Of a stretch of DNA of 30,902 nucleotides, positions 1-30,902 are shown one piece after another. The stretch spans positions 1 to 30,902 of IMG/VR virus record IMGVR_UViG_3300037041_001176, one strand, 5' to 3'. Made by a program: the position numbers and the translations under genes. The DNA is from a virus. The notes below the pieces were generated by a model. The model was given only the letters and a program-made list of their open reading frames with translations. It did not search any database and was not told the origin of the DNA. How positions within the stretch are numbered: the first letter of the stretch is position 1; each line of letters starts with the position of its first letter.

Positions 1-296
1 AAATCTTTAATTACCTCAACATCACCCTCAACTTCTTTAATATCTTTACCTTTTTTTGCCAATGCTTTGAGCCATTTATCACCATTTACTTTAGCTTGCT
101 CATAAGACATTTTACTCAAGCGCTTCGGTCTTTTATCCGAGGCTAAGTAGTCGATGATATGCTCAATTTCGCCTTGCTCAGAATTATTTTTTGCAAGGTG
201 AGCTGTTAAGTGTTTTTCAATCCATTCAAAAACATCTGCTTGGCAATTCATGCCTTGAGCGTATTTTGTGATTTCGTTTATTAGTTGTTGTTTCAT
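1..296 (-). CDS. Early-type protein, C-terminus cut by window edge (PcfJ-like?)
   Basis: The frame is open from ATG at 296 to the left edge, giving 98 codons without a stop, so the C-terminus is missing. A Shine-Dalgarno site (AAAGGA) lies about 6 bases before the ATG and overlaps the stop region of the upstream gene, which fits an operon. The visible part is helical and charged, with a central stretch IIDYLASDKRPKRLSKMSYE followed by a Trp-containing helix. From memory this resembles the N-terminal part of PcfJ-like phage and plasmid proteins, whose diagnostic His-Cys region would lie beyond the edge. That is a weak recognition; the safe call is a conserved early phage protein of unknown function. 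Confidence 0.6.
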   Translation of the reverse strand, partial: MKQQLINEITKYAQGMNCQADVFEWIEKHLTAHLAKNNSEQGEIEHIIDYLASDKRPKRLSKMSYEQAKVNGDKWLKALAKKGKDIKEVEGDVEVIKD

Positions 297-304
297 GTTT
301 TCCT

Positions 305-463
305 TTAAAAAGTTAAATAATTTAATCCGTACCACTGACACACCCCAAAGAAAACAATCATAAGCACTGCACCAAGGCAAGCGATAAGAAAAGATTTCAT
401 GGCTAGTTTAAAGTCGGGTGATTCGTTTGATGTTAGTAAGTCGAATATTTCGGCTGGTGACAT
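305..463 (-). CDS. Small single-pass membrane protein (52 aa)
   Basis: This small protein has a polar N-terminal half and one hydrophobic segment at about residues 22-43 (SFLIACLGAVLMIVFFGV), so it probably sits in the inner membrane. I chose ATG at 463 over the in-frame ATG at 493 because AGGGAG lies about 8 bases before 463, while the upstream ATG has no such site. It lies between two early-type genes in the leftward operon, 8 bases before the next start. Function is unknown; small early membrane proteins in phages often act in superinfection exclusion or host takeover, but nothing here shows that. Confidence 0.6.
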   Translation of the reverse strand: MSPAEIFDLLTSNESPDFKLAMKSFLIACLGAVLMIVFFGVCQWYGLNYLTF

Positions 464-524
464 GTTATTTCTCCCTTTCTGACCGAAACTCATCCGTCAG
501 TTTTATCATAAATTTATTCATGTT

Positions 525-1001
525 TTAGTTGATTTGAGTTTTTAATTTATTGAAACAAGCAGCGAAAGCCACACGTTCAGGAGTTCCTGCATCTGGAACA
601 TAAGAGCAAAGCACTTTGTTTTTCTCCCAGATAATTCTACCGCGTCCGCCATCTTTCACAAAAAAGCGATTAGGAAATTTTCTCCACTGGGTAATTTCTC
701 CAGATTCTAAAGCATCAAGAAAAGGTTTTGGCAAATCTTTTAGAACGCTTTCACAATCAAGAATCTTGCCTTGTTCAAACTCAATCGCTGCTTTGGTTTT
801 TTCGATTTCTTTTTGCTGATTTCTGATTGAATCGTTTTGTGATTCCCAGCGGTTAAGTGTTGCCTGCCCGTTTCTTTTGTCATTCATTGGCTGACCATTG
901 CCACATTTTACGTCTGCAAAATGATTGTCGAATTTTTGATTTAATACCGCTTCTTTTTTTAAAAGAGAGTTTTGCAAGATTTCTAGTCTTTTAGTTTTCA
1001 T
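525..1001 (-). CDS. Conserved phage protein with coiled coil, unknown function
   Basis: This 158-residue protein has three visible parts. Residues 1-25 are a basic/hydrophobic helix. A central part begins with the motif NGQPMNDKRNGQATLNRW (about 36-53) and runs into a charged coiled coil (about 55-90). The C-terminal half is rich in aromatic and basic residues (QWRKFPNRFFV, RGRIIWEKN). I recall the NGQP-NDKRNG pattern from other phage and bacterial hypothetical proteins that begin with a coiled coil, but no activity is known to me. The start at 1001 has GAGGGC about 8 bases upstream, as have other genes of this operon. It ends 61 bases before the next start. Confidence 0.7.
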   Translation of the reverse strand: MKTKRLEILQNSLLKKEAVLNQKFDNHFADVKCGNGQPMNDKRNGQATLNRWESQNDSIRNQQKEIEKTKAAIEFEQGKILDCESVLKDLPKPFLDALESGEITQWRKFPNRFFVKDGGRGRIIWEKNKVLCSYVPDAGTPERVAFAACFNKLKTQIN

Positions 1002-1021
1002 TTTTTTGCCCTCGTTTGTTA

Positions 1022-1192
1022 TTAATTAATTGATTTAATTTTTGGTAAATCTTTTCCCAAAATGTAGCCGTCTTGAATTTTACCATTGTCACGAAGTTTA
1101 ATAATTTCTTGCTCAACTTCTTGGTAAGAATAACCACTTTCAAAAATGATGTTGCAGGCTGCTTTAATGCCAAATGCTAATTCGTTTTTCAT
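1022..1192 (-). CDS. Small early protein (56 aa), unknown
   Basis: ATG at 1192 is preceded by GAGGGCGAG, the same ribosome-binding sequence used by the next gene, and the frame runs 56 codons to TAA at 1022-1024. The protein is compact and globular-looking (KNELAFGIKAACNIIFESGY at the start, DGYILGKDLPKIK near the end), with a helical middle (YQEVEQEIIKLRDNG). It sits 20 bases upstream of the 158-residue gene in the leftward operon. A longer open frame on the same strand (991-1173) is its out-of-frame shadow and lacks a ribosome-binding site. The function is not recognised. Confidence 0.65.
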   Translation of the reverse strand: MKNELAFGIKAACNIIFESGYSYQEVEQEIIKLRDNGKIQDGYILGKDLPKIKSIN

Positions 1193-1217
1193 TTTCTCGC
1201 CCTCGTTTGTTATTAAA

Positions 1218-1406
1218 TTATTTTAAATTTATCGCAAATCTTCTTAGAACTGCGACCAATCCGCTTGGCAACTTTTTATCCAAGGATGCCATGTCAAATC
1301 CTGATTTCAAAACTTCAGTCATTCTTTTTCTTGCTTTAGCTTTTGAAGTAAATTCTTCTTGAAAAAATCCGGTTCTTACGTTTGAAGCGGTGACTAGATA
1401 TTTCAT
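1218..1406 (-). CDS. Small basic early protein (62 aa), first gene of leftward operon
   Basis: This small, basic protein has a predicted beta-beta-alpha look: MKYLVTASNVRTGFFQEEF, then a Lys/Arg-rich helix (SKAKARKRMTEVLKSG). It may be a short nucleic-acid-binding or inhibitor protein, but no family is recognised. The start has TGAGG about 8 bases upstream. It is the first gene downstream of the promoter at 1454-1482, with a leader of about 40 bases, so it should be among the earliest and most strongly made products of this operon. Confidence 0.6.
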   Translation of the reverse strand: MKYLVTASNVRTGFFQEEFTSKAKARKRMTEVLKSGFDMASLDKKLPSGLVAVLRRFAINLK

Positions 1407-1738
1407 TTTTAAAACCTCAGTTATTTGTTTGATTTGTTTTTTGGTGTGACATCATCTTATGAGCCATGAATTTAATTGTAAAGCAATTATTTAAAAGAAT
1501 TTTAAAGTAATTAGAAAGCTACAACCAGAAGGGTGCGCGGGATAATTTGAGAGGGAAAGGGAAAAATAAATTAAAAAAGATTTGTGGTAAATTCAGTTAT
1601 TAAGGATTACTTAACTACTGAAAATGTATGTACTAAGTAAACACGGCGTAAATACTTTAGAGAGTAGAGAGAAAGGGCTTGAAGAATAAAATTGTGCGTT
1701 TATTGTGTGGGGGTTAGTAATTTAATGAATGAGGGGAA
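1407..1738. other. Divergent intergenic control region
   Basis: These 332 bases separate the leftward early operon from the rightward packaging and structural genes. The left third holds the leftward promoter and inverted repeat. The rest is purine-rich on the plus strand (for example GAGAGGGAAAGGGAAAAATA near 1549-1568) and includes the small palindrome TACTAAGTA near 1631. I see no convincing sigma70 promoter for the rightward genes and no confident gene. A 21-codon frame at 1625-1690 has no ribosome-binding site. Lying just upstream of terS, the region is a plausible place for a packaging site, but no cos or pac signature is visible. Confidence 0.5.
1454..1482 (-). promoter_or_regulatory. 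Sigma70-like early promoter with overlapping inverted repeat
   Basis: Read on the minus strand, TTTACA (1482-1477, five of six matches to the -35 consensus) is followed after exactly 17 bases by TAAGAT (1459-1454, four of six matches to the -10). Transcription would start near 1447, about 40 bases before the first leftward gene. A 6-base inverted repeat, TAATTG (1473-1478) and CAATTA (1484-1489), straddles the -35 box and could be an operator. This is inferred from sequence only. Confidence 0.55.
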
Positions 1739-2044
1739 ATGAAAGAAGGGGAATTGTTCTTTTCTAAAAGTGGGAACTTGATGAGACATATGAATATTGA
1801 TTACGATTCGGGCAAAGTTAAATTTTCCGGAGCTTTTCCAGCAATAGGATTGTTAAATTGGGTTGCTATGAGGCCGTTTACTAAAGAAGAAAGAAAAGAA
1901 ATTACAGACCGCTTGATTGTGGAAAATGGATTAATTAGAGAACCAAGCAAAGAAACTCTAGAATCTTTCGCAGAATACGAAGAGGGTAAGGCCAGCAAAA
2001 GCGATTCAGTTGAAGAGCTTTTTAAAGAATTACAAAAAGAGTAA
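1739..2044 (+). CDS. Hypothetical protein, first rightward gene
   Basis: This 101-residue protein starts at an ATG with GAGGGGAA directly upstream. The N-terminal half looks globular, with DYDSGKVKFSG (about 21-31) and aromatic/hydrophobic residues (GLLNWVAMRPF). The C-terminal half is a charged helix (TKEERKEITDRL through VEELFKELQKE). The 18 bases at 1803-1820, coding for DSGKV, recur exactly and in the same reading frame in the gene at 5291. It is the first gene of the packaging block, 72 bases before terS, so a role in packaging is possible but not shown. No family is recognised. Confidence 0.6.
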   Translation: MKEGELFFSKSGNLMRHMNIDYDSGKVKFSGAFPAIGLLNWVAMRPFTKEERKEITDRLIVENGLIREPSKETLESFAEYEEGKASKSDSVEELFKELQKE

Positions 2045-2116
2045 GTTAAATGATTCTCAAAAGAGTGACTTTACTAAAGAGAGAATCAATCCGAATTTAA
2101 TTAAAGATTTTTCAGA

Positions 2117-2542
2117 ATGAAGAAAGAGGGAAAGAAAACACAAAGAGAGATTCTGCTAGAGAATGCAGAGGATGTGATTGAGATGATTAGGCAAGCGAAG
2201 AGCTATGAAGAGATTCAAGAAAAGTTTTGCGTTCATGCGAAATATGTTGTTGATTTTATCACAAACAGTGAGTATTCCGCACGCGCACGAGAAGCACAAA
2301 GAGAAAGCGCAGAAACAATCTCAAGAAAAGCTGAACTATCTTTGTTGCAAATACAAGCTGACGACACGCAAGCAAGCGTCACAAGACAGAGAGAACTAGC
2401 TCACCACTACCGCTGGTTAGCTGCAAAGAAAAATCCAAATAAGTTCGGAGATTCAAGAAAAGTTCAAGCAGAAGTAAAAGACACAAGTTCAACTAGCTCT
2501 TGGCTTGGTGAAGTGTTAAGCGAAATTGATAACAATAAATAG
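2117..2542 (+). CDS. terS: Terminase small subunit (DNA recognition)
   Basis: This 141-residue protein is probably the DNA-recognition subunit of the packaging motor. The basic N-terminal helices (EILLENAEDVIEMIRQAKSY, about 11-30) resemble the helix-turn-helix part of small terminases, and are followed by a long helical oligomerisation segment (about 55-95). The motif RWLAAKKNPNKFGDS (about 99-113) is typical of the C-terminal part of phage small terminases. Length and position, 0.4 kb upstream of terL, agree. The first about 32 residues have a diverged second copy at 4895-5026. The assignment rests on motif and context. Confidence 0.75.
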   Translation: MKKEGKKTQREILLENAEDVIEMIRQAKSYEEIQEKFCVHAKYVVDFITNSEYSARAREAQRESAETISRKAELSLLQIQADDTQASVTRQRELAHHYRWLAAKKNPNKFGDSRKVQAEVKDTSSTSSWLGEVLSEIDNNK

Positions 2543-2565
2543 TTTTAACAAACTGAGAAAATGAA

Positions 2566-2742
2566 ATGAAAAAGATAACAAAAGAAGAAAGAAAAGAAGC
2601 GATCAGATTGCTTAACAGTATATCATGCGGTTCAACATTGAGTGCAGCACAGTACGAAGAAATGATTGAAATGGAAAAGATAACAAAAAAAGAATTTTCA
2701 ACTAGCACTACAAAACTAATTAATTTGAGGAAATATGATTAA
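2566..2742 (+). CDS. Small hypothetical protein (58 aa)
   Basis: A 58-codon frame fills the gap between terS and the next gene and overlaps the latter by 8 bases (2735-2742), a normal arrangement in this genome. The protein is Lys/Glu-rich and helical (MKKITKEERKEAIRLLN, then AAQYEEMIEMEKITKK). The ribosome-binding signal is weak (TGAG about 10 bases before the ATG). Function is unknown. It is called mainly because it fits tightly between neighbours and codes without a stop. Confidence 0.5.
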   Translation: MKKITKEERKEAIRLLNSISCGSTLSAAQYEEMIEMEKITKKEFSTSTTKLINLRKYD

Positions 2743-2968
2743 AAAAGGTCAAAAGCTTCTAGTTAAAAAACAAGGCAAAATCTTCTTTGCAGAGCTTGTA
2801 AAATATGTTGAAAATCCGCCAAAAACATCGATGCACACCGCATTTGATTATGTTCAAGTAAATATTGCCGGTGAAATTATTGATGTAGATCTTGACTATG
2901 TTATTTATTTTATTTTGGAAAGCGGCGAACTAGTGAAACATCTTGAAGAAAAATGGATCAAAAATTAG
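2735..2968 (+). CDS. Hypothetical protein (77 aa) overlapping terL
   Basis: The start has GAGG 6 bases upstream. The protein reads as a small all-beta domain: KKGQKLLVKKQGKIFFAELV, then YVQVNIAGEIIDVDLDYVIYF. It has a KOW/SH3-like look, but no family can be assigned. It overlaps the previous gene by 8 bases and terL by 16 bases, suggesting coupled translation. Its position between the two terminase subunits hints at a packaging accessory role, which is inference only. Confidence 0.6.
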   Translation: MIKKGQKLLVKKQGKIFFAELVKYVENPPKTSMHTAFDYVQVNIAGEIIDVDLDYVIYFILESGELVKHLEEKWIKN

Positions 2969-4494
2969 ATCAAGAAAAAAAAAGAAAATTGACGGAACTC
3001 TTGAGTAATAAGAGCTGGCGAATGTCGAACTTGTATTTCTGTAAAGATGAAAATGGAAAAGAGTTTAAATTTATCTGTAATGAAGCCCAGCAAGAACTGA
3101 CGCAAGAAACTCATCCGCTTAACATTGTACTCAAAGCTCGTCAATTAGGTATCACAACTTTTTACTGCATTAATTATCTTGATGATTGCTTATTCAACTC
3201 AAACATCACAGCAGTATTGATCGGTGATGATTTAGAAGACGCAAAGAAGTTATTAAGAGACAAAGTAAGATATGCTTATGATCGTTTGCCGCCTGAATTA
3301 AAAGAACATCGCAAGCTACTAACTGATAGTACTGAGATAATGAGATTTAGCAATGGTTCGAGCTATTCAGTAACTACAAGCGCGCGGTCGGGTACAGTTC
3401 AAAGACTTCATATTACAGAATTTGGTAAGATATGCAGGAAGTCACCAGATAAGGCTGAAGAGATAATGAGCGGATCATTAAACACAGTACACCAAGGACA
3501 GCAAATAGTTATTGAATCAACGGCACAAGGCGCAAGTGGACACTTCTTTAACTTGTGTGATGTTGCTGAAAGAAAAATGCGGATGAAAGAAGAGTTGACA
3601 GTGCTGGACTGGAAATTTCACTTCTTCGGTTGGTGGAAAGATCGCAAGTATCAAATGGTCGCTGATTATATATTTAACACAAAGCAAGCTGATTATTTTC
3701 AAGAATTAGAAGACGAAGGTATAAAGCTAACGAGACAACAACAAACATGGTATTGCAAAAAAGAAGAGACGCAAGGCGAGTTGATGAAACAAGAGTTTCC
3801 AAGCAACTCTAAAGAAGCATTTCAGAAAGCAATTGTTGGTGCTTACTGGTCAAAAGAACTAATCGCAGCGGAGAATGACGGAAGGATTGGCAGAGTGAGA
3901 GTTGATATTGATTTGCCTATTCATACAGCTTGGGATTTAGGGATTAACGACACAACATGCATCTGGTTCTATCAGAAGAAAGGTTTCGACTTTACTCTGG
4001 TCGACTATTACGAGATGTGCGAAGAGCCATTGCCGCACTACTTCAAGATCCTAAAAGAGAAAGGCTATAACTACGGCTACCACTTCGCACCGCATGACAT
4101 CAACAAGCGTAGTTATTATGACGGAAAGGACGGCTTAGAGATTGCCAGAAACTTCGGCTTTAAGTTTGAAAGAATCGTAAGAGCGCAGAACAAAATGGAT
4201 TCAATCAATCAAGCTCGGTCAATTATAAACCGTTGCTGGTTCGATCAAAAAAAGTGCGAGATTGGTATTGGAAGACTGAGAGAATACAGAAAGAAATTTA
4301 ATGAAAAGCTCGGCTCATTCTCTGACCAGCCTCTGCACGATATTAACTCCAACGGCGCTGATGCTTTCCAAACGTTTGCTGCTTCGGTTCATAAGTTAGA
4401 GACTAACCTAACGAACCAAGACAATTACGTTGACGAGTATGCTTACGAAGAGTTCTTAAACGCGAGCAATCGCAATTCGATCACTGGATACTAA
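2953..4494 (+). CDS. terL: Terminase large subunit (packaging ATPase and nuclease)
   Basis: This 513-residue motor protein pumps DNA into the prohead and cuts the concatemer. The ATPase half shows a Walker A-like segment LKARQLGITT (about 60-69), Walker B HITEFG (about 153-158, catalytic Glu next to Thr) and coupling motif IVIESTAQG (about 185-193). The nuclease half has the expected acidic residues: D328 in TAWDLGIND, D382 in APHDINK and D470 in NGADAFQ. Length is normal for the family. The start overlaps the preceding small gene by 16 bases. All key residues are present, so the protein should be active. Confidence 0.95.
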   Translation: MDQKLDQEKKRKLTELLSNKSWRMSNLYFCKDENGKEFKFICNEAQQELTQETHPLNIVLKARQLGITTFYCINYLDDCLFNSNITAVLIGDDLEDAKKLLRDKVRYAYDRLPPELKEHRKLLTDSTEIMRFSNGSSYSVTTSARSGTVQRLHITEFGKICRKSPDKAEEIMSGSLNTVHQGQQIVIESTAQGASGHFFNLCDVAERKMRMKEELTVLDWKFHFFGWWKDRKYQMVADYIFNTKQADYFQELEDEGIKLTRQQQTWYCKKEETQGELMKQEFPSNSKEAFQKAIVGAYWSKELIAAENDGRIGRVRVDIDLPIHTAWDLGINDTTCIWFYQKKGFDFTLVDYYEMCEEPLPHYFKILKEKGYNYGYHFAPHDINKRSYYDGKDGLEIARNFGFKFERIVRAQNKMDSINQARSIINRCWFDQKKCEIGIGRLREYRKKFNEKLGSFSDQPLHDINSNGADAFQTFAASVHKLETNLTNQDNYVDEYAYEEFLNASNRNSITGY

Positions 4495-4510
4495 TTTAAT
4501 TTTTGAGAAA

Positions 4511-4894
4511 ATGAGAGAGCTACACGAGAAGCCAGTTTCAGGGGCTGTAATTTACGATACTATCCCCCTTCACAAGAGAACAAAAACTTTCTGGCGTTTT
4601 TTAGTATTGCACAACTCTTGGACTTATTTAAGAGACAGAAAGCAAGGTGGAACTGATGGCACGCAATGGGCTGGCGAATATGAATATCTTGGTGGAGAGT
4701 TAATTAAATTTGATTACATCCAAATACTGAGAAACATAAGGTATTGCAGAGAGAACAGATATAATCGGTTTCAAAACCATCCTGAAAACGCAGTTCATAT
4801 AAGCAATTTGCAATGGAGGTTAAATCTCTTTAAGAGAGGTTTATACAATCCAAAGACTATCGATAAAATTCTTCTAAAACAAGCGGGGTATTAA
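4511..4894 (+). CDS. Hypothetical basic protein between terL and the terS remnant
   Basis: This 127-residue protein is basic and rich in aromatic residues (FWRFLVLHNSWTYLRDRKQG at about 28-47, then ENRYNRFQN and LQWRLNLFKRGLYN). I considered an HNH or other homing-type nuclease because of its position next to a broken terS copy, but I see no paired His/Asn-His motif. It begins 16 bases after terL with the TGAG-AAAATG initiation pattern seen at several starts here. Its stop (TAA 4892-4894) abuts the ATG of the terS fragment. Function is unknown; it could be an inserted accessory gene. Confidence 0.6.
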   Translation: MRELHEKPVSGAVIYDTIPLHKRTKTFWRFLVLHNSWTYLRDRKQGGTDGTQWAGEYEYLGGELIKFDYIQILRNIRYCRENRYNRFQNHPENAVHISNLQWRLNLFKRGLYNPKTIDKILLKQAGY

Positions 4895-5026
4895 ATGAAA
4901 GACAAAAAGAAGCCAAAGACTCAGAAAGAGATTCTAATCGAGAACGCTGAAGAAGTGCTTGAGATGCTCAGACAGGCTAAGAGCTGGGAAGTGCCTTATC
5001 CATGTAATTCAATTATTTGTACGTAA
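4895..5026 (+). pseudogene. Truncated second copy of terS N-terminus
   Basis: The ATG at 4895 opens a 43-codon frame. Its first about 32 residues (KTQKEILIENAEEVLEMLRQ followed by AKSWE) closely match the start of the small terminase at 2117 (KTQREILLENAEDVIEMIRQ followed by AKSYE). After that point similarity stops abruptly and the frame ends within 11 codons. The DNA of the two copies is diverged, so this is not a recent tandem duplication. It looks like the remnant of a related terS left by recombination, or an old duplication. Whether the 43-residue product is made is unknown. Confidence 0.7.
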
Positions 5027-5036
5027 AGTAGTTCTA

Positions 5037-5294
5037 ATGAAAAAAATCAATCTTGAAAAATATCTCTTAAAGAAAGAGCAATCTTCCGTAGAGGATAAGG
5101 ATCAATTGAAAATTATTGTTGAAAATAGTTTCTCTAAAATTTCCGAATTAGAGCAAAAGGTTCATAATTTACGTTATGAGATTGGCTTGTTAAATAAAAA
5201 GAATAATAACTTGAGCAAAGAAAATAAATTTTTAAAGAAAATTGCTGTTAAGCAAGGAAAAGATAAAATGCTACAATCGGGGGGTATTAAATGA
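5037..5294 (+). CDS. Coiled-coil protein (85 aa)
   Basis: This is an almost wholly charged helical protein with a clear heptad region (ISELEQKVHNLRYEIGLLNK, about 38-57, continuing to about 75). I start it at ATG 5037 (MKKINLEKYLL). An upstream in-frame start at 4959 would run through the terS remnant in another frame and is unlikely. There is no strong ribosome-binding site. It overlaps the next gene by 4 bases (ATGA). Function is unknown; it probably makes an oligomer. Confidence 0.55.
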   Translation: MKKINLEKYLLKKEQSSVEDKDQLKIIVENSFSKISELEQKVHNLRYEIGLLNKKNNNLSKENKFLKKIAVKQGKDKMLQSGGIK

Positions 5295-5512
5295 AATATG
5301 CAATAGACGATTCGGGCAAAGTTAGAGTTACGTTTAGAATTGGAGACAGGAAAACCAGCTACACTACTTGCCAAGAGTTCAACTATGAAGTTGATCTCGA
5401 CAGCGAACAGAAGGAAATCTTAAACAAGATTATCATGACTAATTTGCAAAAGTTAAACATTCCTAACAAGGATATAAACAGGATAATTTCTAAGGGGTTA
5501 AATGATTTGTAA
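5291..5512 (+). CDS. Hypothetical protein (73 aa)
   Basis: A G-run upstream (GGGGG, about 9 bases before the ATG) can serve as ribosome-binding site, and the ATG overlaps the previous stop as ATGA. The N-terminal half is beta-like (MKYAIDDSGKVRVTFRIGDR), the C-terminal half helical (SEQKEILNKIIMTNLQKL). The bases 5307-5324 are identical to 1803-1820 in the first rightward gene, in the same frame, giving DSGKV in both. Outside that stretch the two proteins are not clearly related. Function is unknown. Confidence 0.55.
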   Translation: MKYAIDDSGKVRVTFRIGDRKTSYTTCQEFNYEVDLDSEQKEILNKIIMTNLQKLNIPNKDINRIISKGLNDL

Positions 5513-5600
5513 GCATTCTTATGAAGTATTTTGCGCCAACACGTTCGGCAAGATGAGAACATTTAACACGGAAGAAGAAAGACAGCTTAGGTTTTTCTAA
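5502..5600 (+). CDS. Very small protein (32 aa)
   Basis: The ATG at 5502 overlaps the stop of the previous gene, with AAGGGG 6-7 bases upstream, a good ribosome-binding site. The 32-residue product begins MICKHSYEVFC and holds two Cys and one His (C3, H5, C11), followed by a charged tail. It could be a small metal-binding peptide, but the case rests only on start signal and spacing. It is the last frame before the leader of the head module. Confidence 0.45.
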   Translation: MICKHSYEVFCANTFGKMRTFNTEEERQLRFF

Positions 5601-5625
5601 AATAGAATATCTGTAAGAAATAAAA

Positions 5626-5677
5626 CGCTTGCAATTAAAAAACAGTAATCTAACAATCAACCAACCTTGAGTAAATG
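5626..5677 (+). promoter_or_regulatory. Candidate late leader/promoter A, before portal
   Basis: CGCTTGCAA (5626-5634) is preceded by AAGAAATAA. The same combination occurs at 13501-13517, upstream of the next module. TTGCAA can be read as a -35 box with AACAAT (5652-5657) as a weak -10 at 17 bases. The leader ends in TGAGTAAATG (5668-5677), whose ATG starts the portal gene. The shared elements suggest regulated late transcription or translation; the promoter itself is a weak match. Confidence 0.35.
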
Positions 5678-7855
5678 AATCAGAAAAATAACGCGCGAAT
5701 AATGCTGCTTACTCAAGACTCTGCCCAATATTTAGACTTCAGCACCATTCTAAGCACAGACAACCTTGCTGAGGTTTTGTCTGAAGAAATGCGCGCGTCT
5801 GTTGCTACTCAAGTCAACACTAGATTCACAACTGATTTACAATCTCGCACTGAGAAGCAGAAACAACTTCAAGAAATCATTAAATACGTTCTCTCACAAT
5901 CTGAGAAGAGATCCTTTCCTTTCGATGGCGCTTCTAACGTAATCTTTCCACTTATCGCCACTGCTTGCGTTGAGTTCTCCGCTAAATGTTATCCTGAAAT
6001 CTTCAAAGACGGCAACATTGTTAAAGCTAAGGTAATTGGCAACGATGATGGCGAAGTGATGAAGGACATCGAAGGCAACGAGATGCGTAATGAAGACGGT
6101 TCGATTGCTGCTCTTGATGAGACTGGCTTATTAGCTATTCAAAACGTAGGGGCGAAACTTAAGAGAGGCCAAAGAGTTGCGACAGTTCTTAACTATCAGC
6201 TAAATGAAGAGATCGAAAACTTCGAAGAAGACATGGACGCGTTGTTTGGTGCATTAAGTGCGCTAGGAACGATGTTTAAAAAAGATTATTACTCCTCTGA
6301 AGATCAAAAGCTTTGTTCTGATTTGATTTATCCTGATAAGCTAATCATGAATGATTTTTCGCCTTCTTTTGCAGCGCCTGTCACCCATATCATTGAGAAA
6401 TACCCGCAAGACGTTGTCTCTTGTATTCGCGCAGGTGATTACATTGATTTCGATTTTGACCCTAACGCTCAAGACTCAGCTTCTTTCGACAATGCTTTAG
6501 ACAAGAATGATGAGAAAAGCACTGGTGACGAAGCATCTGCTGGATTGGTCTTCTTCTTGGAGCAACACACTTGGATTGACTTAGACGGTGATGGCTATGC
6601 AGAGCCTTATATTGCAGTTGTTCACAAAGCTACAAATAAACTAGTTAAACTGGTTAAAAGATTTAAAGAAAAAGGTGTTAAGAGAAACAAGAAAGGACAG
6701 ATCCAATGCATCGAAGCAATCAACTTCTTCGTGCGCTACATCTTCATTCCTTCACCTGATGGTTCGTTCTATGGTGTAGGCTTAGGTCACTTACTTTTTA
6801 ACATCAACTCAGCAATCAACAGCTCAATCAATCAATTAACTGATGCTGGCACACTACAAAACACTGGTGGCGGGTTTATCTCTAAAGCATTAAACATTTC
6901 TGGCGGCATGAAGCCTTTCCGCCCTGCTGAATGGAAGATGTGTGACTCGTTTGGTGGAAATATCCGCGATGCAATTGTTCCTCTGCCTGTTCCAGAACCT
7001 TCTCAGACTTTGTTTGTTTTGATGCAGTTCTTGGTTAACGCTGGGAAAGAGCTTGGAAGCTTAAGAGACGTTCTAACTGGTGAGAACGCAGGGAATATCG
7101 CAGCCACGACTTACATGGGAATGGCTGAACAAGGACAGAAGCAGTTTAAAGCTGTGTTCATGCGGATCTACAACTCACTTAGAAAAGAAATCAACATTTT
7201 CTACGAGCTAGATTCTGAATATCTAAATCAAAGAAAGTACGCTGAGATTTTAGACATGAAGCTAAACGAAGTGCCGAATGTTAAAGAAGATTTTAGCATG
7301 AAAGGATATGACATCGTTCCAGTCGCAAACCCTGAAAATGTCGTCTCAATGCAAAAGTTTGCCAAGGCTCAATTCTTGATGGGCTTTATCAACTCGCCTT
7401 ACGTTGAACAAAACTTACTACACAGAACAGTATTTGAAACTGCCGGCATTGAAAACTTCGACAAGTTCATAATTCAACCACAACCACAACCAGATCCTGC
7501 TGTGCAAATGGCAACTCTTCAAGAAGAAACCAGACGCATGGAGATTCAATCTAAGACTCAAATTGAAGCGGCTAAATTAGAACTAGAGCAAATGAAGTTG
7601 CAAAGACAATCAGCAGAAACTGATTCGAAAGTTTTAGTCAACTACGCACAAGCTGGCAAATTAGTGAAAGATACTGAGATGGCAGAGAGTAGAGAGAAAC
7701 TAGACGTTCTCGACAATATAATTGACGCAGAATCAAGAAAGAGTGAGATGCAAGACCGCAAACAAGACAGAAGATTTAGAGCGGCAGTAGAGCTAGCAAA
7801 GCTAGAGAATCAGCAAGTCAAAATCCCTTCAACTGAAATCGAATTGGAGGAATAG
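5675..7855 (+). CDS. Portal protein
   Basis: This 726-residue protein forms the dodecameric portal through which DNA enters and leaves the capsid. Evidence is size, position after terL and family features: an N-terminal helical part ending in FPFDGASNVIFPLIATACVE (typical of P22-type portals), a long central domain with SFYGVGLGHLLFNINSAINS (clip/stem region), DVLTGENAGNIAATTYMGMA, and an extended Gln/Glu-rich C-terminal coiled coil (about 610-726) after a PQPQPDP hinge. Such tails form the barrel that projects into the P22 capsid. It is preceded by the shared leader at 5626-5677. Confidence 0.9.
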   Translation: MNQKNNARIMLLTQDSAQYLDFSTILSTDNLAEVLSEEMRASVATQVNTRFTTDLQSRTEKQKQLQEIIKYVLSQSEKRSFPFDGASNVIFPLIATACVEFSAKCYPEIFKDGNIVKAKVIGNDDGEVMKDIEGNEMRNEDGSIAALDETGLLAIQNVGAKLKRGQRVATVLNYQLNEEIENFEEDMDALFGALSALGTMFKKDYYSSEDQKLCSDLIYPDKLIMNDFSPSFAAPVTHIIEKYPQDVVSCIRAGDYIDFDFDPNAQDSASFDNALDKNDEKSTGDEASAGLVFFLEQHTWIDLDGDGYAEPYIAVVHKATNKLVKLVKRFKEKGVKRNKKGQIQCIEAINFFVRYIFIPSPDGSFYGVGLGHLLFNINSAINSSINQLTDAGTLQNTGGGFISKALNISGGMKPFRPAEWKMCDSFGGNIRDAIVPLPVPEPSQTLFVLMQFLVNAGKELGSLRDVLTGENAGNIAATTYMGMAEQGQKQFKAVFMRIYNSLRKEINIFYELDSEYLNQRKYAEILDMKLNEVPNVKEDFSMKGYDIVPVANPENVVSMQKFAKAQFLMGFINSPYVEQNLLHRTVFETAGIENFDKFIIQPQPQPDPAVQMATLQEETRRMEIQSKTQIEAAKLELEQMKLQRQSAETDSKVLVNYAQAGKLVKDTEMAESREKLDVLDNIIDAESRKSEMQDRKQDRRFRAAVELAKLENQQVKIPSTEIELEE

Positions 7856-7891
7856 GCCGCTGATATTTTATTAATAACCTGAGTGAACTAA

Positions 7892-8164
7892 ATGAGTAAA
7901 TTAGAAGTGCAAGAGTTAAGAGAGTGGTTAGGTAATCCAACCGCTTTGAAGTTTAAGACAATTTTAGCAAATTCTCGACTTAAATTGCTGAATGACGTGT
8001 CGCATAATTACATTGGTAGAGACCACCAGTTTAATAAAGACATCATCCTAAGTAGTCTTGGAGGCTGTGAAGCAATAGAACAAGTTTCTAATTACTTTGA
8101 CGCAAAAACAGACGAAGAGTTAGAGAGCTTACTAAAGTTATTTTTCGGAGGTGTGAGTGAGTAA
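7892..8164 (+). CDS. Small helical protein between portal and GroES-like gene
   Basis: This 90-residue helical protein (LEVQELREWLGNPTALKFKT, ending ELESLLKLFFGG) is 36 bases after the portal and overlaps the next gene by 8 bases. Small proteins of this kind follow the portal in several podoviruses, but I know of no function. The start has the TGAG element 16 bases upstream rather than a standard site. Confidence 0.6.
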   Translation: MSKLEVQELREWLGNPTALKFKTILANSRLKLLNDVSHNYIGRDHQFNKDIILSSLGGCEAIEQVSNYFDAKTDEELESLLKLFFGGVSE

Positions 8165-8495
8165 TTTAAACACTTCTGGTTTTAACGCCGTTGAATACAG
8201 AATAATCATTTTGCCTGAAGAAGTAGAAGAAACCACAAAAAACGGGATTATTATTCCCGATAAAGCGAAAGAAGAAATGCAGGGTGCTAAAACAATTGCA
8301 ACCATAATTTCTTGTGGAGCAAAAGCTTTTGATTCTAGCACTTGGAAAGACCAGCCTAAGGTTGGAGACAAAATAGTAATCCCAACATACGCGGGATACA
8401 TTTTGAACAAAAAACAAACTGATGACGGCAAAGAATACCGCATCATTTTAGATAGAGATATTCTAGCAATTAAACGTGAGGAAATATGCCAGTAA
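8157..8495 (+). CDS. GroES-like co-chaperonin (Cpn10 fold)
   Basis: This 112-residue protein reads as a GroES-type co-chaperonin that would cap the host GroEL to help fold phage proteins, most likely the capsid protein. The order of motifs fits Cpn10: NAVEYRIIILPEE (about 10-22, strand 1), a mobile-loop-like stretch ETTKNGIIIPDKAKEE (about 25-40), TIATIISCGAKAF, then KVGDKIVIPTYAG (about 68-80) and EYRIILDRDILAIK near the end. The start is GTG with GGAGG just upstream, inside the end of the previous gene. It overlaps the scaffold gene by 10 bases. Known analogues are T4 gp31 and other phage GroES-like proteins. Confidence 0.85.
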   Translation: MSNLNTSGFNAVEYRIIILPEEVEETTKNGIIIPDKAKEEMQGAKTIATIISCGAKAFDSSTWKDQPKVGDKIVIPTYAGYILNKKQTDDGKEYRIILDRDILAIKREEICQ

Positions 8496-9451
8496 TCGAC
8501 CGCTCTGAAGAAATTGATTTAGACATTGGAGTCCAAATCGAAGACGAAGCTCCTGAGAAAGAAATCGCTCCTAATCCAATCTTTGAAGAGATGGAAGAGG
8601 AAGAAGCTGAAGAAGCCCCAAGATTTGATCCGAAAGCTGAGGAAAGAGCATTTTATCAGTCTCTTTCTGAAACTGAAAAGGAAGCTTGGGACAGAGGCTG
8701 GAGAACTGGCAGATTCTTCAAAGGAAAATATAAGGATGGTACTCCGAAACCGCATAAATCAGCCGAAGACTTTTTGGCTATGCAGGAAAAGGAAACTCCA
8801 ATCTTAAATGAGAGAAACAGAAAACTAGCTAAAGAAAAAACAGTCCTTGAAACACAAGTAGCTGAACTGGGCAAACAAATGCAAGTTCTGTTAAATGTTC
8901 AAAAGATTGCCCAAGAGAGCCAGTTCACAAAATCTTACGCTTCTTTAGACGAAGCAGAAGAAAACGCTATTCTTGAAGGTGACGTTGCTAAGGTTAGAGC
9001 TATTCGTCAACAGCGTGATGACTTAGCTAAGTCAAAAGTTGTTTTTGATGAGCCTGAAGTCGAGCAACCAAAAAATCAAATCAATCGCGATGAAAAAGCG
9101 CTTTTTGATAATTGGACTGCTGACAACACTTGGTTTCATCAAGACAAAGTATTGCAAGCAGTAGCGGCGGCATATTTCGGGGATTTATCCGAAAGAATCC
9201 CTCTTCAAGAAAGGTTAGAAATGGTCACTGAAGAAGTAGAGAAACGCTTTAGCGACAAACTGGGAATTTCAAAAGCTCCTAGAATCGAATCTGGTCAAAG
9301 AGGAATCAAGACTGGAAAAGCGCAACACTCTTACAGCGACCTTCCTGCCGATGTTCGTAAGAATTGTGATTTTATGGCTAAAAGACATAACTTCTCAAAA
9401 GACCAAGTTGCTAGAATGCAACAAGAGGCAATCAAAGAATATTTTAATTAA
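8486..9451 (+). CDS. Scaffolding protein
   Basis: This 321-residue acidic protein is the likely scaffold for prohead assembly. Its N-terminus is very rich in Asp/Glu (residues about 5-55), the middle has a long coiled coil (ERNRKLAKEKTVLETQVAEL, about 109-130), and a basic helical C-terminus (KRHNFSKDQVARMQQEAIKE) would contact capsid subunits. This charge layout, and its place between portal and capsid genes, are typical. It starts 10 bases inside the GroES-like gene. Confidence 0.8.
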   Translation: MPVIDRSEEIDLDIGVQIEDEAPEKEIAPNPIFEEMEEEEAEEAPRFDPKAEERAFYQSLSETEKEAWDRGWRTGRFFKGKYKDGTPKPHKSAEDFLAMQEKETPILNERNRKLAKEKTVLETQVAELGKQMQVLLNVQKIAQESQFTKSYASLDEAEENAILEGDVAKVRAIRQQRDDLAKSKVVFDEPEVEQPKNQINRDEKALFDNWTADNTWFHQDKVLQAVAAAYFGDLSERIPLQERLEMVTEEVEKRFSDKLGISKAPRIESGQRGIKTGKAQHSYSDLPADVRKNCDFMAKRHNFSKDQVARMQQEAIKEYFN

Positions 9452-9465
9452 ACTGAGGTAATCAT

Positions 9466-9981
9466 ATGACTAAAGAATCAGCTAGAATACAAAAATCACA
9501 CTCTCAAGAAAGATTGGAAATCCAAGATTCAAGAGAATCACGACCAACTACTAGAGACCATGAGGTTGTCAAAATGCCTGATGGAAGAGAATTTATTAGC
9601 AGCCCCCGCACCTCCCTAAAAAGAGCCGGTGCGCTATCTGACTTGCCTCAAAAAGCAGGTTTTTTACGCAGATGGGTTTCGTCTAATATACCCGGCAGAA
9701 TCCAAGATTTGATCGATCTTGGCTACCGACCAGCTACCGATGAAAACGGCATTGAAATTGCTCCAATACGCGGTGGTACGAATAAACAGGGCGAAACCTT
9801 CATGAGGTACGCCATGGAAATTTCTGAGGAAATGAACGCAAAAATTGAGAGAGATAAAAAAATTAAATCTGAAGCAAATCGTCAAGAACATCTAGATAAG
9901 ATGAAAGGCGCGAGCTTGGGGTTCAAGTCTTCAACCTACATTGGGCAAGACACAACAAAATTCGTAACTAAACAAAATTAA
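9466..9981 (+). CDS. Conserved head-module protein, unknown function
   Basis: This 171-residue charged protein has a disordered, basic N-terminus and a core with FLRRWVSSNIPGRIQDLIDL (about 66-85) and GYRPATDENG, then a Gly/Lys segment (RGGTNKQGETFMRYAMEIS) and a helical end. Similar proteins with RRW and YEYV/GYRPA-like cores occur next to scaffold genes in other phages, without known function. The start has TGAGGT about 9 bases upstream. It may be a minor scaffold or internal protein. Confidence 0.65.
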   Translation: MTKESARIQKSHSQERLEIQDSRESRPTTRDHEVVKMPDGREFISSPRTSLKRAGALSDLPQKAGFLRRWVSSNIPGRIQDLIDLGYRPATDENGIEIAPIRGGTNKQGETFMRYAMEISEEMNAKIERDKKIKSEANRQEHLDKMKGASLGFKSSTYIGQDTTKFVTKQN

Positions 9982-9986
9982 AAAAT

Positions 9987-10598
9987 ATGGCAAACGCTAA
10001 TATCCCTTCTGGTCTTAGACCAATTAAGAACTCTCCGTTCAACGAGATTCCTAAAAACTACTACTACGTCCCTTCAAGCTATGCAACTGCATTGTTTATT
10101 GGCGATCCTGTAATCAAGACTGGAACTTCTAACACCGCTGCTGTTTTAGGCGATGGAAGACCTTTCGCGGCTGGTTCTTTACCAGAAATCAATAAAGCAA
10201 CTGCTGGTGATGCTAATAAAATCACTGGTGTTATTATTGGCTTTTTGGCTATCCCAACCAACCTAAACGTAGCTTACAATCCAGCCTCTACTGAAAGAGT
10301 TGCTATCGTTGCTGACAGCCCACTTCAAGAATTCGAAATTCAAGAAGAAACTGCTGGCACTGCTTTGGCTGTTACTTCTGTTGGCTTGAACGCAAACTTA
10401 GTATTCGCTGAATCTGGCTCAACTGTCACTGGCTTGTCTGGTGTAGAATTGGACACTTCAACTCCTGCTACTGACGCAACTTACCAACTTAAAATCTTAA
10501 GATTGCTGGATGCTCCTGAAAATGCTATTGGTCAACACGCTAAATGGCGCGTTAAAATCAATAACCACACAGAAGCAAATATCGTTGCTGGAATCTAA
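9987..10598 (+). CDS. Head decoration-type structural protein
   Basis: This 203-residue protein, low in charge and rich in Ala/Thr/Gly, begins MANANIPSGLRPIKNSPFN, an opening seen in many phage structural proteins encoded just before the capsid gene. The visible pattern continues YYYVPSSYATALFIGDPVIK and then beta-rich segments. I call it a capsid-associated or decoration protein by context and composition. There is no Shine-Dalgarno site; an A/T run precedes the ATG. Confidence 0.65.
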   Translation: MANANIPSGLRPIKNSPFNEIPKNYYYVPSSYATALFIGDPVIKTGTSNTAAVLGDGRPFAAGSLPEINKATAGDANKITGVIIGFLAIPTNLNVAYNPASTERVAIVADSPLQEFEIQEETAGTALAVTSVGLNANLVFAESGSTVTGLSGVELDTSTPATDATYQLKILRLLDAPENAIGQHAKWRVKINNHTEANIVAGI

Positions 10599-10623
10599 CT
10601 TATTAACTTAAAATAAATAAATC

Positions 10624-11529
10624 ATGTCTGTAATTGTAACAGGTACTATCCCTAAAGCACTAAAACCAGGAGTAAAAACTTTCTGGGGTTCTTATACCGA
10701 AGACGATCTTCTTGCCGCTAAACTCCTTAAAATGGAAACTACCGACGAGCAGTTCGATGAAGATGTGTTAGTTAGCCCATTCGGCTTACTAACCGCTAAA
10801 AACGAAGGCGCGGGCGTTGATTACGATTCAATGACTCAAGGCTATGTGACTAGATACCAACAAAGAACTCGTGCTTTGGGTTATCAAGTTTCTTGGGAAG
10901 CTCGCAAGTTTGGTAAGTATCTTAACGTGGTTTCTAAAGGTAACGAATTCCTTTCTGCATCTCTTCGTGAGACTAAAGAAGTGGATGTTGCTGACCTTTT
11001 CAACAACGGCTTTAATACTAACTACACTTTTGGCGATGGTAAAAAGTTCTTTGCAACTGACCACCCTTCTCGCGCTGGCAACTTTTCAAACACTCTTGCA
11101 ACTCCGCAAGATCTTTGTGAAGAAGCTTTGGAAGAATTGTGTGTTCAAATCAAAGAAACTAACAACGACAGAGGAATTAAAGCTAGAATTAAACCAGTTC
11201 TTCTTCAAGTTCCTTCTGCTTTGATGTTTGAAGCTACTCGTATTCTTGAGTCTCAACTTCGTGTTAATACCGCTAATAACGATATTAACGCTTTGAAAAA
11301 TATGGGTCTATTTTCACAAGGAATCGTGGTTAACCCACACCTTGAGTCAAATGATGCTTATTTCATCAAAACTGACGCTCCAGAAGGTGCTAAAATGATC
11401 ACCGCTGTTCAAGGTGAATTTAGCAACGATGGTGCTTTTGAATCTGGAGATCATAAATACAAAATTATGACTTCTTACTCAATTGGTGTTACTGATCCAC
11501 GCGGCTACTTCGCTTCTGAAGGAGTTTAG
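10624..11529 (+). CDS. Major capsid protein (HK97 fold, gpT-like)
   Basis: This 301-residue protein is the main shell subunit. It lacks a long acidic delta domain, as expected when a separate scaffold exists. Segments typical of Mu gpT-like and podoviral capsid proteins are KKFFATDHPSRAGNFSNTLA (about 140-159), a long spine helix (LCEEALEELCVQIKETNNDR) and VLLQVPSALMFEATRILESQ (about 193-212) followed by a segment before the strands of the A domain. It follows the scaffold and decoration genes. No Shine-Dalgarno site is visible (upstream AAATAAATAAATC), which is odd for what should be the most abundant virion protein. A G6/C6 hairpin lies 27 bases after the stop. Confidence 0.85.
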   Translation: MSVIVTGTIPKALKPGVKTFWGSYTEDDLLAAKLLKMETTDEQFDEDVLVSPFGLLTAKNEGAGVDYDSMTQGYVTRYQQRTRALGYQVSWEARKFGKYLNVVSKGNEFLSASLRETKEVDVADLFNNGFNTNYTFGDGKKFFATDHPSRAGNFSNTLATPQDLCEEALEELCVQIKETNNDRGIKARIKPVLLQVPSALMFEATRILESQLRVNTANNDINALKNMGLFSQGIVVNPHLESNDAYFIKTDAPEGAKMITAVQGEFSNDGAFESGDHKYKIMTSYSIGVTDPRGYFASEGV

Positions 11530-11556
11530 TTATCAACTGTTGTCCTAATGGGTAAA

Positions 11557-11575
11557 GGGGGGTGAGATTCCCCCC
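11557..11575 (+). terminator. G6/C6 hairpin after capsid gene
   Basis: Six G (11557-11562), a 7-base loop TGAGATT and six C (11570-11575) form a very stable short hairpin between the capsid gene and the next. There is no U-run directly after it (ACAACTAAATTTT), so it is not a classic terminator. It may act as a partial terminator, or as a 3' mRNA-stabilising structure that keeps the capsid message abundant. Confidence 0.5.
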
Positions 11576-11595
11576 ACAACTAAATTTTAAATATT

Positions 11596-12294
11596 ATGAC
11601 ATCTACTAATTTCACTAAAGGCGTTAATAACATTACCGCTCAAAACATTTTGGGACAAATGATCCAATTAGATCCAACCCAAATGCACACCTATTTTAAC
11701 GATTTTGACGCTTACGCAGCAGCAGATTGGACTGTAACCGAAACTCAAGCTGGTGCTACTCAAGCATTAACTAATGTTGATGGTGGCGTTCTTTTGCTTA
11801 CTAACTCAGCAGCTGATGATGATTTAAACGCTTTGCAAAAAGTTGGTGAATCATTTAAGTTCCAAGCTGGTAAAAAGTTATTCTTTAAAGCAAGATTTGC
11901 TGTTTCTGATGCAACTCAATCTGATTTTGTTATTGGTCTTCAAATCACTGACACAACTCCTTTGGCTGTAACTGATGGCGTTTACTTCAGAAAAGACGAT
12001 GGCGATGCTAACTTAGATTTTGTTGTTGTTAAAGATTCAACAGCATCAACTGCGACTGCGATTGCTACTGTTGTTGCTGCAACCTACATTACTGTTGGCT
12101 TTTACTACAATGGCGTTGATGAAGTGGTTTATGCTGCTTCAACTAATAGCTTGAATCCAACTGTTTTAGGCAAATTAGCAACCACCAATCTTCCTGATGA
12201 TGAAGAATTGACTATCTCTTTTGGTATTCAAAACGGCGAAGCGGTAGCTAAAACTTTGTCTGTTGATTACATCTTTGTAGCTAAAGAAAGATAA
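11596..12294 (+). CDS. Beta-sandwich decoration/structural protein
   Basis: This 232-residue Thr/Ala/Asp-rich protein begins NITAQNILGQMIQLDPTQMH and then reads as a jelly-roll or concanavalin-like sandwich: DWTVTETQAG, GGVLLLTNSAADDD, FKFQAGKKLFFKARFAV, ATYITVGFYYNG, LTISFGIQNG and VDYIFVAKE. Such proteins are found next to capsid genes in podoviruses as head decoration. The start lacks a Shine-Dalgarno site. The function is inferred from fold-like pattern and location. Confidence 0.6.
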   Translation: MTSTNFTKGVNNITAQNILGQMIQLDPTQMHTYFNDFDAYAAADWTVTETQAGATQALTNVDGGVLLLTNSAADDDLNALQKVGESFKFQAGKKLFFKARFAVSDATQSDFVIGLQITDTTPLAVTDGVYFRKDDGDANLDFVVVKDSTASTATAIATVVAATYITVGFYYNGVDEVVYAASTNSLNPTVLGKLATTNLPDDEELTISFGIQNGEAVAKTLSVDYIFVAKER

Positions 12295-12307
12295 ATCAGG
12301 AGCAATC

Positions 12308-12955
12308 ATGCGTAGAATAGAAATCGACATGGATTTGGCTGACGTTGATGATGATGGAGTTTTCCAAAATCAAACACTAGGCGGCGCGGGAAACTTCACT
12401 CTTAACGGAGCTGGAGTTTCTGGTGGCGAATGGGTCACGCCAGATCTATTTGCTAAACAAATTGGCTTTGCTTCAACTGGCAATATCTCAGGAGTGACTT
12501 TTACTGTTTCTGGTTATTTAGACAAAAACAAAACAATTGCTATTTCTGAAGCATTAGTTGGCCCTAACAACAACACAGTAGAAACAACGAATTACTTTTA
12601 TTCAATTCAGAGTATTTCTGCTGGCGGAGCTGTTGGAACCAATACGAAAGCTGGCCCAGTTGATGAAGCCGTTTCCCCGATTATTCCTATTGCTAGGACT
12701 AATTCAGACAGAAATGAGCGACAAGTTGGCTTGACTTTTATTGTGACTGGAACTATCAATTATACTGTCCAACAAACTAATGACAATGTCCAAAGTTTGA
12801 CCGACAGAACCTTTAATTGGTTAGATAGTGATGATTCTGCTGTGGTTGGAGCAACTGCTTCAAAAAACAGTAATTACATCGCAATTCCTCAAGCAATGAG
12901 AGTTAAAATCAATTCTTACTCTTCTGGTGCTGAATTATTAATCCAAGTGAACTAA
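12308..12955 (+). CDS. Structural protein, beta-rich
   Basis: This 215-residue protein of low charge, rich in Asn/Gly/Ser/Thr, begins MRRIEIDMDLADVDDDGV and then alternates short strands (SGVTFTVSGYLD, QVGLTFIVTGTINYTVQQTN, IAIPQAMRVKINSYSSG). The start has CAGGAG about 6 bases upstream. Composition and place among head genes point to a capsid-associated or connector-adjacent structural protein. No family is recognised. Confidence 0.55.
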   Translation: MRRIEIDMDLADVDDDGVFQNQTLGGAGNFTLNGAGVSGGEWVTPDLFAKQIGFASTGNISGVTFTVSGYLDKNKTIAISEALVGPNNNTVETTNYFYSIQSISAGGAVGTNTKAGPVDEAVSPIIPIARTNSDRNERQVGLTFIVTGTINYTVQQTNDNVQSLTDRTFNWLDSDDSAVVGATASKNSNYIAIPQAMRVKINSYSSGAELLIQVN

Positions 12956-12956
12956 T

Positions 12957-13172
12957 ATGGACTACCGAGTAATATGCGACAGGACAGGCTTCAAGAAATG
13001 GCGCTCAGAATGTCGCTATGAATGGAATGGCAAATTAGTTTGGAGTAAGGTCTGGAGGAGAAGACAACCGCAGGACACGCCGATTGTTTATCCTCCAGCC
13101 CAACCAATACCAGATGCAAGACCGGAAACAACAGACACTTTTATTAACGTGCCAGCACCTGATTACGATTAA
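12957..13172 (+). CDS. Conserved small phage protein (DRTGFK motif)
   Basis: This 71-residue protein starts 1 base after the preceding stop. It has the pattern I know from many phages: a start like MDYRVICDRTGFKKWRSE, then EWNGKLVWSKVWRRRQPQD and a Pro-rich end (PIPDARPETTD). These proteins occur in structural modules, often near head-completion genes. Their exact function is not known to me. The two Cys (C7, C19) might bind metal. Confidence 0.65.
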   Translation: MDYRVICDRTGFKKWRSECRYEWNGKLVWSKVWRRRQPQDTPIVYPPAQPIPDARPETTDTFINVPAPDYD

Positions 13173-13174
13173 AT

Positions 13175-13441
13175 ATGAAAAAGAAATCAGTTAGCCTTAG
13201 CGTTGGTCGTGGCGAGAAATCCAAGAGTGGAGGCCTCACTGCCAAAGGAAGAGCTAAATATAACGCAGCTACAGGGAGCAATCTTAAGCCTGCTGTAAGT
13301 AAAAAACAGGCTGAAAAAAGCCCTAAGGCTGCCGCTAGAAGAAAATCTTTTTGCGCTAGAATGTCTGGAGTTAAAGGGCCGACTAGTAAAGATGGTAAAC
13401 CAACAAGAAAAGGTTTGGCATTGAAAAAATGGGACTGTTAG
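13175..13441 (+). CDS. Lys-rich phage protein (probably DUF6321)
   Basis: This 88-residue, very basic protein has the pattern GGLTAKGRAKYNAATGSNLK (about 19-38), then ARRKSFCARMSGVKGPTSKD (about 54-73) and ends with KPTRKGLALKKWDC. The conserved FCARM and KPTRK/W-C ending match what I remember of the DUF6321 family, common in phage head regions. Its charge suggests nucleic-acid contact, perhaps in the virion, but function is unknown. Start at ATG 13175 directly follows the previous gene. Confidence 0.7.
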   Translation: MKKKSVSLSVGRGEKSKSGGLTAKGRAKYNAATGSNLKPAVSKKQAEKSPKAAARRKSFCARMSGVKGPTSKDGKPTRKGLALKKWDC

Positions 13442-13466
13442 TTTTAATTAAACAATTGCTAAACAT

Positions 13467-13508
13467 ATGAAAAAATGCGGAACTAAAAAAGGCGGAAAAA
13501 AGAAATAA
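13467..13508 (+). CDS. Possible Lys-rich micropeptide (13 aa)
   Basis: ATG at 13467 gives MKKCGTKKGGKKK and a stop. There is no ribosome-binding site. The peptide echoes the Lys-rich character of the preceding protein, and short Lys/Gly peptides of this type are sometimes seen in phage head regions. It is very short and could be chance in an A-rich stretch. Confidence 0.25.
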   Translation: MKKCGTKKGGKKK

Positions 13509-13568
13509 CGCTTGCAACAATAAAAACGAAGATCTAAAAAATAATACAGCTTCTTTTGAGTAAATGTA
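13509..13568 (+). promoter_or_regulatory. Candidate late leader/promoter B
   Basis: AAGAAATAA followed by CGCTTGCAA (13509-13517) repeats the arrangement at 5616-5634. TTGCAA (13512-13517) and TAAAAA (13535-13540), 17 bases apart, form a weak sigma70-like promoter. TGAGTAAATGTA (13557-13568) follows. The ATG in it is followed at once by TAG, a start-stop pair. Confidence 0.35.
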
Positions 13569-13606
13569 GTTAAGCTGAGATATAAAAACTAAACTCTCAA
13601 AAGAAG
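13550..13606 (+). promoter_or_regulatory. Inverted repeat masking the ribosome-binding site
   Basis: CTTCTTTTGAG (13550-13560) is the exact complement of CTCAAAAGAAG (13596-13606), with a 35-base loop. The 3' arm ends at the base before the ATG at 13607 and contains AAGAAG, the only purine tract there that could bind the ribosome. In the mRNA the stem would hide the start site, so translation of the next gene may be conditional. A protein operator at DNA level is the alternative. Confidence 0.55.
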
Positions 13607-14086
13607 ATGGATTGCTTTAACCTGCCAGCAGTAGCAGAAAAATACGATAAAGACCTCGCCACTCTATCCAATATGGAAAAGATAGAGCTAACCGAGTATT
13701 ATTTAAAGAATTACTTTGAAGGCACTGAGCAAACAGCAAAAGAATTGCCCCTAGAGCATTTTATCTGCAACAAAACATATGTTAGGCAGATAACCTTACC
13801 TAAAGACTTAGTCCTTACTGGCAAAGTTCATAATTTCGACCATACTAGCATCCTATCTAAAGGCGATGTAACAATTATGACCGATGAGGGCGTTACTCGC
13901 ATAAAAGCCCCTGCAACATGGATTTCAAAAGCAGGCACTAAGCGCTTAATTTATGTTCATGAAGAGACAATCTGGGCTACCATTCACCAAAGCGAAAATA
14001 CCCTTGTCGAAGATTTAGAAAAAGAGATAGTTCATGAAAGCGATTTGTCGTGGATTAATAAAGAAAATTTATTAGGAGATAAATAA
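13607..14086 (+). CDS. Cupin-like phage protein
   Basis: This 159-residue protein has an N-terminal helical segment and a beta-rich core that reads like a small cupin: YVRQITLPKDLVLTGKVHNF (about 59-78), DHTSILSKGDVTIMTDEG, RIKAPATWISKAGTKRLIYV (about 98-117) and HEETIWATIH. Related phage proteins with LTGK-H and KPGTKR-Y-HE patterns lie near tail/ejection genes. H76, H80 and H118 could bind a metal. Role is unknown. The start lies directly after an 11-base stem arm, and the stop overlaps the next start (TAATG). Confidence 0.65.
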   Translation: MDCFNLPAVAEKYDKDLATLSNMEKIELTEYYLKNYFEGTEQTAKELPLEHFICNKTYVRQITLPKDLVLTGKVHNFDHTSILSKGDVTIMTDEGVTRIKAPATWISKAGTKRLIYVHEETIWATIHQSENTLVEDLEKEIVHESDLSWINKENLLGDK

Positions 14087-14823
14087 TGACATTCGCAGCA
14101 ACAGCAATAGGTGGAGCAGCGTTGGTTGGTGGTGGGATGGTTGCTCAAGGCTATTTTGCAAATAAATCCTCTAAGAAAGCAGCAAGAGCGCAAGCCAATG
14201 CAATGGACGCGTACATTGCAGAAATGCGCGCAAGAAGCAATAAAGCTATTGGCTACCAAAAACCATACGAAGAAGCTGGCAGAAGTGGTTTAAACATGCT
14301 TCAGCAATTAGTCACTGGCAATCCTCAAGATGTTATGTCGCGCTTAGAAGCAACCCCCGGCTATCAATTCCGCATGTCTCAAGGACAAACTGGTGTTCAG
14401 AATCTTCTAGCCTCTCAAGGTGGCCTTAAATCTGGCGCTGCAATGAAAGCATTAAGTGATTACGCGCAAGGAACAGCCTCACAAGAATTTGGCAACCAAG
14501 TTGGCTATGCTCAAGGATTAGCTGGAATGGGACAAAACGCAGCAATCTCAATGGGTAACTACGAGATGCAAGCTGGATCTAATATTGCCAACTCTATGCA
14601 ACAAGGTATTCTAGGTCAAGGTCAAGCAATGGCTAACCGTGATGCACAAATGGGAAATATCATTGGTGGCGGCATGTCTCAAATTGGGCAGGGATTGCTT
14701 GGTTTTGGATTAAGTGGTATGGGTTCTGCTCCAAAATCACCTTCTGGCTTTACATCAACTGGTGGCGGTCAATATAATAGCAGAGCGTTTAGCAATGCTG
14801 GATCATCTTCAATGGGATATTAA
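14086..14823 (+). CDS. Ejection protein 1 (P22 gp7-like)
   Basis: This 245-residue Gly/Ala/Gln/Met-rich protein has a hydrophobic N-terminus (TAIGGAALVGGGMVAQGYFA, about 6-25), a charged helix (SKKAARAQANAMDAYIAEM) and repeated small-residue amphipathic segments. This is the usual look of podovirus DNA-transfer proteins that leave the head first and build a channel. It contains PGYQFRMSQGQTGVQNLLAS, a stretch I have seen in this group. It overlaps its neighbours tightly (TAATG in front, TAA then ATG behind). Confidence 0.75.
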   Translation: MTFAATAIGGAALVGGGMVAQGYFANKSSKKAARAQANAMDAYIAEMRARSNKAIGYQKPYEEAGRSGLNMLQQLVTGNPQDVMSRLEATPGYQFRMSQGQTGVQNLLASQGGLKSGAAMKALSDYAQGTASQEFGNQVGYAQGLAGMGQNAAISMGNYEMQAGSNIANSMQQGILGQGQAMANRDAQMGNIIGGGMSQIGQGLLGFGLSGMGSAPKSPSGFTSTGGGQYNSRAFSNAGSSSMGY

Positions 14824-15969
14824 ATGGCTGAATTAATCCAACAACAAGTCCCAGATTATCTAGGTGGCATCCTCAGAGGCTATCAATTCGGCCAACAGGC
14901 AAAAGCTAATCAGTTAGCCCTGCTTGCTGCTCAACAAGATATGGATATTAACCAGCAAAAACTTGTTCAAGCTAAAGCAGAGAATGTATTGACTCGCACA
15001 GCTTCAATGGGCGACCAAGATGCGTTAAAAAGACTAGCTGCTTACAATCCAGCCCGCGCTGAAGGAATAAGAAAGCAACAAGATTACGCTGACGTTCAAG
15101 GCGCAAGAGTTTTAGATTCTTACGCTTCACTTCCTAAATACGCCTTTACTCAAGCTAAATGGCAACAGCTTCATACTGAATACAAAGAAGCCACTGGTAA
15201 AGAATTACCTTTGCCTAGCGATAAATCTGAAGAGGGTATTTTGGAATTTAAGCGTCTTACTTCTCGTCTTAAAGGCAAAGAGCAAGAGTTAAAAGAACAA
15301 TATCAATCTTCTCAGATTAAAACTGAAGGCTTCCAACAAGCTAAATATGGCGTTGATATTCAGAAAGGTAGACAAGACCTACGCAAAGGCGAATTAGATA
15401 TAATGAAATCTCGTGGCGAGTTATTAAACGCTGAACAAGAAAGACAAGGTGCTGCACAGCAAGGATTGACTGTGGGAGCATTTAGGAAGCAGCAAGACAA
15501 ATTGGGCGAGTTTAGAGGTGACACAATGGCTAAATTACCTCAAGCAGAACAAAACGTTCAAACTACTGTTAAATTAGTTGATGATTTATTGAAGCATCCG
15601 GGCTTTAAAGCTTCCGTGGGCACTAATATTACTTTAGTTGATAGATTCATTCCGGGAACAGATGCTTCTGGCTTTATGGCTAAATATGACCAATTGAAAG
15701 GTAAGCAGTTCTTGGAATCAATAGGTCAATTACAAGGCTTTGGTGCTTTATCAAACTTAGAAGGCACAACTGCAACAAATGCTGCTTCATCAATGAGTAT
15801 TTCTACTAGTGAGGCAGAATTTAAAAAAGCCGCTAGAGAATACCAAAGAGTAATGAAACTTGGTTTAGAAAGAATGAAAAGCGGTGTTGGATATAATGGC
15901 CAGCGTATTCAAATGCAGAATGCAGCACCTGAAAGCGAAAGTAATATAATTGATTGGGGGTCTTTATAA
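14824..15969 (+). CDS. Ejection protein 2 (P22 gp20-like position)
   Basis: This 381-residue Gln/Lys-rich helical protein begins with LGGILRGYQFGQQAKANQLA (about 13-32), a pattern common to internal virion proteins. Long coiled-coil-like regions follow (about 30-60 and 145-260), and it ends in a helix (KKAAREYQRVMKLGLERMKS). Order and size match the second of three ejected proteins in P22-like phages. Its stop overlaps the next ATG (TAATG). Sequence-level identity to gp20 cannot be claimed. Confidence 0.65.
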   Translation: MAELIQQQVPDYLGGILRGYQFGQQAKANQLALLAAQQDMDINQQKLVQAKAENVLTRTASMGDQDALKRLAAYNPARAEGIRKQQDYADVQGARVLDSYASLPKYAFTQAKWQQLHTEYKEATGKELPLPSDKSEEGILEFKRLTSRLKGKEQELKEQYQSSQIKTEGFQQAKYGVDIQKGRQDLRKGELDIMKSRGELLNAEQERQGAAQQGLTVGAFRKQQDKLGEFRGDTMAKLPQAEQNVQTTVKLVDDLLKHPGFKASVGTNITLVDRFIPGTDASGFMAKYDQLKGKQFLESIGQLQGFGALSNLEGTTATNAASSMSISTSEAEFKKAAREYQRVMKLGLERMKSGVGYNGQRIQMQNAAPESESNIIDWGSL

Positions 15970-18038
15970 TGCCAGATCTAAGACTTCCTGATGGAAGAAT
16001 TGTAAAGAACATTCCAGAAGGAATATCTAAACAACAAATTGAACAGAAGCTTATAGGTTCTGGTATGCTTTCTGGTGATGAAGAATGGCTAACCCCTAAA
16101 ATGTCAATGGGCGAAGCCGCCTTCACAACTGCGACCAACCCACTAGGATTCGGCGATGAAATCAAAGCAGGTATTGCTGCTGGCGTTGCTAAATTATTTG
16201 GTGGTGCTGCTACTCAAAATATTGATATTGGCGACCTTTACAGAGAAGCAAGAACTTCTGAAAGAGCTAAACTAGATAAAGCAAGACAAGACCGCCCTTT
16301 AACTTCCTTTGCTGGGCAAATGTTTTCTGACGTTGGCGTTGCTGGGAAAGCATTAGGAGCGGCTGGATTAGCTGAGCAAGGATTTGGAGCTGCTGTAAAA
16401 GGTAGCGCTGCTTTAGGTGGCACAAGTGCTTTAGGCGAAACTGAAGATTTAACGAACATTCCACAAACTCTAAAAGACGTTGCAACTGGTACGGCTGTTG
16501 GCGGTGTATTAGGTGGAGCAGTTCAGCAAGCAATTCCCGCTGCTCAACAAGCAATTCCTGCTATGACTGGAATGGTTAAAAAAGGCTTACAAAAAGCAAC
16601 TGGCATAAAACCAGAAGCAGTAAAAACATTTCAAGACTTAGGAATTGAACCAACTCTTGCTGACGTTTCAAACTCTGCTGGCTTACAAAACTTTATCAAA
16701 GACGTGCCTTTAGCTGGCAAGCCTATTACGGAAGCTTTGCAGAAGCAAGTTAATGATATTTCTGGTCAGATTCAGAATGTTTCTAAGTCTCAAGGCGGAT
16801 CTTATAACCAAGCTGGTAAAGAAATTGTAAAAGGTGCAGAAAATATCATCGAGAAATCTAAGTTAAGAGACAAGCAGCTTTACGGTAAAGTGGATGAGTT
16901 TATTCCTGCCGATAGTCCTATTTCAATGGATAACACTTTTAAAGCCTTACAAGACCGTAAAGTGCAAATCACTAGTGCCGTAAGTGGTGGAAAGGTTGCT
17001 GGATATAACAAATTTATCACTGACGCCCAAAATCAATTATCACAAGGCAAACAAATTCCTTATGATAGTTTGACAGCTTTAAGAAGCGAAGTTGGCACAG
17101 CCTTACAAGGTAAATTAGAGCCACAAGAAAGAGCTGCTTTGAATAAGATTTATGGCGGACTTACTAACGATATTAAAACAAATATTCAACGCTCTGATTT
17201 AGATAAAATTGGCAAACAAAGCGCTCTGCAAGCTTGGGAAAAAGCCAACACTTCTCACCGCTTAAGAACCAACTTCATTAAAGATAACATCCAGCCCTTG
17301 TTAGATAAGGGAACTCCCGAAGAAGTTTATAAATACGCAACCTCCCAAGCTAGACTTGGCGGCACAAGAGTTGGTCAAATCATGCGCTCTTTAAATGATA
17401 ATCAAAAAGAATTTATCAGAGGCACTTTAATTCGTGATTTAGGCTTGGCTCAAAAAGGCGCGCAATCTGCCGAAGCGAACGTATTTAGCCCTCAAAAGTT
17501 CATGGCTGAATATTCTGCTCTTAAAAAGAACGGCACAGAAAAAGCTATCTTTACCCCTGAGCAAGTGACTGCCTTTAATCGCTTAAACAAAGCTGTTGAG
17601 CTAACTAAAAACACTGAGCAAGCAGGACAACAAAAGCAACTAATGCAAGCAATTGGATTGACAAGTGTCGGCGTTTCAACTGGCGGCGCAGGATTGATTC
17701 CTGCCTTGGGAGCAGCGAGAATTTCAGCCAATCTAATGACAAACCCTAAGTTTATCAACTGGTTAGCTATTACCTCTCAATCTACCCCAAAAGAGCTACC
17801 AAGGCATTTAAACAGACTTTCCGCGATCACTGCTGCAAATCCTGAAATCAGAGAAGATGCCTTAGAGTTTTTATCTGCTTTTGGGATTAATGATTCTGAA
17901 GCGTCTCAGCCGAATATGAGTGAAGATGAAATCCGCTCTCAATTAATGAGTCAGAAAGAAAAAGAGCCACTTCTAATGGATGGAATTAATATTGACGAAG
18001 AATCTAAAAAAATTAAACAACGCTTTTACAGAGACTAA
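15969..18038 (+). CDS. Ejection protein 3 (P22 gp16-like)
   Basis: This 689-residue protein begins MPDLRLPDGRIVKNIPEGIS, a short motif (LPDG..V..IPEG.S plus a following Q-rich helix) present at the N-terminus of many phage internal virion proteins and possibly used for packing into the head. An Ala/Gly-rich membrane-active region (about 50-220) and a long helical domain follow. I take ATG 15969, which overlaps the previous stop, rather than an upstream TTG at 15954. It is the largest of the three ejection proteins, as in P22-like phages, and would help move DNA across the host envelope. Confidence 0.7.
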   Translation: MPDLRLPDGRIVKNIPEGISKQQIEQKLIGSGMLSGDEEWLTPKMSMGEAAFTTATNPLGFGDEIKAGIAAGVAKLFGGAATQNIDIGDLYREARTSERAKLDKARQDRPLTSFAGQMFSDVGVAGKALGAAGLAEQGFGAAVKGSAALGGTSALGETEDLTNIPQTLKDVATGTAVGGVLGGAVQQAIPAAQQAIPAMTGMVKKGLQKATGIKPEAVKTFQDLGIEPTLADVSNSAGLQNFIKDVPLAGKPITEALQKQVNDISGQIQNVSKSQGGSYNQAGKEIVKGAENIIEKSKLRDKQLYGKVDEFIPADSPISMDNTFKALQDRKVQITSAVSGGKVAGYNKFITDAQNQLSQGKQIPYDSLTALRSEVGTALQGKLEPQERAALNKIYGGLTNDIKTNIQRSDLDKIGKQSALQAWEKANTSHRLRTNFIKDNIQPLLDKGTPEEVYKYATSQARLGGTRVGQIMRSLNDNQKEFIRGTLIRDLGLAQKGAQSAEANVFSPQKFMAEYSALKKNGTEKAIFTPEQVTAFNRLNKAVELTKNTEQAGQQKQLMQAIGLTSVGVSTGGAGLIPALGAARISANLMTNPKFINWLAITSQSTPKELPRHLNRLSAITAANPEIREDALEFLSAFGINDSEASQPNMSEDEIRSQLMSQKEKEPLLMDGINIDEESKKIKQRFYRD

Positions 18039-18040
18039 CT

Positions 18041-19426
18041 ATGGCACAAAGATTTTATGAACCAGTGGCAAGAATATTTACTAATGCTGGAGCGGTTGGC
18101 GTTGGTTATAAATATTATTTTTACCAGACTGGGACAACAACACCTGTTACAACTTATCAAAATATTGGATTAACTGTTGCAAATACTAACCCAGTTTTAT
18201 CTGACGCCAATGGTCGCTTTCCTGAGATTTGGTATTCTGATTTATCTCAATTAAAACTTATTGTTAAAGATTCTTCTAACAATACTATTGAAACAGTTGA
18301 TCCAGTTGGGGCAACCGATGCCGCCGTTTCTCTTAATGATTTTGATGTTCGCCCAACTTCTTATTGGGGCTTAACTGCTGGCACATCAACAGCTTTTACT
18401 TTGATTGCTAACCCAACAATTAGCGCATATGCTAACACCCAAACCTTTGTTGTGCAAGTCCATGTTGATTGTGGAGATGCCCCAACTTTAGCAATTGACG
18501 GACTTTCTGCTTTAAACTGGAAAAAATATACGCAGCAAGGCACTAAGGTTGTGATGAAGGCTAATGACCTAAGAGCAAGTCAAAGATATTTTTGCATAAA
18601 TGATGGCGTTGATGTTGTTTGTTTGAATCCAAACTCATTACCAATGCTGTCTGGAACTGCAACCTCTTTAACAGTGGCGGCTGGAGTTATAACTTTAACT
18701 AACAATTCTAGTTCTTATGTATTAAATACTGAGGGAGCTGCTGCCACCGATGATTTAGACACAATAAATGGCGGACAAGATGGACAAATAATTATTTGCT
18801 CATTGGTAAACGCTTCAAGAGTAGTGACATTTAAAGACGGCACAGGAAATTTAGCTTTAAATAATAACCTAAATTTCTCCCCAAATAGCTTGGAAAATTC
18901 TATTGTTTTGCGATACGATTCTACAAGTGCAACTTGGAAAGAATTATGTAGAAATGGTGGAGCTGGCACAGCTTTAATAACATATCAAGTTACGGCAGGC
19001 ACGGCAGGCGGCGGTTCAACCAGTGGCTCTTGGCAGACTAGAGCTTTAAATACAGAAGTCTTTGATACTAATAACATTGTTTCGCTTTCAGGTAATGTTA
19101 TGACTCTGGCTGCAGGCACTTACGAAATAAGCGCAATGCAAGTATTCTGGTGCGGATCCAACACGCAAAAAAGTTGCGCTGGAAGAATTTATAACACTGC
19201 CGATGGGGCAACGGTTGCCGTGGGTCTTTCAGTAAGAAGTGACGTAGCAGCGGGAGGCACTCAGTTAATAGCTCACATTCCGCCCACTGTGTTTACGATT
19301 ACTGCTAACAAAACATTTGCCTTAAATTATTATACCGAGCTTTCTCAAGCTACTGATGGATTGGGAAAAGCTTTTAATACTGGAGAAGTAGAAAGATATG
19401 CTTCGGTCTTTATCAAAAAATATTAA
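18041..19426 (+). CDS. Tail spike/fibre with C1q-like C-terminus
   Basis: This 461-residue protein begins with a virion-attachment pattern (VGYKYYFYQTGTTTPVTTYQ at about 21-40, then NPVLSDANGRFPEIWYSD), common to podovirus fibres and spikes. A beta-rich middle follows. The C-terminal about 140 residues (SGSWQTRALNTEVFDTNNIV, then AAGTYEISAMQVFWC) have the repeating strand layout of a C1q/TNF-like trimeric jelly roll, a common receptor-binding module. No catalytic signature for a depolymerase is seen. It starts 2 bases after the ejection gene stop. Confidence 0.75.
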   Translation: MAQRFYEPVARIFTNAGAVGVGYKYYFYQTGTTTPVTTYQNIGLTVANTNPVLSDANGRFPEIWYSDLSQLKLIVKDSSNNTIETVDPVGATDAAVSLNDFDVRPTSYWGLTAGTSTAFTLIANPTISAYANTQTFVVQVHVDCGDAPTLAIDGLSALNWKKYTQQGTKVVMKANDLRASQRYFCINDGVDVVCLNPNSLPMLSGTATSLTVAAGVITLTNNSSSYVLNTEGAAATDDLDTINGGQDGQIIICSLVNASRVVTFKDGTGNLALNNNLNFSPNSLENSIVLRYDSTSATWKELCRNGGAGTALITYQVTAGTAGGGSTSGSWQTRALNTEVFDTNNIVSLSGNVMTLAAGTYEISAMQVFWCGSNTQKSCAGRIYNTADGATVAVGLSVRSDVAAGGTQLIAHIPPTVFTITANKTFALNYYTELSQATDGLGKAFNTGEVERYASVFIKKY

Positions 19427-19434
19427 ATAATTTT

Positions 19435-19806
19435 ATGATAGTTTTTAAAAAAAGAACAAATGGCACTTTTGACAAATTTCTTAATGAAGAATTTTGTGGA
19501 AATTTCATAGGAAATGATCCATCTAATTCTTTATGTGTAGAATTAGATGAGTGGCTAGAATTAGGCAATGTTTTGGCTTGGTCGGATTTAGAGAATTTAG
19601 AAGAATCTAAAAAAGATAAGATTTCTCAATGTCAGACATATTTAGGAAGCACCGACTGGCAAGTGATTCGCCTTTCCGATCCAACCTCTGGCGAGGCATT
19701 AAAAGAAGGTATTGCTGAAAAAAGAGTTTTAGCAAGAAGTCTACAAATTGATATTGAAGCTTGCACTACCATTGAAGAATTAAGCAACATTAACACTAAT
19801 TTCTAA
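19435..19806 (+). CDS. Tail-fibre assembly-like protein
   Basis: This 123-residue protein lies directly after the fibre gene, 8 bases on. The C-terminal half (LGSTDWQVIRLSDPTSGEAL, then KRVLARSLQIDIEACTTIEE) resembles the tail-fibre assembly/DUF4376-type pattern in which a TDW-VIR core precedes an Arg-rich helix. Such proteins often act as fibre chaperones. The start has no Shine-Dalgarno site (AAATAATTTT before ATG). Confidence 0.5.
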   Translation: MIVFKKRTNGTFDKFLNEEFCGNFIGNDPSNSLCVELDEWLELGNVLAWSDLENLEESKKDKISQCQTYLGSTDWQVIRLSDPTSGEALKEGIAEKRVLARSLQIDIEACTTIEELSNINTNF

Positions 19807-19811
19807 TTAAA

Positions 19812-20750
19812 ATGGCCGTTTCAGGAACCAATACATTCTCACAAACAAGAAACGATATTATTAACAGAAGCTTATCAATTCTTGGTGTAAAAACACGAGG
19901 CAGGGCTTTAACCTCTGAAGAAGTAAACGAAGCTTCTGATGCTCTCAATTTGTTTGTTAAGGGTCTTAAAAGCGAAGGGGTTTACCTTTGGAAATACGCA
20001 GAAGGAACTTTGTTTTTAACCGTAGGGCAAGAAAGCTACACCCTAAATGGCTCAACAGCTAACGCCTCAGAATCTTTTGTCGAAACCACTGCTAGTGCAG
20101 CAGCGGTAAGTGGAGCTTCTTCTATTGTAGTGACAAGCGCGACAGGATTTGTTATTGGATACAATATTGGAATCATGCAAGATGACGGCGATTTATTTTG
20201 GACAACCATTTCTAACATCGTAGGCACAACTATAACTTTAACCGCCGCCCTAACAGATGACGTTTCAAGTTCAGCAACTGTTTACGTATATCAAACCAAG
20301 ATTAATCGACCAGAGGCAATAAGTTCTTGTCGCAGGAGAGATTCTTCTGATTACGACACACCAATGACCGAGATGGCAAGAAGTGATTACTTCAACTTAG
20401 CGCAAAAAACAAATACTGGCCAGCCTACTCAATATTATTATGACAAGCAGTTAACTTACGGAACGCTTTATTTATACCAAGCTCCAGATGATGCAACAAA
20501 TACAATTAAATTCACATTTCAAAAAATGTTTTTTGATTTCTCCTCTGGAACTGATAGCATTGATTTTCCGATTGAATGGGCTGAAACTTTAGCTTTCGGT
20601 TTAGCTTCTCGTCTTTGTTATGATTATGGAATTGACAAAACAAAAGCAGAATTAATCAAAAGAACTGCTGACGAAATGTTGAGAAATCTAAAAGGATATG
20701 ATCGCGAAGAGTCTATTTATTTCGTGCCAACCTATAATTTGTATCAATAA
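19812..20750 (+). CDS. Head-to-tail adaptor (P22 gp4-like)
   Basis: The N-terminal 75 residues of this 312-residue protein (RNDIINRSLSILGVKTRGRA, then LNLFVKGLKSEGVYLWKYAE and VGQESYTLNG) match the gp4-type tail adaptor that binds under the portal. A central beta insertion (about 85-160) makes it longer than P22 gp4. The rest (RPEAISSCRRRDSSDYDTPM, then LAFGLASRLCYDYGID) also fits known podovirus adaptors. It precedes the gp10-like gene, with the stop overlapping its ATG, as in P22-type order. Confidence 0.75.
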   Translation: MAVSGTNTFSQTRNDIINRSLSILGVKTRGRALTSEEVNEASDALNLFVKGLKSEGVYLWKYAEGTLFLTVGQESYTLNGSTANASESFVETTASAAAVSGASSIVVTSATGFVIGYNIGIMQDDGDLFWTTISNIVGTTITLTAALTDDVSSSATVYVYQTKINRPEAISSCRRRDSSDYDTPMTEMARSDYFNLAQKTNTGQPTQYYYDKQLTYGTLYLYQAPDDATNTIKFTFQKMFFDFSSGTDSIDFPIEWAETLAFGLASRLCYDYGIDKTKAELIKRTADEMLRNLKGYDREESIYFVPTYNLYQ

Positions 20751-22171
20751 TGTTGCAGCAAATTCATTTCGGCGTTAACTCATACAAAGCAAAAAGTGGC
20801 TTAGTTTCTGCTGAAAGGTTAGTTAATTGCTATGCTGAAATTACTCCGCAGACTAGCTCTTTTCCAAATATGGTTTTAGGAACCGCTGGGCTGACTGTCT
20901 GGAAAGATACTTCGGTTTCCTTGCCTGTTTACGGCATGAGAGTTATGGGCGAAAACTTATTTGTAGTAGTTGGTAATAAAGTTTACAAAATAGACTCAAG
21001 TAAAACACAGACTCTTCTAGGAGAAATAACTTCTGAGATTGGCCGCGTAATTATGACTGACAACGGCACACAGGTCACTATCGAATTACCAGATGGAACT
21101 ACATACTATTGCACAGCAACAGCAAGTTCTCTAACTCAAATTACAGATGGTGATTTTAATGATTCAGGATCAATTACCACTTTAGATGGCTTTACTGTTT
21201 CTGCCTTAATAGATAGTAATGAGTTTCAGTGGTCAAATGTTAATACAACTGAATCTTGGAACGCTCTAAATACAGCGACTGTTGAGGCTAACTCTTCTAA
21301 GATTATTAGAGTTTATCAAAACAACCTAGAGCTTTGGTTTTTCAAAGAAGACATCATTCAAGTTTACTACAATACTGGAACTGGTAGCCCACTCTTTCAA
21401 AGAAAAGAAGGGGTTTATATCGAGAAGGGCTGTGCCTCAAAATACTCAGTTGCTACCCTAGATAACTCCTTTTTCTTTTTAGGAAATGACAGAATCGTTT
21501 ATCAGACAATCGGCTACCAATTAAAACCAATCTCAACCTTTCCAATCTCTCAAGAAATAGAGAAATACGAAATCATAAATGACGCCATTGGTTTTACCTA
21601 TGTTCAGGATGGACATAAGCAATATTGCCTAAGCTTCCCGACTGAAAATAAAACTTGGGAATATGACATCACAACTGAGCTTTGGCACGAAAGAGAAAGC
21701 CTTGATAATCAAAACAGAGATGGAAGATGGCGAGCTAATTGCCACGCTTATTTTGCAGGCAAAAACTTAGTTGGAGATTTCCAAACTGGCATTATCTACG
21801 AACTAGATCCAGATGTTTACACAGAAAATGGCACGGTAATTAAAAGAGAAATTATTGGCACAACTATGTTTAAAAACTTTGCACGGATTACTTTAAATAA
21901 GTTTGTGCTTATGATGGACACTGGGGTTGGTATTGCCACTGGTCAAGGGTCTGATCCTCAAATAGTTGGAAGGTTCTCTGATAATGGTGGAAAAACTTAC
22001 ACTGACGAATTATGGCAACCAATCGGAGCTGAAGGATCTTTTTTAACTGAATTATTCTGGACTAAGATTGGCGGCAAAGCTCGTTCTTTTATTGCCAAAC
22101 TTAATTACAGCGAACCAACTAAATTTCATGTTGTGGGGGCATTTGTAGAAGTGGAAACGGAAGATGATTAA
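20750..22171 (+). CDS. Tail hub / DNA stabilisation protein (P22 gp10-like)
   Basis: This 473-residue protein is close in length to P22 gp10, which forms the hub between gp4 and the tail needle and carries the tail spikes. Diagnostic stretches are SAERLVNCYAEITPQ (about 20-34), the mid-part SALIDSNEFQWSNVNTTESW with repeated beta strands, GCASKYSVATLDNSFFFLGN, WEYDITTELWHERES and GRWRANCHAYFAGKNLVGD. These are features of the gp10/packaged-DNA stabilisation group. Its ATG overlaps the preceding stop (TAATG), and it overlaps the next gene by 8 bases. Confidence 0.85.
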   Translation: MLQQIHFGVNSYKAKSGLVSAERLVNCYAEITPQTSSFPNMVLGTAGLTVWKDTSVSLPVYGMRVMGENLFVVVGNKVYKIDSSKTQTLLGEITSEIGRVIMTDNGTQVTIELPDGTTYYCTATASSLTQITDGDFNDSGSITTLDGFTVSALIDSNEFQWSNVNTTESWNALNTATVEANSSKIIRVYQNNLELWFFKEDIIQVYYNTGTGSPLFQRKEGVYIEKGCASKYSVATLDNSFFFLGNDRIVYQTIGYQLKPISTFPISQEIEKYEIINDAIGFTYVQDGHKQYCLSFPTENKTWEYDITTELWHERESLDNQNRDGRWRANCHAYFAGKNLVGDFQTGIIYELDPDVYTENGTVIKREIIGTTMFKNFARITLNKFVLMMDTGVGIATGQGSDPQIVGRFSDNGGKTYTDELWQPIGAEGSFLTELFWTKIGGKARSFIAKLNYSEPTKFHVVGAFVEVETEDD

Positions 22172-22469
22172 TCTGCCAAATATTCAACAACCAATAACAG
22201 AAGAAAACGGAATAACTAAACCCGAATGGAATACTTTTTTTCAACAAATAAAAGCAACCATTAAAACTGACCTAACTATTGATATTGGCGTTCCAAATAT
22301 TCAGGAGCCACTGGTAAATAGTGAGGGAGAAATTAATAGAACATGGTATTCGTTTTTTGAAAAAAGCTATTCTTCAACTGGGGCAACTTTTGGTTTACCT
22401 TCAGCGCAAGAAAAACTCGGTAGAAACTGGAATAATTTTTTTCAGAGCATGTATCAAGAATTAAAATAA
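22164..22469 (+). CDS. Small tail protein with three imperfect repeats
   Basis: This 101-residue protein is made of about three copies of one unit: LPNIQQPITEENGITKPEWN-TFF, VPNIQEPLVNSEGEINRTWY-SFF and a shorter LPSAQEKLGRNWN-NFF. Each ends in a Trp-x-x-Phe-Phe helix cap. It directly follows the gp10-like gene and overlaps it by 8 bases. The P-I-Q-P and W--FF unit occurs in other phage tail proteins. It could be a plug, or a needle-type or fibre-docking protein. No separate tail-needle gene was recognised, so this is one candidate for that slot. Confidence 0.6.
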   Translation: MINLPNIQQPITEENGITKPEWNTFFQQIKATIKTDLTIDIGVPNIQEPLVNSEGEINRTWYSFFEKSYSSTGATFGLPSAQEKLGRNWNNFFQSMYQELK

Positions 22470-22484
22470 CACTTGATCTTTTTT
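22453..22484 (+). terminator. Weak terminator-like hairpin
   Basis: ATCAAG (22453-22458) pairs with CTTGAT (22472-22477) over a 13-base loop and is followed by CTTTTTT. The stem is only 6 base pairs and AT-rich, so this is a weak candidate. It sits at the end of the gp10-like/repeat-protein transcript and before the fibre leader. Confidence 0.35.
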
Positions 22485-22509
22485 ATTAACACGGCAAGAT
22501 TTATTACAA

Positions 22510-22548
22510 TGAGTAAATGTAAAATTATTGCTATTAAAAACATTTACT
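22510..22548 (+). promoter_or_regulatory. Inverted-repeat leader C before fibre gene
   Basis: AGTAAATGT (22512-22520) and ACATTTACT (22540-22548) are exact inverted repeats with a 19-base loop, ending 4 bases before the ATG at 22553. The left arm lies in TGAGTAAATGTA (22510-22521), identical over 12 bases to 13557-13568. The ATG in it is followed by TAA (start-stop). No other ribosome-binding site precedes the fibre gene, so the stem may control its translation. Confidence 0.5.
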
Positions 22549-22552
22549 TAAT

Positions 22553-23257
22553 ATGGGTGGATTATCAAATAAATATAAAGGTTTATCGGGTGTAGAGCCT
22601 ACAACAACAGAAATAGGAGCGGAAGATGTAGCAAACAAAGACGCTAGCGGCGGCTATGTGGGCTTGACGCTTTTCAAAATCAACTTCAAAAACGCACTAA
22701 ACACTTTCACCAGCTTTTTCACCAACAGTAATACTGCTGCCAGAACCTACACTTTCCAAGATCGTAATGGGACTATCGCCGATGATACCGATTTAGCCCT
22801 AAAAGCTCCATTAGACTCGCCAACATTTACCACCACCACTACTACTATGGGTACTGATAGTGTAGTTATTCAAACTTTAAACGGCGGCGCTAACGGCGGA
22901 GCCTATAATTCAGTGATTGTTGACTACACCTTTACAATGGATGCCACTCCAACTCTAATCTACACTCTTACCGTACCAACCAATCAATCCTACGCGATCA
23001 GAGGATTGGTTAGGGCAAGAAGGTCGGGCGCCGGTGGATCTGTTGGGGATTCTTCTTTTTTTAACTTTTTTGGTGGCGTTAAAAATATCTCAGGAACTGT
23101 AAGTTTAGTTTCAACAGTAGATCTAGCTTCCAAGGTCAATGTCGCAGGTGTGGACGTCACTTTTGTCGCTAGCGGTGCAACATTACAATTCTATATCACT
23201 GGTATTGCTGCAACCAACATCAATTGGTCACTTTTTTTAGAAACTTTCGGAAGATAA
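22553..23257 (+). CDS. Tail fibre protein
   Basis: This 234-residue protein contains a typical fibre sequence (SFFTNSNTAARTYTFQDRNG at about 56-75, then ALKAPLDSPTFTTTTT) and a C-terminal beta domain (YAIRGLVRARRSGAGG, then ISGTVSLVSTVDLASKVNV, ending with WSLFLETFG). These are hallmarks of short fibres that trimerise and display a receptor-binding tip. It is the first gene after leader C. The N-terminus (GGLSNKYKGLSGVEPTTTEI) may dock to the virion or to the 101-residue repeat protein. Confidence 0.7.
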   Translation: MGGLSNKYKGLSGVEPTTTEIGAEDVANKDASGGYVGLTLFKINFKNALNTFTSFFTNSNTAARTYTFQDRNGTIADDTDLALKAPLDSPTFTTTTTTMGTDSVVIQTLNGGANGGAYNSVIVDYTFTMDATPTLIYTLTVPTNQSYAIRGLVRARRSGAGGSVGDSSFFNFFGGVKNISGTVSLVSTVDLASKVNVAGVDVTFVASGATLQFYITGIAATNINWSLFLETFGR

Positions 23258-23275
23258 ATATTTGAATTAAAAATC

Positions 23276-24178
23276 ATGAAAATCACAAATGATACTATAA
23301 CAGGAGCGGTTTTTTCGGGAGCGACCACCACCGCAACGGCAGCAGGAACTACCACTCTTACCGAGTCCTCTAATAGATTCCAGAGGTTCACTGGCTCAAC
23401 TACACAAACAGTAGTATTGCCAAATGCCAATACTCTTGTTGTTGGTGATTATTGGGCGATAGCAAATAGCTCAACTGGAACTGTAACGGTGAATTTTAAT
23501 GGAGGATCCTTAGCTGCAACTGTTTTGCCGGGCTTTACTGCTTCGTTCAATTTAATCACTGCCTCGGCTGGTGCTGGCGTTTGGAGCGCGGATATTCTAA
23601 CATCTACTAACTTCGGAGCTTTCTCAGCTGCCCTAACTAATAAAACTCCCCCTGTTGATGCTGACACGTTCAACATCGTGGATAGCGCCGCTTCGAATGT
23701 GATGAAGAAGCTGACTTGGGCTAATCTCAAAGCTACACTAAAAATAGGAACTACAACCAACGACAGTGCCTCAGCTGGCCAGATCGGGGAGGTTATTTCT
23801 TCGGTAGTAGCTATTGGTTCAAAAGTTTCTTTAACAAGTGGTGCTGGCGCAAACATTACAACCGTTTCTTTGACAGCTGGCGACTGGGATGTTCAAGCTC
23901 ATCTCGCTCTTGACCCAGCGGCCACCACAACACTCACTAAAGCTCAGGTTGGACCATCGACCGTTAGTGCTTCGATAGCCCCTTCTATTGCCAACTCGGC
24001 CACGCACGTTTGGAGTTCCACTGGCACAGTACTTGGCGCAAATCAAACGACTATCTCAAGTCCTGTCGTTCGATTTAGTTTAGCCTCAACTACCACCGTT
24101 TATCTTGTAGGCCTTACAACTTTTGGCGTCAGCACATTAGGCGGTTATGGTGCTATCAGAGCGCGGAGAGCAAGATAA
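23276..24178 (+). CDS. Tail fibre / receptor-binding protein
   Basis: This 300-residue protein, almost all Ser/Thr/Ala/Gly/Val, has two parts. The N-terminal half has FQRFTGSTTQTVVLPNANTL, a fibre module that repeats in many phages. The C-terminal half (ASAGQIGEVISSVVAIGSKV, then TTVSLTAGDWDVQAHLALDP, ending YGAIRARRAR) is a receptor-binding tip pattern I recognise from side tail fibres. It ends with RARR like a stretch in the previous gene. Together with the spike at 18041, it gives the phage at least three surface-binding proteins. No Shine-Dalgarno site precedes the ATG. Confidence 0.7.
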   Translation: MKITNDTITGAVFSGATTTATAAGTTTLTESSNRFQRFTGSTTQTVVLPNANTLVVGDYWAIANSSTGTVTVNFNGGSLAATVLPGFTASFNLITASAGAGVWSADILTSTNFGAFSAALTNKTPPVDADTFNIVDSAASNVMKKLTWANLKATLKIGTTTNDSASAGQIGEVISSVVAIGSKVSLTSGAGANITTVSLTAGDWDVQAHLALDPAATTTLTKAQVGPSTVSASIAPSIANSATHVWSSTGTVLGANQTTISSPVVRFSLASTTTVYLVGLTTFGVSTLGGYGAIRARRAR

Positions 24179-24206
24179 AATTTAAATATCAAATTAAATA
24201 ATAGTT

Positions 24207-24839
24207 ATGGCACATATTCAAGAAATCTTAGGCATCAAATTTGGCAATTACAAATTCACGGTTGACGAAATCATTCCTACAGTTGTAGACGCAGAAAATC
24301 CCGACATCCTTATTCCAGTCGTAAATCCTAGCGCAGAACAACTTATCACCTCTTCTTATCCTTCGCTTGTGTGGTATCCAGAGAATGCTATTCCAGCTCC
24401 AACGCTAGAAGAGATTTTGACTTTATCCGCCGAGGTCGATTTCATAATTGCAAGAAGTCTCAAAAAAGAAGAGGTGAGAGGCTTGCGCCAACTTAATATT
24501 TGGAAACCTCTACTAGCTAGAACAGAGGATGGAATTAACTATTACGCAGAGACAGCTCCAGAAAAAGATCTTTTTGAATCTGGGCAATCAATGTCCGAAG
24601 ATGAAACTATTCGCTGGGGATGTTACATAGGCGAACAGGTGGATGGAAAGGTTGTGCTACAAGATAAAAAAATTCTTCTCAGATTCACCAAAAGCGAGAT
24701 TCTTTCTCTGGCTAACCACTATCGCCAGAGAAAAAATCAAGAGTATGTTCTATGCGACATGCGAAGAGCCGCAATTGATGAACTGACCACCATCGAACAG
24801 GTGCAGAACTACGACATAACTCAAGTTTACGTTGATTAA
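24207..24839 (+). CDS. Possible fibre assembly protein, unknown
   Basis: The first about 90 residues of this 210-residue protein look like a small mixed domain (AHIQEILGIKFGNYKFTVDE, SLVWYPENAIPAPTLEEILT). The last 40 residues (NHYRQRKNQEYVLCDMRRAA, then IDELTTIEQVQNYDITQVYV) have an Arg-rich helix followed by TIEQVQNY, reminiscent of the end of the protein at 19435 (TTIEELSN). Placed right after two fibre genes, it may be their chaperone. The assignment is by context and a short similarity only. Confidence 0.45.
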   Translation: MAHIQEILGIKFGNYKFTVDEIIPTVVDAENPDILIPVVNPSAEQLITSSYPSLVWYPENAIPAPTLEEILTLSAEVDFIIARSLKKEEVRGLRQLNIWKPLLARTEDGINYYAETAPEKDLFESGQSMSEDETIRWGCYIGEQVDGKVVLQDKKILLRFTKSEILSLANHYRQRKNQEYVLCDMRRAAIDELTTIEQVQNYDITQVYVD

Positions 24840-24841
24840 TT

Positions 24842-25498
24842 ATGCTTATCCTCGCAATAGCCTGCTTAGGTGCGCTAATTAATAAGATCCGTGGGGGCTT
24901 AATCGCGGATCTTTATTATAAATACTTAATCAAAGATGGTTACGAGCCAGTTGCTGCAATTGTCATATCTGAGGATTTCTGGAAACCTTCTGCAAAGCAT
25001 TTCAATTGCTTTATGTTTGCCATTGTTTTCACGCCTTTCTTCGGTCTAATAAATATAGCCCAAAGCCTCTTCTGCTTTGCCTTGCTTTATGCTGGAATGT
25101 TGGGAGGCTCTTCTTGGGGCTGGGGAGCATACATTAATGCAATGATTGACGGTAAAGTTGATTTTGACCGCACTGACGCACCAATTGCAGATAATGTTTT
25201 CTTTTACCTAATTAAAAAACCTGTTCTAGCTGGGTGGGCAGCCTTATCGGTTCGTGGATTCATGTGGACGATCTGCATTTCATCCTCTCTCGTTATTTTA
25301 GAATCAATAGGCATTAATACCCCCTCTGCGGGATTCTTAATTGCGCCAGTTGGGCTTTTAATGGGATCCTGCTACCTAATTTCAATGGAAATATGCCAAA
25401 GAATACCTTTTATGATAAGAGGCAATGGTTGGCAAATCGGTGAGTATGTTTTCGGCGCTGTTCTCTGGGGCAGTCTAGCTTATTTTTTAGGAGCGTAA
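24842..25498 (+). CDS. Polytopic membrane protein
   Basis: This 218-residue protein has at least four hydrophobic spans (about 55-86, 137-155, 161-182, 199-217) and a possible short one at 1-17. A conserved-looking loop GGSSWGWGAYINAMIDGKVD (about 88-107) lies between them. Similar polytopic proteins occur in the lysis region of many phages with no assigned role. It opens the membrane/lysis block and starts 2 bases after the previous stop. It is too large for a standard holin. Confidence 0.65.
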   Translation: MLILAIACLGALINKIRGGLIADLYYKYLIKDGYEPVAAIVISEDFWKPSAKHFNCFMFAIVFTPFFGLINIAQSLFCFALLYAGMLGGSSWGWGAYINAMIDGKVDFDRTDAPIADNVFFYLIKKPVLAGWAALSVRGFMWTICISSSLVILESIGINTPSAGFLIAPVGLLMGSCYLISMEICQRIPFMIRGNGWQIGEYVFGAVLWGSLAYFLGA

Positions 25499-25499
25499 G

Positions 25500-25817
25500 A
25501 TGGACAAAGATTTAATTTCATGGCATGACGTATCTTTTGGCCTCTGGGCATTTATCCTTGCTTGCGGGATGTCGATTTTAAAATTTGTCAGTTGGTTTTC
25601 AACGCGTGAAATTGCCAATTTTTGGAAAAGAGTAAACACAATGCAGCTTGCCCAAATCGAAGTCTTAAAAGAAGAAATTGACCAGAAATTTAGTAAATTA
25701 GACTGCAAAATTCAAAAGATTCACTTAGCAACTCATGGCCGAAAAGAAGAGCAGGATGGGGTTCTTCTTCAAGTGCTAGAACAACTCGAGAGAATTTCGG
25801 AGCATGAAAAAAAGTAG
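25500..25817 (+). CDS. Membrane-anchored coiled-coil protein (lysis block)
   Basis: This 105-residue protein has one membrane span at about 11-33 (VSFGLWAFILACGMSILKFV) followed by a long coiled coil (about 45-105, with QIEVLKEEIDQKFSKLDCKI). The layout resembles phage proteins often labelled holin- or antiholin-like, as well as i-spanin-like anchors. A clearer i-spanin is at 26209. The start is 1 base after the previous stop, and the stop region overlaps the next gene. Confidence 0.6.
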   Translation: MDKDLISWHDVSFGLWAFILACGMSILKFVSWFSTREIANFWKRVNTMQLAQIEVLKEEIDQKFSKLDCKIQKIHLATHGRKEEQDGVLLQVLEQLERISEHEKK

Positions 25818-26004
25818 AAGCGAATTCATTTTAGAAGTTCTAAAACTTTTGATTGAATTTCTTAACCGTCACCCAATGCGCGGCAAAATAGCAGTCTTCT
25901 TGACATTTACTTTCTTAGGCGTTATCACTTTAGTTTCAACAGTATTGTTAGTGCTTAAATTTTGCGCTCCCGAACTGGTCACTGTAATCGAGGCTTTGAA
26001 ATGA
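25804..26004 (+). CDS. Small membrane protein, holin candidate
   Basis: This 66-residue protein has a basic amphipathic N-terminus (SRSEFILEVLKLLIEFLNRH) and one strong span at about 29-54. GGAG lies 5 bases before the ATG, inside the preceding gene. Its stop overlaps the next start (ATGA). Small size, one span and location next to spanins make it one of three holin candidates, with the genes at 26001 and 27078; sequence cannot decide between them. Confidence 0.55.
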   Translation: MKKSRSEFILEVLKLLIEFLNRHPMRGKIAVFLTFTFLGVITLVSTVLLVLKFCAPELVTVIEALK

Positions 26005-26351
26005 ACCTGCTTTTAAAATTCCTTCAAAGCTCTACTAGCTTTTCATCTAAAAGATTGATGGGGGTCGAGTCAGGTAATATTTTCGTAGCTCTTTGCGCGT
26101 TTGGGTGTTATGTTTTCAGGCATGACGAAGATACTTACAAAGATATTCTCTTCTTATTGGGGAGTTACTCCGCAGCACTGCTTGGGGCGGGTTTATTTGA
26201 AAAAAGAAATGATAATGCAAAAAAAACTGATATTGTGGACGGCGGCAATTCTGTTAATTTTGAGTCTGAGCTTGAAGATTTATCTAGTCTATCAGAAGAC
26301 GCTGGAAAAAGCGGAGCTAACGGGCCAACAAAAAGAAGAAATAAAAAATAA
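26001..26351 (+). CDS. Two-span membrane protein, holin candidate
   Basis: This 116-residue protein starts at ATG 26001, overlapping the previous stop (ATGA). Longer upstream starts would run far into that gene. Two hydrophobic spans at about 24-38 and 48-66 (ILFLLGSYSAALLGAGLFEK) are followed by a long acidic then Lys/Arg-rich tail ending KRRNKK. That pattern, two spans plus a charged C-terminus, is typical of holins. The last 143 bases encode the start of the i-spanin in another frame. Confidence 0.6.
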   Translation: MNLLLKFLQSSTSFSSKRLMGVESGNIFVALCAFGCYVFRHDEDTYKDILFLLGSYSAALLGAGLFEKRNDNAKKTDIVDGGNSVNFESELEDLSSLSEDAGKSGANGPTKRRNKK

Positions 26352-26463
26352 AGATGAGAAAATTGAGGCCCAACATGAGACAATCCAAACCGTTAAAAAG
26401 TCTAAGATTATTGCTAAAAATAATGCTGCTATTGAGCGGGACGCGCTCATTGACAAGTTGTAA
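26209..26463 (+). CDS. Inner-membrane spanin (Rz-like)
   Basis: This 84-residue protein has an N-terminal membrane anchor (LILWTAAILLILSLSLKIYL, about 7-26) followed by a Lys/Glu-rich periplasmic coiled coil (EKAELTGQQKEEIKNKDEKI and on). This is the standard i-spanin layout. It lies entirely in a different frame from the holin candidate before it (143-base overlap) and the lipoprotein after it (89-base overlap). Two starts are possible, 26209 and 26215. Together with the lipoprotein it would fuse inner and outer membranes at the last step of lysis. Confidence 0.75.
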   Translation: MIMQKKLILWTAAILLILSLSLKIYLVYQKTLEKAELTGQQKEEIKNKDEKIEAQHETIQTVKKSKIIAKNNAAIERDALIDKL

Positions 26464-26626
26464 ATCAAAAACTATTTATGTTCACGATTATTGCGTTATT
26501 GCTAGCCCTATTACTGCTAACCTAGAGGATAAAGCTGCATTAAAACAATCAACTGTCTCAAAAGAGTTTATTGAGAAGATTGTCAACCATAACGATATTT
26601 GGAGAGACACTTGCAAATCGAATTAA
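26375..26626 (+). CDS. Outer-membrane lipoprotein spanin (Rz1-like)
   Basis: This 83-residue protein begins with a basic, hydrophobic signal peptide and a lipobox LTSC (residues 26-29; Cys-29 becomes the lipidated N-terminus). The mature part YVHDYCVIASPITANLEDKA and the end VNHNDIWRDTCKS match the o-spanin pattern (D-Y-C, then H-N-x-x-W-x-x-x-C). I start at ATG 26375, which has GAGG 7 bases upstream. An in-frame ATG at 26354 has none. The first 89 bases overlap the i-spanin in another frame. The presence of both spanins implies a Gram-negative host. Confidence 0.8.
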   Translation: MRQSKPLKSLRLLLKIMLLLSGTRSLTSCKSKTIYVHDYCVIASPITANLEDKAALKQSTVSKEFIEKIVNHNDIWRDTCKSN

Positions 26627-27072
26627 TCAGAACAGACTATCACCCAGAAGCGACAGTTGGACGCATTTTAAAAGAAGGGAAAGAAGTTTGTAAGACCCTT
26701 GAGCGCCCCAACTTAAACAACCAAAAAGACAACCCGAATACGAAACAAAATGAAAGCTCCTGCATCCCAGAGGGGATTTACAAATGTAAAAAATACTCAA
26801 GCGCAAAATATCCCGACACATGGGAAATTACAGGCGTTCCTAATCGCAGTGCCATCCTTTTCCATTCAGCTAATTATGTTTCTCAGATTCTGGGTTGCGT
26901 TGCTACCGCGTCATCTATTCAAAACATGGATCCGAAAAAAGAAGGTAAAGTTGCGCCAGAGCAAAAATGGCTAGCATCTCAGTCTAAAGATGCTTTTGCT
27001 AAGTTCAAAGCTGCTATGCCTAAAGAATTTACTTTATTAATTACCTCAGAGCAAACTCTGTGCAAAGCCTAA
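26611..27072 (+). CDS. DUF5675-type protein, endolysin candidate
   Basis: This 153-residue protein is read from TTG 26611, which has GGAG about 6 bases upstream; an earlier TTG at 26599 lacks one. The pattern LIRTDYHPEATVGRIL, CKTLERPNL, SCIPEGIYKC, then VPNRSAILFHSAN and LGCVA matches what I remember of DUF5675. The His (about 85) and Cys (about 96), with the GC motif, recall the His/Cys active site of YkuD-type L,D-transpeptidases, though homology is not established. It overlaps the o-spanin by 16 bases. No other lysozyme, amidase or peptidase is seen in the window, so this is the best candidate for the wall-degrading enzyme. Confidence 0.6.
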   Translation: MQIELIRTDYHPEATVGRILKEGKEVCKTLERPNLNNQKDNPNTKQNESSCIPEGIYKCKKYSSAKYPDTWEITGVPNRSAILFHSANYVSQILGCVATASSIQNMDPKKEGKVAPEQKWLASQSKDAFAKFKAAMPKEFTLLITSEQTLCKA

Positions 27073-27077
27073 ATATT

Positions 27078-27410
27078 ATGGAAACTATAAAAACTGCCTT
27101 CATCACAATTCTAAACCAAACAAAAGAAATCTTTAAAAATTTCATCAATAAAACTCGCTTGCCAAGCCTTGTTGATTTAATCTTTAAGCCAACGTTAGCT
27201 GAAGCCCTAAAAGATGCACCTGTTGCCTCTGAAAACTGGGTTAGGCTCGGTTTAGAGAAAACATGGAAGTATTTTGCACTGCTTATCGTAGTTCTGTTGG
27301 TCTATTTCTTCAAAAACTCCCTACAATTTGTTATTGAGATCGTTGCTCAGGTTGGAATCGTGGCTGTTTTTGGAGTTGCTGGATATTGGATTTACAAGCA
27401 GATCAAATAA
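27078..27410 (+). CDS. C-terminal membrane protein, holin candidate
   Basis: This 110-residue protein (ATG 27078; an upstream start at 27060 would overlap the previous gene) has a polar N-terminal half and two closely spaced spans at about 65-79 and 82-106 (WKYFALLIVVLLVYFFKNSL, then IEIVAQVGIVAVFGVAGYWI). It is the last gene of the rightward region. It may be a holin, or a pinholin partner of the other small membrane proteins. No Shine-Dalgarno site is visible. Confidence 0.55.
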   Translation: METIKTAFITILNQTKEIFKNFINKTRLPSLVDLIFKPTLAEALKDAPVASENWVRLGLEKTWKYFALLIVVLLVYFFKNSLQFVIEIVAQVGIVAVFGVAGYWIYKQIK

Positions 27411-27505
27411 ATTTAGCGAGGCAAAATAATTTTCAAGATGAAATATTAAGCCCTAGCCCCTTTATATTGCAAGCTGAGTTGGCTAAAACTTTAACTCCTT
27501 TTAGC
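27411..27505. terminator. Convergent intergenic segment with weak hairpin
   Basis: Rightward and leftward gene blocks meet here. GCTAAAA (27482-27488) pairs with TTTTAGC (27499-27505) over a 10-base loop, on either strand. A less regular AT-rich repeat lies at about 27444-27466 (AATATTAAG and CTTTATATT). Neither is followed by a good T-run, so termination is inferred from position more than from signal strength. The stem overlaps the stop of the 36-residue leftward gene. Confidence 0.35.
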
Positions 27506-27611
27506 TAGCGTGATTAATTATAACTACTAAGGCTGCAAGAGTAGAAATTATCATAATAATTAAAGCACTGCATTTAGCTTCCAGTTCTTTTATCTTCTCT
27601 TTTTGTGTCAT
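27501..27611 (-). CDS. Membrane micropeptide (36 aa)
   Basis: The ATG at 27611 overlaps the TGA of the upstream leftward gene (ATGA), and the frame runs to TAA at 27501-27503. Residues 1-13 are charged (MTQKEKIKELEAK) and 14-33 form one clear membrane span (SALIIMIISTLAALVVIINH). The stop-start coupling and regular anchor structure argue that this is a real small gene, last in its operon. Function is unknown. Confidence 0.5.
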   Translation of the reverse strand: MTQKEKIKELEAKCSALIIMIISTLAALVVIINHAS

Positions 27612-28408
27612 TTTCTCTTAAGCTCCTCAATATCCTTTTGCATTTGCTCGAAGGAGTTGATGAAGTCGGCCAGAGAAGTAAACTTTGCTACACTTTCACC
27701 CGATGAAACAACGTTTCCTGCAGAAGCAAGAAATCTTCCATGAGCGGTCATCCCTAATGAATAACCGCCTCTTTTCCATTCTACAATTCCCTCATCCACT
27801 AAACCCTCCGGCAACTCACTAACATCTTTCCAAATACTTCTTGGATCGACACGTTCTTCTTTTATGTCGATTTTAGGCTCGGGTTTCGACATATACTCAG
27901 CGTCTAAAGCGTCAATCAAACTTTGTGCTTTTCGCAAAGTATAATAAACGCCATTTTGGCAAAAAGGTCGCACCTTAGAAAAGAATTTATCATCACAATC
28001 ATCGCAAGTGTCTCCTATTCTTTTCCCCGCCCATGTGTGATTACACTCAGGCTTTGATAAGAAAAAATCAGGGAAACCTTCAAACCAATCTTTTAATTCA
28101 GATTTCAATTCCTCCAAAGCCCTCTCAACTTCGTTGACTTCCTTCTTCTCAAGGTCAACTGGATTGGGGGTTTTGTTTACTTGCACTTCCTCTGGCTTCT
28201 GTGAGTTAGAGTCTGGGAGTTCTTCACAAATATTACAAAAAGATGCTAGAGGCAATGGTTCGTCCCAAACTCTATCGCTCTTCTCATGGTAAATTTTACA
28301 TGAGAAATCCTTTTCTACGCTAACAACCATCACTATTTCGCCGTTGCCTCTTCCAAATTGATTTCTGAGTTTATATCTCTTTCCCACTACTGGTATTTTA
28401 TTTGTCAT
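27608..28408 (-). CDS. Unknown protein with zinc-ribbon-like Cys cluster
   Basis: This 266-residue protein starts at ATG 28408, with AAGGAG 6 bases upstream; an earlier in-frame ATG at 28450 has no such site. The N-terminal 60 residues are a small beta domain (VVGKRYKLRNQFGRGNGEIV) ending with FCNIC. An acidic coiled coil (about 85-115) follows, then ECNHTWAGKRIGDTCDDCDD with a C-x-H and C-x-x-C arrangement that could bind zinc. The C-terminal part (PRSIWKDVSELPEG, LGMTAHGRFLASAG, ending with FEQMQKDIEELK) is unfamiliar. It lies in the early-type cluster; function is unknown. Confidence 0.7.
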   Translation of the reverse strand: MTNKIPVVGKRYKLRNQFGRGNGEIVMVVSVEKDFSCKIYHEKSDRVWDEPLPLASFCNICEELPDSNSQKPEEVQVNKTPNPVDLEKKEVNEVERALEELKSELKDWFEGFPDFFLSKPECNHTWAGKRIGDTCDDCDDKFFSKVRPFCQNGVYYTLRKAQSLIDALDAEYMSKPEPKIDIKEERVDPRSIWKDVSELPEGLVDEGIVEWKRGGYSLGMTAHGRFLASAGNVVSSGESVAKFTSLADFINSFEQMQKDIEELKRK

Positions 28409-28538
28409 GTGCTTCTCCTTGTTTGTTGAGTTTATCCATAGCTTCTTCACAAATTATAATAGCAGATTTAGCATCTCTTACCAATTCCGACTCCTCTCTA
28501 TCAGTTATAAAATTAATAGCATCCTTCGCAATCTCCAC
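28398..28538 (-). CDS. Possible small helical protein (46 aa, GTG start)
   Basis: A frame opening at GTG 28538 fills the space between two better-supported genes. It overlaps the preceding gene by 26 bases and the next ATG by 11 bases. The product is wholly helical and charged (EIAKDAINFITDREESELVR, then EEAMDKLNKQGEAHDK). The start signal is poor (purines GAAGAAG). An internal TTG further on has a better site (AGAGGAG) and would give a shorter peptide. Called on fit and composition. Confidence 0.35.
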   Translation of the reverse strand: MEIAKDAINFITDREESELVRDAKSAIIICEEAMDKLNKQGEAHDK

Positions 28539-28653
28539 CTTCTTCGGCCTCTTTCTTGTAAAATAACACCCTTAACTCTAAGCAACCAGAGTGTTGGCTT
28601 GGAATGTGCTTTTCCAATAGCAAGGCTAGTTCTTCGTAAAAGGTTTTGTCCAT
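28513..28653 (-). CDS. Small Cys-containing protein (46 aa)
   Basis: ATG at 28653 is preceded by a run of eight G, an extreme form of ribosome-binding tract, about 3 bases upstream. The 46-residue product (start MDKTFYEELALLLEKHIPSQ, end GGDCEGCY) has three Cys, two in a C-x-x-C at the C-terminus. A metal-bound or redox role is possible. It is the first gene after the intergenic repeat region 28654-28878. The function is not recognised. Confidence 0.5.
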   Translation of the reverse strand: MDKTFYEELALLLEKHIPSQHSGCLELRVLFYKKEAEEGGDCEGCY

Positions 28654-28690
28654 TACCCCCCCCTCATTTGTTAATTAACACCCTCTAAAA

Positions 28691-28876
28691 GCCCCGTGAG
28701 AAAAATAATATTCTTTAGTTAATAAAATGCCCACGGAGCCATTGGAGAATATTAACCCCACAAGCCCTGCAAATTTAGAATATTAAAATTATAAATTTAA
28801 CTTGTGGGGCCTTCCCTCATAGCCTACAAATCTCCCTTACGAATTTTTATCCCAAGCATAACGCTCAGAATATCAA
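28691..28876. repeat. Two tandem stem-loops and four AGAATATT boxes
   Basis: Stem 1: GCCCCGTG (28691-28698) pairs with CACGGAGC (28732-28739), one G-T wobble. Stem 2: CCCCACAAG (28756-28764) pairs exactly with CTTGTGGGG (28801-28809), with a nested AAATTTA (28771-28777) and TAAATTT (28792-28798). The box AGAATATTAA occurs at 28746-28755 and 28777-28786, inverted (9 of 10) at 28705-28714, and as AGAATATCAA at 28867-28876. The boxes fall inside and between the stems. The stretch 28654-28878 holds no gene. It could be a control region, a small RNA or a replication origin. Confidence 0.6.
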
Positions 28877-28878
28877 GG

Positions 28879-29037
28879 CTATAAGGTATTCTTTTTTGCT
28901 AACAGTTTCATCATTGACAGCCTAATAAAACTAGAAACTGACAACCCAGCTTTTTTTGATAAAACTAGTAATTTCTCATTCTGGTTTTCAGTTAGATAAA
29001 TGTTTCGTCTAACTCCTTTTTTTCTTTCTACTTTCAT
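28879..29037 (-). CDS. Ribbon-helix-helix DNA-binding protein
   Basis: Read from ATG 29037 this is a 52-residue protein with the Arc/MetJ/CopG layout: a beta strand RRNIYLT (about 10-16), helix 1 ENQNEKLLVLSKKAG (about 17-31), turn, and helix 2 SVSSFIRLSMMKLL (about 33-46), with an added basic N-terminus. It resembles MobC-like and CopG-like repressors. An upstream in-frame ATG at 29091 would place the tandem repeat 29055-29076 inside the gene and is less likely. The repeats just upstream are a good candidate operator for self-control. Confidence 0.75.
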   Translation of the reverse strand: MKVERKKGVRRNIYLTENQNEKLLVLSKKAGLSVSSFIRLSMMKLLAKKNTL

Positions 29038-29054
29038 TTTTTTAGAATTAATTG

Positions 29055-29086
29055 TTAAACACACCTTAAACACACCTTTTATAATA
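29055..29086 (-). promoter_or_regulatory. Tandem 11-bp operator and -10 box before RHH gene
   Basis: TTAAACACACC occurs twice back to back (29055-29065 and 29066-29076; on the minus strand GGTGTGTTTAA). Immediately upstream of it on the minus strand is TATTAT (29086-29081), a possible -10. No good -35 is seen. RHH proteins usually bind short tandem repeats spaced one helical turn apart; an 11-base period fits. A bound dimer pair would cover the start of transcription, so this is probably the self-repression site. Confidence 0.6.
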
Positions 29087-29103
29087 TGCAATAGCCTAAA
29101 TTA

Positions 29104-29466
29104 TTATTTTTCTAAAAGCCACCAAGTCGCGCCAAATAAAGCTAAACCCTTCGCAAGCTTTTTCTGATGCTTAGTAAATTTAACTTTATCAATTCCCTCT
29201 TTTGTGACAAAACTTTCAGGAGCGAATAGATTTTCCAAACTCCAAATCATCGCATCAATTTCTTTAGATAGTTTCTTACCAATCTGCTCATCCTTTTGGA
29301 AAGCTTTAAGACGTGGTAAGATCAAGTCAATCATAGTTCCGTTGAGCTGATTGATTTCTTGCTCGTTAAATCCACAACATACTTTTTGCAGCATAAGTTT
29401 TACTTTGTATGCACATTGTAGGATAAGTTCTTGTAGGTAGTAGATGGTGAATTTAACTGATTTCAT
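29104..29466 (-). CDS. Hypothetical helical protein (120 aa)
   Basis: The N-terminal part of this protein is hydrophobic and Cys-containing (YLQELILQCAYKVKLMLQKV), the middle is helical (INQLNGTMIDLILPRLKAFQ and SKEIDAMIWSLENLF), and the end is basic with GLALFGATWWLLEK. No family is recognised. It overlaps the RusA-like gene by 14 bases, suggesting coupling and perhaps a shared role in replication or recombination. The ribosome-binding site is weak. Confidence 0.55.
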   Translation of the reverse strand: MKSVKFTIYYLQELILQCAYKVKLMLQKVCCGFNEQEINQLNGTMIDLILPRLKAFQKDEQIGKKLSKEIDAMIWSLENLFAPESFVTKEGIDKVKFTKHQKKLAKGLALFGATWWLLEK

Positions 29467-29827
29467 CTGAATTAAAAATATTAATTACGCAATAATCCCC
29501 ACGACTACCACTTTTACTTTTCTTCGATTCCATTGACACTCTGCCGACATGCTTGATCGTGTCGTCTTTTATAACTCCGTATTCAACCAAACAATCCTCA
29601 AGCATTTTAACTAGAAACGAGACGTTAGAACTATCAAGCGCACGCCCTGACCAGAAGAAGGTAAAGTCAATATCAACCTTGCTCTCTGCTGGTTTTAATA
29701 GCTTAAAAGGCCCCTTAGTAAGCCAAAGGTAACTGTCTTTTAATTTCTTGCGTTTAGTCCAGTGAGTCCCTGCATAAATAGCGTTGGTGGAGATTTTAAC
29801 AATGTTTTCAATGATTACTTCTTGCAA
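29453..29827 (-). CDS. RusA-like Holliday junction resolvase
   Basis: This 124-residue protein reads like the RusA-type fold that cuts four-way DNA junctions. NAIYAGTHWTKRKKLKD (about 15-31) matches the N-terminal pattern of phage RusA-like proteins. FFWSGRALDSSNVSFLVKML (about 57-76) holds D65 and N68 in place of the D-x-D-N motif, followed by K74 and D78. YGVIKDDTIKHV (about 83-94) holds the conserved D88-D89. The start is TTG at 29827 with GGAG about 8 bases upstream; there is no nearby ATG. It overlaps both neighbours by about 13 bases. It would help resolve branched DNA before packaging. Confidence 0.6.
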   Translation of the reverse strand: MQEVIIENIVKISTNAIYAGTHWTKRKKLKDSYLWLTKGPFKLLKPAESKVDIDFTFFWSGRALDSSNVSFLVKMLEDCLVEYGVIKDDTIKHVGRVSMESKKSKSGSRGDYCVINIFNSDEIS

Positions 29828-30138
29828 ATTGGCTCCGCTAACTGTCGAATCTTTTTAAAATATTTATGAGGTTGGTTAAAAATAATTTTCTCTACATCTG
29901 GCGGAAGTATTCTTGCCAAAGCGCAAAAACTATCAAACTCATTAGGTATATTGTACGAGTTGCAAACCATGTTTATTATTTTTAAAGACGGCTTTATTTC
30001 TCCGTTTTCAAGTAAACAAAGATATGTTGCAGATATTCCTAATTTTTTAGCCGCTTGACGAAGAGATAAATTTTCATCAACCCTACATAAATTAACTACC
30101 GATCCAAATAACTCGAAAGGATATTTATTCTTTGCCAT
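29815..30138 (-). CDS. XRE-type helix-turn-helix regulator
   Basis: This 107-residue protein has a classic HTH of the lambda-Cro/XRE type: LSLRQAAKKLGISATYLCLL (about 24-43), then ENGEIKPSLKIINMV, with the conserved S-x-x-Y-L-x-x-x-E-x-G-x-x-x-P-S signature. The C-terminal part is a short helical extension (LPPDVEKIIFNQPHKYFKKI). Start at ATG 30138, overlapping the previous gene; an upstream TTG at 30150 is less likely. It may control one of the two leftward early promoters. Which operator it binds cannot be read here. Confidence 0.8.
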   Translation of the reverse strand: MAKNKYPFELFGSVVNLCRVDENLSLRQAAKKLGISATYLCLLENGEIKPSLKIINMVCNSYNIPNEFDSFCALARILPPDVEKIIFNQPHKYFKKIRQLAEPICKK

Positions 30139-30430
30139 TAAACCCCGCAAAATATTTTACCCAAGTTTTGAAATTATACCTTGGCAAGCTCTTGTCGTAG
30201 TAGCACTCCATTTCGTAATCATAGAATTGGATTAGAAGCTCGTGAGAGCAATTTATTTCTAATGCTTCCACAATTCTACTTAACCCAAAGAAGTAATCTC
30301 CTACCTCGAAATTTCCCCCAATATCTTCACCAATCCAACGCCAATCCTTAGTTCCGTCAAAATATTTATTGCAGAACTCTTGCGCTAAAGCGTTAGTTGC
30401 TTTTTGCCAAGCCGCTAGTTTTTTATTCAT
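30125..30430 (-). CDS. Hypothetical protein (101 aa)
   Basis: This protein is rich in aromatic and acidic residues (EFCNKYFDGTKDWRWIGEDI, then GGNFEVGDYFFGLSRIVEAL and LIQFYDYEMECYYDKS). ATG 30430 is chosen over 30433 and 30445 because GAGG then lies about 6 bases upstream. It overlaps the upstream gene by 8 bases. The W-IG-DIGG-VGDYFF stretch is reminiscent of small phage proteins found in replication regions, but no activity is known to me. Confidence 0.6.
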   Translation of the reverse strand: MNKKLAAWQKATNALAQEFCNKYFDGTKDWRWIGEDIGGNFEVGDYFFGLSRIVEALEINCSHELLIQFYDYEMECYYDKSLPRYNFKTWVKYFAGFNGKE

Positions 30431-30605
30431 CATCGCCCTCGTCAATTGTTAAATTACCTTTAAAACTAAACCCAGAAGCTCTTAAACAATTTTCAATCAT
30501 TGAAAGCATGTCTTCTAAATTAGGAGCTTCTCTAGTAATTGTAGCTTCTCCAAAAGCATCTTTAATTATGATTGTGGTTTTATTCCTTAGCTCTGCCTCA
30601 TTCAT
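30423..30605 (-). CDS. Small hypothetical protein (60 aa)
   Basis: This 60-residue protein has a beta-rich N-terminal half (LRNKTTIIIKDAFGEATITR) and a helix (LEDMLSMIENCLRASG), with an acidic C-terminus (DEGDDE). The start at ATG 30605 has GGAGG 8 bases upstream and overlaps the preceding stop as ATGA; an earlier in-frame ATG at 30620 lacks such a site. No family is recognised. It belongs to the tightly overlapping early cluster. Confidence 0.6.
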   Translation of the reverse strand: MNEAELRNKTTIIIKDAFGEATITREAPNLEDMLSMIENCLRASGFSFKGNLTIDEGDDE

Positions 30606-30769
30606 GCTACTTGCCTCCATTGCTCTCTATCCATTTTCTGCTGCAAACTCTTCTTAGAGACAACGTGCTTCACTTTCTTGGCTTCGTATTCATACTGAGC
30701 CATATCGTTGAAGTAATGGACGGTGATTTTTTGCTTTAGGTTGTCGATGTATTTCTCTGTTTTTTCCAT
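30602..30769 (-). CDS. Small basic helical protein (55 aa)
   Basis: The frame from ATG 30769 to TGA 30602-30604 encodes 55 residues, helical and Lys-rich (MEKTEKYIDNLKQKITVHYF, then KKVKHVVSKKSLQQKMDREQ). The stop overlaps the next ATG (ATGA). There is no Shine-Dalgarno site (AAAATAATTT before ATG). It is the first gene after the hairpins that follow the SSB-like gene, and is called on coding fit and coupling to the next gene. Confidence 0.55.
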   Translation of the reverse strand: MEKTEKYIDNLKQKITVHYFNDMAQYEYEAKKVKHVVSKKSLQQKMDREQWRQVA

Positions 30770-30801
30770 AAATTATTTTACTTTAAAATAAACCCCAAGG
30801 A

Positions 30802-30859
30802 AAACCCTAGATTCATCTCAATCTTAGGGTTTATCCGAGGGTTTAGGCTTTGGAGCCTA
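30802..30859 (-). terminator. Two hairpins after SSB-like gene
   Basis: TAGGCT (30844-30849) pairs exactly with AGCCTA (30854-30859) over a 4-base loop, 7 bases past the stop of the edge gene. A second, longer hairpin pairs AAACCCTAGATT (30802-30813) with AATCTTAGGGTTT (30820-30832) with a one-base bulge. On the minus strand it ends in GGGTTTTCCTT and is followed by GGGGTTTATTTT. Together they could reduce or end transcription between the SSB-like gene and the next leftward genes. Confidence 0.5.
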
Positions 30860-30865
30860 GAGACT

Positions 30866-30902
30866 CTAGAAGGGGATGGATTGGTCAATCTCTTCGTCAT
30901 TA
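30866..30902 (-). CDS. ssb: C-terminus of a probable single-stranded DNA-binding protein
   Basis: The window ends inside this gene; only 11 codons and the TAG are present. They read NDEEIDQSIPF. An acidic tail ending in I-P-F is the conserved C-terminal tip of bacterial and phage SSB proteins, used to recruit partner proteins in replication and repair. With just this tail visible the call is tentative, but the motif is specific and the surrounding early genes (RusA-like, small genes) fit a replication region. Confidence 0.6.
   Translation of the reverse strand, partial: NDEEIDQSIPF

Follow-up and report, generated by a model that had tools for sequence, protein, structure and literature searches.

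In the early mRNA of phage T7, RNase III sites are located between the genes of a polycistronic transcript, and one of them, R1.1, matures and protects the T7 mRNA (PMC8708148). The put RNA of phage HK022 is ~70 nt long, consists of two stem-loops and lies close downstream of the early promoters (PMC9378689). GOLLD and ROOL are elaborate structured noncoding phage RNAs that are often found near tRNA genes (PMC12286853). Here, we analysed a hairpin element in the window, that is, in the whole 30.9-kb stretch of DNA under study, and compared it with these systems. Like the T7 sites, which are irregular intergenic hairpins that span about two helical turns, the element places a hairpin of at least ~20 bp between two genes of a phage early transcript; in contrast to them, three hairpins instead of one stand in a row, cutting is a prediction here, and no sequence relation is expected. 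With HK022 put it shares the adjacent stem-loops in a phage early operon, but with ~215 nt, three stem-loops and a position distal in the operon it falls outside the definition of put. Two related contigs (L005 and L006) carry a tRNA gene near their large structured RNA, as GOLLD and ROOL often do, whereas the window and the relatives searched gave no Rfam match apart from ordinary tRNAs and the element of the window is far shorter.

The window is a virus record that encodes a large terminase, a portal and a head-closure protein of the tailed-phage type, and it is a tailed-phage fragment. Its late genes run rightward, and the genes from ~27.5 kb to the right end run leftward. A first-pass annotation had described a gene-free stretch in this region. 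The gap at 28656-28878 is indeed gene-free, and no other gap between the minus-strand genes of the window's right end is as large. The gap separates two minus-strand genes. Upstream of the element lies an RHH protein gene (28879-29037) with an ATG start, in an ORF that opens at 29091 with TTG; its product weakly matches NikA-like/RHH_3 (Pfam) and repressor (PHROG) families, in each case below the curated cut-offs, and its predicted structure contains two confident helices (pLDDT 85). Downstream lies an ORF of 46 amino acids (28513-28653) with the ribosome-binding site GAGGGGGGGG. The sister phage G001 (42.3 kb) is probably circular because its ends share an overlap of ~135 bases that correspond to window sequence. 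In G001, the leftward operon extends further upstream to genes for SSB, RecT, a DnaB helicase and a DUF6291 protein, with the helicase and DUF6291 genes ~8-9 kb upstream of the element, which is situated near the distal end of the leftward early operon. The same end of the window encodes a 280-aa protein (27608-28450, minus strand) that forms a mosaic family with its relatives in contigs L002 to L013, in which short blocks such as SIWKDVSELP and LTDFINSFEQMQKDIEELKRK occur in differing orders and lengths between phages; a search for this family in bacterial genomes returned no match.

Folding of the minus-strand RNA of 28664-28890 yielded three tandem stem-loops at -76.8 kcal/mol, corresponding to a z-score of -6.7 (shuffled mean -49.5, sd 4.1, with none of 300 shuffles as low), whereas the plus strand of the same segment reached a z-score of only -2.3. 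Together, the stem-loops span 28674-28886 on the minus strand (~215 nt) and run from the RHH stop codon to just before the ribosome-binding site of the next ORF, the 46-aa ORF, the start codon of which is unpaired in the predicted fold. SL1 (28815-28886, z -4.4), delimited by fold and pair probabilities, is closed by an 11-bp stem (28876-28886 with 28815-28825), contains a 10-bp hairpin (28848-28872) together with a weak small hairpin, and overlaps the RHH stop codon with its 5' arm. SL2 (28757-28809, z -4.5) consists of a 9-bp stem (CCCACAAGT/GCTTGTGGG) with a flanking C-G pair, an asymmetric internal loop and an AT-rich upper stem of 8 bp. SL3 (28674-28756, z -5.3), the best conserved part of the element, is a long irregular hairpin with an AT-rich loop, in which helix segments of 12, 2 and 11 bp are separated by single mismatches. 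Both stems reported in the first-pass annotation were recovered, namely the perfect 9-bp stem (CCCCACAAG/CTTGTGGGG, 28756-28764 and 28801-28809) and the 8-bp stem (GCCCCGTG..., 28690-28740). Through G.U pairs, which have no paired counterpart on the plus strand, the latter reaches a length of more than 20 bp, and SL1 falls outside both stems; the structure is larger than described and strand-specific.

The model structure comprises 78 pairs, 14 of which are G.U, and we saw one C.A opposition within the helices, a single mismatch in SL3. In a DNA dyad, a bias towards G.U rather than C.A on one of the strands would not be expected. Because the helices are rich in G.U and poor in C.A on one strand, selection appears to act on the coding-strand RNA, and the pattern is the mark of an RNA and not of a DNA dyad. 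Promoter and terminator scans of the element returned nothing above chance. We regard it as highly probable that the hairpin block is an RNA-level element.

In the sister contigs L002 and L003, which are identical to each other across the element, six positions in the structured part differ from the window. Two of the changes affect stem pairs and both preserve pairing (A-U to G-U, in SL2, and G-U to A-U), the others are located in loops or junctions, and SL1 is conserved there as well. The element is ~97% identical to that of the sisters, compared with 93% for the RHH gene and 90% for a 120-aa gene; because the 5' part of the 46-aa ORF is also identical in L002, a recent exchange of the tract is possible. 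A covariance model (R1), built from two sequences only (the window and L002), matched contig L013 of phage G009 with 32 bits (E 3.4e-8 in 202 kb), the only R1-matching record besides the sister contigs among 13 whole records. G009 is distant, as SSB alone is recognisable (32%) among the early proteins compared. In L013, the homologue is preceded by a series of genes for SSB, RusA and a small protein and occupies the gap that separates this series from the next gene. An 87-aa protein upstream in L013 looked RHH-like by eye, for which Pfam, BLAST and a low-confidence fold gave no support.

SL3 retains 21 of 21 pairs in L013; nine of these vary, with changes on both sides in three, and when the pairing was shifted by 1-3 columns the proportion of paired cells fell from 100% to 46-61%. 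SL1 was not found in L013. In the covariation shuffle control, 33 of 500 shuffles reached the observed level, for three sequences the alignment of which followed the structure-aware match. Because only three lineages carry the element, the covariation is modest and the control suggestive. What is conserved is an RNA structure on the coding strand, with one hairpin kept by matching changes in a distant phage. A small RNA had been offered in the first-pass annotation as an alternative, and this alternative agrees closely with the evidence, at least in the sense of a structured RNA element.

Searches with Rfam 15, which includes GOLLD and ROOL, gave nothing at or above the gathering threshold for the window or the element, and in the relatives searched only the two ordinary tRNAs of L005 and L006 exceeded the gathering score, with loose thresholds giving chance matches. 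Comparison of the element DNA with phage and plasmid collections returned short AT-rich chance matches only, and the RusA, 120-aa and RHH proteins used as search baits retrieved nothing or the same sister contigs only. Two candidates were set aside as chance: a match of a structure-shaped pattern scan in the extra contig L034, which lies inside a GC-rich tail gene where R1 finds nothing, and a match of model R2 at 5048-5118 of the window, in a coding region. The element is a real, uncatalogued RNA element.

The stems had originally been noticed together with four AGAATATT boxes, three of which are exact. These are located at 28707-28714 (minus strand, in the SL3 loop, reading AATATTCT on the plus strand), at 28746-28753 (plus strand, in the 5' outer arm of the minus-strand SL3) and at 28777-28784 (plus strand, in the SL2 loop region); the two direct copies are 31 bases apart, as described. 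The fourth, at 28867-28874 on the plus strand within the inner hairpin of SL1, is the imperfect AGAATATC. Three exact copies were reached in none of 5000 shuffles of the stretch, and some 8-mer was present three times in 5% of the shuffles; because the word was chosen after the fact, the enrichment is borderline. Over the whole window, six copies of AGAATATT compare with 2.8 expected. In the close relatives, the stems are conserved and the boxes kept in part: the copy in the SL3 loop is retained in L002 and L003, and the copy in the SL2 loop region is lost in the sister phages by a change from AATATTCT to GCTATTCT. The homologue in L013 contains no AGAATATT box although its SL3 stem is kept. 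The boxes are AT-rich arm and loop sequence and are secondary, not the functional unit.

These observations bear on the idea of a DNA element, either an origin of replication, as the first-pass annotation had proposed, or an operator with an RHH or XRE protein binding to the AGAATATT boxes. The three exact boxes, never matched in number by the shuffles, the 31-base spacing of two of them and the DNA-binding genes nearby speak for such an element, but the structure is G.U-rich and strand-specific (z -6.7 versus -2.3), one box is lost in the sisters and none is present in the G009 homologue, so that we consider a DNA element very unlikely. In G001, the minimum of the cumulative GC skew falls at ~13.5 kb, at the divergence of the operons, and the element at 40.6-40.8 kb lies in the falling part of the skew, ~2 kb past the convergent junction; this test is weak because the skew here follows gene direction. 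With the skew minimum elsewhere and the boxes unconserved, nothing favours an origin. The operator reading of the boxes is weakened because they are lost while the stem is kept. A likely and, compared with the boxes, better candidate for the RHH operator, as read from the sequence, is the tandem repeat TTAAACACACC (two perfect 11-bp copies at 29055-29076, with a single base differing in the sister phage) just upstream of the RHH gene.

Related loci, which we found through the 280-aa mosaic gene, contain noncoding stretches, 0.4-1.1 kb long and strongly folded, that lie between early genes (L006 2610-3480, L007 110-690, L005 690-1780 and L004 4530-4930) and share blocks with 80-95% identity. 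A model (R3) built from L005, L006 and L013 describes a module with a T-arm-like hairpin and a closing stem with two-sided changes that is found in seven related phage contigs and recurs in L004, L007, L008 and L010. The module is located at L004 4662-4896, L005 769-923, L006 2976-3085, L007 473-652, L008 3437-3620, L010 4042-4159 and L276 5360-5481, the last being the same place as L013 2469-2590. Its 5' part is tRNA-Leu-like (TGTGGCGGAATAAGACGC). In a scan for TGTGGCGGAA..AGACGC, apparently ordinary tRNA-Leu genes dominated the matches, which revealed the similarity of the module to the 5' part of tRNA-Leu. The two stretches of the module that were tested gave no Rfam match at E 1. In G001, L017 8110-9614 (minus strand) is ~1.5 kb long and nearly gene-free on the operon strand, with a strongly folded middle (z -6.4); it opens with a stretch that resembles a tRNA but is not called by ARAGORN, and it holds a repeated CCCGAGCGG motif. 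Separately, we observed ORFs of short tandem repeats (GYGSG-like and EAGNGIEAGDGIKAG-like) in related phages, at L013 144-543 and L018 847-2581.

With regard to function, our preferred but tentative reading, to which we give a probability of roughly 0.4, is that the structured RNA in the leftward early transcript works in cis, between the genes, as a site of insulation and RNase III-type processing. We chose this reading because shape and position match RNase III sites in phage polycistronic mRNA, and the co-directional operon, the exact position between stop codon and ribosome-binding site and the result of the promoter and terminator scans favour it as well. Folding and conservation support three adjacent irregular hairpins in the space from the RHH stop codon to the following ribosome-binding site; by analogy with the T7 R sites, a host double-strand RNase of the RNase III type would cut in or beside the ~20-bp stems, the upstream mRNA would keep a protective 3' hairpin after the cut, and the downstream genes would gain a 5' end of their own. 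We know of no sequence signature of RNase III that could be used as a test. The missing SL1 in L013 counts against cis processing, as do the larger structured RNAs of the relatives, which seem more complex than a simple cut site would require.

Because the relatives carry these larger RNAs at or near the same position, the main rival is a trans-acting phage RNA, for which the hairpin block would be freed from the operon transcript to work independently, for instance as a decoy or a small regulator, and would be a short form of the larger RNAs. The folded noncoding stretches of the relatives, with z-scores of -6 to -8 in parts, argue for it, as do the SL3 homologue directly before the conserved tRNA-Leu-like module in G009 and the further 1.5-kb folded stretch in the same operon of G001. 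Yet the element lacks both a promoter and a terminator of its own, the shared tRNA-Leu-like module is absent from the window and G001, and no sequence beyond SL3 is shared, which leaves a trans-acting RNA somewhat unlikely. A wider proposal, which we regard as doubtful, would see in the element the minimal form of a modular phage RNA family between early genes of an uncultivated phage group, with hairpin blocks, tRNA-Leu-like and other folded modules recombined per phage and acting in trans, for example as decoys or scaffolds. The element could also be a transcription signal that sets polymerase read-on downstream, either as an attenuator or weak terminator formed by SL3 and the U4 after it, or through antitermination like that of HK022 put. 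Adjacent stem-loops in an early phage operon and the CUUUU kept in L013 after a GC-rich stem point in this direction, but in an intrinsic terminator the U run is unpaired and comes immediately after a GC-rich hairpin, and here the run is short and lies within the SL3 stem. SL3 is not listed by the terminator scan, which allows loops of 3-8 only, hairpins with longer loops being judged by eye, and the element is distal in the operon, unlike putL and putR just after the early promoter; we therefore think a transcription signal improbable.

The analysis replaces the guess of an origin with a testable RNA element, the pairing of which is conserved across distant phages. The element also draws attention to larger structured RNAs, likewise uncatalogued, in phages of this group. 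If the RNAs of the relatives were to constitute a single modular family, they would add a further class to the noncoding RNAs of phages, besides GOLLD and ROOL.
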